Made by a program: the position numbers and the translations under genes
In this document: piece after piece, positions 1 through 64,000 of the stretch
Numbering within the stretch: position 1 is the stretch's first letter
How the letters are laid out: each line of letters opens with the position of its first letter
NCBI GenBank assembly: GCA_028285415.1
Contig: JANQPF010000010.1
Location: forward strand, 62,001-126,000
Origin: Pseudomonadales bacterium
GTDB lineage: Bacteria > Pseudomonadota > Gammaproteobacteria > Pseudomonadales > Azotimanducaceae
Length of the DNA stretch: 64,000 bases
Reading direction: 5' to 3'
Notes under the pieces: model-generated
The model's input: the letters and a program-made list of their open reading frames with translations, nothing else
Told to the model about the DNA's origin: nothing
Databases searched by the model: none

Positions 1-1
1 G

Positions 2-538
2 GAGTACTTCCTGTTTGTCCTCGAAGGTACGGTCGCCGTTGGCGCAGGCGAGCGCGACTGGCATCTCGGCGGCGAGGAATTTGCGTACCTGGCCTCCGAC
101 GGTGATTGGCAGCTCAGCGCTGCCGAAGGCTCCCGTCTGTTGATCTTTGCAAGAACGTACGCGGCCCTCGCCGGGGTCGAAGCGCCCCATACCCTGCGCG
201 GCAGCCTTGCTGAGGTTGCGAAGGAACCGTTTCTCGGCGACGAAGGCGCGCTTCTGCAGGTGTTGTTGCCCGATGACATTGCTTTCGATTGGGGCATCAA
301 CGTATTCGAGTTTGTCCCCGGCGGTACGCTGCCGCAGGTGGAGAGTCACTTCATGGAGCACGGTCTGTATCTGCTCGAAGGGCAGGGCGTTTATCGCCTG
401 TCGGATTCCTGGTATCCGGTGCAGCAGGGTGATGCCATCTGGATGGGTCCCTACGTGCTGCAGTGGTTTGCCGCGACCGGTAAGTCCAACAGCCGGTATA
501 TCTATTACAAAGAAATGCAGCGTGCTCCGCTCGGCTGA
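2..538 (+). CDS. allE: (S)-ureidoglycine aminohydrolase, C-terminal part (5' end outside window)
   Basis: Bicupin enzyme of the ureide (allantoin) branch of purine breakdown. It converts (S)-ureidoglycine to (S)-ureidoglycolate with release of ammonia. The reading frame is open from the first base, so the start lies before the window; 178 residues are visible of a family usually near 260-280. The N-terminal cupin is cut (FLFVLEG strand visible). The C-terminal cupin is complete, with the Mn-ligand pattern ExHxxxH (ESHFMEH), the later glutamine in YVLQWF, and the family tail SRYIYYKEMQR. It ends 19 nt before a convergent acyltransferase gene. Family recognition is strong; which other allantoin genes precede it cannot be seen. 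Confidence 0.9.
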   Translation, partial: EYFLFVLEGTVAVGAGERDWHLGGEEFAYLASDGDWQLSAAEGSRLLIFARTYAALAGVEAPHTLRGSLAEVAKEPFLGDEGALLQVLLPDDIAFDWGINVFEFVPGGTLPQVESHFMEHGLYLLEGQGVYRLSDSWYPVQQGDAIWMGPYVLQWFAATGKSNSRYIYYKEMQRAPLG

Positions 539-557
539 GCCGTAACGCTGCCGACCG

Positions 558-1442
558 TCATGGTTCAGGGCGGCGGACGGTTTGCACCTCGTTGTACAGA
601 TAGTCGGTAAGCGCCTGTCGACCCTGCCGCGCGGCACTAACTTCCCAGGGAATGGGATCGCCGACGTCCACACGAATAGTGCTGCCGAATTTGTTTAGTG
701 CTTCGTGTACCAGTAGCGCCATGCGCAACGGTTCTGCGATGTGGCTTGCCACGTGGAACTTGCGGCTGTTGCGACCGTGGAAGTGGATGGGTATCACGGT
801 TGCCCGGGACTCGCGGACGAGCTTTGCAGCGAATGTGGTCCATGGCGCATCGGACACGCCACCGAATCCCAGCTTGCCTGCGGTTGACACCATACCGGAG
901 GGAAAAATCAGTACCGGGACGTCCGCGGCCAGCGCATCCCGGGCGAGCTGCTTGCAGCGAATGTTGTTGCGCAGCGCATCGCGGTGCGGCTGAAAATCGA
1001 TCGGCAGGAAATGTCTGGCAAGGTCCCGGTCCTGGCACAGCATGGCGTGGATCATGATGCGGAAGTCACCCCGGGCGCGTAGCGCAAGGTGGCATAGAAC
1101 GACGCCGTCTATGACGCCGAAAGGGTGGTTGGCGACAAAGACGACGGGACCCTGCTGCGGGATTTTCTGCAGCTGTGTCGGATCAAAGTCCAGACGGATC
1201 CCTGTCTCAGCCAGCGCACCGGCAAAGAAGTCCGGGGCGTTGAACGGTTTGACTTTGAGACGCGAATAGATGCGCTCGACTTTACGCCGGCCGAACAGAT
1301 ACTCCATGCGGGAGATGATCTGACGCGTCAGCCACGGATCCTCGGGCTGCACGTAAGATATGCGTGGTTCCTCTCTGACAAAGGCCCGCTGCAGCGGATC
1401 CAGCTCACACGTCTCTTCACAGGTCTCGAGTGCTTCTGCCAT
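558..1442 (-). CDS. PlsC-like lysophospholipid acyltransferase family protein
   Basis: Predicted membrane-associated acyltransferase of 294 residues. The central part carries the acyltransferase signature NHPFGVID (histidine and aspartate separated by five residues, as in the COG3176/OlsA-like branch rather than the classical HX4D), followed by a proline-rich block IFPSGMVS and the late block VIPIHFHGRNS. These correspond to motifs I, III and IV of glycerolipid acyltransferases. The acyl acceptor could be a lysophospholipid, an ornithine lipid precursor or another lysolipid; the sequence does not decide. It lies 61 nt downstream of the P450 gene on the same strand and is probably co-transcribed with it. 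The start ATG is the only well placed one. Confidence 0.75.
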   Translation of the reverse strand: MAEALETCEETCELDPLQRAFVREEPRISYVQPEDPWLTRQIISRMEYLFGRRKVERIYSRLKVKPFNAPDFFAGALAETGIRLDFDPTQLQKIPQQGPVVFVANHPFGVIDGVVLCHLALRARGDFRIMIHAMLCQDRDLARHFLPIDFQPHRDALRNNIRCKQLARDALAADVPVLIFPSGMVSTAGKLGFGGVSDAPWTTFAAKLVRESRATVIPIHFHGRNSRKFHVASHIAEPLRMALLVHEALNKFGSTIRVDVGDPIPWEVSAARQGRQALTDYLYNEVQTVRRPEP

Positions 1443-1503
1443 CCGCTCATCGTATGCGGCGTGTCTTAACGTTTTATGACGTCATGAGCGTACGGGTTGC
1501 GCT

Positions 1504-2778
1504 TTACCTCATATCAAAGGTGATGTGCAGGTGCGGCAGGTTGCGCAGAATGAAGCTCGGCTCAGCCTGCGGCGCGGGCGCACCTTCCGCCAGCCGTATG
1601 TTCTGCATCCGCTCCAGCAGCGCGGGAAATCCCAGGTTCAGCTCCTGGCGCGCCAAGGGGGCGCCGATGCAGTGATGTACCCCGGAACCGAACGCCAGCT
1701 GCATGCCCGCCTTTTCCCGGTGGATGTCGACGTCGTCGGGATTCGGGAACTGGCGCTCGTCGCGGTTCGCAGCGCCGTAGCGCAGCATGATGAAATCCCC
1801 GGCCTTGAGCGGATAGCCGCCGAGCTCGGTATCGCGGGTCACCAACCGCGGCAGGCCCTGAACCGGCGCTTCGATGCGCAGGGTTTCTTCGACGAACGTT
1901 TTGATGAGCTTCTCATTGCCCCGCAGCTCGTCCTGGAGATGAGGATGTTTGCACAGGAGCAACATGCCCCAGCCGAACGTGCTGGTGGTTGTTTCGTGAC
2001 CGGCCACCAGAAACTGATTGAGGATCGACAACGCTTCGCCGTGGGTCAGATGCCGGTTTTCTTCCTCGAGCTTGCTGGTGGCAAGGATGGTAATCATGTC
2101 GTTCTGCGGATCTTCCCGCCGTGCTTCGATCAGCCGCACGAGGAGCTTCTGCAGATCGAGCGCCAGCTGTGCGCGACGCAGCATCTCATCGGGTGGCAGA
2201 GGAGTCAGGCGTAAACCGCCAGCGGCGGCGGTTGCTCCGTCCTCGAACAAAGGTCGATCTTCCTCCGGAATGCCGAGTCTGTCGCCGATGATGCGCAGCG
2301 GGACCGGGAATGCGAACCCCTCCATGTAGTCGGACTCGCCCGATGCAACGTAGCGATCCGCGGCGGCGTCGATGATGGTTTGCACCTGATCCTGGCTCTT
2401 CTTGATTTCGCTGCCCGTGAAGAGCTGGCTCACCAGCGACCGGTACTTCGTATGCTCAGGTTCATCCAGGGTGAGCATTGTGGGCGGGATGGCAATCATT
2501 TCCTGCTCGATGGCCACCAGTTTCTCTTTGACCGCTTCGGGCGCTGCCTGCAGGACCACTTCACGCCCGGCGTTCAGGAAACCGTCGTATTTACTGGAGT
2601 AGGTTGTCGTGTCCTTGATGGCCTCCCGCACGAGGTCGTAGCGCGTGACGACGTGCAGATTGAGCTCTTTGGCGTGGAATACCGGCGCTTCATCACGCAG
2701 TCGCGCGTAGGCCTCGTAGGGATTGATGAGAGTGTCAATGGCAAAAATTTGCACGTCATCCAGAGATGCAGTGTTCAC
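1504..2778 (-). CDS. Cytochrome P450
   Basis: Soluble class I bacterial P450 monooxygenase, 424 residues. Visible hallmarks are the I-helix oxygen-activation motif AGHETT, the K-helix ExxR in EETLR, and the haem-cysteine loop FGSGVHHCIGAPLAR near the C-terminus. The substrate is unknown. The GTG start at 2778 is chosen because a GGAGGA ribosome site lies 6 nt upstream (2790-2785). An in-frame ATG at 2805 overlaps the apparent -10 box (AATAAT, 2809-2804) and is unlikely to be used. A ferredoxin partner is not adjacent; a ferredoxin-NADP reductase homologue lies far away near 17 kb. The acyltransferase gene follows on the same strand. A palindrome covers the promoter. Confidence 0.9.
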   Translation of the reverse strand: MNTASLDDVQIFAIDTLINPYEAYARLRDEAPVFHAKELNLHVVTRYDLVREAIKDTTTYSSKYDGFLNAGREVVLQAAPEAVKEKLVAIEQEMIAIPPTMLTLDEPEHTKYRSLVSQLFTGSEIKKSQDQVQTIIDAAADRYVASGESDYMEGFAFPVPLRIIGDRLGIPEEDRPLFEDGATAAAGGLRLTPLPPDEMLRRAQLALDLQKLLVRLIEARREDPQNDMITILATSKLEEENRHLTHGEALSILNQFLVAGHETTTSTFGWGMLLLCKHPHLQDELRGNEKLIKTFVEETLRIEAPVQGLPRLVTRDTELGGYPLKAGDFIMLRYGAANRDERQFPNPDDVDIHREKAGMQLAFGSGVHHCIGAPLARQELNLGFPALLERMQNIRLAEGAPAPQAEPSFILRNLPHLHITFDMR

Positions 2779-2814
2779 GCTGAGTCCTCCGTAGCAATAC
2801 CGCATTATTGCGAA

Positions 2815-2836
2815 AAATTGGAACGTGGTCCAATTT
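2815..2836. promoter_or_regulatory. Palindromic operator over the P450 promoter
   Basis: Perfect inverted repeat AAATTGGA / TCCAATTT (8-bp arms, 6-nt spacer). On the minus strand it covers the putative -35 (TTGGAC, 2833-2828) and part of the 18-nt spacer before the -10 AATAAT (2809-2804). Size and position fit a TetR-type repressor site controlling the P450 gene. No regulator gene is adjacent, so the cognate protein is unknown. Confidence 0.5.
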
Positions 2837-2859
2837 GCAGGCCTTCGCCTTTTGACGCT

Positions 2860-2881
2860 GGTTTTACGTCGGTTTTACTTC
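2860..2881 (+). promoter_or_regulatory. 11-bp tandem direct repeat upstream of the helix-hairpin-helix gene
   Basis: Two head-to-tail copies of an 11-mer, GGTTTTACGTC and GGTTTTACTTC, identical at 10 of 11 positions. One helical turn between copies is the arrangement bound by OmpR/PhoB-family regulators. A possible -10 (TAGTAT, 2900-2905) follows, and the gene starts at 2960. It is not a Pho box by sequence. Confidence 0.35.
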
Positions 2882-2959
2882 CCCATAGCGGAGCTGGTCT
2901 AGTATTCTGCCCCGGATCTTACGGAGATCTATCAACAACAATGAGCTATGGAGGCACAC

Positions 2960-3364
2960 ATGACCAGTCTTACCACGATTGAGGGGATCGGGCCGGTATT
3001 CGAAGAGAAGCTGAACGCCGCGGGCATTACCAGCTGTGAAGAGCTGCTGACGCGGGGCGCAACGAAGCAGGGGCGGGAAGACATTGTGAACGCGTCCGGC
3101 ATCGATGCATCACGGATACTGCGCTTCGTCAATCACGCGGATCTCTGCCGTATCAAAGGCGTTGGCGGTGAGTATTCGGAGCTGCTCGAGGCTGCCGGAG
3201 TGGATTCCGTACCGGAGCTCGCTCAGCGGAATGCTGCAAACCTCGCCGCAAAAATGGCTGAAGTGAATGAAGCCAAGAGTCTCGTTCGGCAAGTGCCGTC
3301 TGAAACCAGCGTTGCCGGCTGGGTCGAAGAGGCGAAAAGCCTGCCGCGGGTGGTCACTCACTGA
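2960..3364 (+). CDS. Helix-hairpin-helix protein, DUF4332-like
   Basis: Cytoplasmic protein of 134 residues built from two helix-hairpin-helix-type modules: IEGIGPVFEEKLNAAGI at the N-terminus and a second one around IKGVGGEYSELLEAAGV. The glycine-rich hairpins (EGIGP, KGVGGE) are the usual non-specific nucleic-acid-binding turns, and the double arrangement matches DUF4332. The exact role of this family is not established. The ATG at 2960 is preferred over an in-frame ATG at 2948 because GGAGG (2950-2954) sits 5 nt before it. The gene is apparently monocistronic and convergent with the next minus-strand gene. Confidence 0.75.
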   Translation: MTSLTTIEGIGPVFEEKLNAAGITSCEELLTRGATKQGREDIVNASGIDASRILRFVNHADLCRIKGVGGEYSELLEAAGVDSVPELAQRNAANLAAKMAEVNEAKSLVRQVPSETSVAGWVEEAKSLPRVVTH

Positions 3365-3404
3365 CGATAACTCCAGAGTTGCCTCGGCCGGCTTAGCTGT
3401 TCTA

Positions 3405-3875
3405 TCAGGAAGCGGTCGGGGCCGCTTCATCTTCTTCTGTATCGTTTTCCTCTGCGTCGTTGTCGGAGCTCGCGAGTTCCAGCAGCGTGAGTAGGATCCT
3501 CCGAAACGCCTCCGGGGACAGCATCTCGTTGTCGTCGCCAACTTCCAAACCGTCGATCCCGGCCAACTGGTCCACCTTGATCTGGCCGCCTTGCAACATT
3601 TCGTGAACAACGTGATCGTAGTTGTTTTCCTGCTGATCTGAAAACGAGTCCCGCCTCAGCTCTGCGGCGATGGCTCGCAGCTCACCAATGTCACGCTTGT
3701 TCAGCGCGTTGGTCATGGCGGCCAGTTCCACCAGATCGGAGCCGAGCACGGCGTTGACATGGTGCATGTAGCCCTTCAGCAGTTTGCGGTAGCCCATTGC
3801 TCTCAGGTCGCAGCCGTAATTGAGTGCAGGAAAGCTAACCACGGTATTTGACATTTTCGTGACAGGTCTATTCAC
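3405..3875 (-). CDS. Hypothetical protein with acidic tail
   Basis: I do not recognise this 156-residue protein. It is predicted cytoplasmic, mostly helical in composition, with no signal peptide or membrane segment. The C-terminus is a strongly acidic low-complexity tail rich in D, E and N. The listed start is a GTG; an in-frame ATG seven codons later (3854) is an alternative, and neither has a clear ribosome site. It is transcribed away from the Pho-box promoter of the neighbouring lipoprotein gene. Confidence 0.55.
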   Translation of the reverse strand: MNRPVTKMSNTVVSFPALNYGCDLRAMGYRKLLKGYMHHVNAVLGSDLVELAAMTNALNKRDIGELRAIAAELRRDSFSDQQENNYDHVVHEMLQGGQIKVDQLAGIDGLEVGDDNEMLSPEAFRRILLTLLELASSDNDAEENDTEEDEAAPTAS

Positions 3876-3927
3876 GGATATAGCCCACGCCCGGTAGTTG
3901 AGTTTGCGTAGTCATGTGTCCGTAACG

Positions 3928-3983
3928 CTGTCACCTAAATGTCACATAACCGCAATATTTCATTCATACCCCGGTTCTAGAGT
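3928..3983 (+). promoter_or_regulatory. Pho-box promoter of the lipoprotein/TonB operon
   Basis: Direct 11-bp repeats CTGTCACCTAA (3928-3938) and ATGTCACATAA (3939-3949). An intervening 11-mer does not match, and a weaker unit CATTCATACCC follows in the same register (3961-3971). Six nucleotides after that unit lies a -10 TAGAGT (3978-3983). Repeats of (C)TGTCA every 11 bp are the PhoB-binding signature, and the 6-nt gap to the -10 matches the second promoter at 10720. The start codon at 4016 is about 26 nt past the expected transcription start. Confidence 0.7.
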
Positions 3984-4015
3984 GCGCGCCAAATCAGACC
4001 AACTGGGGGAAATCC

Positions 4016-7000
4016 GTGGACATCTCAAACGTAGCCAAGGTGCTGGTGCTGGCTGCCGTGGCAGCGCTCGTTGCAGGCTGTGGTGGTAGCTCGAGTAACG
4101 CATCACCGGGATCCGTTGTCGTTGAAGTACCGGTGACCGATCCGGGCGGTGGCGGCGGCGGTGGTGGCGGCGGAACGCCTCCTCCTTCCGGCGGCGCTCC
4201 TGTTGCCAGCGTCATCCCTGCTGCGCTCAACACGGTAATTTCCGATTCCGGGACGACAGCTCCTGCAGCGTTCGACAACAAGCCAATTTTCAACATCGAC
4301 GTTTCCGCGTTGACCAATGGCCAGCTTGATCCGGCTGGTCTGGTGATTGGCAACGACAGCATTTTCCAGGTCAGCGGCGGTGCATTGCGCATCACGCCGC
4401 CAGCGGGGACGCCGGCTCCAGCTTCGGGTGACGGCAAAGATGTCGAGCTGGATGACGGCTCCGGGACTGCCAGCGCGTCGCAGCTACCGGAGTGCCAGTG
4501 GGAGATTGCCCCGGGTGCGATCATCGTCGGCGAAACGGCGGAAGACTTCATTGTCATCGAGCAGGATTGCGCAATCATCGCGGATGGCACGGATCCGGAC
4601 TCAGATACAGGCTTCCAGCCGATCGTGTTCACGGCGCTGGCTGAGATCAACGGCACGGCAGAAGACGATGACCGTGGTCTCTGGGGCGGTCTGGTGATCA
4701 ACGGCACCGCGCCGATCAACGACTGTCCGGAAGGGGTCGAAGGTGGTACCGCGGAATGTGTCAAGGAAGGCGAAGCCAACTCCGGCACCTTCGGTGGCGC
4801 GGATGCGAACGATCACTCGGGTATTCTGAGGTACGTCAGCGTTCGCTACGCAGGCTCTTTCGTCGACACGGAGAACCAGCTGAACGGTATTGCGTTCCAA
4901 GGTGTGGGTGACGAAACCGAAATCGAGTACGTTCAGGTTCACAACAACCTGGACGACGGTATTGAATTTTTTGGCGGCACTGCCAACGCCAGGTACGTGG
5001 TGTTGACCGGCAACGCTGACGACTCTCTCGACTGGACCGACGGCTGGAACGGCAGCATCCAGTATCTCTATATCGAGCAGACCAATTCAGCCGACCACGC
5101 CATCGAAGCGGACAATCGCGAAGGTGACGAGGATCTGCTGCCCCGCTCCGATCCGAAGATTGCCAACATGACGGTTCTCGGCAAGAGCGACGAGCGCGCG
5201 CTGCGCATCCGCCGTGGTACGGGCCTTACGCTTTCCAACAGCTTTGTCGACGGCTCTGACAGCTGCGTGCGCGTTGACGGCCGCTCGCGCGACTTTCTGG
5301 GCGGCGGCACGCTGGAGACTGATGGCGACGTCATCTTCCAGGGTGTGAGCCTGGCCTGTGCCAACACGACCGACACCGACGATGACGGCGCGGTTGCGAC
5401 GTACCTCGCAGGTGCAACCAATGTCTCTACTACCGGCGACAGCGTTGATCCCGTTGTCATCGGCGATTCGTTCTTCGAGGACACAGACTACATCGGTGCT
5501 TTCGGCGCGACGGATTGGACCGAAGGCTGGACCCTTGGCGGTTCTGTCAGCGCACCGACTCAGCCGGACTTCGGCTGCCCCGCGGGTACGACCGCAAGTG
5601 CCGAAGTCATCGACGGCCAGCGCGTTTGTCAGCTCTCGGGTACGATAACCTCCGACCTCCTGCTGACGGCGAACAATCTGTATCAGCTGATTGGTAAGGT
5701 TCAGATCGGGGATGACAACTCCAACTCCGCGGTTCTGACCTTGCAGGCGGGAGCAACGGTATTCGGTACTTCACCAGATACGTTCCTGCAGATCTCCCGC
5801 GGCTCGCAGATTATCGCCAACGGCACGCGTACCGCGCCGGTGGTGTTCACGGCGGACGAGGACGTTCGTGGTCTAGTCAACGTCGACACCGATCGCGGAC
5901 TCTGGGGTGGCCTGGTCATCAACGGCAACGCGCCGATCAACGACTGTCCAGAAGGACAAACGGGCGGCACCGCAGGCTGTACCAAGGAAGGTGAGGCCAA
6001 CTCAGGCACCTTTGGCGGGAGCCAGCCTGAAGACAGCAGCGGGGTACTGAACTACGTTTCCGTACGATACGCCGGCTCGTTCGTCGATACTGAAAACCAG
6101 CTGAACGGTATTGCCTTCCAGGGTGTAGGCAGCGGCACCGAGGTCGACTTTGTACAGGTTCACAACAACCTGGACGACGGCATAGAGTTCTTCGGCGGTA
6201 CGGTCAACGCTTCTCACATCGTGTTGACCGGCAATGCTGACGACTCTCTCGACTGGACCGATGGTTGGAGCGGTAGCGTTCAGTACCTGATCATCGATCA
6301 ATCAGACGATTCTGCGGACAACGGTATCGAAGCGGACAACCGCGAAGGTGACGAAACCGCGGAGCCGCGCGCTCTACCGAGCATCGCAAACATGACCCTG
6401 ACCGGTATCGCGGGTGAGCGTGGCGTGTACCTCCGCCGCGGCACGGGCCTCGAGCTGTACAACTCCATCGTGCAGGGCAGTGACAACTGTCTGCGTGTAG
6501 CCGGTGATTCGCTCAATCAGCTGGGTACCGGTATCCAGTTCGGAGGTGTCACCTTCGATTGTGCGACGGTCATCGAAGGCGACGATGTGCCTGCGATTCA
6601 GGCAGAGCTAGACGCCAGCGAGAACGTTGCTGAAGACGGCACGCTCGTCGTGCCGGTGGACCTTTCGGCTAACGAATTCTTCGACGACGCGCCATTTGTC
6701 GGCGCTATCCAGAGCGAGGCGGACGACTGGACCCTCGGCTGGACGATCGGCATGCCGAGCGCTTCGGCGGACTTCCCCTGCCCGGCAGGCACGACTGAGG
6801 TCACCTCTCTCGATGGCACCACGCGAACCTGTTCGCTGGCCGGTACTTACACCGCGGATCTGGCGCTGGCGCGTAACAACATCTACGTGCTCGATGGCCG
6901 GGTAGCTATTGGTGGCGACAACGTTGATCCGGCGTCTTTGAGCATCGAGTCCGGCACCCGCATCGTCGGTGACGATCCGGAGGATTTCATCCTGATATCC

Positions 7001-7963
7001 CGCGGTTCGCAGATCTGGGCGAATGGCACGCAGAACGCGCCGATCACGTTCACCGCGTCCGACGACATTCTGGGCAACATTGCCGACCCGGCCACAACGC
7101 GCGGTCTCTGGGGTGGTCTCGTGATCAACGGCAACGCCCCAATTAACGACTGTCCGGAAGGAGAAACGGGTGGCACGGCAGCTTGTATCAAAGAAGGTGA
7201 AGCCAACTCCGGTACCTTCGGCGGCGACCAGCCGAACGACAACAGTGGCCGCCTGCGCTACGTGGTGGTCAAGTTTGCCGGTTCGTTTGTCGACACGGAG
7301 AACCAGCTGAACGGTATCGCCTTCCAGGGTGTCGGTGACGCCACCGAGGTCGACTTCATCGAAGTCTTCAACAACCTGGACGACGGCATCGAGTTCTTCG
7401 GCGGTACGGTCAACGCCTCTCACGTGGTGTTGGTAGGTAACGCGGATGACTCCCTCGACTGGACCGACGGCTGGACCGGTGTAATGCAGTTTGTGCACAT
7501 TCAGCAGAGCGCTGACTCTGCAGACAACGGCATCGAAGCGGATAACCGCGAAGGTGACGAGCTGCTTACGCCGGTTTCGGAGCCCACCATCGCAAACAAG
7601 TCGATCCTGGGCGTGTCAGGGGAGCGCGGCGTGTACCTGCGCCGTGGTACGGGCCTGCAGCTCTGGAACTCCGAGGTGTCCGGCAGCGACAACTGTCTGC
7701 GGATTGCAGGGGAGTCCTTGAATCTCCTCGGTACCGGCATCACCTTCCAGGGCGTGACGCTCGACTGCACCACGGCAATTGAAGGCGACGACGTGCCGGC
7801 GATCCAGACGTTCATCGACGGGTCAACCAATGTCACCACCGACGGCTCTGCCGCGGTGCCGGTCACGTTGCCCGACTCGCCGCTCCTCGATGCGGACGGT
7901 AGTGACGTTGTCGGCTCCAACGTCGACGACTGGGGTGACGACTGGACGGTTGGCTTAGATTGA
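4016..7963 (+). CDS. Large surface lipoprotein with three ~400-residue repeats
   Basis: Predicted outer-membrane or secreted lipoprotein of 1315 residues. The N-terminus is a lipoprotein signal with lipobox LVAGC (Cys22), followed by a flexible linker containing a run of ten glycines and prolines. The rest is a threefold internal repeat. The landmark RGLWGGLVINGxAPINDCPEG recurs near residues 220, 627 and 1029, each time followed by KEGEANSGTFGG, DTENQLNGIAFQGVG, NNLDDGIEFFGGT, DDSLDWTDGW and IEADNREGDE. The pattern suggests right-handed beta-helix modules with conserved acidic residues that could bind metal ions. The start is a GTG with GGGGGA at 4005-4010. A Pho-box promoter precedes it and a TonB receptor follows, suggesting phosphate-starvation expression. 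The biochemical function is unknown. Confidence 0.8.
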   Translation: MDISNVAKVLVLAAVAALVAGCGGSSSNASPGSVVVEVPVTDPGGGGGGGGGGTPPPSGGAPVASVIPAALNTVISDSGTTAPAAFDNKPIFNIDVSALTNGQLDPAGLVIGNDSIFQVSGGALRITPPAGTPAPASGDGKDVELDDGSGTASASQLPECQWEIAPGAIIVGETAEDFIVIEQDCAIIADGTDPDSDTGFQPIVFTALAEINGTAEDDDRGLWGGLVINGTAPINDCPEGVEGGTAECVKEGEANSGTFGGADANDHSGILRYVSVRYAGSFVDTENQLNGIAFQGVGDETEIEYVQVHNNLDDGIEFFGGTANARYVVLTGNADDSLDWTDGWNGSIQYLYIEQTNSADHAIEADNREGDEDLLPRSDPKIANMTVLGKSDERALRIRRGTGLTLSNSFVDGSDSCVRVDGRSRDFLGGGTLETDGDVIFQGVSLACANTTDTDDDGAVATYLAGATNVSTTGDSVDPVVIGDSFFEDTDYIGAFGATDWTEGWTLGGSVSAPTQPDFGCPAGTTASAEVIDGQRVCQLSGTITSDLLLTANNLYQLIGKVQIGDDNSNSAVLTLQAGATVFGTSPDTFLQISRGSQIIANGTRTAPVVFTADEDVRGLVNVDTDRGLWGGLVINGNAPINDCPEGQTGGTAGCTKEGEANSGTFGGSQPEDSSGVLNYVSVRYAGSFVDTENQLNGIAFQGVGSGTEVDFVQVHNNLDDGIEFFGGTVNASHIVLTGNADDSLDWTDGWSGSVQYLIIDQSDDSADNGIEADNREGDETAEPRALPSIANMTLTGIAGERGVYLRRGTGLELYNSIVQGSDNCLRVAGDSLNQLGTGIQFGGVTFDCATVIEGDDVPAIQAELDASENVAEDGTLVVPVDLSANEFFDDAPFVGAIQSEADDWTLGWTIGMPSASADFPCPAGTTEVTSLDGTTRTCSLAGTYTADLALARNNIYVLDGRVAIGGDNVDPASLSIESGTRIVGDDPEDFILISRGSQIWANGTQNAPITFTASDDILGNIADPATTRGLWGGLVINGNAPINDCPEGETGGTAACIKEGEANSGTFGGDQPNDNSGRLRYVVVKFAGSFVDTENQLNGIAFQGVGDATEVDFIEVFNNLDDGIEFFGGTVNASHVVLVGNADDSLDWTDGWTGVMQFVHIQQSADSADNGIEADNREGDELLTPVSEPTIANKSILGVSGERGVYLRRGTGLQLWNSEVSGSDNCLRIAGESLNLLGTGITFQGVTLDCTTAIEGDDVPAIQTFIDGSTNVTTDGSAAVPVTLPDSPLLDADGSDVVGSNVDDWGDDWTVGLD

Positions 7964-7980
7964 TCCAGGCACCTTTCCAA

Positions 7981-8016
7981 AACGCCGGGCAGCTTACGGA
8001 AGAGTTGCCTGGCGTT
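7981..8016 (+). other. Intercistronic hairpin between lipoprotein and TonB receptor
   Basis: AACGCCGGGCA (7981-7991) pairs with TGCCTGGCGTT (8006-8016) as an 11-bp RNA stem with one G-U pair and a 14-nt loop. No T-run follows, so it is unlikely to be a full terminator. It could stabilise the upstream message or reduce read-through into the receptor gene. Confidence 0.5.
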
Positions 8017-8038
8017 GCCGCACAACACAGGTTTACCT

Positions 8039-10690
8039 ATGAACAGTAAAACAATTTTTGCGCTTTCTGCAGCGCTGCTGGTCGCCGCTGCCGATAGCGC
8101 GGCACAGGAGGCGGTAGCGACTGCCGGGCCGATCGAAGAGGTGGTTGTGCTCGGTCGCTACATTCCGGACGAAAAGCGCACAACTTCCGAGATCTCCAAC
8201 GTGCTCGACGAAGAAGCGCTGGGCCTGCTGGCAGATTCCAGCGTGGGTGATGCATTGTCACGCGTCACGGGTTTGAGTCTCGTGGGTGGGAAATACGTCT
8301 ACGTGCGCGGGCTGGGTGAGCGCTATTCATCCACTCTCCTGGACGGTTCCCGCATTTCCTCGCCGGTGCCGTTTCAGAAAACCGTGCCTCTCGACATCGT
8401 CCCCAAGAGCATCGTGCGTAATCTGCTCGTGCAGAAGACTTTCTCCGCGCAGTATCCGGGCGACTTCAGCGGCGGTGTGGTTGATATCCGCACGCGCGCA
8501 ACGCCGGAGACGAATTACCTCGACTTTTCCCTCAGCGTGGGCGGTAACAGCGAGACGACGTTCGGCGAAGGTCTAGATTACAAAGGTGGTGACGACGACA
8601 ACTGGGGCTACGATGACGGTACCCGTCATCAGCCGGACAATATCCGCCCGCTGCCGAGCGAAGAATTCGAAAACGTCGGCTTTCCCGACGACCGTGCGCT
8701 GGGCGCCAGCTTCTACAATTTCTGGGACGTGCGTGAGCGTGATCTCGGCCCGAACTTCAGCGGTGACGCTGAAGGTGGGATGCGTATCGATTTCGACAAC
8801 GGCATGGCGCTCGGCATTCTCGCAGCGGGGAAATACGACAACGACTGGAACAACCGCGAGAACGATTTCAATCGCTACGAGTTCACCGGTGTCAACGGCG
8901 GCAGCACCCAGACGGTGCAGTACGAGCAGAACACTACCCGGCGTACCATCAACATGAGCGGCTTTGCCAACGTTGGTCTCGAGATCAACAACGACAACAC
9001 GCTCACGTTTACGCACGTCATTCTGCGCCAGACGGACGATGAAGCGCAGCAGTTTAGAGGACTTTCCAGTGAGGACGACATCTCTGGTAACGGCGGCACA
9101 CCGGTGGAGAGCTATCGTTTTCAGTGGACGGAAAACGAAATTCGGTCTACGAGCCTCAAGGGTGAGCACTACTTCAACATCGGCGACAGCATCAACGGCG
9201 CGCTATTCAACTGGCGCTTCGTTGACGGTTCGGGTCTGCGTGAGTCGCCGGATACACGCACCTATACCTACGCCGTCAACAGCGATGGACTCGATGAGCT
9301 GGTGGGTTCCAACAGGCAGGCTGCCGGTGACCTTCGGGAAGTTTTTCAGGCACCGGACCGCCAGTGGGCAAAGCTCATTGACGACATCGAAGAGTACGGC
9401 GCGGACATGGAGCTGCCTTTTGCGATTGGTGATGCGGACGTCACGATCAAGTTTGGCTGGTCGGAATACGAACGCTCCCGTGAAACGGAAGACCGTCTCT
9501 TCCGTTTCGACCTGACGTCATCCGCGCCGGACTTTATTGGCTTGCAGACGCCGAGCCAGCTCTTCAGCCTGGATAACTGGGGCGCCGGTTACCTGGACGT
9601 GCGGGACTTTTCCGCTGCGGCCGCGAACGCGGCAGGCATCTTCCCGTTTGCTGAATCGGCTGAAGAGGTGACCGCCTACTACGTGGCCTTCGACGCGCAG
9701 GTGACACCGCGTATCCGGATTCAAGCGGGTGTGCGTGAAGAGGACACCACGCTCTCGGCTGATGCCTGGGGTGGCAACACTGAGCCCGGCACCACAAACG
9801 CAGTGTCTCAGGACTACACCGACACCCTGCCGTCGGGCTCGATCACCTTCGAGTTCGTCAACGACATGCAGGTACGTGTGGCGTACTCGGAGACGGTCAA
9901 CCGTCCGAGCCTTCTGGAGATCACGGGAAGCACCATCCGTAACCCGGAAGACTCCAACTTCTATCGTGGCAACGTATTCCTCGAACCGGCTGAGCTCGAA
10001 AGTCTGGACCTGCGGTGGGAGTGGTACTTCGGTGATGCGGACAGCCTGAGCGTGGGCGCCTTCCAGAAGGAGTTCGACAATCCCATCGAGATTGGCAAGG
10101 TGCAGGCGCAGAACGACATCTTCACCTGGTTCAATGCAGAGGAAGCGGAGCTCGATGGGTTCGAGGTCGAACTGCGCAAGGATTTGTTCCTCGGCGAGTG
10201 GTTCGGCTGGGGTGATGACTGGAACTACTTCACCTTGAATGCCAATGTGTCGTTCATCGATTCCGAAGTGACCCTCCTGGGTAGCGGTGAAACGGCTTCC
10301 AACGTGCCGCTCACCGGCGGTCGGCAGATTGCCAGGCTCTTCGAGAACGAGCGAGAGCTTACGGGCCAGTCGGACATTCTGGGAAACCTGATTCTCAGCT
10401 ACTCGAACTACGATCGCGGCATTGAAGGCTCTCTCGCCTATAACTGGACCGGCGAGCGGGTGATCCTGGTTGGCGCAGAGAACGCGCCCGACATCATCGA
10501 AGAATCGCGCGGCAAGCTGGATCTCCTGTTGAAGTACATGTTCCGCATGTGGGAAACCGAGATGGAGCTCGAGTTCAAGGTGCAGAACCTCACCGATTCG
10601 AAGGTCGAGTGGACGCAGGGTGGATTGCCTTACGAGGAGTACCTACCCGGTGTCGGCTACAGCCTTGGACTCAAGGTCAGCCTCGAATAG
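8039..10690 (+). CDS. TonB-dependent outer-membrane receptor (paired with the lipoprotein)
   Basis: Outer-membrane active transporter of 883 residues. The start at 8039 gives a clean signal peptide (NSKTIFALSAALLVAAADSAAQ), followed by a TonB-box-like segment IEEVVVLGRY. The plug domain contains YVYVRGLGERYSSTLLDGS and VPLDIVPKSIV, then the barrel opening YPGDFSGGVVDIRT; the C-terminus ends in an aromatic-rich beta strand. This plug variant is typical of receptors encoded beside large surface lipoproteins. The gene is 75 nt downstream of the lipoprotein gene with only a hairpin between, so the two probably form one operon under the upstream Pho box. The substrate is not evident; a phosphorus-containing compound is an inference from the promoter. 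Confidence 0.88.
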   Translation: MNSKTIFALSAALLVAAADSAAQEAVATAGPIEEVVVLGRYIPDEKRTTSEISNVLDEEALGLLADSSVGDALSRVTGLSLVGGKYVYVRGLGERYSSTLLDGSRISSPVPFQKTVPLDIVPKSIVRNLLVQKTFSAQYPGDFSGGVVDIRTRATPETNYLDFSLSVGGNSETTFGEGLDYKGGDDDNWGYDDGTRHQPDNIRPLPSEEFENVGFPDDRALGASFYNFWDVRERDLGPNFSGDAEGGMRIDFDNGMALGILAAGKYDNDWNNRENDFNRYEFTGVNGGSTQTVQYEQNTTRRTINMSGFANVGLEINNDNTLTFTHVILRQTDDEAQQFRGLSSEDDISGNGGTPVESYRFQWTENEIRSTSLKGEHYFNIGDSINGALFNWRFVDGSGLRESPDTRTYTYAVNSDGLDELVGSNRQAAGDLREVFQAPDRQWAKLIDDIEEYGADMELPFAIGDADVTIKFGWSEYERSRETEDRLFRFDLTSSAPDFIGLQTPSQLFSLDNWGAGYLDVRDFSAAAANAAGIFPFAESAEEVTAYYVAFDAQVTPRIRIQAGVREEDTTLSADAWGGNTEPGTTNAVSQDYTDTLPSGSITFEFVNDMQVRVAYSETVNRPSLLEITGSTIRNPEDSNFYRGNVFLEPAELESLDLRWEWYFGDADSLSVGAFQKEFDNPIEIGKVQAQNDIFTWFNAEEAELDGFEVELRKDLFLGEWFGWGDDWNYFTLNANVSFIDSEVTLLGSGETASNVPLTGGRQIARLFENERELTGQSDILGNLILSYSNYDRGIEGSLAYNWTGERVILVGAENAPDIIEESRGKLDLLLKYMFRMWETEMELEFKVQNLTDSKVEWTQGGLPYEEYLPGVGYSLGLKVSLE

Positions 10691-10719
10691 ACAAGGGCCA
10701 GATTGTGGTGCGGCGGTAA

Positions 10720-10753
10720 ACGTCACATGAGTGTCACATTCGAACTCTATAGT
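10720..10753 (+). promoter_or_regulatory. Pho-box promoter of the small lipoprotein gene
   Basis: ACGTCACATGA (10720-10730) and GTGTCACATTC (10731-10741) are 11-bp direct repeats. Six nucleotides later comes the -10 TATAGT (10748-10753). The E. coli phoA promoter has the same layout: two 11-bp TGTCA units, 6 nt, TATAGT. Transcription should start about 3-4 nt before the ATG at 10764, giving an almost leaderless message. Confidence 0.75.
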
Positions 10754-10763
10754 GCGTCCCATC

Positions 10764-11057
10764 ATGAAGCTGAAACTTGTCATTGCACTGAGTGCGCTTG
10801 CGTTGAGCGGCTGCGCTGCACAGCCTGAGACGTTTGCCTGGTACCACCCCGCCGGCGGCGAATACCTCTTTGCTTACGACAGCAATGAATGCAGCGACGC
10901 CGTCACCCGGCAGGGTGGTGAGCTCGGCACCGCTATTGATGGGCCCTTCTTTCAGTGCATGCACGCTCGCGGCTACTACCTGGTCGACGGCGAACGCATC
11001 GTCCAGGCACCCCCGGCTGAAGCGATTGCGCTCGAGCAGCAGGTCTCTCAGCAGTAG
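10764..11057 (+). CDS. Small lipoprotein under Pho-box control
   Basis: Predicted lipoprotein of 97 residues. The signal MKLKLVIALSALALSGC ends in lipobox LSGC (Cys17). The mature part has two further cysteines (Cys43 and Cys65), one in FFQCMHARGYYLV, a pattern I have seen in small lipoproteins of unknown role. The ATG at 10764 is chosen because it starts a perfect lipoprotein signal. An earlier in-frame GTG at 10731 lies inside the Pho box and cannot be in the transcript. No ribosome site is present, in keeping with the predicted transcription start only a few bases upstream. Function unknown. Confidence 0.75.
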   Translation: MKLKLVIALSALALSGCAAQPETFAWYHPAGGEYLFAYDSNECSDAVTRQGGELGTAIDGPFFQCMHARGYYLVDGERIVQAPPAEAIALEQQVSQQ

Positions 11058-11151
11058 CTGATCCGTCCGGATCGTAAAAACCGGCTCGTTTGATTTTTTT
11101 CCGGCTTTGCTGGAGGATTCCCCGCCTCAGAAAAAAAGCAGGGGAGATGAG

Positions 11152-13527
11152 ATGGCAAAGTCCACGATAGCGTTCGTGGGATTGGTTGCGGTGCTCGCAT
11201 CAATGTCACCGGTCGTGCCACTCCAAGCGGATGAAATGGTGCTCGAGGAGGTGGTGGTGACCGCCACTCGACGTACCGAAACCGACGTGCAGACCACACC
11301 CGTTGCGGTTTCAGCCATCAGCTCGGAAGAGTTCGACAAGCTGCATGCCCAGGATATTGGTGAGGTGGCACTGTACGTACCGAACTTCTCAGCGGCGACG
11401 GTCACCGGCTTCAACGCCGCGTCGTTTGCCATGCGCGGTGCCGCAGAAACGGACATCATCGTCTACTTCGATCCCAAGGTTGGCGTGATTGTCGACGACT
11501 TCGTCGTACCGCACGTGCAGACGCAGCTGCTCGAACCCTACGACATCGAAGCCATCGAAGTCCTGCGCGGACCCCAGGGAACGCTCTTTGGTAAGAACAC
11601 CACGGCCGGTGCGGTTGTCGTGCGCACCAAGCGTCCGGATCTCGAAGCGGCGAGCTTCGATGCGAGCTTCTCTGCTGCAACCTTCAACGATCAGAAAGCC
11701 AACATTGCGTTCAACGTGCCGCTCGGCGAGAGAGCGGCGTTCCGTCTGGCCACCCTCTATCAGAAAAGTGACGGGTACTATGAAAACGGCAAGGTCGACA
11801 ACCCGATTGACGCCTTCGGTGCCGGTATCGGTGATGCGGGTCTGGCCGACGGCTCGCCGGTTCGCGGCACGGGCAACAACGTCGGTGGTAAAGACGTGTT
11901 CTCCGGGCGTGCCAAGTTCCTGGTCGAGGCTACCGAGCGGCTGACGATCCTCGCGCAGGCGGAGTACGTGCGCGACCGCAGCGATCCGGTGCCTGTAGTC
12001 AACGACACACCCGCGGCCGCCGGTCAGCTGGCAACGCTGTTCGGCTTTCCCGGTGTGACGCGTGGTGATCCGATCGACCAGGCGGGCATACACAATAGCA
12101 ACATCGTCAATCTCAACGATGAGCAGGAAGTGGATATTCTTGGTGGCTATCTCAATCTCGAATATGCGTTCGACAACCACACGCTCTACGGCGTGGCCGG
12201 CTTCCGCACCCAGGATTCGCGCCTGCCGAACGAATATCTGGGCACCGCCTACGAGAGCTTCTTCGCGGCGACGCGCGACGACGATCGCGAGACCGTGCAG
12301 CTGGAGGCGCGCCTGGCCTCGGAGCTCGACGGTAACGTGAACTACGTGGTGGGCGGTTTCTATCAGCGCAACGATGTCGAATTCTGCGTGCTGCAACAGC
12401 TTGGCCTTCTCGAGTTCTTCGGCTCGGCCGTGCCGGGGGTACTGGACAATCAGAATCCGCTGCTCCTGTGCAACCGCCAGGATGCCACCGCCACCGCGCT
12501 GTTCGCGGACGTCACGATTGATCTGACGGAGAAATTCACGCTGGGCATCGGCGCCCGCTACACGCAGGAAGAAAAGGACTACACGGCGCGCGAGGGGCTG
12601 CCCGTGTCGGTGATCTTCCCCGGTGGGTATACCGGCGAGCCGCTGGATGGCCAGGACTTTGACCTCGCCTCATTTGCCGTTCAGAGCGATGACGAAGACT
12701 GGTCGGAACCCACCTGGCGGGTCACTGGCTCCTATCAGTTCAACGAAGACATCTACGGTTACGTGACCATTTCGCGTGGCTTCAAGAGCGGTGGTTACAA
12801 CGACCAGGCAGGCTCGGGCGGCTTTGCCAACTTCCCGCTGCAGTCTTACGACCCCGAGTTTGCCAACAACGTCGAGGTGGGCGTCAAAACCAACCTGGCG
12901 GACGATCGTGTGCGCTTCAACGTGACCTACTTCCAGGTTGAATACGAAGACTTCCAGCGCAGCACGGTGGTGTCGGTACCGGGCACCGCGTTCCAGGAAA
13001 CCCGCACGTTCAACGCGGCGGAAGTGACCTCACAGGGACTCGAAGTCGAGTTGACCGCGCTCCTTGCGGAAAACCTGACGCTCAGAGCCAACGTCGGCTG
13101 GCTCGATTCGGAGTACGACAAGTTTGTCCTCGATCGTAACCTCGACGGCATTCCGGAAGACTTCTCCGGCCGCGACGTGGTGCGGTCACCAGAGGTCACA
13201 GGCGGCCTCGATCTGACCTATGAGCAGGACCTCGGGGATAACGGTCGCATCGCCTACAACGTGAACTATCTGTACGAAGACGAGAACACGTACTACTACA
13301 ACGACGACATTGGCCGCCAGTTCGACACGCTGCTCGAGGAACGCAATATTCTGGGTGCGAGCATCACGTGGACGAGCGCGGATGATCAGTACTACGTATC
13401 CGCTTTCGGCAAGAACATGACAGATGATCGCTACAAGACCGCTTCCCAGGCGGTGGGCGTTTTGTGGACGTTCTCCAACTACGGTCCGCCGGAGGTCTAC
13501 GGCGTGCAGATAGGCGTCAGGCTCTAG
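11152..13527 (+). CDS. TonB-dependent outer-membrane receptor, second
   Basis: Outer-membrane receptor of 791 residues of the FyuA/CirA-like type common in marine proteobacteria. The ATG at 11152 follows AGGGGAGA and gives a signal peptide (AKSTIAFVGLVAVLASMSPVVPLQA). The TonB box VLEEVVVTATRR and plug blocks TTPVAVSAISSEEF, PNFSAATVTGFN and VLRGPQGTLFGKNTTAGAV are plain. The C-terminus shows the late barrel motif ISRGFKSGGYN and a terminal strand ending in VQIGVRL. The substrate is unknown. It lies 94 nt after the small lipoprotein gene. A T-rich stretch lies in the gap but no convincing terminator, so it may share the Pho-controlled transcript or have its own promoter. Confidence 0.85.
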   Translation: MAKSTIAFVGLVAVLASMSPVVPLQADEMVLEEVVVTATRRTETDVQTTPVAVSAISSEEFDKLHAQDIGEVALYVPNFSAATVTGFNAASFAMRGAAETDIIVYFDPKVGVIVDDFVVPHVQTQLLEPYDIEAIEVLRGPQGTLFGKNTTAGAVVVRTKRPDLEAASFDASFSAATFNDQKANIAFNVPLGERAAFRLATLYQKSDGYYENGKVDNPIDAFGAGIGDAGLADGSPVRGTGNNVGGKDVFSGRAKFLVEATERLTILAQAEYVRDRSDPVPVVNDTPAAAGQLATLFGFPGVTRGDPIDQAGIHNSNIVNLNDEQEVDILGGYLNLEYAFDNHTLYGVAGFRTQDSRLPNEYLGTAYESFFAATRDDDRETVQLEARLASELDGNVNYVVGGFYQRNDVEFCVLQQLGLLEFFGSAVPGVLDNQNPLLLCNRQDATATALFADVTIDLTEKFTLGIGARYTQEEKDYTAREGLPVSVIFPGGYTGEPLDGQDFDLASFAVQSDDEDWSEPTWRVTGSYQFNEDIYGYVTISRGFKSGGYNDQAGSGGFANFPLQSYDPEFANNVEVGVKTNLADDRVRFNVTYFQVEYEDFQRSTVVSVPGTAFQETRTFNAAEVTSQGLEVELTALLAENLTLRANVGWLDSEYDKFVLDRNLDGIPEDFSGRDVVRSPEVTGGLDLTYEQDLGDNGRIAYNVNYLYEDENTYYYNDDIGRQFDTLLEERNILGASITWTSADDQYYVSAFGKNMTDDRYKTASQAVGVLWTFSNYGPPEVYGVQIGVRL

Positions 13528-13529
13528 CG

Positions 13530-13574
13530 TGACGGTTCCGTCAGCCCGGGCGCTACCAGCGGCTCTGGGCTGAC
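13530..13574. terminator. Overlapping hairpins between convergent genes
   Basis: Directly after the receptor stop, TGACGG-tt-CCGTCA (13530-13543) and GTCAGCCC / GGGCTGAC (13540-13547 and 13567-13574) form two mutually exclusive stems. The second reaches into the end of the convergent dehydrogenase gene. There is no T-run on either strand, so a bidirectional terminator is only a possibility. Confidence 0.35.
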
Positions 13575-14332
13575 ATACCGCCGTCAACGACGAGGTTGGC
13601 ACCAGTTATCCAACGGGCTGCGGGGCTCAGTAGAAACAGCACCGCGTCCGCCACCTCCATGGCATCGCCCAGGCGTCCGAGGGGTGCCTTCTCGCGCCAG
13701 CGTGCAACGCCTTCCGGCCAGCCGCTGTCTATGCCGTCGCGATGGATCAGACCCGGTGCAACGCTGTTGACGCGAATGTTCTGTGCCCCGAACTCGAGCG
13801 CCATGGTGCGGGTCAGCATGTTGAGCCCGGCTTTGCTGACCGCATAGTGGCCGTGTCCGGGCGCCGGGTCGGCGCCTTCGATCGACGAAATCATCACGAA
13901 CGAGCCGCCCGCCGACATCCGCGCGGCACAGCCCTTCGATAGGCTGAACACGCTCGTGAGGTTCGTTTGCAACATGTTCTGCCACGCCTCTTCCGGCATG
14001 TCTGCCAGCGCGGCTATGCGCTGGTCCGCAGCGTTGTGCACCACCGCCGTGGGGATGAACTCAGCCGCGTCGAGCCGCTCGAGAAGATGCGCGCTCCCGG
14101 TAGCGCTCTCGAGGTCTGCCTGGAGCAGCAGCGGTTCGGCAGTGAAGGCCGAGGCGTCGGGTTGGTTGTTGCGGTAGTGCAAGGCCAGCTCTGCGCCAGC
14201 TTCGGCGAGCCGTAGCGCAATTTGCTGGCCAATGCCGCTCCCGGCGCCGGTGACAAGGATGCGTTGGCCGCTCAGGTTCAATAGATCGCTGACGGGAGGA
14301 ATGTCTGTCAAAGTGACTCTCCGGTTGTTCAC
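13553..14332 (-). CDS. Short-chain dehydrogenase/reductase
   Basis: Cytoplasmic classical SDR of 259 residues. It has the Rossmann motif TGAGSGIG, the NxA-type block (HNAADQ), the catalytic serine segment MISSIEG, the YxxxK pair in YAVSK, and the NSVAPG block after it. The C-terminal GxxVVDGG segment is also present. The substrate cannot be inferred. The start is uncertain: a GTG at 14332 gives 259 residues, while a TTG at 14311 has GGAGAG 5 nt before it and gives 252. It is divergent from the cupin/CNT operon and convergent with the TonB receptor. Confidence 0.82.
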   Translation of the reverse strand: MNNRRVTLTDIPPVSDLLNLSGQRILVTGAGSGIGQQIALRLAEAGAELALHYRNNQPDASAFTAEPLLLQADLESATGSAHLLERLDAAEFIPTAVVHNAADQRIAALADMPEEAWQNMLQTNLTSVFSLSKGCAARMSAGGSFVMISSIEGADPAPGHGHYAVSKAGLNMLTRTMALEFGAQNIRVNSVAPGLIHRDGIDSGWPEGVARWREKAPLGRLGDAMEVADAVLFLLSPAARWITGANLVVDGGMSAQSRW

Positions 14333-14339
14333 GGCTACT

Positions 14340-14369
14340 TTGCCGGGAAAAGCGTCCGGAAGCGATAAT
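14340..14369 (+). promoter_or_regulatory. Sigma-70-like promoter of cupin/CNT operon
   Basis: TTGCCG (14340-14345), an 18-nt spacer and GATAAT (14364-14369) match the -35 and -10 consensus at 4/6 and 5/6. The cupin ATG lies about 59 nt beyond the expected start point. Confidence 0.4.
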
Positions 14370-14434
14370 GGTTACGCCGATTGCGGTATGCCCGGGAGAC
14401 AGTACACTGCGGCGAAGCGTTGGGATCGACTAAC

Positions 14435-14827
14435 ATGAGCGAAAACGAGCGTGGCCTGGTGGAGGCCGCGGCAGGCGCGCCGTTCTATACCGAGGAGCGC
14501 TGCTACATCACTGAGCTGCTGAATACGCCGCGCTGCGCGGAGGTGTCGCTGGCACACTGCCGGGTTGTGGCGGGCGAGACGACCCAGCTGCATAGCCTCG
14601 AAGTTGCCGAGCGCTACGTTGTGCAGTCGGGCAGCGGCCTCATGCAGCTCGATGATGAGCCCGGTTTCGAGATAAAGCCCGGTGACTGCGTGCTGATCCC
14701 GCCCGGCTGTGCGCAGCGGGTCAAAAACACGGGCAGCGATGATCTCGAGTTTCTCTGCGTCTGCACGCCCCGATTCGAGCCTCGACACTATGAGAATCTC
14801 GAACGACCGGATACCCCGGCCTTATGA
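14435..14827 (+). CDS. Single-domain cupin protein
   Basis: Small cytoplasmic cupin of 130 residues. Cupin motif 1 is present in a partly altered form (TQLHSLEVAERYVVQSGSG), and motif 2 appears as PGDCVLIPPGCAQRVKN. Usual metal ligands are only partly kept: the first motif has LHSLEVAE instead of HxHxxxxE. It could be a metal-poor binding protein or an isomerase. The start ATG at 14435 is preferred over 14381 because homologous cupins begin close to this point. Its stop overlaps the start of the nucleoside permease gene (ATGA), so translation is coupled and a role in nucleoside or sugar handling is plausible but unproven. Confidence 0.7.
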   Translation: MSENERGLVEAAAGAPFYTEERCYITELLNTPRCAEVSLAHCRVVAGETTQLHSLEVAERYVVQSGSGLMQLDDEPGFEIKPGDCVLIPPGCAQRVKNTGSDDLEFLCVCTPRFEPRHYENLERPDTPAL

Positions 14828-16035
14828 ACCTTGCGCTTGATCTCGTCCGCGTAGCCGGCGGCATTGGCGTCATTCTGTTTCTCTGCTGGCTCATGTCGAG
14901 TAACCGCCAGGCCGTCTCCTGGCGTACGGTGGGCGCCGGGCTTGCGCTTCAGTTTCTGCTTGCAGTCGCTGTGCTCTGGTTCACTCCAGGGCAGACCATG
15001 CTCAAAGGTTTGAGCGACGGTGTGACCAGCGTTGTGCAGTCTTCTGCGGCGGGCGCTGAGTTTGTTTTTGGCACCGGATATGAAGAGCATTTCATTGCCT
15101 TCAGCATTCCGGCGACAATCATCTTCTTTTCCCTGTTGATGTCCTTGTTGTACCACTACGGCGTGGTGCAATGGGTGGTACGGATCATGGCAGCCGGCGT
15201 GCGGCGCGTCATGCCGGTTTCGGGAGCGGAGTCGCTGGTTGCGTGTGCAAACGTGTTTGTCGGCAACACGGAATCACCGCTGCTGGTCAAACCCTATATC
15301 GCGGGTATGACGCAGTCGGAAATCATGGCCATGATGACGGCCGGCATGGCGACCATCAGCGGCGGTATGCTCGCCGTATACGTCGGCATTGGCGCCGATC
15401 CGGGGTATCTCGTGACGGCGTCGCTGATGGCGGCGCCCGGCGCGCTCGTCGTCGCCAAAATCATGCTGCCGGAATCTGAGGCGCCTGCGACGATGAGCGG
15501 CCAGGTGAGCGAGCTGAAGTCGACCGAGGTCAACGTTTTTCAGGCGATGACCAAAGGCGCGTCGGATGGCCTGCTGCTGGCAGCGAACGTGATCGCCATG
15601 CTCATTGCCTTTGTTGCGCTCGTTGCGCTCATCAACATGATTCTGGGATTCCTGCCGGCAGTTGGTGGCGAGGCGTTGACGTTGCAGCGCATCTTCGGCT
15701 GGCTCTTCTTTCCTTTTGCAGTGTTGATCGGCGCAGACCTGGCTGATGCCGCGGCCATCGGCAACCTGCTGGGCACCAAAATCTTCATGACCGAGTTTCT
15801 GGCTTATCTGCAGCTGCAGGAGCTGGGGGACACCGTGTCCGAACGCTCCCGCGCCGTGGCGACCTTTGCGCTCTGCGGGTTTTCGAGTTTCGTCTCGATT
15901 GGCGTGCAGGTCGGCGGGATCAGCTCGATCGTACCGGAACGCCGCGACGACATTGCACGCTGCGGTCTGCGCTGCATGGTGGGTGGCACGCTGGTTACGC
16001 TGATCAGCGCGACCATTGCGAGCCTCTTCGTCTAG
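14824..16035 (+). CDS. Concentrative nucleoside transporter (CNT/NupC family)
   Basis: Inner-membrane nucleoside:cation symporter of 403 residues, the usual bacterial CNT length. The CNT gate and core signatures are visible: SGAESLVACANVFVGNTESPLL, PYIAGMTQSEIMAMMTAGMATISGG, and the later GxKIFMTEF block followed by FALCGFSSFVSIGVQVGG. About nine to ten hydrophobic segments are evident. The gene is translationally coupled to the upstream cupin by a 4-nt overlap. Together with the partial allE gene at the window start this suggests use of nucleosides and purines, although the two loci are 14 kb apart. Confidence 0.9.
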   Translation: MNLALDLVRVAGGIGVILFLCWLMSSNRQAVSWRTVGAGLALQFLLAVAVLWFTPGQTMLKGLSDGVTSVVQSSAAGAEFVFGTGYEEHFIAFSIPATIIFFSLLMSLLYHYGVVQWVVRIMAAGVRRVMPVSGAESLVACANVFVGNTESPLLVKPYIAGMTQSEIMAMMTAGMATISGGMLAVYVGIGADPGYLVTASLMAAPGALVVAKIMLPESEAPATMSGQVSELKSTEVNVFQAMTKGASDGLLLAANVIAMLIAFVALVALINMILGFLPAVGGEALTLQRIFGWLFFPFAVLIGADLADAAAIGNLLGTKIFMTEFLAYLQLQELGDTVSERSRAVATFALCGFSSFVSIGVQVGGISSIVPERRDDIARCGLRCMVGGTLVTLISATIASLFV

Positions 16036-16086
16036 CAGGCAATAGCAACAAGCATCGCTCTCACGAACGATGCACGGCGTCTCGCG

Positions 16087-16242
16087 TCAGCCGTCCAGCT
16101 TGGGCAGGGCGGCGCGAATGGCCGCGGCGTTTTCCTGGATGGTGCCTTTCTCCAGCTCTTCGAGCATGACGTGGAGAATGCCTTCGAGACGGGCTACGTG
16201 GCTCTCGAGCGATTCGATGTGGGCTGCAACTTCAGGATCCAT
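16087..16242 (-). CDS. Small coiled-coil protein (51 residues)
   Basis: Short reading frame encoding 51 residues, starting DPEVAAHIESLESHVARLEG and ending ALPKLDG. A leucine/alanine heptad pattern over most of its length suggests a coiled-coil dimer. Support for it being real: GGGAGG ribosome site 5 nt before the ATG, and a position only 10 nt after the stop of the upstream membrane-protein gene on the same strand. I do not recognise the family. It may be a cytoplasmic partner of the membrane protein. Confidence 0.6.
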   Translation of the reverse strand: MDPEVAAHIESLESHVARLEGILHVMLEELEKGTIQENAAAIRAALPKLDG

Positions 16243-16252
16243 GATGACCTCC

Positions 16253-16636
16253 CTAAACACTCCCATACAATATCAAGGCGCCGAACGCCGCGCCAAGCAC
16301 ACCCCAGACGCGGATGACGCTGACCGGGGCGTGGCTGAACCAGTCGACGAGCGCAATAAAACGCTGGTGACCGATGATGGGCAGCGATGCCGCGGCAACC
16401 AGGCTGAGCGCGCCAATCACCAGAAACAAGGTGGGAAAGCGGCTGGCGTCCGCGGCAATGATAAACGCCGCCCCGGCAACGAGGCGTACGCTTACCGCAA
16501 TCCACATGCCGCGCCTGCTTTCGATGACGTTGGCGGCGAAGTTGAGCAGCGTCGGTGGGCTTGCGATTGCCGTGACGCACATCCCGATGATGGTCACCGC
16601 AAAGATCACGAGGAGGGCGAGCGCGGCGTCAACCAA
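16253..16636 (-). CDS. Four-helix inner-membrane protein of unknown function
   Basis: Hydrophobic protein of 127 residues with four predicted membrane segments: LALLVIFAVTIIGMCVTAI, a second near SVRLVAGAAFIIAA, a third FLVIGALSLVAAASL, and a last VIRVWGVLGAAFGALILYG. Short charged loops separate them. No catalytic motif is apparent. It is the first gene of a two-gene minus-strand unit with the 51-residue coiled-coil protein and lies 38 nt downstream of the ferredoxin-NADP reductase gene, with which it may be co-transcribed. Function not assignable. Confidence 0.6.
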   Translation of the reverse strand: MVDAALALLVIFAVTIIGMCVTAIASPPTLLNFAANVIESRRGMWIAVSVRLVAGAAFIIAADASRFPTLFLVIGALSLVAAASLPIIGHQRFIALVDWFSHAPVSVIRVWGVLGAAFGALILYGSV

Positions 16637-16674
16637 GAGGGTGCACCCCGTCGTTCATTGGTAAACCCTCATCG

Positions 16675-17580
16675 TCAGTAAACTTCAAGGAGGCACCTTG
16701 CGGTGGGTTTTGCCGTGCCGTTGTGATTTTTCAGGTAGCCCTCGGCGAGATCCTGCTCGACGAGCGCTTTGAAAAGGCCTCGTTCCATGCCTTCGATACC
16801 GCAAACGTAGATCAGCGTGCCTGGGTCTGCGAGGAGCGGGCAGAAGTAATCCATGTTCCGCGTGATGAGATCGCTGACGTAAACGGCGTCGCCCTCGCGG
16901 CTGAGCGCGGTGTGGTAGTTGAAGTTCGGGTACTCGTCAGCGAGCTCGACGAACAGGGGATCGTACAGAAGATCGGTGGCGTAGGGTGCGCCCATGACCA
17001 GATCGATACGCGCACCGCTGGGCCCTGACGGGCGCATCAGAAGCTCCATGATCATGCCGCGGAACGGTGCAATGCCCGTGCCCGTGGCAATGAAAAGGTA
17101 GTTGTGTATGTCGGGATCGTGGGGCAGCAGGAAGCGCTTACCCTGCGGACCGGTCAACGCCACGGGGTCGCCCGCTTTGAGATCACACAGGTAGTTGCTG
17201 CAAACGCCCAGGAAGAGCGAGTGATCGGCGGGGTCGTCAGCATCGCTCTGCGGCACAAACTCGTCGATGACACGCTTTGGCGTGGTCGACAGCACCTGCG
17301 CCTCGCCATCCTCTCCCCAGCTGGGGCAGGCGATCGAATACAGCCTGACCTTGTGCGGCCGTCCGGCATCGTCGACGCCGGGAGCGAGCACACCGAAACT
17401 CTGGCCGGCACGGAAATTGCCGGCAAGCGGCGTATCGCTCACGTCAATGACGGTATGTTTGATGAAGCTGGCTGACTTGCCCTTGAGACACAGTTCGTTG
17501 GAAATCCCCCGCCCCACGACCGGGGCCTTGGGTCTGACGAGGCCCATCTGCACAGCTGGAAATGTCGGCGAGTCAGGCAT
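16675..17580 (-). CDS. Ferredoxin--NADP(+) reductase family protein
   Basis: FAD-dependent oxidoreductase of 301 residues that moves electrons between NADPH and a ferredoxin or flavodoxin. The FAD-binding motif RLYSIA is followed by the CSNYLCDL block of plant-type FNRs. NADP-binding elements are GTGIAPFRG and, later, YVCGIEGM. The protein ends in an aromatic residue (CLLEVY), like plant/cyanobacterial FNR, where the terminal Tyr stacks on the flavin. In this genome it could supply electrons to the P450 or the thiol/sulfur enzymes, but no ferredoxin gene is nearby to support this. It is on the same strand as the membrane protein that follows. Confidence 0.85.
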   Translation of the reverse strand: MPDSPTFPAVQMGLVRPKAPVVGRGISNELCLKGKSASFIKHTVIDVSDTPLAGNFRAGQSFGVLAPGVDDAGRPHKVRLYSIACPSWGEDGEAQVLSTTPKRVIDEFVPQSDADDPADHSLFLGVCSNYLCDLKAGDPVALTGPQGKRFLLPHDPDIHNYLFIATGTGIAPFRGMIMELLMRPSGPSGARIDLVMGAPYATDLLYDPLFVELADEYPNFNYHTALSREGDAVYVSDLITRNMDYFCPLLADPGTLIYVCGIEGMERGLFKALVEQDLAEGYLKNHNGTAKPTARCLLEVY

Positions 17581-17661
17581 GTTGCCACTCCCCGTGCACG
17601 TCGTATTACGTTACCCAAAGATACGGCGCATGTAAAAGACGGGCGGTTGCCGGGCGCCGGA

Positions 17662-17880
17662 TTACAGCAGTTTGCGAACCAGAGAGATGAGCCCTGATAG
17701 CACTACCGACACCACAATCATCGATGCCAGCGGGAAGTAGAACTGAAAGCCTTCCCGCTTGATGTGGAAGTCGCCGGGTAAATTGCCGAACCAGCTGAAG
17801 AGGCCGGTTTTTGCCACGATGCCAATGACCAGAAGGCATAGTCCCAGAAAGATCAGCCAGTTGCCGATGGATCCCTGCAT
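17662..17880 (-). CDS. DUF2905 small membrane protein
   Basis: Protein of 72 residues with the DUF2905 pattern. It has an N-terminal membrane helix (NWLIFLGLCLLVIGIVAKTG), the conserved WFGNLPGDFHIKR loop, and a C-terminal membrane helix ending in a basic tail. The length is normal for the family. The function of DUF2905 is unknown. It is a probable single gene between the FNR and DUF427 genes on the same strand. Confidence 0.85.
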   Translation of the reverse strand: MQGSIGNWLIFLGLCLLVIGIVAKTGLFSWFGNLPGDFHIKREGFQFYFPLASMIVVSVVLSGLISLVRKLL

Positions 17881-17939
17881 GCCACGAGCTCCGAGCGCGA
17901 CGCGCTGTTACCTGGCTGCGATCATAGCGTGGGGCCTCA

Positions 17940-18512
17940 TTACCAGGAAGCGCTGGCTGGTTCGCCTTTGATGGGTCCGGCGAGATCGTCGGTCACCCAG
18001 CCGCCGTAGAAGCCGCCCGGTTGCGACCGCGCCTGCTCACCATCGACGCGGCACTCGAGGCGGCCGGGATAGAAGCTCACCCAGAGATAGAGATCGAGGA
18101 AGGCGGGAAACATCCGCGCGTAACGCCAACCCGCGTCTGCGACACCTTCGACTGAACAGCTTTGAGCCACGCCTTTCCACTCACACACCGAGTTCATCTC
18201 ACCCCAGCTGAGCTCGGCAACCACGTCTTCGGGCGGGAAGTAGTAGGTGGGCGCACCGGCGGTTTCCAGCACCCGCACGCCGCGACGGGTTTCTGCAATC
18301 AGCGTCTCGCCAAGGTAGACCGTCAGCTGTTGGGCGCACGGCAGCATCGCCGGCGGTCGAGGAAAATCCCACACCGACACCTGGTTCGGTCCTGGTGAGT
18401 CGGCAAAATCCGGACGGGAGGTGCCGTTGAACTGCCAGCGGCGGCGCGCTTCGAGAATGTGCTCCGGCTCGGGCAGGACCGGGATGCGATCGATGTCGGG
18501 TTTGTCAGTCAT
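17940..18512 (-). CDS. DUF427 family protein
   Basis: Cytoplasmic protein of 190 residues with a DUF427 fold: the segment VYLGETLIAETRRGVRVLETAGAPTYYFPPEDV is diagnostic, followed by CEWKGVAQ and the late WVSFYPGRLECRVDG strand. Conserved Tyr, Pro and Glu residues of the barrel are present. The biochemical role of the family is not established. The start codon at 18512 is divergent from the AhpD-like operon, leaving a 70-nt shared control region. Confidence 0.8.
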   Translation of the reverse strand: MTDKPDIDRIPVLPEPEHILEARRRWQFNGTSRPDFADSPGPNQVSVWDFPRPPAMLPCAQQLTVYLGETLIAETRRGVRVLETAGAPTYYFPPEDVVAELSWGEMNSVCEWKGVAQSCSVEGVADAGWRYARMFPAFLDLYLWVSFYPGRLECRVDGEQARSQPGGFYGGWVTDDLAGPIKGEPASASW

Positions 18513-18582
18513 GGCGTTAGATTGACAGAGATTGCACCGTCCGCCCAGTCATGGTTTGCTCTCCTGCCTGGGAGGAACAGAG

Positions 18583-19068
18583 ATGCAGAAACTCATCGCG
18601 GCATTGCCTGCGGAATCCGAGCTCGAAGGGATGCTTGCGCATCGGCCCGAGCTGCAGGTGCGTTACCGGGCGTTCATGCAGAGCGTGCGCGGGGACGGTA
18701 ACCTGCCGCCACGCCTGCTCGAGCTCTGCCGCGTGCGGGTTGCCCAGATTCACGATTGTGCTGCTGAGCTTGCGCTCAGCGATGCGGCGGCACCGCTGAC
18801 TGCGGCGGAGATAGATCAGCTTGCAGCCGGCCGGCTCGGCGACTTCAGCGATGCAGAGCAGGCGGCGCTTGCCATTGCCGAGTTGTTGCCCTACGCCCAC
18901 CACCAGCTCGATGATGCGGCGGTCAAGCGGGCTGATGAGCTGCTCGGTCACGCCGGCTGCGTGGCTCTGCTGACGGCGCTTGCGTTTTTCGACGTGAACT
19001 GCCGTCTGAAGCTGACGCTCGGCGTCGAAGCCACAGCGCAATCGCTCTCAACAGATCACCTCGTTTAA
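18583..19068 (+). CDS. AhpD-like/carboxymuconolactone decarboxylase family protein (CxxE variant)
   Basis: Helical protein of 161 residues of the AhpD/CMD superfamily. The family core RVRVAQIHDCAAEL is present, but the usual CxxC is CAAE: only the first cysteine is kept, so a dithiol peroxidase or reductase cycle is not possible within one subunit. The ATG at 18583 follows GGGAGGA with a 6-nt spacer; an earlier in-frame ATG at 18532 lacks a ribosome site. The gene is first in an operon, and the next gene is a related protein with a UGA in place of the second cysteine codon. The two may form hetero-oligomers or have split roles. Confidence 0.75.
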   Translation: MQKLIAALPAESELEGMLAHRPELQVRYRAFMQSVRGDGNLPPRLLELCRVRVAQIHDCAAELALSDAAAPLTAAEIDQLAAGRLGDFSDAEQAALAIAELLPYAHHQLDDAAVKRADELLGHAGCVALLTALAFFDVNCRLKLTLGVEATAQSLSTDHLV

Positions 19069-19091
19069 CGACTGGCCCGGGAGATGTCCTG

Positions 19092-19604
19092 ATGTCTACT
19101 GAACCTAGAATCCCTTCGGCCGTGCCCGGACAGGCGGAAGATTTCGCCACGGTCACCGCGCATACGCCGGAGACGATCACGCGGTTTTTTGATCTCTACG
19201 CCGAGTTCTGGCAACGCGGTGTGGTACCGCCGGAGCTCAAAGAGCTGACGCGCCTGCGCAACGCGCGCATCACGGATTGTGGTTACTGAAAAAACGTGCG
19301 TTTCGATTCTGCCCGTGTGGCAGGACTGGATGAGGACAAAGCCGCGCTCGTGACGGACGGCTACGAGGCGCGACTAGCCGCGACGGAGGTGGACGCCTTG
19401 CGGCTGACCGACGAGATCATCGGTGTTCCCGGGCGCCTCGGCGATGACGACATCGCGCGGCTCCGCGCACGCTTCAGCCCGGCGGAGCTGGTTGAGCTCA
19501 GCCTTGGCGTTGGTCTCTTTCTGGGTATGTCGAAGGTGCTGATTACGCTCGGTCTCGAGCCGCAGGACATGCCGGTGACGGTTATTCCGACGCCGGGGAG
19601 TTGA
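19092..19604 (+). CDS. AhpD-like selenoprotein candidate (CGYU, UGA at codon 66)
   Basis: Reads as one 170-residue AhpD/CMD-family protein if the in-frame TGA at 19287-19289 is selenocysteine. The context is RNARITDCGY-U-KNVRFDSARVAGL: the residue at the TGA is the second Cys of the family's CxxC redox motif (Cys63, Sec66). Downstream the frame is open to a normal family C-terminus with no other lesion. A bacterial SECIS-like hairpin follows (19307-19325). GGGAG precedes the ATG. The gene is 23 nt after its paralogue, and its final stop overlaps the GGT start, so coupling needs read-through. Likely role: thiol peroxidase or disulfide reductase. The alternative is a nonsense mutation or a sequencing error from TGC/TGT. 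Confidence 0.75.
19307..19325 (+). promoter_or_regulatory. Bacterial SECIS-like hairpin
   Basis: Seven-pair stem (19307-19313 with 19319-19325, one U-G pair) closed by the 5-nt loop CGUGU. There are 24 nt between the UGA and the loop, and a G occupies the second loop position. These agree with the published bacterial SECIS model (loop 16-37 nt from UGA, G within the first two loop bases, upper stem of at least 4 bp). The hairpin lies within the coding frame, as in bacteria. Confidence 0.65.
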
Positions 19605-21169
19605 TGTACGACCCGGGTCAACCATATCCCTCTCAGCGCTCACCCGTAGCGGCGTCCAACGTCGTTGCTACGTCTCAGCCGTTGGCGACGCAGGCGGGTA
19701 TTGCTGCACTGCAACGGGGCGGCAACGCCGTGGATGCAGCACTTGCCGCCGCCATTACGCTGACGGTGGTCGAACCCAACAACAACGGGGTGGGCAGTGA
19801 CGCGTTCTGTCTGCTGTGGGATGGCGACGCGCTCGTTGGTCTGAATGCCTCCGGCCGCTCGCCGCGGGGATGGGACCTCGAGCGCTTTGCCGGCCGCCAG
19901 CAGATGCCAAGCAAAGGCTGGGATGCGGTCACCGTACCGGGTGCGGTCAGCGCCTGGACGGCGCTGTCTCAACGCTACGGCAAACTGCCGTTCACCGACC
20001 TGTTCGAATCTGCTGTGCATTACGCGCGCGAAGGGTTCCAGGTGGGTCCGAAATCCGCGTTTTACTGGCAGGCTCTGGCGGCGTATTACGCTGAGTTCGA
20101 TGAGTTTGCGCGGCACTTCCTGCCGGCGCCGCAAGCGGGGGATCGGGTGCTCCGTCCGGAGCTGGCGGCGACGCTCGAGCGCATTGCCGCGAGCGACGGA
20201 CTGGACTTCTACAGTGGCGAGCTTGCGCAGCGGATTGATGCCGCAGCCCGCGAGGCGGGTGGTGCGCTGCGCTTCGAAGATCTCAGAGATCATGAGCCGG
20301 AGTGGGTGACTCCCGTCGCGCAGGACTACCACAACGTCTGCCTGCACGAGATACCGCCGAACGGGCAGGGACTTGCCGCACAAATTGCGCTTGGCATCCT
20401 CGCGCATCTGGAAACCGCGCCGGTGGACTCTACAGAATGGCTGCACCAGCAGATTGAAGCCATGAAAATTGCGGTGCGTGCGGCGCAGGATCACATTGCG
20501 GACGCGGGTGCCATGCAGACGTCGATAGAAGCGCTGCTGGATGCCGAATCTCTGGCCCGGGCAGCGGCGGCTATCGGCGACAGCGCCAGCACGGCGGCAC
20601 CGGTTGCCTTGCCGACGAGTCCGGATACCGTCTATCTCTGCGCCGCGGATGCTTCCGGCATGATGATTTCGTACATCCAGTCGAACTATTTTGCGTTTGG
20701 CTCGGGCGTGGTGATTCCGGGTACCGGCATTGCCATGCAGAACCGCGGCAGCGGATTTGTCCTGGAGCCGGGACATCCCAACTGCGTGGCGCCCGGGAAG
20801 CGGCCGTTCCATACCATCATCCCCGGCTTCGTCACGGCTGACGGCGCCCCCCTTCTGAGCTTTGGTGTGATGGGCGGGCACATGCAGCATCAGGGTCACG
20901 TGCAGATGGTCACCCGCATGTTCGATCACGGACAGAACCCGCAGACGGCAAGTGATGCACCCCGCTGGCACGTCTACCCGGATTTCAGCGTGGCGTTGGA
21001 ACGCGGATTCGACTCGGAAGTTGTCGATGCGCTACGGGCGCGCGGCCACGACGTCAAAACCGACGCGCCGGAAAGCACCTTCGGTGGCGCGCAGCTCATC
21101 CTGAAAACGGCAGAGGGCTACGTTGCGGGCTCTGATCACCGTAAAGAGGGGCATGCGGCCGGTTTTTGA
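19604..21169 (+). CDS. Gamma-glutamyltranspeptidase family protein
   Basis: Ntn-hydrolase of 521 residues related to gamma-glutamyltransferase (glutathione hydrolase). The N-terminal region GNAVDAALAAAITLTVVEPNNNGVGSD and the late SxxxxMPG-equivalent block FVLEPGHPN are visible. The precursor cleavage/nucleophile position is the Thr in SPDTVYLCAADASG. No signal peptide is seen, so this is probably a cytoplasmic homologue that may act on another gamma-glutamyl or amide substrate. The ATG at 19604 overlaps the stop of the selenoprotein candidate (TGATG), which implies translational coupling. Its position between AhpD-like and rhodanese genes points to thiol metabolism, which is an inference. 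Confidence 0.85.
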   Translation: MYDPGQPYPSQRSPVAASNVVATSQPLATQAGIAALQRGGNAVDAALAAAITLTVVEPNNNGVGSDAFCLLWDGDALVGLNASGRSPRGWDLERFAGRQQMPSKGWDAVTVPGAVSAWTALSQRYGKLPFTDLFESAVHYAREGFQVGPKSAFYWQALAAYYAEFDEFARHFLPAPQAGDRVLRPELAATLERIAASDGLDFYSGELAQRIDAAAREAGGALRFEDLRDHEPEWVTPVAQDYHNVCLHEIPPNGQGLAAQIALGILAHLETAPVDSTEWLHQQIEAMKIAVRAAQDHIADAGAMQTSIEALLDAESLARAAAAIGDSASTAAPVALPTSPDTVYLCAADASGMMISYIQSNYFAFGSGVVIPGTGIAMQNRGSGFVLEPGHPNCVAPGKRPFHTIIPGFVTADGAPLLSFGVMGGHMQHQGHVQMVTRMFDHGQNPQTASDAPRWHVYPDFSVALERGFDSEVVDALRARGHDVKTDAPESTFGGAQLILKTAEGYVAGSDHRKEGHAAGF

Positions 21170-21195
21170 GCTTTGCAACTGAACGGAGAGCACCC

Positions 21196-21627
21196 ATGGC
21201 AATCAAGAATGTCTTCGAAGAAACCAGCGCGCTGAAAGCGCGCATTGAAAACCTGAGCGTTGATGACCTCCAAGCTGAGATGGCCGCTGGCGCAGATCCT
21301 TTGCTGGTGGATCTCAGGGAGATTCAGGAAGTGGTCGACCTCGGCACCATCCCCGGCGCGAAACACGTGCCGCGCGGGATGCTCGAATTCTGGGCGGATC
21401 CCGCAAGTCCCTACTACCGGGATTACTTCACCGAAGAGCGTCGCATCGTGGTCTTCTGCGCTGGTGGCGGGCGGTCTGTGTATGCAACGCTTGCGCTCGA
21501 GGACATGGGTTTCAAAAATGTGGCGCACCTGGAAGCGGGCTTCAACGGCTGGAAGAAAGCGGGCGGAGAGGTAGAGGACGTTGCCGCCACCAGCCGGTGG
21601 GTGCGCCGGGAAAAGCCACAAGCCTGA
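21196..21627 (+). CDS. Rhodanese-like sulfurtransferase
   Basis: Single-domain rhodanese of 143 residues. The substrate loop CAGGGRS carries the active-site cysteine that accepts sulfane sulfur as a persulfide. Upstream are the CH2A-like block LLVDLREIQEV and the IPGAKHVPRGMLEF segment, and the C-terminus has the EAGFNGWKKAGGEV block. The ATG at 21196 follows GGAGAG with a 5-nt gap; an upstream in-frame codon at 21166 would overlap the previous gene. It is third downstream of the AhpD-like pair and probably part of the same operon (26-nt gap). Rhodaneses can also handle selenium, which is of interest next to a putative selenoprotein. Confidence 0.88.
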   Translation: MAIKNVFEETSALKARIENLSVDDLQAEMAAGADPLLVDLREIQEVVDLGTIPGAKHVPRGMLEFWADPASPYYRDYFTEERRIVVFCAGGGRSVYATLALEDMGFKNVAHLEAGFNGWKKAGGEVEDVAATSRWVRREKPQA

Positions 21628-21660
21628 CATCACAACTACGCACGAGGAGGGGTAAACGCT

Positions 21661-22692
21661 ATGGACTTTGACATGATGGTCGGGGGGCTCACGTGGAAGG
21701 ACAGCGCGGCGTTGGCGGGCCGGCTCCAGGAAGCGGGCTTCTCGGGCATGCTCTTTACCGAAACCGGCACGACACCGTGGATGTCCATCGCGGCCGCCGC
21801 AATGGCGGCGCCCAAGCTCGAATTCTCGACCGGCATTGCCGTTGCCTTTCCGCGCAGCCCCATGATCTCGGCCCAGATTGCCTGGGAGCTTGCCGCCAAT
21901 ACAGGTGGTCGCTTCCGCCTGGGGCTCGGCAGTCAGGTCAAAGGTCATGTCGTGCGGCGGTACAGCTCAACCTTCGACAAGCCTGCGCCGCAGATGCGGG
22001 ACTATGTGGGCGCGGTGCAGGCGTGCCTGCGGGCGTTCCGTGGTGAAGAAAAGCTCCACCACGAGGGCCCCTACTACAACCTCAGCTACCTGCCTGCTCA
22101 GTGGGCACCGATGCGCCACGACTACGAAGACGTGAAGCTCGACATCTCGGCAGTGGGTCCGCACATGTGCCGTCTCGCCGGTGAGCTCTGTGACGGCATC
22201 CACGTGCACCCCATGCATTCGATGCATTACATTGCCAACCGGCTGCAGCCGGCGGTTGCCGAAGGGGCGGCCAAAGCGGGTCGGGACGCCGCTGAAATTG
22301 ATCTCATCGTACCCGTATTCGCGGTGCCGGGAGACAGCCCCGAGGCCCGCGAAAAACTCCTGCAGCGCGCGAGGACGCAGATTGCGTTTTACGGCTCCAC
22401 ACCGAACTACGCGTTTCAGTTCGACGATCTGGGCTTTGCCGGGACCACAGCGCGCCTTGGCGAGTTGATGAAAGCGGGTGACATGGCCGGCATGGCGGAG
22501 ACGATTTCGGAGGAGATGCTCGAGCACTTTGCGGTCATTGCCACGTGGGATGATCTCGCGGACAAGCTCCGTGATCGCTATCACGGCGTGGCCAGCCGGC
22601 TCGTCATGTACCTGACCGCCGACGATATCCGGCGCGCACCCGAAAACCTGGCGCGCTGGGGAGAAATTGCGCAAGCTGTGCGAGCCGCCTGA
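21661..22692 (+). CDS. LLM-class flavin-dependent oxidoreductase, TIGR03617-like
   Basis: Luciferase-like alpha/beta-barrel protein of 343 residues. The blocks FSGMLFTETGTTPWMSIAAAAM, FSTGIAVAFPRSPMISAQIAWELA and GGRFRLGLGSQV are those of the F420-type LLM subfamily, where FMN or F420 binds at the barrel C-terminal side. The substrate is unknown. GAGGAGG precedes the ATG. It follows the rhodanese gene by 33 nt and probably belongs to the same operon. Two more LLM enzymes occur in the window (43.7 kb and the right end), but they are only distantly similar. Confidence 0.85.
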   Translation: MDFDMMVGGLTWKDSAALAGRLQEAGFSGMLFTETGTTPWMSIAAAAMAAPKLEFSTGIAVAFPRSPMISAQIAWELAANTGGRFRLGLGSQVKGHVVRRYSSTFDKPAPQMRDYVGAVQACLRAFRGEEKLHHEGPYYNLSYLPAQWAPMRHDYEDVKLDISAVGPHMCRLAGELCDGIHVHPMHSMHYIANRLQPAVAEGAAKAGRDAAEIDLIVPVFAVPGDSPEAREKLLQRARTQIAFYGSTPNYAFQFDDLGFAGTTARLGELMKAGDMAGMAETISEEMLEHFAVIATWDDLADKLRDRYHGVASRLVMYLTADDIRRAPENLARWGEIAQAVRAA

Positions 22693-22748
22693 TGCGGCAG
22701 CAGAAAAGCCTGCGCCGATCACCACTCACATACAATAAGGAGACACCC

Positions 22749-23306
22749 GTGAGATTCATCATTGCAGCCCTCGTTTTGCTTGCAGCGCCCGTATGGGCAG
22801 ACGACGTGACCGATGCCATTGACCAGGCGAGAGACCTCTACGATGACGGACAAACCCAGGCAGCCATTACGCAGCTCGAGTTTGCCGCGCAGCTCATCAG
22901 GCAGGCCCGCGGCACTGGCCTGCAGGCATTCCTGCCGGATGCGCTCGATGATTGGACGGCGGAAGCACCGCAGTCGCAATCCGCCGGGGCAGCCATGTTC
23001 GGGGGTGGCACCACGGTGTCGCGCAGCTACACGAAAGGCGGTAACAACGTCGAAATTTCCATCATTACCGATTCCCCGCTGCTGCAGTCGATGATGATGA
23101 TGTTCTCCAACCCCGCGATGCTTGCCGCCCAGGGGGGGCAGCTGCAGATGATCCAGGGCCAGCAGGCGGTCCTGCAGGCCAACAACGGCGGGGTCATGAT
23201 GGTGCTCAACAACACCTATCTGATTCAGGTGCAGGGCAACGCGACGGATGCCGATTATCTGGCGTATGCCAACGCCATCGACATTGCCGGTCTGCTCGCG
23301 TTTTAG
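22749..23306 (+). CDS. Exported protein of unknown function
   Basis: Predicted periplasmic protein of 185 residues. The GTG at 22749 has AAGGAG six bases upstream and opens a signal peptide (RFIIAALVLLAAPVWA, cleavage before DDV). The mature protein begins with a helical segment (AIDQARDLYDDGQTQAAITQ) and contains a glycine/methionine-rich central part (SMMMMFSNPAML, QLQMIQGQQAVLQANNGG). An N-terminal extension starting at 22692 overlaps the LLM stop and lacks a ribosome site. It is the last gene of the 18.6-23.3 kb operon. I do not recognise a firm family. Confidence 0.65.
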   Translation: MRFIIAALVLLAAPVWADDVTDAIDQARDLYDDGQTQAAITQLEFAAQLIRQARGTGLQAFLPDALDDWTAEAPQSQSAGAAMFGGGTTVSRSYTKGGNNVEISIITDSPLLQSMMMMFSNPAMLAAQGGQLQMIQGQQAVLQANNGGVMMVLNNTYLIQVQGNATDADYLAYANAIDIAGLLAF

Positions 23307-23321
23307 CGCCGTCACTGGTGT

Positions 23322-23411
23322 CGTAATTTGCATTAGGTTGTAAGTTTTAAGGAGATTTTTGATAATTTAGCTGACTGTTCCGAGTTTCGTGGTTAGAATT
23401 CGCAAATTACG
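23322..23411. repeat. Long-range inverted repeat flanking the cys promoters
   Basis: CGTAATTTGC (23322-23331) and GCAAATTACG (23402-23411) are perfect 10-bp inverted arms separated by 70 nt that contain both putative cysD promoters. Arms seven to eight helical turns apart could be paired operator half-sites for looping, or an RNA stem if transcription starts upstream. The match to a CysB site is not evident. Confidence 0.4.
23338..23399 (+). promoter_or_regulatory. Tandem sigma-70-like promoters of the cysD operon
   Basis: P1 is TTGTAA (23338-23343), 17 nt, GATAAT (23361-23366). P2 is CTGACT (23371-23376), 17 nt, TAGAAT (23394-23399). Each has a 5/6 match in the -10 and 4/6 in the -35. P2 would start about 25 nt before the cysD ATG. 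Confidence 0.5.
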
Positions 23412-23429
23412 TCAATATGGAACAGAGCT

Positions 23430-24890
23430 ATGGAACTCCCGGCAACGCTGCTGACGAATCGGGATGACGCACCCTACTGGGATACCCAGGCGGTGCACGA
23501 GGTGGTACAGACGGAGGGCAAAACCCTCCGTTCCACCGAACGGGCGCTCGAAAAAGCGAGCTGGCTGCCGGAGGCGCTCACGCTGGCAGACCTGCGTGAC
23601 GAGGAGGGCCGCCCCCTCATCAGCCTGGTTGCGGCTAACCTCGAAGCGCAAAGCAAGCGCAAGCGCGTCACCAATCTATACGTACAGTCGAACACGCTCG
23701 ATGACGGTCGGGTACTGCTGATGGCCAACGACGGCCGTGGCGGGCGCCGCTGGCTGTTTCTCGAGGCGCTGAATCTCGAGACCCTGGCGGCAGGCGTTGA
23801 TGGGCTCTGCGGCGACAAAGATGCATTGCTGTGGCCGCACGGTGAGATCACTGCGCTCTTTCGGAGCTGGCAGCTGGATGACAACGAAATCGTCAAGATG
23901 CTGCCATCCGGCACCAAGGTGACGCTCGCGCTGCCGGCATATCGCGCGACGCTGACCCTTGCCGCTTATCCTGACAGTCCGCCGCATCCGGGTGAGATCA
24001 CACACCTCGATCGCCTCGAGGCCGAAGCCATTCATATCATGCGCGAGGTGGTTGCCCAGGCGGAAAATCCGGTCATGCTCTACAGCGTCGGTAAAGACAG
24101 TTCCGTGATGCTGCATCTGGCACGCAAAGCGTTCTATCCGAGCCCGCCGCCGTTTCCGCTCATGCACATCGACACACGCTGGAAGTTCCAGGCGATGTAC
24201 GAGTTCCGCGATCAGATGGCCAGGGAGATCGGCATGGAGCTGATCGTGCATATCAATCCGGAGGGGGTCGAGAAAGACATGAATCCCTTCGATCACGGCA
24301 GCGCGCTGCATACCGACGTCATGAAAACTCAAGGCTTGAAGCAGGCGCTCGACAAGCACGGTTTCGACGTGGCCTTTGGCGGCGCACGTCGCGACGAAGA
24401 AAAGAGCCGCGCCAAGGAGCGCGTGTTCTCGTTTCGTAACGAAGCGCACCGCTGGGATCCCAAGAATCAGCGCCCGGAACTGTGGAATCTCTACAACGGC
24501 TACAAGAATCCCGGCGAGAGCATACGCGTATTCCCGCTCTCCAACTGGACCGAACTCGATATCTGGCAGTACATCTACCGCGAGCACATTCCGATCGTGC
24601 CGCTCTACTTCGCCGCGGAGCGTGCGGTGGTGGAACGTGACGGCATGCTGATGATGGTTGATGACGATCGCATGCGCATGCTGCCCGATGAGGAGATCCA
24701 GATCCGTCGTGTACGTTTCCGTACCCTGGGTTGTTATCCGTTGACGGGTGCCATCGATTCAAGCGCTGACAACCTGTCTTCCATTGTGCTCGAGCTTCTG
24801 CAGAGCCGTACGAGCGAAAGGCAGGGACGGGCGATCGACACGGACAGCGCCGGATCCATGGAGAAGAAGAAGCAGGAGGGCTATTTCTAA
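23430..24890 (+). CDS. cysD: Sulfate adenylyltransferase subunit 2 with ~190-residue N-terminal extension
   Basis: CysD is the ATP-PPase subunit that makes APS from sulfate and ATP with CysN. From about residue 190 the protein is a full Cys[13 protein letters not shown]-loop [54 protein letters not shown], and the ending [11 protein letters not shown]. The first ~190 residues are extra compared with the usual ~300-residue enzyme. They contain a beta-rich stretch ([27 protein letters not shown]) that I do not recognise. The fusion is in one open frame, and no start codon with a ribosome site is seen at the CysD boundary. The substrate-side motif reads HIDTRWKF instead of the common HVDTGWKF. 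The stop overlaps the cysNC start by one base. Confidence 0.9.
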
Positions 24891-26779
24891 TGAGTGAAGC
24901 AGCACTGAGCCTCGCGGAGCTCGAATCCCGCGTCCAGACCTACATCGACACGCAGGCCAATCTCGACCTTCTGCGGTTCATCACCTGTGGCAGCGTCGAC
25001 GACGGGAAAAGCACGCTGATTGGACGCATGCTCTACGAAGCGCAGCTGGTCTTCGAGGATCAGGTGGCGTCGTTGCAGCAGGATTCCAAACGGCAGGGCA
25101 CCCAGGGAGGAGACATCGACTTTGCGCTTCTCGTCGACGGGCTCGCCGCGGAACGGGAACAGGGCATCACCATTGATGTTGCCTATCGCTTTTTCAGCAC
25201 AGATCACCGGAAGTTCATCGTCGCGGACACCCCCGGGCACGAGCAGTACACGCGCAACATGGTAACGGGCGCTTCCACGGCGGACGTGGCGGTGATCCTG
25301 GTTGATGCGGTGAACGGTCTCCTCACGCAGACCCGGCGCCACTCATTCATTACCTCCCTGCTTGGCATCAAGCACGTCGTGCTTGCCGTCAACAAGATGG
25401 ACCTCGTCGACTATGACAAAGCCGTCTTCGACGAAATTGTGCGCGACTATGGCGTCTTTGCCGAGCAGCTCAGCTTTGAAACGATCACCCCCATACCCTT
25501 GTCGGCGTTGAAAGGCGACAACGTGATCGATCGATCCGCGCATACCTCGTGGTACCAGGGGCCGACGCTGCTCGGCTATCTGGAGACGGTGAATATTCAC
25601 GGCCACGATGACGAGGCGTCGTTCCGCTTTCCGGTGCAATGGGTGAACCGCCCGAACGCGGACTTCCGCGGCTTCGCCGGTACCGTGGTTGCAGGCTCGG
25701 TCAGTCGCGGAGAGGAAGTTCGCATCCTGCCCTCCGGAGAGGTTGCCCGCGTCAAAGACATCGTCCTCTATCACGACAATCTCGACGCCGCGCATGCCGA
25801 TCAGGCGGTCACGCTGACGCTCGATCGGGAAGTGGATGCGTCGCGCGGCGATGTCATCGTGGCTGCCGACGCGCCTTGTGAGGTGTCTGATCAGTTCGAC
25901 GCGTCGCTCGTCTGGATGGATCAGGAAGAGGGTTACATCGGCCGCAGCTACTGGTTGATGATGGGGACGACGCGCATCAACGCCACCATTTCCGACATCA
26001 AGTTCAAGTACAACATCAACACGCTGGATCAGCTCTCAGCCCGCGGCTTCGAGCTGAACGACATTGGTCGCATAACGCTCAGTTTCGACCGGCCCGTGCC
26101 GTTCGAAAGCTATCAGGATTGCAAGGGCCTCGGCTCGTTTGTCCTGGTCGACAGATATACGCATCACACCGTTGGCGCCGGCATGATCAACTACGCGCTA
26201 CGCCGCGCCAAGAACATTCACCGTCACTCGCATGAGGTGGACAAAGCGGCACGTGAGCGTCTGAACGGACACAAAGGTAAAGTGCTGTGGATGACCGGGT
26301 TGAGCGGTTCCGGCAAGTCGAGCGTTGCCAACGCGGTGGAGCTTGCGTTGCACAACCGCGGCGTGCACACGTTCATCCTCGACGGTGACAACGTGCGCCA
26401 CGGACTCAACAAAGACCTTGGCTTCACGGACGCCGACCGGGTGGAAAACATCCGTCGAACGGCTGAGGTTGCGAAGCTCATGGTTGATGCCGGACTTGTG
26501 GTCATCACGGCGTTCATATCCCCGTTCCGCTCGGAGCGTGATATGGCCCGGGCGCTTTTCGCGGAGGATGAGTTCGTCGAGATTTTCCTCGACGTCCCCC
26601 TGGACGTTGCCGAGGAACGCGATCCCAAGGGTTTGTACAAGAAGGCCCGCCGCGGTGAGCTTCCGCACTTCACGGGCATCGACTCGCCCTACGAAGCGCC
26701 GGAGACGGCTGAACTGCGTTTGCCCACGGCGGAGCTCAGCATCGAAGAGTGCGTGGCGAAGGTACTCGAACATGTCTGA
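24890..26779 (+). CDS. cysNC: Bifunctional sulfate adenylyltransferase subunit 1 / adenylylsulfate kinase
   Basis: 629-residue fusion. The N-terminal GTPase (CysN) couples GTP hydrolysis to APS formation and has P-loop [21 protein letters not shown] (G3) and NKMD (G4). The C-terminal APS kinase (CysC) phosphorylates APS to PAPS and has Walker [25 protein letters not shown], and the lid segment [20 protein letters not shown]. Both halves have normal lengths and intact motifs. It is translationally coupled to cysD by a TAATG overlap and overlaps the DUF2061 start by 8 nt. Output is PAPS for assimilatory sulfate reduction or sulfation; no cysH or sulfotransferase gene lies in the window. Confidence 0.95.
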
Positions 26780-26996
26780 TGCGTCGACAAATGCGCGTGA
26801 CTCCCACATCCGCAGTCTGGCAAAGGCGTTTTCCTGGCGTATCGTCGCGACGCTGACGACCTCGATCATTGCCTGGATCGTCACGGGTCAGCTGGATACC
26901 GCGGTGGTCATCGGCAGCATCGAATTTGTGATCAAGTTTCTGATCTACTATCTGCACGAACGCGCCTGGCAGCTGGTGCCGCAGCGCGGCTCGTAG
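26772..26996 (+). CDS. DUF2061 small membrane protein of the cys operon
   Basis: Protein of 74 residues with the DUF2061 pattern: [27 protein letters not shown], then [23 protein letters not shown]. Two membrane helices are predicted. The start lies inside the end of cysNC (8-nt overlap), showing tight coupling. Members of this family often sit beside sulfate-activation genes, sometimes fused to CysC, but the molecular role is unknown; a part in sulfate uptake or handling is the usual suggestion. Confidence 0.85.
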
Positions 26997-27022
26997 CTGG
27001 GGTGATTTGACAGGAGGGGGCA

Positions 27023-28069
27023 ATGGCAGCAACAACCGATGATGCGCTGGATCTCGTCGCCATGGACGCGCTGACGCGCGTCCATCACGCCTGGTTTCTC
27101 GGCTTGCAGCTCATGGTGTCTACCCGTCTCGGCCGTGAGGTCATGGGCCAGTGGATGTTCCGGCTGTTCCGCCGCCAGCATGAGGAGAAGTTCCTGGCGA
27201 GCTTCTCGAAGCTGGGTCTGGACGATCTGCCGCACGCCGTTGCCTGCGCGAAGTACCACGTTCTCTCCAACGGTGTGGGTGGCGTGCCGGTCGAGTACAT
27301 GTACGAGAGTGACAGCAAAGCCTGGGTGCGCTTCCGTTATCCGCGCTGGATGTACCACGGCCCGACGATCTGCGGCGTGACCGAAGAAGTCAGCCGGGGT
27401 TTCCTGGAAGGCTGGTACGGGCACAACGGCGTTTCACTCGGCAATCCGCGGCTGGGTTATGTCTGCGTGTCTGAGGACATGACGGGCGAGTTCGGACTTT
27501 GCGGTTACTTCAAAGAATACGACCACGACCTTGCGCCGGAAGAGCGCCTGCAGTTTGCCAAGGGCGAACCGCCGCCGCCGTATGATCCCGCGGCACAGCC
27601 TCAACCACCGGCTGAAGCTTGGAATGCCGCACGCCTGGCCAAAGCCAATCGGAATTATGCGCTCGAGTACCTGCGCAACGGTCTGGCGGAGCTTGCGGGG
27701 GTCGTCGGCACTGAAGAGACTGAGCAGCTTGCCGGTCTCGCCGCGCGGCTGATCGGGCTGCAGTACTACGCGGAGACGGCGTCGCTCCTGGAGATAGAAG
27801 ACAGCGGCGTGGCCTCCGCGGTCGAATATCTCGCGCGCCTCTTTCGGGCTTGTGGGGACGAGGTCGTCTGCACCGACGAAGGTGAGCATGCCGCGCTGGT
27901 GCAGAGCGGGCTGCGGGTGGTGCGCGGTCTCGACGCTGCCGAGCGTACGCTCTTTCTGGCCTGCTGGCGGGAACTCTGGGTGGGCGCGATGGCATCGCGA
28001 CGCACGCGGCTGGATCTGACTGTGGCATCGGCCGGCGAAGGTTTGCGCTGGAATTTGTCCATAAAATAG
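27023..28069 (+). CDS. Unknown protein downstream of cysNC
   Basis: Cytoplasmic protein of 348 residues that I do not place firmly. The first 200 residues (HHAWFLGLQLMVSTRLGREVMG; YRYPRWMYHG-like FRYPRWMYHGPTICG; GYFKEYDHDLAPEERLQFAKG) recall the L-2-amino-thiazoline-4-carboxylate hydrolase-like fold, which would fit a sulfur locus, but this is a weak resemblance. The C-terminal 150 residues, after a proline-rich linker (GEPPPPYDPAAQPQPPAE), look like a separate helical domain. An AGGAGGGGGCA ribosome site precedes the ATG, and the gap to DUF2061 is 26 nt, so it probably ends the cys operon. Confidence 0.6.
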   Translation: MAATTDDALDLVAMDALTRVHHAWFLGLQLMVSTRLGREVMGQWMFRLFRRQHEEKFLASFSKLGLDDLPHAVACAKYHVLSNGVGGVPVEYMYESDSKAWVRFRYPRWMYHGPTICGVTEEVSRGFLEGWYGHNGVSLGNPRLGYVCVSEDMTGEFGLCGYFKEYDHDLAPEERLQFAKGEPPPPYDPAAQPQPPAEAWNAARLAKANRNYALEYLRNGLAELAGVVGTEETEQLAGLAARLIGLQYYAETASLLEIEDSGVASAVEYLARLFRACGDEVVCTDEGEHAALVQSGLRVVRGLDAAERTLFLACWRELWVGAMASRRTRLDLTVASAGEGLRWNLSIK

Positions 28070-28164
28070 ACAAACGGCTCGCGTCCATCGGCAAAGTTTG
28101 AGGGATTTAACACCTCTGCAAAATTCCCCTTGCTACTATCCGTGAACACTTTCGCGGTGATTCC

Positions 28165-29511
28165 ATGATGGCGATCAAACGCGCGCTGGTAGTCGACGAT
28201 TCCCGCTCTGCACGGGTGTCGCTGAAGCTGCTTCTGGAAGAGCACGATTTGCAAGTTGACCTTGCCGAGTCCGGCGAGGATGCGCTCGAATTTCTGAAAA
28301 AAGAAGACGTGGACGTGATCTTCATGGATCACACCATGCCCGGCATGGACGGTCTGGAAGCTGTGGCCGCAATCAAAGCGAATCCGCGCACGGCCACCAT
28401 TCCGGTGATGATGTACACCACTCGGGAAGGTGAGGTATACGTCGGCCAGGCCCGCGCGCTGGGCGCCGTAGGCGTCATGCCCAAGAACGTCCAGAAGCAC
28501 CAGCTTTTCGAAATGCTGGTGAAGCTGGGACTCGTGCACGATCGTCGCGCGGACACCGAGCGCGAACCCTCGTTGCATGAGGTGGTCGACGAGATCGATC
28601 GGGAGCTCGACGATCAGGCCATGGGGATATCGCTGCAGGCTGTGGTCCGACGCATTCTGGAAGACCAGCACCTGACACTGCGTTCCGACATTCTTCGACA
28701 GCAGAAAGTCTTTGCCAAAGAGGTCGCGCACGAGGTGTTGAAAGAACACATCACCATGGAAGCGCGCGAGCTGCCGGATGCGGAACTGGACGCTGACCCC
28801 GCGCAGCAGGCGCCGCGCACCTCGCGGCTGGCGCTTGCGGCCCTGGTCGTCTTTGCATCCGTAACCGGTTTCCTGGCCTGGCAGTTCAAAACCGAGCGTG
28901 ATGCCGCCATTGCGCAACTCGTGGCTGTCGAGAGCGCGCGGGCGGATGAAATGGCTCGCGAAACTGCAACGCTGACCGCCCAGCTCGAAGCCGCGCAGAA
29001 TGCGGGTGAGGCGTTGAGTGAGCAGGCGCTGGCTGCGTTCGAGTGGTCCGTGAACGCTGACAACGGGACGTCCATGTACGAAGATGCTTTCAGCGGCGCG
29101 CTGGCGGCCAAGATACGTCAGCTGCTGCCGCTGCTCGAGGAGGTGGGCTTTCGAGGTGAAATTCGCCTGGTCAGTCACCTCGGACGGTTCTGCCTGAATA
29201 CGGACGATACGGGCACGTATCAATTGGCGGCTGAGCAGCTGCCCGTTGCTGATTGTTCGTACACCGGGCACGTCCTGGAGGATTCAACCTACGTCAGCGA
29301 TCGTCTTTCGGTAGAGTTCTCGGAGCTCGTCCGCGAGGCTGAAAGCTCGGACATTCGCTTCACGCTCGAAGCGCTCGATGCCGCTGACTCGGAGCTTGTA
29401 GTCGGCTACCCCGGCGCTGGTGCGCTTGCGGCCGAGTGGAACGAGGCTGCCAGGATCAACAACCGCGTCGAGATTTCCCTCAGCCCGGATCTAGCCCTGG
29501 CCCAGAACTAG
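28165..29511 (+). CDS. Receiver-domain protein with membrane anchor and extracytoplasmic domain
   Basis: 448 residues. Residues 1-120 form a CheY-like receiver domain with acid pair D11-D12, phospho-acceptor D55 (FMDHTMPGMDG), T85/T86 and K107. A helical linker (about 130-215) follows, then one membrane segment near 222-239 (LALAALVVFASVTGFLAW). Next is a coiled-coil stretch (about 240-290) and a C-terminal domain with two cysteines that resembles an OmpA-like fold only loosely (NNRVEISLSP at the end). A receiver joined to a periplasmic domain is unusual: phosphorylation could signal outward across the membrane. No histidine kinase lies nearby. The ATG at 28165 and the next codon are equally possible starts. 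Confidence 0.7.
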   Translation: MMAIKRALVVDDSRSARVSLKLLLEEHDLQVDLAESGEDALEFLKKEDVDVIFMDHTMPGMDGLEAVAAIKANPRTATIPVMMYTTREGEVYVGQARALGAVGVMPKNVQKHQLFEMLVKLGLVHDRRADTEREPSLHEVVDEIDRELDDQAMGISLQAVVRRILEDQHLTLRSDILRQQKVFAKEVAHEVLKEHITMEARELPDAELDADPAQQAPRTSRLALAALVVFASVTGFLAWQFKTERDAAIAQLVAVESARADEMARETATLTAQLEAAQNAGEALSEQALAAFEWSVNADNGTSMYEDAFSGALAAKIRQLLPLLEEVGFRGEIRLVSHLGRFCLNTDDTGTYQLAAEQLPVADCSYTGHVLEDSTYVSDRLSVEFSELVREAESSDIRFTLEALDAADSELVVGYPGAGALAAEWNEAARINNRVEISLSPDLALAQN

Positions 29512-29537
29512 CGATCCCGGAAAATGCAGGCTGGGAT

Positions 29538-30035
29538 CTAATCGTTGCCCAGTATCAGCCCGGAGAGGCCGCGGCTCGAGAGGATTTCGATCCAGTAGCC
29601 GTCCGGGTCGCGAATGAACGCAAGCCCTTTCATGTTGCCGTAATCCGGCCGTTTGACGAATTCCACGTCCATTGACTCGAAGCGTTCGCAGGCGGCGTAC
29701 ACATCGGGCACTGAGATGCCGATATGACCAAATCCGCGCGGTTCGTCGTTCCCGTTGTGATGCTTGAAGTTGGCATCGGTCTCCGTACCGTGGTTGTGCG
29801 TCAGCTCGAGCAGTGCCGGCTGATCGAAGAGCCATTGCGCCCGTGCGCGCGGATCCTCCGGCACCGGTTCCGTCGGATAACCCATGAAATACAGTGAAAA
29901 CGCCATTGCGTCGAAGTCAAAACGCTCGATCAGCGTCATGCCGAGCACGTCACGGTAAAACGCCACGGAGCGCTCCGGGTCTTTGATGCGGAGCATCGTC
30001 TGATTGAGTACAAAATCCTGAGTGGCGCTGGTCAT
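29538..30035 (-). CDS. gloA: Lactoylglutathione lyase (glyoxalase I)
   Basis: Glyoxalase I of 165 residues, which isomerises the methylglyoxal-glutathione hemithioacetal to S-lactoylglutathione in the cytoplasm. Metal ligands are visible in order: Gln in NQTMLRI, Glu in LLELTHNHG, His in GFGHIGI, and Glu in YWIEIL. The longer form with the insert [18 protein letters not shown] is the Zn-dependent type found in humans and Pseudomonas, rather than the short Ni-dependent E. coli type. It is divergent from the SDR gene that follows, and it indicates that the organism uses glutathione. Confidence 0.93.
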
Positions 30036-30120
30036 GTCGGTCTCCTTGCGAACCCACGTAGTGTCTCACAATGGGCCACGTTACACTGCGCGATTCGAAT
30101 AACGAGAAAAAGGCGGGGGC

Positions 30121-30903
30121 GTGGGGTTTCAACCTTTCGATCTTGAGGGCAGGGTGGTCCTGATCACCGGCGGCAACGGCGGCATTGGCCTGGGAATGGC
30201 AAAAGGCCTGGCTGAGGCAGGGGCGGAGGTCTGTATCTGGGGCACCAACGCGGCCAAGAACGAGAGGGCGCTTGCCGAGCTCGAGACCATCGGTCCACGG
30301 ATTACCGCGCAGGTTTGTGACGTCGCCGATGAGGCGGCGGTGCAGGACAGCTTTGCTCAGACGCTCAGCACGCATGGGCGTGTGGACGGATGTTTCGCAA
30401 ACGCCGGAATCGGCGGTCGCGGCACGGCGTTCGACGACATGACGCGGGAAGAGTGGGATCGCATCATCAGCGTCAACCAGAGCGGCGTGTTTTATACCTT
30501 TCGTGCCGCTGCCCGCCACATGCGTGAGCGCGCGGAAGCGGGTGATGCCTTCGGACGCCTGGTCGGCACTGCAAGCCTCGCTGCAATCTCCGGACAGGCA
30601 CGGGGTGAGCACTACGCGGCAACCAAGGGCGGGCTCGTGTCCATGATCAAAGCGCTCGCCGTGGAATACGCCAGATACAACGTCACCGCCCATACGATAC
30701 TGCCCGGCTGGATAGAGACGGATATGACGGACGGTGCGTTTGCCAACCCGAAATTCGTGGAAAATGTCTCGAAGCGAATCCCCGTGCGACGTTGGGGCCA
30801 ACCTGAGGACTTTACTGCAATTGCGATCTACATCATGAGCGAGGCCAGCAGCTACCATTCTGCGGAAACCTTCCTGATAGACGGGGGTTACTATGCGTTC
30901 TGA
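30121..30903 (+). CDS. Short-chain dehydrogenase/reductase
   Basis: SDR of 260 residues with cofactor motif TGGNGGIG, NAGIGG, catalytic serine region VGTASLAA, the YAATK catalytic pair, and the PGWIETDMTD segment after it. The C-terminal FLIDGGYYAF end is typical. The cofactor is probably NAD(H) or NADP(H), not distinguishable here. The start is a GTG at 30121. Its last 11 bases overlap the next gene, the exported protein at 30893, so the two are co-translated. Confidence 0.85.
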   Translation: MGFQPFDLEGRVVLITGGNGGIGLGMAKGLAEAGAEVCIWGTNAAKNERALAELETIGPRITAQVCDVADEAAVQDSFAQTLSTHGRVDGCFANAGIGGRGTAFDDMTREEWDRIISVNQSGVFYTFRAAARHMRERAEAGDAFGRLVGTASLAAISGQARGEHYAATKGGLVSMIKALAVEYARYNVTAHTILPGWIETDMTDGAFANPKFVENVSKRIPVRRWGQPEDFTAIAIYIMSEASSYHSAETFLIDGGYYAF

Positions 30904-31771
30904 GCGTATTCTTGTGCTGGTGTTGGGTGGTTTGTTTCTTTCAGCTGCGGTTGCGCAGGAGGCGTCCCTCCCGCCACCGGACGCCGCCGAAGCCCTGTCC
31001 GGCGCTTACAAGGCGCCGCGCGGTCCGGCCGGTAAGCCGGATTTGAACGGATTCTGGCAGGTGATGAATCGCGCGAACATCAACATAGAGCCGCAGGCTG
31101 CGCGAGCCGCGGTCGCAATGGTAGAAGGCAACCTCGGACCGGTCCCGGCGCCGGAGGTCGTCAAGCTGGGCGCCGTAGGTGCGGTACCTGCTACGCTCGG
31201 GGTTGTGGTTGGCGGCGCGCTTCCCTACAAAGAAGAGGCGCGCAAGCTGCAGCAGGAAAACCAGGCTGATTGGATCAACCGGGATCCGGAGATCAGCTGT
31301 TATCTGCCGGGCGTTCCCCGCGCCAACTACATGCCGTTTCCTTTTCAGATTGTGCATTCCGAAAGCGCCGTGTTCTTCAACTACGAGTACGCCGGGGCGG
31401 CACGCAACATCTACCTGGAAGACCCCGGAGAAGCGCCCGTTGACTCCTGGATGGGGCAATCCTACGGCTACTGGGAAGGAGATACGTTCGTGGTAGAAGT
31501 CACGGGGCAGCTGGACCGTACCTGGTTCGATCGCGCGGGCAATCACCACAGTGCCTACATGACGGTCACAGAGCGCTACACGCCGACAAGCGACTATACC
31601 ATGCGCTATGACGTGCTCATCGACGACCCCGTGACGTTTACCGAGCCGTGGGAGATGTCGATGACGCTTTATCGCCGGGTCGGGCAGGATGCGCAGATAC
31701 AGCAGTTCAAGTGCATCGAGTTCGTCGAGGAGATGATGTACGGGCATCTGCGCAAGAGCGACGATGACTAG
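30893..31771 (+). CDS. Exported protein of unknown function
   Basis: 292 residues with an N-terminal signal peptide (RSERILVLVLGGLFLSAAVAQ). The mature protein has the block GKPDLNGFWQVMNRANINIEP and, further on, PFQIVHSESAVFFNYEYAGAARNIYL, EGDTFVVEVTGQLDRTWFDRAGNHHS and YTMRYDVLIDDPVTFTEPW. This layout is seen in a family of exported proteins of catabolic bacteria without known function. It overlaps the upstream SDR by 11 nt and precedes the transporter operon by 83 nt. Confidence 0.6.
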   Translation: MRSERILVLVLGGLFLSAAVAQEASLPPPDAAEALSGAYKAPRGPAGKPDLNGFWQVMNRANINIEPQAARAAVAMVEGNLGPVPAPEVVKLGAVGAVPATLGVVVGGALPYKEEARKLQQENQADWINRDPEISCYLPGVPRANYMPFPFQIVHSESAVFFNYEYAGAARNIYLEDPGEAPVDSWMGQSYGYWEGDTFVVEVTGQLDRTWFDRAGNHHSAYMTVTERYTPTSDYTMRYDVLIDDPVTFTEPWEMSMTLYRRVGQDAQIQQFKCIEFVEEMMYGHLRKSDDD

Positions 31772-31854
31772 CAGTTAAACCCGCCAACGAAGGTGACGCT
31801 CCCTGGAAGGTAAAACACTCACGGCTGACGGTCCGCCCACTCCGCCGAGCAGGC

Positions 31855-33156
31855 ATGGCCGCTAGAGCGCCCTGGACCGCCTGGGCGGTGCTGGCGTTGC
31901 TCATGCTGGCGTCGATCGTCAGCTTCGTCGACCGCCAGGTGGTGGCCATCGTGGTCGAGCCGATGAAGGTGGACCTTGCCATCAGCGATAGCCAGGTCGG
32001 CTGGCTGTATGGCGTGTTCGCCGTGTTTTATGCCCTTGCCGCCTGGCCCATTGCTCTCATGGCAGACAGCAAGTCGCGCAAGCACATCATCGCCATCGGC
32101 ATTTTCTTCTGGTCGGTGATGACCATTGCGTGCGGGCTGTCGCGCCACTTCTGGCAGGTGTTTCTTGCGAGGATCGGCGTGGGCATCGGCGAGGCTTCGC
32201 TGGGCCCGGCAACCGTTTCGATGACCGGAGATCTGTTTCCCCGCGAACAGATTCCGCTGGCACTCTCCGTTTTCCAGACTGCGGCCGTCATGGGCTCGGG
32301 CATTGCCTTCATCATCGGCGGCGTTGTGCTGGAGCTTGTGCAGGGGGCGGAGCCGCTGGTGCTGCCGGTGGTCGGAGAACTGAAACCCTGGCAGCAGACC
32401 TTCGTCTATGTCGGCCTGCCGGGCCTCCTGCTTGCGTTTGTGTTCCTGCTCCTGAAGGAGCCGGCGCGGTTGCAGCCGCCTGCCTCACGCCGGGCGTCCA
32501 TGCGCGTGTTGCAGGGCTTCTATCGGCAGAACCTCCCGGCGGTGGCTTTTCATCATCTGGGTTTCCTGAGTCTTGCGCTTCTCGGCTATGCGTTTGTCTT
32601 CTGGAGTGTTTCGTATTTCACGCGCGTACATGGCGTTGATGCGGCAGAGGCTGCGCAGCGCTTCGGCTGGATTTTCCTGCTCACCGGCCCCATCGGCCCG
32701 GTTGCAGCTGCGATGTTTGCGCGGAAACTTAGCGATCGGGGACGGCGTGACGCCAATATCATCGCTGGTATGGCTGCCGGATGCCTGGCGGTGCCTGCGA
32801 TTGTGCTCATCCAGTTTGCGCCGAGCGCCGCATGGGCCTATGCGCTCTACGTCCCGGCAATGATCTTCGTCAACGCACCTTTCGGCATTGCCAACGGCTC
32901 TCTGCCAGTCATTGCGCCTTCGGTGATACACGCGCAGGTTGCAGCGATATACCTGTTCGTCGTATCCATCGGTAATCTGCTCGGCCCGCCGATCGCCGGC
33001 TACTTCAACGAGGTTGTGTTTCCGGAAGCGGATGGCGTGCGCTATTCGATCATCAGCCTGACGCTGGCCTTTGGCGTATTTGGCGTGCTCATGCTCCAGT
33101 TGGCACGCCGTCCCTACGCCGCGGCACTCGATCGCATGGAGGCTGAGACGGCATGA
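31855..33156 (+). CDS. MFS transporter
   Basis: Major facilitator superfamily permease of 433 residues with about 12 hydrophobic segments. The N-terminal signature LASIVSFVDRQVVAIVVEPMK followed by WLYGVFAVFYALAAWPIALMADSKSRKH and the loop R-rich motif after TM2 place it near the spinster-like group often linked to catabolic gene clusters. The substrate is unknown. Its stop overlaps the TAXI gene start by 4 nt (ATGA). A secondary carrier joined to a TRAP system in one operon is unusual, perhaps exporting one compound while the TRAP system imports another. Confidence 0.85.
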   Translation: MAARAPWTAWAVLALLMLASIVSFVDRQVVAIVVEPMKVDLAISDSQVGWLYGVFAVFYALAAWPIALMADSKSRKHIIAIGIFFWSVMTIACGLSRHFWQVFLARIGVGIGEASLGPATVSMTGDLFPREQIPLALSVFQTAAVMGSGIAFIIGGVVLELVQGAEPLVLPVVGELKPWQQTFVYVGLPGLLLAFVFLLLKEPARLQPPASRRASMRVLQGFYRQNLPAVAFHHLGFLSLALLGYAFVFWSVSYFTRVHGVDAAEAAQRFGWIFLLTGPIGPVAAAMFARKLSDRGRRDANIIAGMAAGCLAVPAIVLIQFAPSAAWAYALYVPAMIFVNAPFGIANGSLPVIAPSVIHAQVAAIYLFVVSIGNLLGPPIAGYFNEVVFPEADGVRYSIISLTLAFGVFGVLMLQLARRPYAAALDRMEAETA

Positions 33157-34112
33157 GGGCCTTGGCCGGCATTGTCCTTCTCTGTGTGTCTGCGGGATGT
33201 TCCGAGTCGGCCTCCAACACGTTTGCCATTGCGACGGGCGGCCCCGCAGGACTCTATTACCCGTTTGGTGGAGGCATGGCGTCGATCTGGTCGCGAGAGC
33301 TCGCGCATGTGAACGTGAAAGCTGAGGTGACGGGCGGCTCGGTCACGAACGTCATCCAGGTCGCGCGCGGAGAAAGCGAGTTTGGCATTGCCATGGCAGA
33401 CGTGGTCACGGCAGCCTATCAGGGTGAGGGACGTTTCCCTGAGCCACTGCCGCTCAGGGTTCTCCTGAACGCCTACCCCAACATCGTCCACATACTGACG
33501 CTCGAAGATACCGGCGTGCGGGCCGTCGAAGATCTCCGTGGCCGGCGCGTCTCGCTCGGCGCGGCCGGTTCCGGCACGGCGGTGGCGGCGGAAAACGTGT
33601 TGCGAGGACTTGGGGTTGAGCTCGATGAGGTGGCAACGGCCTATCTCAACTTCGGCGAAACCACGTCGGCACTCAAGGACGGCACCATCGACGCCGGGTT
33701 TGTCGTTGGCGGCCTGGGGCTGGCCGCGGTGACGGAGCTTGCGGTCACGCGGGACCTGTACCTCGTGCCCCTGAGCGCAGCTGAGCTCAGCCAGCTTGGG
33801 GCCGCTTACCCCGCATATGCCGCATACGAGATTCCTGGAGGGACTTACAGCGGCGTGGACGAGCCTGTGAGCGCGCTTGGTATCTGGAGCGCGGTTGTCG
33901 TTCATGAAAACATGCTGGAGTTGCTGGCATACGAGCTTGTTTGCACGCTCTTTGCAAACAGCGATGAGCTGATGGAAGTATCTCCTGTCGCACGGGACAT
34001 GCGGGTCGAGAATCTCGACAAGGTGGCCGCCGTGCCATTGCATCCGGGTACCGTGCGCTATGCAGACGAGGCGCAGAACGCCACGCCAACATGTGAAGGT
34101 GGTCATCGGTGA
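33153..34112 (+). CDS. TAXI-family TRAP transporter substrate-binding lipoprotein
   Basis: 319-residue lipoprotein. The signal ALAGIVLLCVSAGC has a lipobox (SAGC, Cys16). The TAXI signature is clear: FAIATGGPAGLYYPFGGGMASIW at the N-terminus, then VTGGSVTNVIQVARGESEFGIAMADV and the LRGRRVSLGAAGSGTAVAAENVL block. It captures an organic acid or amino acid in the periplasm and passes it to the fused TRAP permease. Four-base overlaps on both sides (with MFS and with TRAP) show an operon. Lipid anchoring of a TAXI protein is less common in Gram-negative bacteria, where most are soluble. Confidence 0.9.
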   Translation: MRALAGIVLLCVSAGCSESASNTFAIATGGPAGLYYPFGGGMASIWSRELAHVNVKAEVTGGSVTNVIQVARGESEFGIAMADVVTAAYQGEGRFPEPLPLRVLLNAYPNIVHILTLEDTGVRAVEDLRGRRVSLGAAGSGTAVAAENVLRGLGVELDEVATAYLNFGETTSALKDGTIDAGFVVGGLGLAAVTELAVTRDLYLVPLSAAELSQLGAAYPAYAAYEIPGGTYSGVDEPVSALGIWSAVVVHENMLELLAYELVCTLFANSDELMEVSPVARDMRVENLDKVAAVPLHPGTVRYADEAQNATPTCEGGHR

Positions 34113-36013
34113 GCGAAGTGAAGCCTGATGTGCCATATGGCGGTCTAGTCATGCTGCTGGGTGTTGCGCTGTCCATATTCCAACTCTGGCAGCCACTCGT
34201 CGGATTTCTACCGCCTGGGGTGGTGCCGTTTGAAGCGGTTCTGGGTCTGCAACCCGCCACGTATCTGCGTCCGACCCATCTCGCCTGGATCCTGTGTCTC
34301 GGCTACCTGATCTATCCGCTGGGGCAGGGTAGAGCCCTGCGGGCTCTCGATCTGGTTGTCATCGGGTTGGTTGTGATTGCCGCGTGGCGCGTGCTCGCAT
34401 TCGACTATCAGGGATTGGATCATCTGCTTTATGGCCTTGAGCCCGTCGACTTTGTTGCGGGTCTCGTTCTGCTCGTTGCCACCCTCGAGCTTGCGCGCCG
34501 CGCGGTGGGACCGGTCATGATGATCATTGGCCTGGTCTTCCTCCTATATGGCGCTTTCGGTAACTATCTGCCGGACGTGCTGGCGACGCGTGGCTTCAGC
34601 TTCGAGCGGATCGTGCGCTTTCAGGTGTATACCCAGGCGGGGCTTTTGGGTGCCCCTATTGGCATCGCCGCCGGTGCCGTTTTCATGTTTGTGCTCTTCG
34701 GCGCCTTCCTGCAGGTCACCGGCGCTGGAAAATTCCTCATCGATCTGTCGTTTGCCGCGGCGGGCCGGTTTCGCGGCGGCCCTGCCAAAGCGAGCGTGCT
34801 GGCGTCCGCAGCCATGGGATCGATATCGGGCAGCGCCATCGCGAACACCGTGACCACGGGCTCGCTGACCATTCCGATGATGAAGCAGCTCGGCTACAAG
34901 CCCGAGGAGGCTGCCGGTATCGAAGCGGCGGCGAGCACAGGCGGTCAGATCATGCCGCCCATCATGGGGGCCGGCGCGTTTGTCATGGCCGAGTTCACCA
35001 AGACCGCCTACGGTGACATCGTATGGATGAGTCTCGTTCCGGCGCTCCTGTACTTCACCTCGGTACTGCTATACGTCCACATCATGGCCGCCAAGGCAGG
35101 GTTTACCGGAATGCGGGACACCGCGGCCGTATGGCGGGTGGTGCGTGAAGGCGCGCAGTTTCTTTTGCCGCTCGTACTGATAACGCTGCTGTTACTACAA
35201 AACTACTCACCGGTCCTGGTTGGCGTGGCGGGGTGCGCAGCAGTCGTCGCCGCGAGCCTGATTCGCAAACATACCCGAGTATCGTTTCGCGACATCGCCG
35301 ATGCCCTCTACACTGGCGCACGCCTGGCGGTGCCGATTTCCATTGCCTGCGCGGTTGCCGGGATTGTCGTCGGCACAATAGGCCAGACCGGCGTTGGCCT
35401 GCAGTTCACTGAGAGCGTTGTTGGATTGAGTGACGGCAGGCTCTGGCTTGCCCTCGTGCTCGTGGCCGTTGCTGCGCTGGTCCTGGGCATGGGCTTGCCC
35501 GCAACGGCTGCCTACATCGTGCTTGCGGTGATGACCGGACCCGCGTTGCAGGAACTTGGTCTTGCGCTCATCACGGCTCACATGATCATCTTCTGGTTGT
35601 CGCAGACTTCCAACGTCACCCCACCGATTGCGCTGGCTGCTTTTGCTGGAGCAGGTGTGGCTGGTGCTCGACCGATGAGTGCCGCCGTTGAAGCCTTCAA
35701 GCTCGCGAACGGCCTGTTTGTCATCCCGCTGATGATGGCGTACTCGACGTTGTTGCTGGCGGGAGAAAACGGCTGGGGGGACGTGCTGGAGGCCGCGGGC
35801 ATCACGCTTGCCTTGATTCTCATGATTGCAATGACGGTTGAACGGTATCTTTTCACCGCTATGCCCAAAGCCTGGCTACCCGTCTGCGTAATCAGCGTGA
35901 TTCTTCTACTAGTCCCTTTCGGGCCGGTTCGCTGGGGTGGCGTCCTGCTGGCGCTTGTTGTGCTGGCGTTCAATTTTCAGGCTTCGCGGCGGGCGTCTAT
36001 CCAGCCGGAATAA
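34109..36013 (+). CDS. TRAP transporter fused permease (4TM + 12TM)
   Basis: 634-residue inner-membrane protein combining the small (DctQ-like) and large (DctM-like) TRAP permease units, as in all TAXI systems. The DctM-like part has the glycine-rich blocks SAAMGSISGSAIANTVTTGSLTIPMMK and AAASTGGQIMPPIMGAGAFVMAEF, and the second-repeat counterpart GLPATAAYIVLAV and SQTSNVTPPIALAAFAGAG. The start is a GTG overlapping the TAXI stop. It ends in a hydrophobic, basic tail. The sodium-coupled substrate is unknown. Confidence 0.9.
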   Translation: MSEVKPDVPYGGLVMLLGVALSIFQLWQPLVGFLPPGVVPFEAVLGLQPATYLRPTHLAWILCLGYLIYPLGQGRALRALDLVVIGLVVIAAWRVLAFDYQGLDHLLYGLEPVDFVAGLVLLVATLELARRAVGPVMMIIGLVFLLYGAFGNYLPDVLATRGFSFERIVRFQVYTQAGLLGAPIGIAAGAVFMFVLFGAFLQVTGAGKFLIDLSFAAAGRFRGGPAKASVLASAAMGSISGSAIANTVTTGSLTIPMMKQLGYKPEEAAGIEAAASTGGQIMPPIMGAGAFVMAEFTKTAYGDIVWMSLVPALLYFTSVLLYVHIMAAKAGFTGMRDTAAVWRVVREGAQFLLPLVLITLLLLQNYSPVLVGVAGCAAVVAASLIRKHTRVSFRDIADALYTGARLAVPISIACAVAGIVVGTIGQTGVGLQFTESVVGLSDGRLWLALVLVAVAALVLGMGLPATAAYIVLAVMTGPALQELGLALITAHMIIFWLSQTSNVTPPIALAAFAGAGVAGARPMSAAVEAFKLANGLFVIPLMMAYSTLLLAGENGWGDVLEAAGITLALILMIAMTVERYLFTAMPKAWLPVCVISVILLLVPFGPVRWGGVLLALVVLAFNFQASRRASIQPE

Positions 36014-36101
36014 CCCGCACCTGCGCGCATGCGATTGTGTGTGTCAGCCAATCACCGTTAATATGACCGAGTCCCGTTCGTTTTTTTCACGGTAGCCGCA
36101 C

Positions 36102-39100
36102 ATGGCTGACATTTTCGTTTCCTACGCAAGACAAAACGCCACACAGGCCCGCGAAATACAAGGGGAACTGGAGCAGGTCGGTTATTCCGTGTGGATGGAT
36201 GACGAGCTCCCGGTCCATCGTGCGTATGCCGAGGTCATCGAGGAACAGATACGGGAAGTTGCCGCAGTTCTGGTCATCTGGTCTGAAGATGCGCTCAAGT
36301 CCAAGTGGGTGAGGGCCGAAGCAGAGCTCGGGTTGGGGCATGACAAGCTGGTCCAAGTGAGCCTGGACGGTACCTTGCCGCCGATTCCCTTCAACCAGAT
36401 GGAGTGCGCCATGCTGACCGATGGCGCGCTTACAACACAGTCCCCCGGCTGGCAGAAATTGATGGATGGGCTGGAGGCCATTCGTCACTCGGAACGTGTG
36501 TCATCCGGTCCGAGACTAAGGCAAATCACCGTCATGTCTTGTCGCATCGATGTGGATCCCGACGTTGCCAGAGATCCAGAAACGATGCATAGCCTCATCC
36601 CCCGTACCCGGGATCGGGTCAGCGAAATCGTCGAGGCGCACAACGGCTACCTGGCCAGCCGGATTGGCCAGAACATCGTCGCCTATTTTGGCTACCCGAG
36701 CGGCCTCGAATTTGCTGCCGGCAATGCCGTGCAGGCGGGATTGACCATCGCGGATACAGTGCGGGGGCATACGGGCGATCTGCAGGTGGCTTTCCGTATC
36801 GGCGTCCACACCGGTTCGGCTGTCATCAGTCCGGATACGAATGAGGTGGTGGGAGATCTACCGGACGTTGCGACGAGTTTGCAAGCGGCAGCGGCGCCAA
36901 ACAGCGTTTGTGTATCGGAGCCAGTGCGGAACCTTCTGGCGGGTGCGGTGGAGACCGTACCTCTCGCGGAAGCTTTCCGTGACGAATCGCAGCGCGCCTA
37001 TCGCGTCGTGCCGACAACGCGGGGCACCATCAGCGATCGCTTCGGTCAGAGTGATGCGTCGAGATTTGTGGGACGCCAGGAAGAGCTGCAAATGCTGCTT
37101 GGACGTTGGTCGAAGGTGCGTGAGGGCATGGGCCAGGTGGTTGTTCTTCTGGGGGAGCCCGGCATTGGCAAGAGCAGGCTGATCCGCGAGTTTCGTTCGG
37201 CCATTCAGGCAGACAACCACGTTTGGGTCCAGGCAGGCGGCGACCCGCTGCACGTCAGTTCCCCGTTTTTTGCTGCTCAACAGCTGGTCGCGAACAGGGA
37301 AGATTCGAGTCCACGATGGATGGCGGAGGGCATGGGTGAGCTACGGCGGGCTTTGGAAGAGGCCGGGTCGGACCTGTCTCACGAGACCCTCGGCCTCGAT
37401 GGTAGGCGTGACCAGCGCAGCCCCAAGGAAAAACGCGACAGGGTGCTGAATGCATCATTGGATTGGGTCTTCAGCACGCCAGCCGATACGCCTTTGTTGC
37501 TGGTCATCGAAGATCTGCACTGGCTGGATCCATCAACCACAGAACTGATCCAGCTGGTTGCGGAGCAGGGCGCTACGGTACCTGTGTTCCTCGTCTGTAC
37601 CACGCGCGCGGAGGGACGACCCACCTGGCCTTCTCGCCATCACCACCTGCAGATCAACATGGACAGGCTCAGCGAAAGCGAAACGCTCGATCTGATCGGC
37701 AGCTGCGGTGGCAGCGACGCGCTCGAACAGACCGTGATGACTGCCATTGTCGATCGGGCCGGTGGCGTGCCGCTCTTCGTGGAGGAGCTGACCCGGCTGT
37801 TGATCGAGCGTGGAGAAGCCGTGCAGAGCGATATACCGTTCACGTTGCAGGACTCTCTGCAGGCGCGATTGGACAGTCTCGGGCCGGTAGCGTCCCAGCT
37901 TGCACAGCTGGGTGCGGTGGTCGGCAAGCGTTTTTCCTACGAGCTGATCCACGCACTATCGAATATGCGCGAAGCTGCAGTACGCTCAGGATTGGTTGCG
38001 TTGGCAGACGCGGATCTGCTGCAGGTGCGAGGCAGAATCCCCGACATCGAATATGAGTTCAAGCACGCGCTCATCAAAGATGTTGCCTATAACTCGTTTC
38101 TGACAGAGCAACGTAAAGACATCCACGCGCGGGTCGCGGAGTGGCTGATTGCGAAAGATCCCCTGCTGGAAGCTGAACATCCGGATGTCCTCGCCGTGCA
38201 CTGGGCCGGTGCGCAACAACACGACAAGGCTGTCACAGCATGGAAGCAGGCTGCCCGGCTTGCCGTCGTGCGGCATGCATACCAGGAAGCCGAACAAAAC
38301 TACCGCGCCGCCTTGCAGCATGTTGAAAAGCTGGACGACTCCTCGGAGCGCGATGCGATGAAACTCAGACTGCAAAACGCGCTCGTGGCAGCCATGCAGA
38401 TTACACATGGCTATTCAGCCGACGTGACACAGGCGGCGACGCGCGCTTCCAGTCAACTGGCTGAGGTCGGAGATGACCGGGCCGCACAGTACAAGCATCT
38501 GCATGAAGCGTGGGCGGCAGCCTCGAGCGCCGGGGAGTACTTGATTTCCAAAGGCGTAGCCGAGCGGCTGCTGTCTCTGGCGCAGCTGATAGGACGGCCA
38601 CGGGAGTTGGCTGGGGCTTACATGGCGCTTGTGACGACGCTGTTTCGAACCGGAGACCTCGCCGGCGCCGAGAGAGCATTCAGTGAGGCCAAGCCTTTCT
38701 TTGCCGCCCCTGAGTTTGCGCGTCTCGGCGGGGCGATCGCCCAGTCTTATGGCAACGCGGCAATAAATGCGCTGATCATGGGCCTGGAAGTGGAAACTCT
38801 CGAACGACTGAACGTCATCAGTCAGCGTGCGGATACCAGTGAAAATCCCTATGACGCTGCCTTTTTGCTGCATATGTCTGGCCGAGTGCATCTCATGCTT
38901 GCCAACCGCGAGGAAGCCCAGGCGCGCGCGTTACGATGTATCGAAATTTCAACAGAACAGGGCTACCCGCAATTCGCAGCCACGGGCAGCGTGGTTCTGG
39001 GTCGTGCCAAGGCTGAGCTCGGCAAGCTCGATGAGGGACTGACGCTCATCCAGGATGGTCTGGAGCAGCTTCGCAAGACGGGCAATCGCGCCGCGCTGAC

Positions 39101-39371
39101 GCACTATATGAATTGGCTTGCACAAACCCACGAAGAGCGAGGCGAGTTGCCTGACGCTTTGTCATGCATCGACCAGGCGCTGACCGTCAACCCGAACGAG
39201 ATTTGTTATCGCCCGGAGAGCTTTAGTATCAAAGCCGAAATCAGCATGAAAATGGACGACCTTGCAGCTGCCCGTGACAACGTCCAAGCGGCCATCGTCC
39301 TGGCCGATCAGATCGGGGCTGCGCGGTATCTCGAGGAAGCCCGCAAACTCGAGTTGCGTCTGACAAACTAA
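36102..39371 (+). CDS. TIR / degenerate class III cyclase / STAND ATPase / TPR protein
   Basis: 1089-residue multidomain protein. TIR (about 1-135) opens with MADIFVSYARQNA, and the W69-V-R-A-E73 element has the catalytic-Glu layout of TIR NADases (SARM1: WVHKE). The cyclase homology domain (about 140-310) has lost both metal aspartates: the FCD element is SCR (R148) and GDG is GQN (Q190), while AYFGYP and RIGVHTG are kept. The AAA/STAND ATPase (about 325-620) has Walker A GEPGIGKS (near 350) and Walker B LLLVIEDLHWLD. A TPR array runs from about 640 to the end. Likely a signalling or defence switch with an inactive cyclase fold as a nucleotide sensor. It appears transcribed alone. Confidence 0.85.
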   Translation: MADIFVSYARQNATQAREIQGELEQVGYSVWMDDELPVHRAYAEVIEEQIREVAAVLVIWSEDALKSKWVRAEAELGLGHDKLVQVSLDGTLPPIPFNQMECAMLTDGALTTQSPGWQKLMDGLEAIRHSERVSSGPRLRQITVMSCRIDVDPDVARDPETMHSLIPRTRDRVSEIVEAHNGYLASRIGQNIVAYFGYPSGLEFAAGNAVQAGLTIADTVRGHTGDLQVAFRIGVHTGSAVISPDTNEVVGDLPDVATSLQAAAAPNSVCVSEPVRNLLAGAVETVPLAEAFRDESQRAYRVVPTTRGTISDRFGQSDASRFVGRQEELQMLLGRWSKVREGMGQVVVLLGEPGIGKSRLIREFRSAIQADNHVWVQAGGDPLHVSSPFFAAQQLVANREDSSPRWMAEGMGELRRALEEAGSDLSHETLGLDGRRDQRSPKEKRDRVLNASLDWVFSTPADTPLLLVIEDLHWLDPSTTELIQLVAEQGATVPVFLVCTTRAEGRPTWPSRHHHLQINMDRLSESETLDLIGSCGGSDALEQTVMTAIVDRAGGVPLFVEELTRLLIERGEAVQSDIPFTLQDSLQARLDSLGPVASQLAQLGAVVGKRFSYELIHALSNMREAAVRSGLVALADADLLQVRGRIPDIEYEFKHALIKDVAYNSFLTEQRKDIHARVAEWLIAKDPLLEAEHPDVLAVHWAGAQQHDKAVTAWKQAARLAVVRHAYQEAEQNYRAALQHVEKLDDSSERDAMKLRLQNALVAAMQITHGYSADVTQAATRASSQLAEVGDDRAAQYKHLHEAWAAASSAGEYLISKGVAERLLSLAQLIGRPRELAGAYMALVTTLFRTGDLAGAERAFSEAKPFFAAPEFARLGGAIAQSYGNAAINALIMGLEVETLERLNVISQRADTSENPYDAAFLLHMSGRVHLMLANREEAQARALRCIEISTEQGYPQFAATGSVVLGRAKAELGKLDEGLTLIQDGLEQLRKTGNRAALTHYMNWLAQTHEERGELPDALSCIDQALTVNPNEICYRPESFSIKAEISMKMDDLAAARDNVQAAIVLADQIGAARYLEEARKLELRLTN

Positions 39372-39381
39372 TTCACGCGGT

Positions 39382-39813
39382 TCATGCGATCTTGTTTGCT
39401 TCGCCGCTCACAACTTCATCTGCTTTTGATTGTGTTGTCTCGTTGAACGCTCCGGTGGAGATCAGCCAGATTCCCTTTCCTTTGCTCGCTTTGTTCGGCA
39501 CAGCGCTGAAAGTACCGCGTAGTACCTGTCTCGGATTTCCGCTGGCGTCCTTGTCGACGGATACGAATTTGATATCCGCTTCGAGATCATCCGCGCCGAA
39601 TCCGTCTTTGCGTGGTCCGAAAGTGCCGGTTAGCGTAAATCGGCTCACGGTCAAATACGAATTACCGTCTAACAAGGTGTTGGTAGAGGTGTGAAAGCCG
39701 GTAATTTTCCCCTGCGCGTCTATGTCCATGACTCCGACACCAACAAGATGGAACTGGTTGCCGAGCTGCATGGCGACGCCATTGAAACGATAGGCATATT
39801 TTCCGCTGTACAT
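39382..39813 (-). CDS. Hypothetical protein
   Basis: 143-residue protein, unrecognised, predicted soluble. Composition is beta-rich with repeated short strands (GKYAYRFNGVAMQLG, VGVGVMDIDAQGKITGFHT, LTGTFGPRKDGFGA, QVLRGTFSAVPNK), suggesting a small beta-barrel. There is a good ribosome site (GGGAGA) before the ATG. No signal peptide. It is convergent with the TIR gene with a gap of ten bases and divergent from the 72-residue gene. Confidence 0.6.
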   Translation of the reverse strand: MYSGKYAYRFNGVAMQLGNQFHLVGVGVMDIDAQGKITGFHTSTNTLLDGNSYLTVSRFTLTGTFGPRKDGFGADDLEADIKFVSVDKDASGNPRQVLRGTFSAVPNKASKGKGIWLISTGAFNETTQSKADEVVSGEANKIA

Positions 39814-39843
39814 ACTTCCGTCTCCCTTGGGTTGTTTTGTCAG

Positions 39844-39872
39844 TTGTCAAGTAACCTTAATTCCTAGATACT
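39844..39872 (+). promoter_or_regulatory. Sigma-70-like promoter of the 72-residue gene
   Basis: TTGTCA (39844-39849), a 17-nt spacer and GATACT (39867-39872) give 5/6 and 4/6 matches. The predicted leader of about 66 nt can form two short hairpins, GCAAACG/CGCTTGC (one mismatch) and CGCC/GGCG, before the AAAGGAG ribosome site. Confidence 0.4.
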
Positions 39873-39944
39873 TTGGCTGCAAACGGAATTCGCTTGCACA
39901 AGACGCCATGAAGGCGAAAAGAGCAACTAAACAAAGGAGCGAAC

Positions 39945-40163
39945 ATGGCTAGCCGGAACTTTGGTAAAAGCCTGGCCCATAGGGGCGGCCCCATCATCAT
40001 GTGTGATGACCCGGATCCTCACCTGACAGATGTGCAACTGGCGGCGCTGCATGAATGCAAGCACGAGATTCTCGCATCCATTTTTCGTCTTTATCAGACG
40101 GTGCCGCAGCCGATTGCAGACAAGATTCTGAGCAAATACATCAAGCTGCCAGTGGACGATTGA
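39945..40163 (+). CDS. Small hypothetical protein
   Basis: 72 residues, soluble, not recognised. It has a CDDPDPHLTD stretch followed by a helical segment (VQLAALHECKHEILASIFRLYQTV) with one His-Glu-Cys-Lys-His cluster that might bind metal. AAAGGAG lies 5 nt before the ATG, which supports expression. It stands alone between divergent and convergent minus-strand genes. Confidence 0.55.
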   Translation: MASRNFGKSLAHRGGPIIMCDDPDPHLTDVQLAALHECKHEILASIFRLYQTVPQPIADKILSKYIKLPVDD

Positions 40164-40212
40164 CCGCAGAGTTGATCACGCCGGCGGCGCCAGCTGTGCG
40201 CGGCTAGCCCGG

Positions 40213-40776
40213 CTATGGCTGCAGGTCGTAGTAGTCGGGTAGCTCGCTGCGCTCGATCGGCGTCAGCGTTGTCATCGGATCTTCGCCGAAGTAGATGTCT
40301 TCGCCGACCAGTTTGGCATCGGGGTCAGCCGGCCATACGGTGATGAGCTGCGCATCGGAGAGCCAGAGCTCGTGGCTCTCCACAGGCTGTCCGTTGACCT
40401 CGGTGACGCCCATCATCTGCAGCGCAGCCGCCGGGTAGACCTGACGCACCTGACCCTCGGTGATGACACCACCGTCGTCGACGATGATCCGATCGAGTAC
40501 CACCTGAAACTGCTGGCCGCCGGTGGTGAACATGTTCGAGTAGAAACCCGCCACCGCTTCGTAGCCTTCGAGGACCATGTTCTCCGGTCCCACCCGCCAG
40601 AAATGGTAGACGGGCTGTGCCGTCAACGTGGCCATGAGCGGCTCGAGGCGGCCGTTGATTTCCGCCTCCATGTGGTTGGCCACCTCTTCCAGAAGTTTCT
40701 TGTGGCGCGGGTTCTCGGTCTCGGCCGCGCGTTCGCGAAGTTTGAGCCAGCTCGAGTGTGGATCGAATCGGGTCAT
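40213..40776 (-). CDS. SnoaL/NTF2-like protein (last gene of the carotenoid-oxygenase operon)
   Basis: 187-residue member of the NTF2-like superfamily. The helical start (WLKLRERAAETENPRHKKLLEEVANHMEAEING) is followed by the beta-sheet wall (VYHFWRVGPENMVLEGYEAV; QVVLDRIIVDDGGVITEGQVRQVYP). The cone-shaped pocket of this fold usually binds small hydrophobic substrates and may act as isomerase, cyclase or dehydratase. It follows the cupin-like gene by 4 nt. The exact reaction is unknown. Three other SnoaL-like genes lie within 5 kb. Confidence 0.65.
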   Translation of the reverse strand: MTRFDPHSSWLKLRERAAETENPRHKKLLEEVANHMEAEINGRLEPLMATLTAQPVYHFWRVGPENMVLEGYEAVAGFYSNMFTTGGQQFQVVLDRIIVDDGGVITEGQVRQVYPAAALQMMGVTEVNGQPVESHELWLSDAQLITVWPADPDAKLVGEDIYFGEDPMTTLTPIERSELPDYYDLQP

Positions 40777-40780
40777 TGTC

Positions 40781-41227
40781 TCAGCTCATGGTCGATGCAG
40801 ACGAACCGAGTGTCTCACGGTTGGCGAGCCATTGCTCGTGATGCACGAACGTCTCGTCGTCCCAGAAGCCCCAGTCCTGGCACTTGGGTCCGGTGATGAG
40901 AAATGTCCAGACGGGACCGGGATCACGCAGCTGCACGATGTGTTGGTGTCGGGCTGACCGGAAGTGCGGTCGGAAACGTTTGACAACCCGCGCATCCTCG
41001 GCGGGTGTGCGCTCCACGTAGCTTTTCAACGGCAGCGTCACGAACCACCAGGGGTGATCGTGGAACGCGCGATCGTCGTCGCCTTTGTGAAACTTGTGCA
41101 GGCGCAGCGTGAAGCCGCACCAGAGGATCCAGCGCTCGAGGTAAGGCTCACCGTCGTCGAGTACCAGATCGTGAGTCACGCCGAAGCGGTGGCCGCGAAG
41201 GGTCGCGACCTTCTCGAAAAAAGCCAC
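40781..41227 (-). CDS. Cupin-like protein
   Basis: 148 residues. The central HKFHKGDDDRAFHDHPWWFVTLPL segment carries four histidines, HxxHK-type and FHDHPW, as in cupin metal sites. A later histidine cluster follows in HFRSARHQHIVQL. These could bind iron, so a small dioxygenase is possible. It sits immediately after the carotenoid oxygenase stop without any gap, so it is co-transcribed and perhaps translationally coupled. I cannot name a family with certainty. Confidence 0.6.
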   Translation of the reverse strand: MAFFEKVATLRGHRFGVTHDLVLDDGEPYLERWILWCGFTLRLHKFHKGDDDRAFHDHPWWFVTLPLKSYVERTPAEDARVVKRFRPHFRSARHQHIVQLRDPGPVWTFLITGPKCQDWGFWDDETFVHHEQWLANRETLGSSASTMS

Positions 41228-42679
41228 TTAGCAGAACACGTTGGGCGTGAAATACCCGTGGAACTGGTGCGGCACGTGGTGCTTGAGCGGCAGCCGGCAG
41301 ACCAACTCGGTGACGTTGTCCGCCCGGTACACCTGCAGCTCGGACCTGTGCTGGAAGCCGTCGTAGACCACCTCGAGCAGGTAGCCGTCGTCTTCGCGAG
41401 TGGCGCCCGCGGCGGGTGCGAAGAGCGGCTCGGAGCCATAGTAGCCCGGCGGCAGCGTCACCAGCGTTGCCTGACCGTCCTCCTCGAGGCGCTGAAAGCC
41501 GTTGAAAAAGCCGTTTGCGCCGTTGTCAACGGAGCAGGCCGTGTAGGTGACTTTGTTGGGTGAGCCGACCAGGTTCATGTTGAACGTCGGGAACTCACAC
41601 TCGGTTTCGCACATGTCGGTGGTCGTCATGCTGCCGTCCGCCGCGTTGAGAACATAACGTTTGAAGAACCCGCCGTTGAACCGGCTGTTCGGATTGAAAA
41701 TGTCCTCCAGAGTCGCGTTGGCCTCGAAGCCCGACTGATAGCAGCCGTCGACGACAATCTCGTCACCCCGTTCGTATGCGTTGCCGAAATGCACGATTGC
41801 ACCGTGGCCGGTTTCGAACGTCTGCTTGAGCTCCAGCGTGTCGAGATCGACGACAAGCACCCGCATCGGGATGTTTGGATCGTAGCCGACGACGTCCGAG
41901 ATCGTTTTGCGCCCGAGCATCACGCTGCCCATGCCGCTGAAGACGATCGAGCCGACGAAAAAGATGGCGTAGTGCTCGGTAATCACGAAGTCGTGACAGA
42001 ACGGAAAGTGGTCGAGCGGCACCTGCGCTTTCTTGTAGAGGCTGCCCTGGGGATTGATGCGGTAAATGTTCACGCAGGGTTGCGGGCCCTTGAGCGTCAT
42101 TCCGGAAATGCCGGCGCCAAAGTTGATGTAGTCGCCGGTCTTCGGGTGGACGCGCCCGTGAGCGCTGAATACCTGACTGCGGGCAAGCTCCCCTTCGTAG
42201 TCGAACTCGCCGACCGTGGTGAGATCAGACGGCTCCAGCTTCCAGGGATGCCCGCCCTCGTTCAGCGCAAGGAGGTGACCGCCGTGAAAGATGGTGTTCG
42301 TGTTGGCGGGGTTCGCCGGTGACTTGCCGAGGTTGGCAAAAAAGCCGCCTGGGATCTGCGTGCCGAAGCCGCGGTACTTGATGTTCTGGGCTTCGGTTTC
42401 TTCCACATATTTGGGCGTACGGACGTATGCGTTCTTGAAGTGCGCTTTGCCGTCACGGAACGTGTACGCGCACAACATCCCGTCGCCGTCGAACCAGTGG
42501 CCGTACTTGGTCTCGCCGATGCGCTGTCGGCCCGGGCCGTTGCGAAAGAAGGTGCCGGTCAGGTCTGCGGGAATCTCACCTTCGTAGTCGTCGATCCAGT
42601 AGCTGTACTCTTCGTCCAGATTCTCCAGACCGCCGTGATGGCTCGGCGGCTCGTTCTGACCCAGTGCTCTTTCTGCCAT
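41228..42679 (-). CDS. Carotenoid-cleavage/lignostilbene-type dioxygenase (RPE65 family)
   Basis: 483-residue Fe(II) dioxygenase that splits conjugated C=C bonds in carotenoids, apocarotenoids, or stilbenes. The N-terminal strand GTFFRNGPGRQRIG and the DGDGMLCAYTF segment are diagnostic. The four iron-binding histidines are recognisable at FSAHGRVHPKTG, PFCHDFVIT, GAIVHFGNAYE and PHQFHGYF. The length is normal. GGAGAGGG lies upstream of the ATG. It is the middle gene of a five-gene minus-strand operon of SnoaL-like and cupin proteins. The lack of a signal peptide suggests a cytoplasmic substrate. Whether it acts on a terpenoid or an aromatic is open. Confidence 0.92.
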   Translation of the reverse strand: MAERALGQNEPPSHHGGLENLDEEYSYWIDDYEGEIPADLTGTFFRNGPGRQRIGETKYGHWFDGDGMLCAYTFRDGKAHFKNAYVRTPKYVEETEAQNIKYRGFGTQIPGGFFANLGKSPANPANTNTIFHGGHLLALNEGGHPWKLEPSDLTTVGEFDYEGELARSQVFSAHGRVHPKTGDYINFGAGISGMTLKGPQPCVNIYRINPQGSLYKKAQVPLDHFPFCHDFVITEHYAIFFVGSIVFSGMGSVMLGRKTISDVVGYDPNIPMRVLVVDLDTLELKQTFETGHGAIVHFGNAYERGDEIVVDGCYQSGFEANATLEDIFNPNSRFNGGFFKRYVLNAADGSMTTTDMCETECEFPTFNMNLVGSPNKVTYTACSVDNGANGFFNGFQRLEEDGQATLVTLPPGYYGSEPLFAPAAGATREDDGYLLEVVYDGFQHRSELQVYRADNVTELVCRLPLKHHVPHQFHGYFTPNVFC

Positions 42680-42710
42680 TGCTTACTGCCCTCTCCACAT
42701 AATCTTGCTC

Positions 42711-43142
42711 TCAGGCCGGATAACCGATCCAGTCACCGCTCATGTCCACCGGTCCGCGATACATGGCGTTGAAACGGCGCACGCTGAACTTCCAGGCGTC
42801 GTTCTCGCGAATCAATTCGTCATTATAAACCCCGGCCACGCGAAACGTATTCCCTTCCGCGTCTTTGATGTTCTCCTGCACGTAGAACCGTGCGGTGGCG
42901 GTATTGCCGTCGACGTTGATGATGCCGGGCTGGACCCAGTGCAGCACGTTGGGATAACCCGCCATGACAGCGCTCCAGAAAGCTTTGAGGTTGTCGCGGC
43001 CGGTGACCGGATCCATGTCTGCCGACAGGATCCAGGTGCCGTTCTCGGCGAACGTGTCACCCCAGATGTCGGCATTGCGCTGCATTACGCCGTCAGCGTA
43101 AATCTGCGCCAGCTGCTGGATCTCGAGAGTATCGTCGTTCAT
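42711..43142 (-). CDS. SnoaL-like nuclear transport factor 2 family protein
   Basis: 143-residue NTF2-fold protein. QQLAQIYADGVMQRNADIWGDTFAENGTWI and GRDNLKAFWSAVMAG match the SnoaL_4 pattern. The ATG at 43142 has AGGAG with a five-base spacer; an upstream frame extension to 43340 runs through the preceding gene and is not coding. It is the second gene of the operon and 20 nt after the first. Probably a small-molecule isomerase, dehydratase or binding protein. Confidence 0.75.
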   Translation of the reverse strand: MNDDTLEIQQLAQIYADGVMQRNADIWGDTFAENGTWILSADMDPVTGRDNLKAFWSAVMAGYPNVLHWVQPGIINVDGNTATARFYVQENIKDAEGNTFRVAGVYNDELIRENDAWKFSVRRFNAMYRGPVDMSGDWIGYPA

Positions 43143-43162
43143 TCGGGCTCCTGTGTTTTCGA

Positions 43163-43630
43163 TCAGGCGGGTGTCTCGGCGAGCGCGTACGGTGCAGCCT
43201 CTTCCACCTGGCAATAAAGGCTCTTGAAGAGCCACTCGCCGTCGACCCGTGCGTAGGCTTCCCTGTACCAGCCGATGATGCGCGAGTAGTGCAACGAGCC
43301 GTCTGGATAGATTCCGGTATAGAGCATGATGAGGCGCCACTCGCCCGTTGCCGTATCGCCGTTCACCTCGATGATGGGGTTGATGGCGTTGTGCGCGGAG
43401 TTCCTGATCGTTCCGCTGGTGCCTACCGCACCCAGCATCTCCTTGATGGCTTCGCGCCCTTCCGCTTTGCCCATGGTGCTCGCTTCCCAGGTGGCATCTT
43501 CGGCGAACAGCGGGCCCAGGCGTTCCGGGTTGTGGTCGTCGTCGCAGGCCTGGCAGTAGCGTGCTTTCAGTTTTTTGATGGCCTCGACGTCTTCGAGGAT
43601 CCTGAGCCTTGCGGCAATATCATCGCTCAT
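43163..43630 (-). CDS. SnoaL-like protein (first gene of the carotenoid-oxygenase operon)
   Basis: 155-residue NTF2-fold protein. It starts SDDIAARLRILEDVEAIKKLKARYCQACDDDHNPERLGPLFAEDATWEA, the standard SnoaL_4 N-terminus; the pocket segment GTIRNSAHNAINPIIEVNGDTATG follows. The ATG at 43630 is chosen by family comparison; an in-frame GTG at 43663 is the other candidate. Divergent from the LLM gene at 43728, leaving about 100 nt for both promoters. Confidence 0.75.
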   Translation of the reverse strand: MSDDIAARLRILEDVEAIKKLKARYCQACDDDHNPERLGPLFAEDATWEASTMGKAEGREAIKEMLGAVGTSGTIRNSAHNAINPIIEVNGDTATGEWRLIMLYTGIYPDGSLHYSRIIGWYREAYARVDGEWLFKSLYCQVEEAAPYALAETPA

Positions 43631-43727
43631 GGCGGCGGAGCTTAGCAAAAAACCGCTGGCCACGGTCTTCCGTTGATTCGAGCGCGGGGAGAGCGTTAAC
43701 CTCCGTGCTCAATTTGCGGGAGAGTGG

Positions 43728-44738
43728 ATGGTGACACGGGAAATCAACTTCGGCCTCTGGTACGACTTTCGTAATCCCCAGGGTGACAACTTCGAATCGC
43801 TGTACGCGGCATCGCTCGAGCAGATCGCCTGGGCGGAGGGGCTTGGCTTCGATTCGGTGTGGCTCACCGAGCATCATTTTGTCGAAGACGGCTACACCCC
43901 GTCGCCGCTGGTGCTCGCCGCTGCCATTGGTCAGCGTACGAGCCGTATGCGGATCGGCACGAACCTGATGCTGCTGCCGCTGGCCGATCCGGTACGCCTT
44001 GCCGAAGACGCTGCGGCCGTGTCGCTCCTGACCGGCGGGCGCTTCGATCTCGGCGTTGGACTGGGTTACCGGCAGCTCGAGTTCGACTACTTCGGACGCA
44101 ATCTCAAAAACCGTCCGAGCTTGATGGAGGAGGGAGTTGCCATCCTGCGTCAGGCCTGGTCGGGCGAGCCGATAGAGCACCAGGGCAAACGCTTCAACCT
44201 ATCCGGGCTGGGCGTGGCGCCGGCGCCGGTGCATGCGCCGCGGATTCTCATGGGGGGCATGGCGGAACCGGCGATCGAACGCGCGGCGCGGATTGGTGAC
44301 GGCTTCCTCTCCACGGGCGGCATTGGCCATGACGTCTACGTCGACGCTCTGGCAAAGGTCGGCAAACCCCGGGAGGAAGGCGCAATCTTTGCGGGTCACT
44401 GGGGGATCATCGCAGACGATCCTGAGCGCGAAGCGGCGAACGTCGGAGAGTACGCGCTCTACCAGACCAACCAGTACGTTTCCTGGGGCGCGTTTGGTCC
44501 GCCGGACGAAGTGCCGCTCTTTCCAGACGCGGAGTCGGCGCTGCGCGACGGGCTCTACGAGCTTCACGATGGTCCGGGCGCCGTGGCAGCGTTGACTGAC
44601 ATGTTGACTGCCTACCCCGAAATCAAAGACGTACACTTCTGGGCGCAGTTCCCCGGCGAGTCCATTGAAAGCGGCAGTAAGCGTATGGCCTACATCGCTG
44701 AAAACGTGCTGCCGGCCGTGCGTAGCAACCTGAGCTGA
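43728..44738 (+). CDS. LLM-class flavin-dependent monooxygenase
   Basis: 336-residue luciferase-like protein. The bacterial luciferase alpha-type motifs FDSVWLTEHHFVEDGYTPSPLVLAAAIGQRT, LMLLPLADPVRLAEDAAAVSLLTGGRFDLGVGLGYRQLEF and PRILMGGMAEPAIERAARIGDG are all present. FMN or F420 binding is expected; the oxygenation substrate is not known. A GGGAG ribosome site lies 5 nt before the ATG. It shares an intergenic region with the divergent SnoaL operon and is followed by a tandem repeat and another SnoaL-like gene. Confidence 0.88.
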   Translation: MVTREINFGLWYDFRNPQGDNFESLYAASLEQIAWAEGLGFDSVWLTEHHFVEDGYTPSPLVLAAAIGQRTSRMRIGTNLMLLPLADPVRLAEDAAAVSLLTGGRFDLGVGLGYRQLEFDYFGRNLKNRPSLMEEGVAILRQAWSGEPIEHQGKRFNLSGLGVAPAPVHAPRILMGGMAEPAIERAARIGDGFLSTGGIGHDVYVDALAKVGKPREEGAIFAGHWGIIADDPEREAANVGEYALYQTNQYVSWGAFGPPDEVPLFPDAESALRDGLYELHDGPGAVAALTDMLTAYPEIKDVHFWAQFPGESIESGSKRMAYIAENVLPAVRSNLS

Positions 44739-44790
44739 GCTGAGCCGAGCCGAGAAGAGAAGAGAAGAGAAGAGAAGAGAAGGGAGGAGA
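44731..44790 (+). repeat. Pentanucleotide tandem repeat in the leader of the SnoaL-like gene
   Basis: Twelve contiguous 5-mers: TGAGC three times, CGAGC, CGAGA, AGAGA five times, AGGGA, GGAGA. The first copies include the stop of the LLM gene (44736-44738), and the last ones supply the purine-rich ribosome site ending 4 nt before the ATG at 44795. The repeat is outside coding sequence, apart from its first eight bases, so slippage would change the spacing rather than the frame. Confidence 0.85.
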
Positions 44791-44794
44791 GGAT

Positions 44795-45202
44795 ATGTCT
44801 GCCAGAGAAGAAATTGCCGAGCTGCTGAGCCGCTCCGCGTTTGCCCTCGATCAGAAGGATCTTGCCACGTTGGAGGCGGGATTCCACGCGGACGCCACCT
44901 TCACGCTGGTCATCGACGGGGTGGATGAGCCGTCGGTGTTTGAGGGCCGTGAGGCCATCATGGGCCTGATGAAAGGTGCGCTCGATGCGCAGACAGACGT
45001 GCGTAAGCATGTCATAAGCAACGTCTGGCATGAGAGCGAAGGCGCGGATGAGGCTGTGGTTGTCTCCTACCTCACGCTGATGGCAACGGAGAACGGTGCA
45101 ACCGAGCTCATCACAACCGGCATCTACCGGGACCGGGTGGTTCTGGCCGATGCAGGCTGGCTGGTGGCCGACCGGCACCTGACGCTCGATCGCCCGTATT
45201 AG
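44795..45202 (+). CDS. SnoaL-like protein with repeat leader
   Basis: 135-residue NTF2-fold protein: EEIAELLSRSAFALDQKDLATLEAGFHADATFTL, then EGREAIMGLMKGALDAQTDVRKHVISNV and the final strands ending LVADRHLTLDRPY. This is the fourth SnoaL-like gene of the cluster, on the plus strand after the LLM enzyme. Expression may depend on the pentanucleotide repeat that forms its ribosome-binding region. The ligand is unknown. Confidence 0.8.
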   Translation: MSAREEIAELLSRSAFALDQKDLATLEAGFHADATFTLVIDGVDEPSVFEGREAIMGLMKGALDAQTDVRKHVISNVWHESEGADEAVVVSYLTLMATENGATELITTGIYRDRVVLADAGWLVADRHLTLDRPY

Positions 45203-45214
45203 CCCCGAATACGG

Positions 45215-46276
45215 CTAGACGCTCAAGATCGCCGCCTGGGCCGGATTGACGCGATCCGCCAGTAGGTCGAGGTAGTACTTCTCGACGTCTCCCGTCCCGT
45301 GCAGGGCAGCAATCTCTATCCAGTCGCCGGCCTTGTCGACAAATCCGGCCCACGCCTCGCCGAAGCGTCTCTGCAGCTCCGCCGGACCGAGCTCCTTGCT
45401 GCGGGCTTCGATGTGCGCTGGAGCAAAGAAGAGCTCAGGCTTCGGACCGGCCATGTCTGCAGCACCCGCCCGCGCATCCCAGTGGGTTGCACCGACGAGG
45501 CAGGAGTATTTCAGCTGATCAGCAAGGTGATTGTGCACCGCCGCCAACGCTGCACCGTTGCCGGCCATGTCGATGATCATGCTGGCTCGGCTGGCGTCGA
45601 GGTTTGTAACGTCGTCGTAGGTCACCACCTCGTGGTAGCAGCCGAGCGACTCCACGAAGGCGACGTTCTTGGATGAAGTCAGGCCCACGACGCGAACCTC
45701 GCCGGCGGCGTGCAGAAGATAGGCAAGTCCCAGCGACGTTTTGCTCGAGGCGCTGGTCAGAATGATGTCACCCGCGCCGAAGTTGTCGTTGTTTGCTGCA
45801 AAGTCGGCCAGCATGAAAGAAGTCATGTAGAGCGGGCGGTACACCATCTCCGCAGCATCAGCGCGTTCGTCTTCGGTGCCTGCCCGGCTGTACTGGTTGT
45901 AGACCTTTGCCAGCGCCTGGCGGTGCGGTGCGACATCCACCATACCTTGACTCGTGACCTCAGCCTGTATGGCAAGGTGGCTGCCGACGGGAAAGTAGCC
46001 GTAGAACCGCTCGCCAACGCCGACTTCCGGATGAGTTGAGTCGATCACGGTGCCGAAGCCCCACACCGGCACGCGTCCCCATCCCGCTTCGGTCGGGAAA
46101 AACTGCCAGTACTGCATGCTCTCGCCGGCCACGGCGTAGGTGATGTTGTTTGCGGTCAGTGCAAACTTGTCGATCCTGAGCACGACGTTGGTATCCGACC
46201 CGGCTGCGGGGACTTCGCTCTCCTGCCAGCGGACGTCCGCCAGATCGTTTTTGTTGACCAGGAGCTGCTGCTGCAT
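45215..46276 (-). CDS. DUF2855 family protein (MDR-like fold)
   Basis: 353-residue protein related to medium-chain dehydrogenases but without the zinc-binding motifs. The DUF2855 pattern is clear: FALTANNITYAVAGESMQYWQFFP, GRVPVWGFGTVIDSTHPEVGVGERFYGYFP, and the Rossmann-like segment ILTSASSKTSLGLAYLL. Members are thought to be NAD(P)-linked oxidoreductases, but none is firmly characterised to my knowledge. The ATG at 46276 is chosen over an in-frame GTG at 46312 by family length. It is convergent with the SnoaL-like gene and divergent from the amidohydrolase. Confidence 0.8.
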   Translation of the reverse strand: MQQQLLVNKNDLADVRWQESEVPAAGSDTNVVLRIDKFALTANNITYAVAGESMQYWQFFPTEAGWGRVPVWGFGTVIDSTHPEVGVGERFYGYFPVGSHLAIQAEVTSQGMVDVAPHRQALAKVYNQYSRAGTEDERADAAEMVYRPLYMTSFMLADFAANNDNFGAGDIILTSASSKTSLGLAYLLHAAGEVRVVGLTSSKNVAFVESLGCYHEVVTYDDVTNLDASRASMIIDMAGNGAALAAVHNHLADQLKYSCLVGATHWDARAGAADMAGPKPELFFAPAHIEARSKELGPAELQRRFGEAWAGFVDKAGDWIEIAALHGTGDVEKYYLDLLADRVNPAQAAILSV

Positions 46277-46347
46277 GTTGTTCTCTGCGTATGCGGTGGA
46301 AGAGCCCGGCACTATACGTGTCTGACCCGCGTTAGACCACGGCCGGG

Positions 46348-46371
46348 AAAACCGGCAGAATCGACGGTTTT
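46348..46371. promoter_or_regulatory. Inverted repeat in the divergent DUF2855/amidohydrolase control region
   Basis: AAAACCG (46348-46354) and CGGTTTT (46365-46371) are perfect 7-bp arms with a 10-nt spacer. The 24-bp size and the position between two divergent genes fit a regulator-binding site. It overlaps a short hairpin, GCCGG-gaaaa-CCGGC. Confidence 0.35.
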
Positions 46372-46408
46372 ATGCGCAGTGATATTCAAGGGGAAACAGG
46401 GGAAGACT

Positions 46409-48154
46409 ATGTATGACTACCTGATCAAGAACGCACGGATCGTCGACGGCACGGGAGCCGCACCCGTCGAGGGTGACGTCGCCATCGCCGACGGCGTCAT
46501 CGCGGCCGTGGGTGAAACTGACGGCGGCGCGAAAGAAACCATCAACGCCGACGGTGCTTATCTGACGCCGGGCTGGGTTGACGTGCATACGCACTACGAT
46601 GGTCAGGTGAGCTGGGACGATACGATGGATCCGTCCTTCTCCCACGGCGTCACCAGCGTTGTCATGGGTAACTGCGGAGTTGGCTTTGCGCCCTGTCCGC
46701 CGGGTGGCGAGCAGCGCATGATCGAGCTCATGGAAGGTGTAGAGGACATTCCGGGCACCGCACTCTACGAGGGCATCGAGTGGGGTAAGTGGGAGTCGTT
46801 TCCCGAGTACATCGACTATCTGGGTACCCGCGAGTACACCATGGACGTTGGTACGCAGATACCGCACTCCGCACTCAGAAACTATGTCATGGGTGAGCGG
46901 GCGTTGACCCATGAAGACGCTACCGCTGACGATCTGGCGACGATGTGTCAGCTCGTCAGGGAAGGTCTGCAGGCTGGCGCGCTCGGCTTTTCCACCAGCC
47001 GCACGATTGGACATCGGGCAGTTACCGGTGAGCCCATACCCGGGACTTTTGCCGAGAAGGCAGAGCTCATGGCGATCGCCGAAGCGATGCGTGACGTCGG
47101 CAGAGGCGTGTTCCAGGCCGTGCCTGCTGGCGTGGTCGGCGACATTGCCGGGCCTGAAAAGTGGACCACCGAGCAGGAGGTGGAGCTTTTCAGTGAAATC
47201 GCCCGGGCCAGCGGCCGTCAGTGCACGTTCACGCTGGCGCAAAACGGCAATCGCCCTGACCAGTGGAAGAATTGCCTCGACATTGTGGAACGTGCCAACG
47301 CGGAGGGTGTGCACATCACGCCGCAGATTGCCACACGACCCATTGGATTCGTGACAAGCCTCGACGCGTACCACATGTTCCAGCGCCGCGAGACTTACCT
47401 CAAGCTGGCCGACCTGCCGCTTGCCGAACGCGTGCGAGAAATGCAGAAGCCTGAAGTAAAAGCGGCGATTCTCGCCGACAAGGACGTCGCCCCCGATCAG
47501 CCGGGTACCATGGCCAATATCTACGGTCTCCTGGCCATGGCGGCACCGGCCATGTTCCCGATCACGATGCCCATTGACTACGAACCGGATGCCAGCGGCA
47601 ACATCGGTGCCCTCGCTGCGGCAAAAGGTGAAGAAGTGCCTTCGTTCATGTACGACTTCCTGCTCGATAACGGCGGTCAGAACTTTGCCATCCTGCTTGG
47701 CGCCAATTTCGTCGACGGTACCTTCTCGGTGATGGAAGACATGATTACGCATCCGAACACGACCATCGGTCTGTCCGACGCGGGCGCGCACGTCAACCTG
47801 ATCTTCGACGCGGTGGGTCCAACGTACCAGCTGACTCACTGGGTGCGTGATCGCAGCCGCGGCAGACGTCTGCCGATTGAGCTCCTCGTTCACAAACAGA
47901 CGCTGTCCAACGCGGACCTCTTTGGCATGCACGACCGTGGCAGCATTACAGTTGGCAAACGTGCGGACATCAACGTCTTTGATCTCGAGCGTCTGAGCCT
48001 TGGCAAGCTTGCGGTGCATGCTGATCTGCCTGCGGGCGGGAAGCGCATTCTGCAGGGCGCGTCGGGTTACCTCGCAACGTTCGTTGCCGGTGTGAAAACG
48101 CGTGAAAACGACCAGGATACGGGTGCACGCCCGGGACGAGTGATACGAGTCTGA
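46409..48154 (+). CDS. Amidohydrolase, D-aminoacylase/N-acyl-D-amino-acid deacylase family
   Basis: 581-residue TIM-barrel amidohydrolase. The metal motif HxH is intact in [12 protein letters not shown]. The cysteine of D-aminoacylases is present in [11 protein letters not shown], and the late catalytic aspartate in LSDAGAHVN. The central SHxR/HxK histidine elements of classical D-aminoacylases are not seen, so substrate and metal use may differ. The ATG at 46409 is preferred over 46379 because GGGGAA precedes it. The GPH-type symporter gene starts 23 nt downstream and probably imports the substrate. No signal peptide: cytoplasmic. Confidence 0.85.
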
Positions 48155-48177
48155 TCGGTCTCCAGGGGGGAGAGGGG

Positions 48178-49626
48178 ATGCGTATTGGATTTGGTTCCAA
48201 GCTCGCCTATGGGGTGGGCAGTATGCCGTATGCGGCCAAAGATGCCGCGTTCGGCACCTTTGTACTTTTTTACTACACCCAGGTACTGGAGCTGTCGGGT
48301 TCTCTGACCGGGCTTGCGATCTTCCTCTCCGTGCTCTGGGACGCGGTTTCCGATCCGCTGGTCGGGTCATGGTCCGATCGGTTGCGCTCGCGGTGGGGCC
48401 GGCGCCATCCTGCCATGATTCTCGGCCTTCTGCCGCTGGCCTTGTCGTTTGTGCTCTTGTTTGCGCCGCCGGAAACAGTGCGGGGTACGCAGGTGCCGCT
48501 ATTCGGCTGGCTGCTGGTGTGTGTGCTCATGATGCGCACGTTCCTGACGGTGTTTTACATCCCGCAGAACGCCATGGGGGCGGAGCTTACCGACGACTAC
48601 CACGAACGCTCGTCCATCGTAAATTTCCGCACAAACCTCGGCTGGATGGGTGGCGTCATCCTTCCTGCGATCTGCCTTGCGCTGCTGTTCGGCGAGGTAG
48701 GCGGCGTCGATGGACGGATGATCGATGCCAACTATTTCACGTACGGCTGGGCATCGTTTGGCGTGGTCATGGTTGCAGGAGCCATTTGCATCGCCGGTTC
48801 CTGGCGCTTCATCCCACGCCTGAAACAGGTGGCCGAGCGCAGCGTCGAATCGCCCGGCTTCCTCGGCATGGTGCGCGATACCGTCGCGACGCTGCGCAAC
48901 CTGAACTTCCGCCGCATTTTCATCTTCGAAATAGCCGTTGGCGGCGTCTCGGGAATTCTCGGCGCACTGCAGATGATCACCTGGACTTACTTCTGGGAGC
49001 TATCGGTCACGCAGATATCGTTTCTGGCGGTGGCCTCGCTGACCGCGGTTGCCGTGACATTTCCGGGAATGCGCTTCTTGAGTCAACGGTGGGAAAAGCA
49101 GACGCTCTTGAAGTTTGCGGTCGCCGGTCTGGTCTTCAACTCCCTGTGGTTTGTGCCCGGGCGATTGCTCGACGTTCTGCCAGACAACGGCACCGTAATG
49201 CTCTATGCGCTCGTCTGGATACAGACGCTGTTCAACACCGGGCTGACGATTCTGCGCACGGTCAATCTGCATTCCATCATGGCGGACATAGCCGATGAGC
49301 ATGAGCTCGATACCGGCCGGCGCCAGGAAGGTGTGTTCTTTGCCGCTTCCACGTTTGCGCTCAAGTTTGTCATGGGCTTCGGCTACATGATCGGCGGCCC
49401 GCTGCTCGACATTGTCGGCCTCTCCGGCGGTGTCGCACCGGGAGAAGCCTCGGCGTCGGCGCTGTTCGGTATTGGTCTTGTAATTGGTCCTGCCGTAGTA
49501 CTGCTGCTCTTGATACCGTGGTGGATGGCCGCACGGATCGACGTCAGCCGGGAGAAGCTGGACGCGGTGCAGTCGTCTCTGCAAGACCAGGGACGCTTGG
49601 AGGGTGAAGGCGCTTCTGCCGGTTAG
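48178..49626 (+). CDS. GPH-family sugar:cation symporter (MFS)
   Basis: 482-residue permease of the glycoside-pentoside-hexuronide:cation family. The N-terminal block KLAYGVGSMPYAAKDAAFGTFVLFYYTQVLELSG, WDAVSDPLVGSWSDRLRSRWGRRHPAMI and the loop AMGAELTDDYHERSSIVNFR are signatures. About 12 membrane segments. It lies in one operon with the amidohydrolase, suggesting uptake of a glycosidic or acylated compound. Its stop overlaps that of the convergent PQQ gene by 4 nt (TTAG). Confidence 0.88.
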   Translation: MRIGFGSKLAYGVGSMPYAAKDAAFGTFVLFYYTQVLELSGSLTGLAIFLSVLWDAVSDPLVGSWSDRLRSRWGRRHPAMILGLLPLALSFVLLFAPPETVRGTQVPLFGWLLVCVLMMRTFLTVFYIPQNAMGAELTDDYHERSSIVNFRTNLGWMGGVILPAICLALLFGEVGGVDGRMIDANYFTYGWASFGVVMVAGAICIAGSWRFIPRLKQVAERSVESPGFLGMVRDTVATLRNLNFRRIFIFEIAVGGVSGILGALQMITWTYFWELSVTQISFLAVASLTAVAVTFPGMRFLSQRWEKQTLLKFAVAGLVFNSLWFVPGRLLDVLPDNGTVMLYALVWIQTLFNTGLTILRTVNLHSIMADIADEHELDTGRRQEGVFFAASTFALKFVMGFGYMIGGPLLDIVGLSGGVAPGEASASALFGIGLVIGPAVVLLLLIPWWMAARIDVSREKLDAVQSSLQDQGRLEGEGASAG

Positions 49627-51533
49627 TCGGCGGCCTCGGGCGTCGCCAGTACCAGCAGCAGATTGCCCGGCATGTGGTTGTAGATTCCATAACCTGAGCT
49701 CAACACCAGCTTCCCGTCGTGAGCGACGGGACCTGCCGCGCCGCCGAAGGATCCGCCGCGGGTGGTCTCGCCGCTATTGGCCTTGAATGCTTCGGTGCTG
49801 TCGAGGCGCCAGATGACCTCACCCGTCGCCCCGTCGTAGGCGCGCACAATCCCGTCCATCGCTCCGGCCACGATCACATCGCCCACGACGGTCGGCACCT
49901 GGGATATGCCGGGGTGACAGAAGTTGCGGCCGTTGCATTCATCCTCGTGTAACGTCGACCAGAGGATTTCCCCGGTGTTCACATCCAGTGCGTGCATGCC
50001 GGGTCGATCGGGGCGGTCATAGGTTCGACCATCCGCCATGTCGCTCACCGGCACGTAGACACGTCCGTGAGCCGCGGCGATGCCGAAGTGGATGCCGCCC
50101 TGGATGCCACCGCGCCCCACCTGTGTCTGCCAGACCACCGTGCCGTCGTCAGGATCGAGCGCGTGCACGAACCCTGATTTCTGACCTGCAATCAAGAGGT
50201 CTCCCTCAGCGGCAGGCGCCAGCAGGCTTGCGCCGCCAAAATCGTAGTCCGGACCGTCTTCGTCCGGACAGTTCTGCGGGGTGCTCGTACCGCACGCGAC
50301 GTTCCAGGCGTCGTTGGCCGTCGCCTGGAACACCCAGTTGACCTTGCCGGTATCCATATCGATGGCAAAAAGAGCATCGCTCGTTGTGGTTGCCGGGGAG
50401 GACATGTTCTCGCCCGTGCCGAAGTAGAGCTGGCGGCGTTCGAGATCCAGGCTCGGGGTGTTCCACACCACGGCCCCCGACGGGCCAATCACGTCCGTGC
50501 CGGCGCTGGTCTGCTTCTGCACTCGGGGTTCTTCCTCGATTGTATACGTTCGCCAGATTTCCTCACCGCTGCCCGCGTCGAGCGCCAGCACGGAGCCGCG
50601 AAAGGTGCAGCACGCGTACTCCGGATCGATTGCAAGGCTGACTTCCAGGGATGAGATCGGCACGTAGAGCGTCTTGTCTTGGAGAACCGGCGCCGCGGTG
50701 ATCGTGGCGTTCGGGTGATCGTCCGCGCGCATTCGCCAGTGCGGTGCACCGCTACGCGCGTCGAGACCGTACACGTTGCCGAGCACGTCGCCGAAGTAGA
50801 CGCTCGGCGCGGGATCCGCCTGTCCCCAGGGGCTCACGACAATTCCCGTGCGCACCTCGCCAGCCGCCTGGAAAGACCACACCTGACAGCCTGTGTCCTG
50901 GTCCAGCGCGTAGACGATGCCGTTGTGGGAGCCGACGAACATCAGTCCGCCGGCAAACGCGGGCTGGGAGCGCACGCGATTTGCTCCTGGAAAGCTCACC
51001 GCCCAGAGCGGTTCGAGTTTATTGAAGTCGTCCCGGTCCAGCCCGGCAGCTGCGCCGTCGATATAACGCTGATTCTCCGGCTGTACACCCCAGTTGCCGG
51101 CAACAGCCGGTATCAGAGCGTCGAAAGCGACGTCGTCGCCGCATGATGGTATGTCGGCAAGCTCCGCGCCCAGCGGCTGGCCGGAGAGGTATTCGGCCAC
51201 CTCAATCCGTTCCGCCGGACTCAAGACCGCCGCTTCGGCCTGCATGACACCGTCTGTCAGGGTCTTGAGAATTGCTTCAGGTGTCATCAGCCCGATCATG
51301 TCTTTGTGTGGCGCTTTTTTGACCGCGCCGCCGTGGCAGCTGGCGCAGGCGCGTTCGTAGTGTTGTTTTCCGGGGAGGCTCTCCCGGGCGCGCTGAGCGT
51401 CCTGGATGGCCTGGATGCTGTTGGGATCAACTTCTTCGGCGGCCGCGGTCTCGACGGCGACCTCCTCCTGGGGCTGCGGTTCGCCACAGCCCAGCAGCGC
51501 GCAACAACCCAGTGCAACGATAAACGTCCTCAT
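49623..51533 (-). CDS. PQQ/cytochrome c lipoprotein dehydrogenase, polyvinyl-alcohol-dehydrogenase-like
   Basis: 636-residue lipoprotein (lipobox ALLGC, Cys16). An N-terminal cytochrome c domain has the haem site CASCH (63-67). It is followed by a PQQ-type beta-propeller with repeated tryptophan-docking blades, including VYALDQDTGCQVWSF, VYGLDARSGAPHWRM, VLALDAGSGEEIWRT and VRAYDGATGEVIWRL. The order cytochrome then propeller is that of polyvinyl alcohol dehydrogenase, reversed from alcohol dehydrogenases of the QbdA type. It is predicted to oxidise an alcohol in the periplasm, passing electrons to cytochrome c. Lipid anchoring is uncommon. No PQQ-synthesis genes are in the window. Confidence 0.82.
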   Translation of the reverse strand: MRTFIVALGCCALLGCGEPQPQEEVAVETAAAEEVDPNSIQAIQDAQRARESLPGKQHYERACASCHGGAVKKAPHKDMIGLMTPEAILKTLTDGVMQAEAAVLSPAERIEVAEYLSGQPLGAELADIPSCGDDVAFDALIPAVAGNWGVQPENQRYIDGAAAGLDRDDFNKLEPLWAVSFPGANRVRSQPAFAGGLMFVGSHNGIVYALDQDTGCQVWSFQAAGEVRTGIVVSPWGQADPAPSVYFGDVLGNVYGLDARSGAPHWRMRADDHPNATITAAPVLQDKTLYVPISSLEVSLAIDPEYACCTFRGSVLALDAGSGEEIWRTYTIEEEPRVQKQTSAGTDVIGPSGAVVWNTPSLDLERRQLYFGTGENMSSPATTTSDALFAIDMDTGKVNWVFQATANDAWNVACGTSTPQNCPDEDGPDYDFGGASLLAPAAEGDLLIAGQKSGFVHALDPDDGTVVWQTQVGRGGIQGGIHFGIAAAHGRVYVPVSDMADGRTYDRPDRPGMHALDVNTGEILWSTLHEDECNGRNFCHPGISQVPTVVGDVIVAGAMDGIVRAYDGATGEVIWRLDSTEAFKANSGETTRGGSFGGAAGPVAHDGKLVLSSGYGIYNHMPGNLLLVLATPEAAD

Positions 51534-51600
51534 GTCTCTCCCATTGTGGTCAGCTCAACGTCGGGTATCCTAGCAACATATCTGGGCTGCGGGGGAGGGT

Positions 51601-51825
51601 ATGGACAGCAGCTGGCTTTATCTGGCACTCGGTGCCGGGTGCTTGTGGCACGGTCTGCAGATCGTGTGGGTCGCACCGAAACCATCACAATTCGTCAATG
51701 ACAAACCGGTGCTCGAGAAAGGCAGCGCGGCCGCGTTTCAACGTTTCTGGCTGGACCAGTATGCCTGGATCGGCATCAGTCTGGCGGCGCTCGGGCTTTT
51801 GCTTGTGGCAGGAGGTTTGTTATGA
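51601..51825 (+). CDS. Small membrane protein upstream of MAPEG gene
   Basis: 74 residues with two predicted membrane helices (WLYLALGAGCLWHGLQIVWV and YAWIGISLAALGLLLVAGGLL) and a charged loop (EKGSAAAFQRFW) between. GGGGAGGGT directly precedes the ATG. It overlaps the MAPEG gene by 4 nt, so the proteins are made together. Not recognised as a family. Confidence 0.65.
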   Translation: MDSSWLYLALGAGCLWHGLQIVWVAPKPSQFVNDKPVLEKGSAAAFQRFWLDQYAWIGISLAALGLLLVAGGLL

Positions 51826-52199
51826 GCATTCCGGTGACGCTGGTGTATGCCGGCTGCATGGCGCTCCTCAGCGTTCTGCTCGCAAACTATGTCCTCTACG
51901 CGAGGCTCCGCGGACCGGCGCTGCCCGAGTGGCAGGCCCCCGCAGCGGAGCGGGTGCAGGCCAATTTCGTCGAGAACGTACCCCTGGCGCTGGTGCTGCT
52001 GTATCTGGTTGAGGTGGCCGGCGCCGGAGCGGCATTCGTGCACATCTGCGGTGGCTCGTTGGTTGTGCTCAGAGTGCTGCACGCCTGGGGTCTCGCCCGC
52101 AACGAAGGCGCAAACTACCCGCGCCTCATCGGCGCGCAGGGCACTTTCGTTCTGCTGTCCGTGCTGGGTATGGCTGCGATCGTGCTGGGTCTGCAATGA
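51822..52199 (+). CDS. MAPEG family membrane protein
   Basis: 125-residue integral membrane protein of the MAPEG family (glutathione transferase/peroxidase-like). The conserved element RVQANFVENVPLALVLLYL in the second helix and RVLHAWGLARNEG are characteristic; four membrane helices are predicted. Glutathione use is expected from the Arg/Asn residues of the first motif. It is coupled by ATGA overlaps to both neighbours, with the DUF3604 gene following. Confidence 0.88.
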   Translation: MSIPVTLVYAGCMALLSVLLANYVLYARLRGPALPEWQAPAAERVQANFVENVPLALVLLYLVEVAGAGAAFVHICGGSLVVLRVLHAWGLARNEGANYPRLIGAQGTFVLLSVLGMAAIVLGLQ

Positions 52200-53812
52200 A
52201 AGCAGGCTGGATCTGGTGTTTGCTGGTGTTCAGCGCGAACGTGCTGGCAGATACCTGTGCCCCCGGTGACAAGCAGATTTTCTGGGGTGACCTGCACGTG
52301 CACACGAGCTTTTCGATGGACGCGTTCGTATGGAACAACCAGGCGAGCCCCGAAGAGGCCTACGCGTTCGCCCGTGGTGAGGCGCAGGCGACGGCAGCGG
52401 GACCCGTGCGCCTGGCCCGGCCGCTGGATTTCGCGGCAGTGACGGATCATGCAGAGTACTTCGGAGCGATGCAGCAGTGCCACGGCTGGGCGCTGGATAC
52501 GCCGTTCTGCCGCGCGCTGGTTGCGGCCGCAGCCGAGGATTCGCCGCGCGGATTCTCTGAGCTCTTTCTACCGGCGCTGCTTGCCGGTGATCGGCGCTGT
52601 CAGGGCAACGCGGCTGCCTGTGACGTCGCCGAGCGCAGCGCCTGGCAGCGCATGATCGATGCGGCCAACGGTGCCAATGAGCCGTGTCGATTCACCGCGT
52701 TTGTCGCCAACGAATGGACCGCAAGTCCGGAGAATCTGCACTGGCATCGCAACCTGATCTACGCGTCGGACGTGGTTCCCGAGCGCGCCGTCAACGCGTT
52801 CGACGAGCCCACCCAGGAGGCCATGTGGCAGGCGCTGGAGGCGCGCTGCGTAGAAGCGGAAGGCTGCAGGGTGCTGGCAATCCCACACAACGGCAACATC
52901 GGCATGGGTGGTGCGTTCAACGTCGAAGGCCACGATCAGGCGATGCTCAGCCTGCGAGCACGCTTTGAGAAGCTGGTCGAGATTCACCAGCACAAAGGCA
53001 ACAGCGAGTGTTTTCCCGGTTCGAGCCTGAGTGATGAAGCCTGTCGTTTCGAGAGCATGCTGCCCATCCCGCTCCTGCGCGCGCTGGCTGTCGTGCCTCG
53101 CGAGCTGACCGCAGAGGAACATGCCGAGATTTCACGCGGTTACGTTCGCGACACCCTTGCGCGCGGGCTCGAATTGGTGGGTGATGCGGGTGTCAATCCA
53201 TTCCGCTATGGATTTGTCGGTGCCACCGACACGCACTCAGGCCGGCCGGGCGATGTGGCGGAGGAAGGCTGGCAGGGAGCCATCGGCACGTATGATGCCA
53301 ACCCCGAGCGGCGTGCCACGTACGTGCACTACAACCCGGGCGGTTTGACCGCCGTCTGGGCACGGCAGAACACACGCACGGCTATTTTCGAGGCGCTGGC
53401 GCGCCGCGAAGTTTATGCAACGTCCGGGCCGCGGATCGGTCTGCGCTTTGGTGTCTCCGCGCAGGGCTGTGACGGGGAAAACGAGAGCGTGGTCATGGGG
53501 GGGACCTACCGCGGCGATTCGTCGCCAACGCTGGTTGTGCGGGCGCAGCAGGACAGCGTGCCGCTCGCGCGGGTGGACATCATCAGGTTGACGTGGCGTA
53601 ACGGAGAGATAGAGCAACACCTGCAGCAGTTCGCCAGTGATGGTCAGGCTGACCGCTGCGTCGCCTGGTCTGACGACGAATATGACGCCACGCTGCCGAC
53701 CCTGTGGTATGCGCGGGTCCTGCAGCAGCCGACCCTGCGCTGGGACGGCCGCAAAGAGATTCAGGAGCGCGCCTGGTCATCGCCCATCTGGTCGCGTGCT
53801 GCGATTGAGTAA
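52196..53812 (+). CDS. DUF3604 protein (PHP-like metal-dependent hydrolase)
   Basis: 538 residues with a signal peptide (KAGWIWCLLVFSANVLA, then DTCAPGD), so periplasmic. DUF3604 proteins share a PHP-type metal site: WGDLHVHTSFSMDAF gives the HxH, followed by AAVTDHAEYFG. Later family elements are present: FVANEWTASPENLHWHRNLIY, RVLAIPHNGN, and YGFVGATDTHSGRPG. The reaction is unproven; a phosphoesterase or a metal-dependent hydrolase acting outside the cytoplasm is likely. It is translationally coupled to the MAPEG gene by ATGA. Confidence 0.88.
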   Translation: MKAGWIWCLLVFSANVLADTCAPGDKQIFWGDLHVHTSFSMDAFVWNNQASPEEAYAFARGEAQATAAGPVRLARPLDFAAVTDHAEYFGAMQQCHGWALDTPFCRALVAAAAEDSPRGFSELFLPALLAGDRRCQGNAAACDVAERSAWQRMIDAANGANEPCRFTAFVANEWTASPENLHWHRNLIYASDVVPERAVNAFDEPTQEAMWQALEARCVEAEGCRVLAIPHNGNIGMGGAFNVEGHDQAMLSLRARFEKLVEIHQHKGNSECFPGSSLSDEACRFESMLPIPLLRALAVVPRELTAEEHAEISRGYVRDTLARGLELVGDAGVNPFRYGFVGATDTHSGRPGDVAEEGWQGAIGTYDANPERRATYVHYNPGGLTAVWARQNTRTAIFEALARREVYATSGPRIGLRFGVSAQGCDGENESVVMGGTYRGDSSPTLVVRAQQDSVPLARVDIIRLTWRNGEIEQHLQQFASDGQADRCVAWSDDEYDATLPTLWYARVLQQPTLRWDGRKEIQERAWSSPIWSRAAIE

Positions 53813-53833
53813 CAAACGTCTGGAGGAAACAAA

Positions 53834-54598
53834 GTGGATCGATTTCAGGGGAAACGCGCCATCGTTACCGGTGCCGGATCGGGATTCGGGGAAGCCATCG
53901 CAAAACGGCTGGCTGCTGAAGGCGGGCGGTTGCTGGCGGCGGATATCAACGTCGAGGGTGCCGAGCGGGTGGCCGCGGAAATCGCCGCCGCGGGCGGCGA
54001 ATGCCACGTTGTCGAGTGCAACGTGGCTGAGGAAACCCAGGTGGAAACCATGATTGCCACTGCCATGGAAAGCCTCGGCGGAATCGACGTGCTGGTCAAC
54101 AACGCCGGCTACTCCCACCATCAAAAACTCATGTGGAAAATCACGGTGGAGGATTTTGACGCTGTCTTCGCCGTGAATGCGCGGGGCGTTTTTCTCGGCT
54201 GTAAACATGCCATTCCGCACATGATTGAAGGGGGCGGCGGAGCCATCGTCAACATTGCATCGGTCGGCGCCATTGCACCGCGCCCCGGAGTGACGCCATA
54301 CAACGCCACCAAAGGTGCCGTCCTGACCATGACCAAGGGTCTTGCCATGGAAGTTGCCAGGCATAACATACGCGTGAACGCGGTGAATCCGGTCGCCGCT
54401 GATACCGGTTTCATGAAAGGGGCGATGGGCGTCGACAGTCTCGACGAAGAGGCGACCGCTCGTCTGGTGGCTACCATACCCCGCGGGCGGCTGACCCAAC
54501 CCGGGGACGTGGCAGCGGCGGTGGCGTACCTCGCGTCGGAAGACGGCGACTTTCTGACCGGCACGCACATCAACGTCGACGGGGGTCGTAGCGTCTGA
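53834..54598 (+). CDS. Short-chain dehydrogenase/reductase
   Basis: SDR of 254 residues: TGAGSGFG cofactor site, NNAGYSHH, YNATKGAVL catalytic pair, NPVAADTGFM. It resembles the 3-oxoacyl/glucose dehydrogenase-like group. The GTG start at 53834 has GGAGG seven bases upstream. It is 21 nt downstream of the DUF3604 gene and 87 nt upstream of the molybdenum hydroxylase. The substrate is unknown. Confidence 0.85.
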   Translation: MDRFQGKRAIVTGAGSGFGEAIAKRLAAEGGRLLAADINVEGAERVAAEIAAAGGECHVVECNVAEETQVETMIATAMESLGGIDVLVNNAGYSHHQKLMWKITVEDFDAVFAVNARGVFLGCKHAIPHMIEGGGGAIVNIASVGAIAPRPGVTPYNATKGAVLTMTKGLAMEVARHNIRVNAVNPVAADTGFMKGAMGVDSLDEEATARLVATIPRGRLTQPGDVAAAVAYLASEDGDFLTGTHINVDGGRSV

Positions 54599-54685
54599 AC
54601 GGGCCTCCCACTGGCTGGGGGTTCGTGGTAGATTCGATGCAGATTCTGGCATTTCAAAACCTATTCGTGATTCAGGAGGACAGGG

Positions 54686-56938
54686 ATGGCTGAAGCCGTT
54701 GATTACAAGCAGATTGGAACGCGTCCGGTCCGTCCGGACGGTGTGGACAAGGTCACGGGGCGCGCCCGTTTTGGTGCGGATCTGATTCTGCCCAACATGG
54801 TGCATGGCCGCGTACTGCGCAGCCCCCATGCCCACGCGCGGATCAAGCGCATTGATCTTTCGCCGGCCCTCGAGATGGAAGGCGTGGTTGCCGCGATATC
54901 CGGTGCCGACTTCCCGGATATCGAAGGGGGTGAGGTTGGCGGCGAAGGCGGCGGTACGCTCGGTGATGTTGCAAAAAACATCATGGCCCGCGACAAGGTC
55001 GTCTATCACGGCCATGCGGTAGCCGCGGTGGCCGCAACCAGTCCGGCGCTTGCCAACGCGGCGCTCGAAGCGATCGAGGTGGAATACGAACCGCTGCCGC
55101 CCGTGCTCGACGTGCTCGCTGCCATGGAAGACGACGCGGTGCTCGTTAACGAAAACAACTTCACCCAGGGCGTGGAAAATGCGGATAAGCCGTCCAACGT
55201 AGCGGCGGTTGGCAAGCTCGCGCGGGGTGATCTTGACGAAGGATTTGCCGCCGCGGATCTTGTGATCGAGCGGGAATACCAGGTCCCCATGGCCCATCAG
55301 GGTTATATCGAACCGCATGCCTGTGTGGCCAGCATCGACGAAACGGGCCGCGGTTCTGTCTGGTGCTGCACCCAGGGTCACTTCGAGTTCCGGGCCAACA
55401 CAGCCAAGATCCTCAACAAGGACATTGCCGATTTGAAGTTCATTGCCAGCGAAATTGGCGGCGGCTTTGGCGGCAAAACGGTGGTTTACCTCGAACCGCT
55501 CGCGGTGATGCTCTCAGAAAAGTGCGGGCACCCGGTCAAAATGACCATGACGCGTGAAGAGGTGTTCCGCGCAACCGGCCCCACCTCGGGCACCGTTGCA
55601 AGGGTCAAGCTCGGCGTGAAAAACGACGGCACCATCACCGCGGCTGATGCGTGGGTTGCCTTTGAGGCTGGTGCCTTTGCAGGGGCGCCGACGATGCCGG
55701 GAATGATGGCCATTTACGCGCCCTACGACATCGAGAATTTCTCCGTCGAGGTCTTTGACGTGCTGGTGAACAAGCCCAAGGTTGCAGCCTATCGCGCACC
55801 GGGCGCGCCGCAGACGATGCACGCTTTCGAATGCGCGCTCGACGAGGCGGCAATTGCTCTCGACATGGATCCGCTCGATCTGCGCATGATCAATGCCGCG
55901 GAGGAAGGCACCCAGGCACCGTACGGGCCGAAGTTTCCGCCCATCGGCTTCAAAGCCTGCCTGGAGGCAGCCAAAGCGCACCCCAACTACACGAAGCCGG
56001 TGCCCGAAGGGGCGGGCCGCGGTGTTTCCGCGGGTTTCTGGTTCAACATCGGGATGCAGTCGAGCGCGGAGATCAACATCAACGAAAACGGCACGGTGAT
56101 GGTCATCGAAGGCAGCCCCGACATCGGCGGGTCGCGCGCGTCGATGTGTCTGATGGCGGCGGAAACGCTGGGCGTCGAATACGACAAAGTCCGCGCCCAG
56201 GTGGGCGATACGGAAAGCACGGGCTTCTGCAACGTGACGGGCGGTTCGCGCACGACCTTTGCGACGGGACTCGCCGTCACCCAGGCGTGTGAAGACGTAA
56301 TCGCCGAGTGCAAGAAGCGCGCAGCCATGAGCTGGGGCGTGGACGAAGACCAGGTCGAGTGGCAGGACGGCAGCGCCGTGCCCGGACCGGGCGTCAACGC
56401 CGACGTCAATCCGATGAGTCTTGCTGACCTAGCAGGCAGCGCCGCCAAAACCGGCGGGCCCATCCAGGGCCGCGCGTCCGTGAACGCCCAGGGCGCGGGC
56501 GCGAGCTTTTCGGTCAACTTTACCGACATTGCCGTGGACCATGACACCGGTAAGACCGACGTGTTGAGCTTTACCGCGATTCAAGACGCCGGTACCGCCA
56601 TTCATCCGGCGTACGTCGAAGGGCAGATGCAGGGTGGCGCGGTCCAGGGTCTCGGCTGGGCGCTCAACGAGGAATACGTCTATGACGACAACGGCGTCAT
56701 GGAGAACGCCGGCTTTCTCGACTACCGGATTCCGGTGGCGTCCGATCTGCCGATGATCGACACCGAGATCATTGAAGTGCCGAATCCCAGTCACCCTTAC
56801 GGCGTGCGCGGCGTGGGCGAAACGCCGATTGTTGCGCCGCTGGCAGCGGTGTCGAATGCGGTTTCCCGCGCTGTGGGTAAGCGCCTGTGCGATCTGCCTC
56901 TGTCACCGCCAAACGTCCTGGCGGCGCTGGACGACTGA
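54686..56938 (+). CDS. Molybdenum hydroxylase large subunit, xanthine dehydrogenase family
   Basis: 750-residue molybdopterin-binding subunit. Domain blocks: TGRARFGADLILPNMVHGRVLRSPHAHARI, the substrate-channel segment GGGFGGKTVV, the Mo-loop AYRAPGAPQTMHAFE, and the C-terminal catalytic glutamate in GVRGVGETP. The AYRAPGAPQ loop resembles 4-hydroxybenzoyl-CoA reductase and aldehyde-type enzymes rather than CoxL (AYRCSFR). No iron-sulfur or FAD subunit gene lies nearby, so the redox partners must be encoded elsewhere. AGGAGG precedes the ATG. A MoaD-like gene follows. Confidence 0.88.
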   Translation: MAEAVDYKQIGTRPVRPDGVDKVTGRARFGADLILPNMVHGRVLRSPHAHARIKRIDLSPALEMEGVVAAISGADFPDIEGGEVGGEGGGTLGDVAKNIMARDKVVYHGHAVAAVAATSPALANAALEAIEVEYEPLPPVLDVLAAMEDDAVLVNENNFTQGVENADKPSNVAAVGKLARGDLDEGFAAADLVIEREYQVPMAHQGYIEPHACVASIDETGRGSVWCCTQGHFEFRANTAKILNKDIADLKFIASEIGGGFGGKTVVYLEPLAVMLSEKCGHPVKMTMTREEVFRATGPTSGTVARVKLGVKNDGTITAADAWVAFEAGAFAGAPTMPGMMAIYAPYDIENFSVEVFDVLVNKPKVAAYRAPGAPQTMHAFECALDEAAIALDMDPLDLRMINAAEEGTQAPYGPKFPPIGFKACLEAAKAHPNYTKPVPEGAGRGVSAGFWFNIGMQSSAEININENGTVMVIEGSPDIGGSRASMCLMAAETLGVEYDKVRAQVGDTESTGFCNVTGGSRTTFATGLAVTQACEDVIAECKKRAAMSWGVDEDQVEWQDGSAVPGPGVNADVNPMSLADLAGSAAKTGGPIQGRASVNAQGAGASFSVNFTDIAVDHDTGKTDVLSFTAIQDAGTAIHPAYVEGQMQGGAVQGLGWALNEEYVYDDNGVMENAGFLDYRIPVASDLPMIDTEIIEVPNPSHPYGVRGVGETPIVAPLAAVSNAVSRAVGKRLCDLPLSPPNVLAALDD

Positions 56939-56976
56939 TGAGAGACCGATGAGAGACGGAGGGCGCAAGCCCTCCG
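56937..56976 (+). other. Tandem repeat and GNRA hairpin after the molybdenum hydroxylase gene
   Basis: GATGAGAGACC (56937-56947) is followed by GATGAGAGACG (56948-56958). Then CGGAGGGC-gcaa-GCCCTCCG (56957-56976) forms a perfect 8-bp stem with a GCAA tetraloop. No T-run follows, so this is better read as an RNA stabilising or attenuating element before the MoaD-like gene than as a terminator. Confidence 0.5.
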
Positions 56977-57020
56977 CGCCATCGAGTAGAATTTGAGCAT
57001 GGTGAGGGAGTGCGGGTAGC

Positions 57021-57263
57021 GTGGCCAGCGTCGTTTTTCCCGACAGTTTCCTGGAACATACCGGCGGAACGAGAGAATTCGATACCGCCGCGGCGTGTTA
57101 TCGCGACCTGCTCACCGAGTTGAAGGCGCGCTGGCCCGACCTGACGGAGATCCTCGATCGCAGCGCCGTGGCCATCGATGGACAGATCTATCAGGATGCA
57201 TTCCTGGAAGAGATCCAGCCGCACAGCGAAGTGTTTTTCATGGCTCGAATTGAGGGTGGTTGA
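57021..57263 (+). CDS. MoaD/ThiS-like protein
   Basis: 80-residue beta-grasp protein ending in Gly-Gly (MARIEGG), the mark of sulfur carriers activated by an E1-like enzyme. Upstream segments FLEHTGGTREFDTAAACYRDLLTELKARWP and VAIDGQIYQDAFLEEIQPHSEVFFM follow the MoaD/ThiS strand-helix order. The start is a GTG (57021); GAGGGAG is ten bases upstream. Given the preceding molybdenum enzyme gene, a role in molybdopterin synthesis or in sulfur handling for the Mo centre is likely. No MoaE or MoeB is near. Confidence 0.75.
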   Translation: MASVVFPDSFLEHTGGTREFDTAAACYRDLLTELKARWPDLTEILDRSAVAIDGQIYQDAFLEEIQPHSEVFFMARIEGG

Positions 57264-57289
57264 GAACGTCTGAAGGGGGAGGGCGCGTC

Positions 57290-58567
57290 ATGTCAGCAGC
57301 ACCTGTTGCGGACAAAGACCGTATCGAATCGCTGGATGTGCTGAGGGGTTTTGCGCTCCTCGGCATTCTGCTGATGAACATCATCGGCTTCGGCCTGCCG
57401 TCGACGGCCTACAACAACCCGGGATCCTGGATGCCGGGTGCAGCGGACGTTTTTGTCTGGGGCGGCATCGACATCCTCGCCGAGGGCGCCATGCGCTGCC
57501 TCTTTTCCATTCTCTTTGGTGCAGGCGTTGTCCTCTTCACTACGGGCGCGGCGGGCAAGAGCGGCAGTCTCCACTACAAGCGTAATTTCTGGCTGCTCCT
57601 CTTCGGCCTTTTCGACGCGTACATCCTCTTGTGGAACGGGGACATACTCGTCAACTATGCCCTGGCGGGTGCGCTCCTCTATCTGGTTCGCAATGCGGCA
57701 CCCGGCAGGCTGCTGGCCATGGCCGTGGTGCTCATTGTGCTCATGTCGATGATGTACGGCGGTACCCAGTTTGGGATGGGCCTGGCGCGCGAGGCGGCGA
57801 CGGTTGTGGCTGCTGCAGAAGATCCGGAGACGCTCGACGAAAGCGTTCGTCAGGGTGCTGCGCAGTGGGAATCGTTTGCCGGTGACTTTGAGCTCTCCGA
57901 AGAAGCGCTGGCGGCGGAGTATGACGCCAGACGTGGCAGCTACTCGAGTGCCTTTCAGTGGAACGTCGGGGCAACCAACAATATGTTGCTGTTCGTGCTG
58001 CCCCTCATTCTCTTCTGGGACGCGCTGGCGATGATGCTGCTTGGCATGGCGCTCTACAAATACGGCGTGCTGCAGGGAGAGCGAAGCACGGGATTTTACT
58101 GGCGCCTGGCGATTGGCGGTTTTGCGGTTGGACTGGTGACCAATAGCTTTGAGGTCTACCGCGCGGTCAGCCACAATTTTGCGCTACTGGAATCGTTTGC
58201 GTACGCCCAGCCGACCTACCACGTTGGCAGGCTTGGTATGGCCATGGGTTACCTGGGCGTCATCCTGTTGCTCGTGCACAAAGGTGCCTGGGCGGCGCTG
58301 CGCCGACGTCTGGCAGCGGTAGGTCGAATGGCGCTGACAAACTACCTCATGCACTCGCTCATCTGCATGCTCATCTTCACCGGTGCAGGATTTGCACTCC
58401 TCGGTGAGCTCACCAGGGCTGAGCTCTATCTCGTGGTTGTGGCCATCTGGATCCTGCAGCTCGTGCTGAGTCCCTGGTGGCTTGCGCGTTACCGGTTCGG
58501 ACCGTTGGAGTGGCTGTGGCGCGGGCTCACGTATGGACGCTGGCCCGCCTTGTCTCACGCTGCCTGA
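57290..58567 (+). CDS. DUF418 family membrane protein
   Basis: 425-residue integral membrane protein. The N-terminal RIESLDVLRGFALLGILLMNIIGFGLPSTAYNNP and the C-terminal GRMALTNYLMHSLICMLIF and WLARYRFGPLEWLWRGLTY blocks are the DUF418 signature (related to the acyltransferase 3 fold). About ten membrane segments. Members are suspected acyl- or acetyltransferases for extracytoplasmic substrates. The ATG at 57290 is chosen; a TTG at 57260 overlapping the MoaD-like stop is less likely. It is probably the last gene of this operon, with only 4 nt to the convergent DUF2239 gene. Confidence 0.85.
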   Translation: MSAAPVADKDRIESLDVLRGFALLGILLMNIIGFGLPSTAYNNPGSWMPGAADVFVWGGIDILAEGAMRCLFSILFGAGVVLFTTGAAGKSGSLHYKRNFWLLLFGLFDAYILLWNGDILVNYALAGALLYLVRNAAPGRLLAMAVVLIVLMSMMYGGTQFGMGLAREAATVVAAAEDPETLDESVRQGAAQWESFAGDFELSEEALAAEYDARRGSYSSAFQWNVGATNNMLLFVLPLILFWDALAMMLLGMALYKYGVLQGERSTGFYWRLAIGGFAVGLVTNSFEVYRAVSHNFALLESFAYAQPTYHVGRLGMAMGYLGVILLLVHKGAWAALRRRLAAVGRMALTNYLMHSLICMLIFTGAGFALLGELTRAELYLVVVAIWILQLVLSPWWLARYRFGPLEWLWRGLTYGRWPALSHAA

Positions 58568-58571
58568 TGAA

Positions 58572-59123
58572 TCACCACGTGGGCGCGGCGAGGGTGAGCG
58601 CGTGGGCACGCACATCCTCCGGCCAGCCCGCCGTCTGTGCTTCGAAGCCCGGCTCGTCACCCGCATAAAGCGCCCGCATGGCTTCCTCGAATCCTGGCGC
58701 GTCACCGGCCAATGCCGTGGTGAACCGGTACACCGCGTCGCGTGCGCCGCGACGTTCAGCTTCCGGGTTTTTGGCGGCGTTGTCGACGAGCTTGCGCAGC
58801 GTCACCGAGGCGCCGCCGGGCTGATCGGCAAGCCACTGCCACTGGCGCGGCAGCAGAGTCACCTCTTTGCTCACCACGCCCAGCTTGGGCCGACCCCGTC
58901 CGCGCTTTGCGGGGGCGGGATAGTGCGCTTCGATCCACGCGCGGACGTCGTCTTCGCTGCCGTGCAGATGCACGTCGATCTGTCGACCGCTGGCCGCATC
59001 GAAAACCATCGGCAAGCCGGCAGATGCGGTCGTGCTGTGGGCGCGCACCGCAAGGGCCACGTCCTCTAATGATCCACGGGCGATGAGGCGTTCACCGTCG
59101 AACGCAAGGAAGGGGTCGGTCAT
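58572..59123 (-). CDS. DUF2239 family protein
   Basis: 183-residue cytoplasmic protein. The family signature includes TCTAFDGERLIARGSL-type FLAFDGERLIARGSLEDV, IDVHLHGSEDDVRAW, and the basic GRGRPKLGVVSKEVTLLPRQWQWLADQPGGASVTLRKLVD segment, which resembles a ribbon-helix-helix DNA-binding stretch. The function is unknown; a regulator is an inference. Its promoter is in the AT-rich stretch upstream. Confidence 0.85.
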   Translation of the reverse strand: MTDPFLAFDGERLIARGSLEDVALAVRAHSTTASAGLPMVFDAASGRQIDVHLHGSEDDVRAWIEAHYPAPAKRGRGRPKLGVVSKEVTLLPRQWQWLADQPGGASVTLRKLVDNAAKNPEAERRGARDAVYRFTTALAGDAPGFEEAMRALYAGDEPGFEAQTAGWPEDVRAHALTLAAPTW

Positions 59124-59148
59124 GTTGATTCCAGCGTAAATTTTTCTA

Positions 59149-59154
59149 ATTATA
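59149..59154 (-). promoter_or_regulatory. -10 box of the DUF2239 gene in an AT-rich gap
   Basis: A consensus TATAAT on the minus strand, within the only markedly AT-rich gap of the window (59124-59201). No good -35 is found at 16-18 nt. The start codon at 59123 lies about 19 nt after the expected transcript start. Confidence 0.4.
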
Positions 59155-59201
59155 TCCGGATTAAAAACAAATAAAACCCGTATAATAATAATTTGATCAC
59201 G

Positions 59202-60032
59202 CTATTTTGGCAGGAACCCGATCAGACTCAGCTTGTGCGTGTGAGGGTCGCCGTGGGTGAAGACGCGACCTGCGCTGGTTGCGGCCACGAGGACGGCCTG
59301 GCGATCTCCGGCCAGGTTGACCACTTCGGTGCACGCCAGCGCGCGGGCTTGGGCATGCTCGAGAAACAACACGCCCAGCGTTCTGAGGTGTGCGGGTTCG
59401 AGGCTCACACCGGCAATCCAGCGGTCCCGGCACACCGCAACGAAGCTGCGAAAATACCGCGGCCGCCTGAGATCGCGTTCGGAGATGTCGAGCTCGCCCG
59501 CCTCGACGATTCCCGGGCCTGCCTGTATGGCGCTGTGGAAAAGGCCGCGCTGGTAGTCCTTGCGATGGACCACGCCAATGCCGTCGTCGTTGATGCCGAG
59601 GATCCGTGTATATCCGTGTACCTGGACGGGATTGAGGACCGTGCCCTCATGCTGCAGCAGACCAACCGGAGCGAGGCTGTGTGCCTCAGTGACAAAGCCG
59701 CTGCCAATGACCAGAGTGGCACTGTTTTCCTGCAAGGCGGTGAGCGCAGATATGCCGTTCCCGGGGCTGGTGAGGAGCACCGGTTCAAAATGGTCTGGGT
59801 CTATTTCAAAAACGAGCAGGCGATCGGGGCCGGCGCCGACCACCGTCGAGCTCAATCCCTCTGGCGTTTCATCGGTGAGCGTCTCGTGCCAGTTGGCCGT
59901 AAGCGTTGTCGCGGGCAGAAATCCCGCGGGAAGCGCCGTTGCGGGTCCGTTCGGCGTCGGCGCCTGTTCGCAGCCCACCGCCATCGACACACCCAGGAGA
60001 CAAGCAATCGAGCGCAACAGCCTGCCTGTCAT
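59202..60032 (-). CDS. Lipoprotein, possibly phosphodiester-glycosidase-like
   Basis: 276-residue lipoprotein: signal TGRLLRSIACLLGVSMAVGC, lipobox AVGC (Cys21). The mature domain contains VIGSGFVTEAHSLAPVGLLQHEG, then GYTRILGINDDGIGVVHRKD and VSLEPAHLRTLGVLFLEHAQ. The GFV-to-PVGLLQ arrangement loosely recalls the phosphodiester glycosidase (NAGPA/DUF2233) fold, where a Gly/Asp-rich centre forms the active site. This is only a suggestion. It overlaps the end of the gamma-carbonic-anhydrase-like gene by 4 nt and is co-transcribed with it. Confidence 0.55.
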   Translation of the reverse strand: MTGRLLRSIACLLGVSMAVGCEQAPTPNGPATALPAGFLPATTLTANWHETLTDETPEGLSSTVVGAGPDRLLVFEIDPDHFEPVLLTSPGNGISALTALQENSATLVIGSGFVTEAHSLAPVGLLQHEGTVLNPVQVHGYTRILGINDDGIGVVHRKDYQRGLFHSAIQAGPGIVEAGELDISERDLRRPRYFRSFVAVCRDRWIAGVSLEPAHLRTLGVLFLEHAQARALACTEVVNLAGDRQAVLVAATSAGRVFTHGDPHTHKLSLIGFLPK

Positions 60033-60583
60033 CGGGCGCCATTCTCCGCCTGTTCTTCCTCCAGCCGGTGCTCGAGGGCGGCCATCATGGCCTCGTATTC
60101 CGGCTCGGCCCAGCGCCGGTGGTTGCCGTTGGCGTACGCCCTGGCGTTTTCGAGATAAGCGTGCGCGTTGAGCCTGTTGGCAACGTAGTTGCTGCGCCTG
60201 GCGACGACTTTACCGGGCACGCCCGCAACCACCGAATCAGGCGGAATCTCCTCCCCTTCACGCACGATGGCGTGCCCTGCGATGATGCTGTTTGCACCGA
60301 TCGTTGCGCCATCCATGACCGTGGCATTGATGCCGATGAGGCAGTTGTCCCCGATCACGGCGCCATGCACCGTGGCGTGATGGGTAATGGAGCAGAACGC
60401 GCCGATGATGCTCGGTGCGCCACCGATGTGAATCATCGCAAAGTCCTGCACGTTGGTGTTGGCGCCAATCTGGATGAAATGCGATTCAGCCCGCAGCACC
60501 GCGTTCGGCCACAAGCTGACGCCATCGGCGAATCGTACATCGCCGTAAACCTGGGCGCCTGGCGCTAGCCACACGGGCACGGA
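60029..60583 (-). CDS. Gamma carbonic anhydrase-like left-handed beta-helix protein
   Basis: 184 residues. Hexapeptide repeats run from APGAQVYGDVRFADGVSLWPNAVLRAE to IGDNCLIGINATVMDGATIGANSIIAGHAIV. The zinc-site histidines of the gamma-CA/PaaY group appear at MIHIGG and SITHHATVHG. The typical VVAGVPGKVVA end of the helix is followed by a C-terminal helix. The ATG at 60583 follows GAGAG; an upstream TTG adds 11 residues without support. It may be an active carbonic anhydrase or a thioesterase/acetyltransferase relative of PaaY/CaiE. Confidence 0.85.
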   Translation of the reverse strand, partial: SVPVWLAPGAQVYGDVRFADGVSLWPNAVLRAESHFIQIGANTNVQDFAMIHIGGAPSIIGAFCSITHHATVHGAVIGDNCLIGINATVMDGATIGANSIIAGHAIVREGEEIPPDSVVAGVPGKVVARRSNYVANRLNAHAYLENARAYANGNHRRWAEPEYEAMMAALEHRLEEEQAENGAR

Positions 60584-60655
60584 CATCACTGCTCTCAACA
60601 AAACACGTTGCGCCAAGCCTAGCAGAACTCCTCGAGCGTGGTCGAAGTTGCGTTT

Positions 60656-62386
60656 TCAGCGTGCGGGTGTCCCGGCAAGCTGCTCGCTATGCGCGCGCGT
60701 CGTCGCTACGGCGCCTGCCTGCCAACCCGGACCCCGAACGACCCGGCCTGGCAGGCGTCCGGTATGTTCGCCATGTTCCAGAACGGCTTCGCCGTTCACG
60801 AGGATGTGTACCATGCCTTCGCTGTAGCGGTGTGGGTTCGCGTAGGTCGCGTGATCGCGTACGCGCGCCGGGTCGAACACCGCGAGATCCGCGTAAAAAC
60901 CCGGTTTGATGCTGCCGCGGTTTTTGATGCGCAGATTTTCCGCAGGCAGGGCGGTGAGCCTGCGGACCGCATCTGCCATGTCGATCCGTTGCCGGTCGCG
61001 TGCATACCTGCCGAGCACGCGGGCGAAGTTGCCGTAGGCGCGCGGGTGTGTGCTGCGGTTCAGAAACACACCCTCCGCGGCCATCGATGCCGCGTCCGAG
61101 CCGAAGCTCACCCAGGGCAGGGCAATGGTGGCCGCCACGTTCTCTTCGCTCATGAGAAAGTAAACCACCTGCACACGCGATCCGTCGGCAACAACGAGAT
61201 CCATGGCAACTTCGTGCGCAGGCTTGTCTCGTTCAGCGGCTACGGCGGCGAGCGTGCGTCCGGTGAGGTGGCGCAGCTCCGGATTGCGGAACCCGACCAG
61301 CAGGGTGTTCTCCGCGCCGGCGGCGAGCAGCAGGTTTTCCCAGGCGTCCGTGGGCGTTGTCATTTCTGCTGCGATCCGCGCGCGCATCTCTGGATCTTCG
61401 AGGCGCTCAGCCCAGGCCGCGTAGCCTCCTTCCTGGGCCCAGGGAGGCATGGCGGCATCAAGACCCGTTGAGCCGGCCGTGTAGGTGTACATGTTTGCGG
61501 TGATGCTGAGGCCGCTGGCGCGGGCCGCTTCGATACGCGCGACTACCGCGGGAAACTTGTCCCAATTCTGCCGGCCGGCCACCTTGAGGTGATATACCTC
61601 CGCGCGGGCCTTACTGCGCCTGGCTATTTCGATCAGCTCATCGAGAGCTTCGAGGAGACGATTGCCTTCGCTGCGCAGGTGCGAAATGTAGAGCCCGTCA
61701 TACTGAGCCACCACCTCCATCAGCGCTACGAGTTCGTCCGTGTCCGCATAAAAACCCGGCGCGTAGATGAGCGAAGAGCCCAATCCCACCGCGCCTTCCC
61801 GCATCGCTTCATGGACCAGCGCGCGCATGGCGTCGAGCTCGTCCGGATTCGGCGCGCGATTTTCAAAACCAAGCACGTGAGCGCGAACCGTCGTCGCGCC
61901 GACGAACGAGGCGACGTTGGGGGCCACACCCCTGGCTTCGAGATGTTCCAGGTACTCACCGAGCGTTCGCCAGGGGATATCAAATCTGGCTTCTCCCTGG
62001 CGGTCGAGCAGGCGCTGTCGCAGCGCATCGTTCAGCGGGCCCATTGACGAGCCTTCGCCGAAGACTTCGAGAGTTACCCCCTGGCGAATGTCACCCTGAC
62101 TTCGGCCATCGATCAGGAGAGACTCGTTAGCCCAGCTCAGCATGTTGATGAAACCGGGCGCAACGCTCAAACCCCGCACGTCGAGCACGCGGGAGCCCGT
62201 CAGCGTGCCGGATGGTCCAATGCTCTCGATGCGATCGCCATTGATGCTGATGTCGCCGACGTAGGCGGGGCTGCCGCTGCCGTCATAGATCAGACCACCG
62301 CGCAGGACCAGGTCGGCGCCGTGCGTTGACGCGCCTGCGCAAAGCAGCAGGAGGCAGCTGGTTCGGGAGAAAAGACGATGCACCAT
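60656..62386 (-). CDS. Exported amidohydrolase lacking the HxH motif
   Basis: 576 residues, with a signal peptide (VHRLFSRTSCLLLLCAGASTHG), so periplasmic. It belongs to the N-acyl-D-amino-acid deacylase group by overall layout (ADLVLRGGLIYDGSG; LSVAPGFIN). However, the HxH segment after GFIN is replaced by MLSWANES, and the GNCG cysteine block reads GEGSSMGP. The later metal histidines are present in YISHLRSEG and VYHLKVAG, and the aspartate in FGSDAASM, so a one-metal site is expected. Compare the intact HTH in the homologue at 46409. It is 6 nt from the EamA gene upstream in the same operon. Confidence 0.82.
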   Translation of the reverse strand: MVHRLFSRTSCLLLLCAGASTHGADLVLRGGLIYDGSGSPAYVGDISINGDRIESIGPSGTLTGSRVLDVRGLSVAPGFINMLSWANESLLIDGRSQGDIRQGVTLEVFGEGSSMGPLNDALRQRLLDRQGEARFDIPWRTLGEYLEHLEARGVAPNVASFVGATTVRAHVLGFENRAPNPDELDAMRALVHEAMREGAVGLGSSLIYAPGFYADTDELVALMEVVAQYDGLYISHLRSEGNRLLEALDELIEIARRSKARAEVYHLKVAGRQNWDKFPAVVARIEAARASGLSITANMYTYTAGSTGLDAAMPPWAQEGGYAAWAERLEDPEMRARIAAEMTTPTDAWENLLLAAGAENTLLVGFRNPELRHLTGRTLAAVAAERDKPAHEVAMDLVVADGSRVQVVYFLMSEENVAATIALPWVSFGSDAASMAAEGVFLNRSTHPRAYGNFARVLGRYARDRQRIDMADAVRRLTALPAENLRIKNRGSIKPGFYADLAVFDPARVRDHATYANPHRYSEGMVHILVNGEAVLEHGEHTGRLPGRVVRGPGWQAGAVATTRAHSEQLAGTPAR

Positions 62387-62392
62387 GATGAC

Positions 62393-63304
62393 CTACGAAG
62401 TGAGTTTCGATGGAAGGCGTTTAGGTTCCTTGTTGACGAGCACAACACCGGCGCTGACCAGGGCAATCGCAATGATGAAAGTCAACGTCAGCGGGTCGTC
62501 GAATATGAGCCACCCGAAGAACACCCCGAATATGGGGGTCAGAAGACCGAACGAGGCCATGTTGGAGACCGGGTAGATGGACAGTATCCAGAACCAGATG
62601 AGAAACCCGACCGCGACGACCACAACCACCTGTGCGGCAAATATGAGGCTGATCAGCGGCGTGATCTCGCGTACGAGATCGCCGAATAACGGGCTGATGA
62701 GCAGCAACACAATGCTCGACACAACGAGTTGATACAGCAGGTTCATCTCAGCCGAGCACATGGCCAGACGAGTGCGGGTGACAAGCGCAATCCCCGCCCA
62801 GAACATGCCGCCGACCAGTGCCATGAGATCGCCGATCCATGCATCTTCCCCGGCGGCGCCGAGATCACCCGAGAGCCCCATGGCAACGCCGCCGACGGCG
62901 ATGACGAGGCCCAGGACCTTGTTGCGGTGCAGCTGTTCGCCGGGTACCAGAAAATGCGCGCCGAGGGCCACCCAGACGGGCATGGTGTAGAAAAACAGCG
63001 ACACCCGGGCGACGGTGGTGTAGTCGAGCGCAAGAAAGAGCAGGCAGAACTCGGCCGAAAACAAGAGGCCGTTGACGATACCGAACGGCAGGCTGCCGTC
63101 GCTCACGGAAAGCGTGCGGCGCATGATCAGCGCGAAACCGAGCACCAGCGGTAGTGCAAAGAGGGATCGCAGCCCCGACTGGAATACCGGGGCCAGGCCC
63201 TCGTTGACGACTTTTACCATCGCCTGATTCAGACCAAGCACTACGCTGAAACCAATCAGCCAGCTGGCGCCTACAGCATCGATGTGGGACTTGCGGACGG
63301 TCAC
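62393..63304 (-). CDS. EamA/DMT-superfamily transporter
   Basis: 303-residue inner-membrane protein with ten predicted helices in two EamA repeats (ASWLIGFSVVLGLNQAMVKVV at the start; ASFGLLTPIFGVFFGWLIFDDPLT with the typical second-repeat end). Drug/metabolite-type exporters of this family export amino acids or metabolites. The GTG start at 63304 overlaps the stop of the LLM gene (GTGA). A longer frame to 63379 would run into that gene and is rejected. Confidence 0.85.
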   Translation of the reverse strand: MTVRKSHIDAVGASWLIGFSVVLGLNQAMVKVVNEGLAPVFQSGLRSLFALPLVLGFALIMRRTLSVSDGSLPFGIVNGLLFSAEFCLLFLALDYTTVARVSLFFYTMPVWVALGAHFLVPGEQLHRNKVLGLVIAVGGVAMGLSGDLGAAGEDAWIGDLMALVGGMFWAGIALVTRTRLAMCSAEMNLLYQLVVSSIVLLLISPLFGDLVREITPLISLIFAAQVVVVVAVGFLIWFWILSIYPVSNMASFGLLTPIFGVFFGWLIFDDPLTLTFIIAIALVSAGVVLVNKEPKRLPSKLTS

Positions 63305-64000
63305 TGACCGGCAAGACGCCGCATTTCGGCGGCGAGCTCCGCGGCGAGAGGCACCTCTTCTTCGGCCGCGGCGGTACACACTTTGAAGTTCATGATGCTG
63401 GCACCGGCTTCCACGTATGGATACAGCTGCTCGGCAACTTCCCGCGGTGTGCCGAACGGGGTGTATCGCTCGAACTGCGCAAAAGGTACGTGATAGAACG
63501 CTTCCATACCCGTGGCCACAGCTTCCCGGGCGCGAGCGGGATCAGCCGTATCGAGGCCAAGCCACGGCTGATAACCATGCATCCACCTCGTGTCCCCACG
63601 ATCGCAGCGATCCGCCTCCGCAGCGATGATCTCCACCGCCTCGCGGTAGCGGCGGGTGGAGCACCACACGCCAATCCAGCCGTCGCCGAAGCGTCCGCAG
63701 CGGGCCAGCGCAGCGTTGGAACGACCGCCCACGATGATGGGGATACGTGCGTTCTGACGGGGGCGGATGCGCGCTTCGCGGAGCTGGAAGTGCTCACCCT
63801 CGTAGTCCAGGGTCTCACCGTCGAGCAGACGTCTGATGATGTCCAGACTCTCGTTGGCACGGGCGCCGCGCGTGCGCGGATCGACGCCGCAGACCTCCGT
63901 CTCGTGCCGGTCTTCACCTCCCACGCCGATGCCGAACAGCATGCGGCCGGGGGCGATTCTGTCCATCGTTGCCAGCTGCCGGGCAATGGGCAGCGGGTGG
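63301..64000 (-). CDS. LLM-class flavin-dependent oxidoreductase, C-terminal part
   Basis: Partial gene whose 5' end lies beyond the right edge. The visible frame starts within HPLPIARQLATMDRIAPGRMLFGIGVGGED, the standard core after the first third of LLM enzymes. It continues through PIIVGGRSNAALARCGRFGDGW and ends at MRRLAGQ. An internal Met at 63966 is not the start. Flavin (FMN or F420) use is expected. It is the first visible gene of a minus-strand operon with the EamA transporter and the amidohydrolase, linked by a GTGA overlap. Confidence 0.88.
   Translation of the reverse strand, partial: HPLPIARQLATMDRIAPGRMLFGIGVGGEDRHETEVCGVDPRTRGARANESLDIIRRLLDGETLDYEGEHFQLREARIRPRQNARIPIIVGGRSNAALARCGRFGDGWIGVWCSTRRYREAVEIIAAEADRCDRGDTRWMHGYQPWLGLDTADPARAREAVATGMEAFYHVPFAQFERYTPFGTPREVAEQLYPYVEAGASIMNFKVCTAAAEEEVPLAAELAAEMRRLAGQ

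Follow-up and report, generated by a model that had tools for sequence, protein, structure and literature searches.

A gene with an in-frame UGA that probably encodes an AhpD-like selenoprotein, paired with a CxxC-less paralogue, in a Pseudomonadales bacterium

The window, i.e., the whole stretch of 64,000 nucleotides analysed here from a Pseudomonadales bacterium, contains a gene (19092-19604) whose reading as a selenoprotein gene is supported by sequence comparison, and which almost certainly encodes one protein of 170 residues that belongs to the AhpD-like/CMD superfamily. The use of its internal UGA as a sense codon, the hairpin that follows it, the presence of the selenocysteine (Sec) machinery, the exchange between Cys and Sec, and the pairing with a neighbouring gene are all supported, and we infer the actual incorporation of Sec at UGA66. 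The best explanation as a whole, to which we assign a probability of about 85%, is a selenoprotein in which Sec would be inserted through the hairpin and SelB, would form a redox couple with a nearby Cys (C63/U66), and would act in a heteromer with the CMD paralogue encoded upstream. The features concerned are the following:

18583..19068, forward strand: CMD paralogue that lacks CxxC (the partner gene), separated from the selenoprotein gene by 23 nt; Pfam CMD 27.7 bits, with the scan begun at 18532
19092..19604, forward strand: putative AhpD-like selenoprotein gene, 170 residues, Sec66 in CGYU; Pfam CMD 27.5 bits vs. cut-off 23
19287..19289, forward strand: in-frame UGA, predicted selenocysteine codon 66; TGA in 16 of 17 distinct orthologues, Cys in 17 of 17 homologues outside the family
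19307..19325, forward strand: bacterial SECIS-type hairpin; 7-bp stem 19307-19313/19319-19325, loop CGUGU 19314-19318

The frame 19092-19604 on the forward strand has a single internal TGA (19287-19289, residue 66) before the terminal TGA at 19602-19604. The read-through protein (MSTEPRIPSA...DCGYUKNVRF...PTPGS) agrees with the first-pass annotation, which had placed the TGA at the second position of a CxxC motif, with the frame open from there to the end. That annotation had also anticipated an automated split into fragments of 65 and 102 residues, and these are the two pieces that mechanical ORF calling returned (65 aa, 19092-19289; 102 aa, 19296-19604). The read-through protein passes the Pfam gathering score of the CMD family, which places it within the CMD superfamily. 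It scores below the cut-offs of all four NCBIfam models listed for it; the peroxidase-related enzyme model TIGR01926 gave 26.5 bits against a curated cut-off of 81.8, and NF053654, the YciW-related (seleno)protein model, gave 23.5 bits against 310, so that by score the protein belongs to neither of these families. A plasmid search matched 13 records, all with less than 60% identity, and the ten listed share 28-35%.

The orthologues were collected from two sources. Among 97 genomes searched (that of the window and those of its kin), 45 contained some match and 12, the window's own included, a near-full-length one, and each of these 12 has exactly one internal TGA. A search of public genome contigs gave 10 loci, i.e., five sequences identical to five of the twelve and five new ones. 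The resulting set comprises 17 distinct sequences, the window's and 16 others sharing 61-72% identity with it, and they can be aligned over their full length. Codon 66 is TGA in 16 of the 17 and TGC in the remaining one (L051), and in none is it TAA or TAG. With the same TGA recurring in 16 distinct sequences, a sequencing error is very unlikely. The titled records are all MAGs, and some genes may thus be missing from them.

A profile of the 17 orthologues was then run against 390 genomes of the order (E up to 1e-25) and matched 19 of them: the window's own, the genome G351, and 17 outside the family, the latter 18 without a stop inside the match. The Sec column holds Cys in all the 17 homologues outside the family, as it does in the sole orthologue without TGA, so that the in-frame UGA is aligned with the Cys of the homologues, as the alignment proposed in the first-pass annotation was meant to reveal. 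Homologues with a residue other than Cys at this position, which that annotation would have counted against the selenoprotein, were absent among the proteins that have a CxxC; the partner paralogues, which are more distant CMD homologues, have E, A, Q, or yet another residue there, but in them the whole CxxC site is missing.

The hairpin had been described as lying 24 nt downstream of the TGA. Its 7-bp stem and its loop CGUGU are real, but the 24 nt are counted from the UGA to the apical loop, and the stem follows the UGA after 17 nt. With a loop of 5 nt, a stem of 7 bp, a spacing of 24 nt, and an energy of -8.3 kcal/mol, it fits the bacterial SECIS model as claimed, within the limits printed in a recent review (PMC13188914), which are also those applied in our bSECIS-type filter. 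By itself, the hairpin is weak evidence, and it is the comparison across orthologues that decides. The folding of 19287-19330, suggested earlier as a check, gave no support, since its energy is ordinary (z -0.68), and folding energy alone was rejected as evidence for the hairpin, with z values from -0.68 to 0.03 over three stretches. The filter, run on both strands of the window, was passed by 131 of 1980 TGA trinucleotides, and 99 of these 131 have hairpins at least as stable as this one, itself counted in. An Rfam search of 18500-20500 (E up to 1) returned no match, and a promoter and terminator scan of 18400-21700 found no promoter-like site and 4 terminator-like sites, vs. a shuffle mean of 2.5, and was thus uninformative.

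Across the 16 Sec forms, all 7 pairs of the stem are kept in each sequence (112 of 112 cells paired), and 14 cells, distributed in 3 of the 7 pairs, show changes on both sides. None of 500 shuffles reached the observed percentage paired, the count of cells changed on both sides, or the covariation score; two of the five covariation measures fell within the shuffles, namely the number of pairs with two-sided change (3; reached by 117 of 500) and that of further pair types (4; 500 of 500). When the partner columns were slid by one to three positions, 32 to 59% of the cells paired. Each of the three covarying pairs has a third codon position on either side, so the changes are synonymous, for instance TCT...GCA vs. 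TCC...GCG. Re-coded versions of the 16 Sec forms folded at least as stably in 4 to 58% of cases, and when codons were exchanged for synonymous ones at the frequencies used by the group, so that the protein stayed the same, all 7 pairs formed in 1 to 3%. Synonymous variation over codons 67-80 is 0.54 of that expected, vs. 0.94 for codons 1-65 and 83-170; the ten lowest of the 132 sliding stretches all begin at codons 66-75, and the Arg codon CGT over the loop is invariant in the 16 Sec forms.

The window's genome also encodes the machinery for Sec insertion. It has a tRNA-Sec (selC) that scores 73.6 bits, over the cut-off and in agreement with ARAGORN, and SelA (523.8 bits) and SelB (407.5 bits) are both above their cut-offs; the three genes lie side by side on contig C4. 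A SelD domain (TIGR00476, 268.2 bits vs. cut-off 125) forms the C-terminal part of a 720-residue fusion (L010:1402-3564, reverse strand), whose N-terminal part is a pyridine nucleotide-disulfide oxidoreductase domain (TIGR03169, 398 bits, over the cut-off). The fusion stays below the cut-off of TIGR04369, a model named fusion_not_SelD (454 vs. 700), and its SelD part contains a CxxC that reads CGGC. Ndh-SelD fusions are known, and all those described in the consulted part of PMC2398784 have a CxxC. Thus, selA, selB, selC, and selD, whose absence had been named as an argument against a selenoprotein, were all found.

SelB scores above the cut-off in 53 of the 97 genomes and in 11 of the 12 that have the Sec form, compared with 2 (G351 and G063) of 18 genomes with the Cys form, a comparison that is uneven in that it sets close genomes against distant ones. 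Co-occurrence with SelB is weak support within the window's family, because SelB is common there anyway. The orthologues L044 and L049-L052 are known from public contigs alone, and SelB was looked at for L051 only, via G351. Two observations go the other way. The genome G009, 96% complete and in about 520 contigs, carries the TGA form with neither SelB nor tRNA-Sec over the cut-off, a gap that is likely due to a missing contig, since selA, selB, and selC adjoin in the window's genome and the loss of one contig could explain it; and G351 and G063 have SelB, yet carry the Cys form. Beside the tRNA-Sec of L009 (3568-3660, reverse strand) lies an ORF (2229-3488, reverse strand) that by eye resembles a tyrosine-recombinase integrase and is so labelled only putatively; selC is a known integration site.

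The sole orthologue without TGA, L051, has TGC at codon 66, and its hairpin retains 3 of the 7 pairs, all of which are present in every one of the 16 Sec forms. It corresponds to L085 in G351 (the first 100 residues identical by test, the remainder by eye). In a maximum-likelihood tree of 34 proteins, L051 is nested among the Sec forms, and well-supported branches force two label changes. The simplest reading is that a single Cys-to-Sec change at the base of the family preceded a natural reversion to Cys in L051, whose hairpin would have decayed afterwards. The direction of the first change is the inferred part of this reading, because the tree is midpoint-rooted, for drawing only. The genome of L051 still has SelB, and thus loss of the machinery is not what drove the return to Cys.

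Two other explanations of the internal TGA have to be weighed against its reading as a Sec codon. The gene has one internal stop, its hairpin alone is not significant, and the filter that it passes is also passed by many other TGAs of the window (131 of 1980 in all), which would suit a pseudogene created by a nonsense mutation, or a TGC or TGT misread in sequencing; however, the same TGA occurs in 16 of 17 distinct orthologues, the half of the protein downstream of it is conserved as protein, and covariation and synonymous constraint are found directly after it, so we regard this explanation as having a negligible probability. Nor is it at all probable, though slightly less remote, that the TGA is a true stop between two proteins, the second of which would start at the GTG at 19296, with the hairpin serving translational coupling. 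This GTG lies 6 bases after the TGA and does open 102 codons, but no stop interrupts the match in any of the 17 Cys homologues outside the family, the 17 orthologues use TGA or TGC at this codon and never TAA or TAG, and the orthologue that has Cys has lost the hairpin.

The AlphaFold model of the selenoprotein (pLDDT 88.6, pTM 0.82) has an AhpD-like fold, its best matches in the PDB being the AhpD-like protein PA0269 of P. aeruginosa (7xw1, 2ijc), with TM scores of 0.64-0.68 by query length. PA0269 (2ijc, 2o4d, 7xw1) provides the best matches both in sequence and in fold, and its relay is formed by Glu36, Cys48, Tyr50, Cys51, and His55, according to PMC3141380. The counterparts by spacing in the selenoprotein are E51, C63, Y65, U66, and R70; i.e., the Glu and both Cys positions are found at matching distances and Tyr50 corresponds to residue 65, but Sec takes the place of the second Cys and Arg70 that of the relay His55. 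Among the 17 orthologues, E51, C63, and C/U66 are invariant, residue 65 is Tyr (Phe in 4), and Arg70 is present in all. The classical five-residue AhpD relay (Glu, Cys, His/Tyr, Cys, His), which PMC3141380 describes for PA0269 and for AhpD of M. tuberculosis, is thus incomplete here, and the classical AhpD reaction is not assured, because an invariant Arg occupies the position of the catalytic His.

In the mechanism that we propose, the hairpin located 18 to 36 nt beyond UGA66 would recruit SelB with Sec-tRNA(Sec), and Sec would take up the second position in a redox pair of the CxxC type (C63-G-Y-U66). The redox couple would then consist of Sec66 and Cys63: the selenol of Sec66 would attack a peroxide or a disulfide, Cys63 would resolve the intermediate as a selenenylsulfide, and a cellular thiol system would reduce the latter, all this in a heteromer with the upstream CMD paralogue. 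We expect the attacking role for Sec66 and the resolving one for Cys63; they could be reversed, since the single catalytic Cys of Sestrin2 is the first of the motif, as stated in PMC4674687. The chances that the reaction is of the peroxidase or thiol-disulfide type appear to us about even, and its substrate and reductant are assigned here only presumptively.

The partner protein, which the first-pass annotation had not mentioned, shares 24% identity with the selenoprotein and at the motif reads DCAAE, with a single Cys that is not conserved; in G018 and G027, the motif stretch is absent altogether. A relative of this partner adjoins the selenoprotein gene in 16 of the 17 orthologue loci, the window included, the exception being G042, in which a similar gene sits on another contig (L060). 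It is also found beside the Cys gene in all the 17 loci outside the family, which belong to six other families, with a weak match in one of them, L101 (E 0.005 in one search and 0.022 in another). Moreover, in G077, a partner-like domain and a CxxC domain are encoded in one open frame (L026:862-1929, forward strand), and in G089, one frame (L041:1444-2454, reverse strand) contains two CMD-like halves, the second with a CxxC. The latter is a looser case of fusion, with no match to the window's partner protein. When the fused pair was aligned with the single proteins, most rows fell on its first half. Given this widespread adjacency and the two halves joined in one ORF in two genomes, we propose that the selenoprotein and the upstream paralogue form a heteromer, which seems to us somewhat the better bet, with one subunit possibly active and the other structural or regulatory.

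The selenoprotein might instead be real but assemble with itself, the upstream CMD gene being a neighbour with a task of its own. This arrangement has a sizeable, if lesser, chance of being correct: AhpD-like PA0269 is apparently a homohexamer alone, according to PMC3141380, and the two genes lie apart in G042, but against it stand the conserved pairing (16 of 17 orthologue loci; all 17 Cys loci, in six other families) and the two genomes in which a single ORF holds two CMD-like halves. The true substrate, on the other hand, could be, rather than a peroxide, a small electrophile, halogenated or otherwise, by analogy with Bmp8. This debrominase of the AhpD fold appears among the sequence matches (6ohi) and the fold matches (6ohj, 6ohi), and the replacement of the AhpD His by Arg would be compatible with such a substrate. 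We deem this unlikely, since Bmp8 comes after the AhpD-like matches in both rankings (last of 7 by sequence, no higher than 27th by fold) and none of the neighbouring genes scanned suggests halogen chemistry.

These neighbouring genes follow the selenoprotein gene on the forward strand:

19604..21169, forward strand: gamma-glutamyltransferase (GGT)-like gene; PF01019 466 bits (scanned from 19601); its start shares one base with the selenoprotein stop
21196..21627, forward strand: rhodanese-domain gene; PF00581 66 bits (scanned from 21166)
21661..22692, forward strand: luciferase-like (LLM class) oxidoreductase gene; PF00296 183 bits; TIGR03617 301.5 vs. cut-off 278
23430-26779: two genes read as cysD and cysNC (putative labels)

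The overlap of the GGT start with the final stop (TGATG) had been noticed in the first-pass annotation, and indeed the ATG at 19604-19606 has one base in common with it. A GGT-like gene follows the selenoprotein gene in the window and in five other neighbourhoods (G006, G009, G018, G003, and G027). The order partner, selenoprotein, GGT-like, rhodanese, LLM oxidoreductase, putative cysD and cysNC is found in the window, G006, G009, and G018, with one extra ORF before the putative cysD and cysNC in the window, and G027 keeps the same row as far as the contig end, which falls within the LLM gene. The GGT gene is missing from the rows of G030 and G026, and the rhodanese and LLM genes from that of G003; the row was not seen in the remaining nine orthologue loci, several of which have short flanks. 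Since the gene row varies among loci, the core unit is the CMD pair.

Other possible selenoproteins of this kind were encountered along the way. The window's genome has a second AhpD-like gene (L053; G000:C2, match at 1027701-1028153) whose in-frame TGA falls in CFTU and precedes a hairpin of 8 bp with loop GGC, and CFTU relatives occur in many kin genomes (e.g., L027, L029, L031-L040, and L054-L057). The three of these proteins that were scanned (L053, L027, and L031) have NF053654 as their best NCBIfam match, below the cut-off. Further motif types with an in-frame TGA and a hairpin with loop GGC are CRYU (G050, G048) and CNYU (G014), at loci L058, L059, and L030, and the window's family seems rich in AhpD-like selenoproteins. 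The window was also scanned for further read-through with a looser hairpin filter (energy <= -7.0), which 18 of 194 open-flanked TGAs pass. The 17 other than UGA66 have no CxxU or UxxC in the short flanking stretch; a Cys directly precedes the TGA at 141 (forward strand), and a Cys stands two places after those at 27883 (forward strand), 43622 (reverse strand), and 37032 (reverse strand).

AhpD-like selenoproteins with a CxxU have been in print since 2005, so the kind is already known, and the first-pass annotation was right in pointing to the replacement of Cys by Sec in AhpD-like proteins from marine metagenomes. The Sargasso Sea data yielded 27 CxxU AhpD-like sequences and 4 with a CMD domain (PMC1088965), the GOS set comprised 299 sequences of AhpD-like 1 and 70 of AhpD-like 2 (pfam02627) (PMC2398784), and such AhpD-like/CMD selenoproteins are listed in a 2026 review (PMC13188914). 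They share with the protein described here the superfamily (COG2128/pfam02627), the CxxU, and a bacterial SECIS after the UGA, but a partner gene without CxxC is not described in the consulted parts of the three sources. Compared by description only, the window's group may fall inside the 'AhpD-like 2' or the 'CMD domain-containing' sets. The similarity to NF053654 and TIGR01926 is detectable, but lies far below their cut-offs.

No description of an AhpD-like selenoprotein paired with a CMD partner lacking CxxC was found in the parts of the literature searched, and the pairing is thus apparently undescribed. The nearest parallel is Sestrin2, which likewise has two AhpD-fold units, one redox-active and the other with its motif lost, although it is eukaryotic, forms one chain with the active unit first, and uses a single Cys rather than C..U (PMC4674687). 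Here, the two have a fold match in common, 2prr. Tentatively, and with some doubt, we suggest that these genes may encode a two-subunit bacterial selenoenzyme in which a Sec-containing AhpD-like subunit is obligately paired with a CxxC-less CMD-fold partner, split here and apparently fused elsewhere; it would be a bacterial counterpart of the active/inactive pair of Sestrin and, with Arg in place of the relay His, may act beyond simple hydroperoxides.

The selenoprotein group is clear and testable, and standard annotation would probably split or drop such genes, because ORF calling gives two pieces and no listed NCBIfam model passes. The pairing with a motif-less paralogue points to heteromeric AhpD-like enzymes in bacteria. 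Finally, L051 offers a natural experiment on what maintains a SECIS, and the history of the exchange can be followed in a single family: Cys outside it, Sec in all but one of the 17 orthologues, and a single reversion to Cys.
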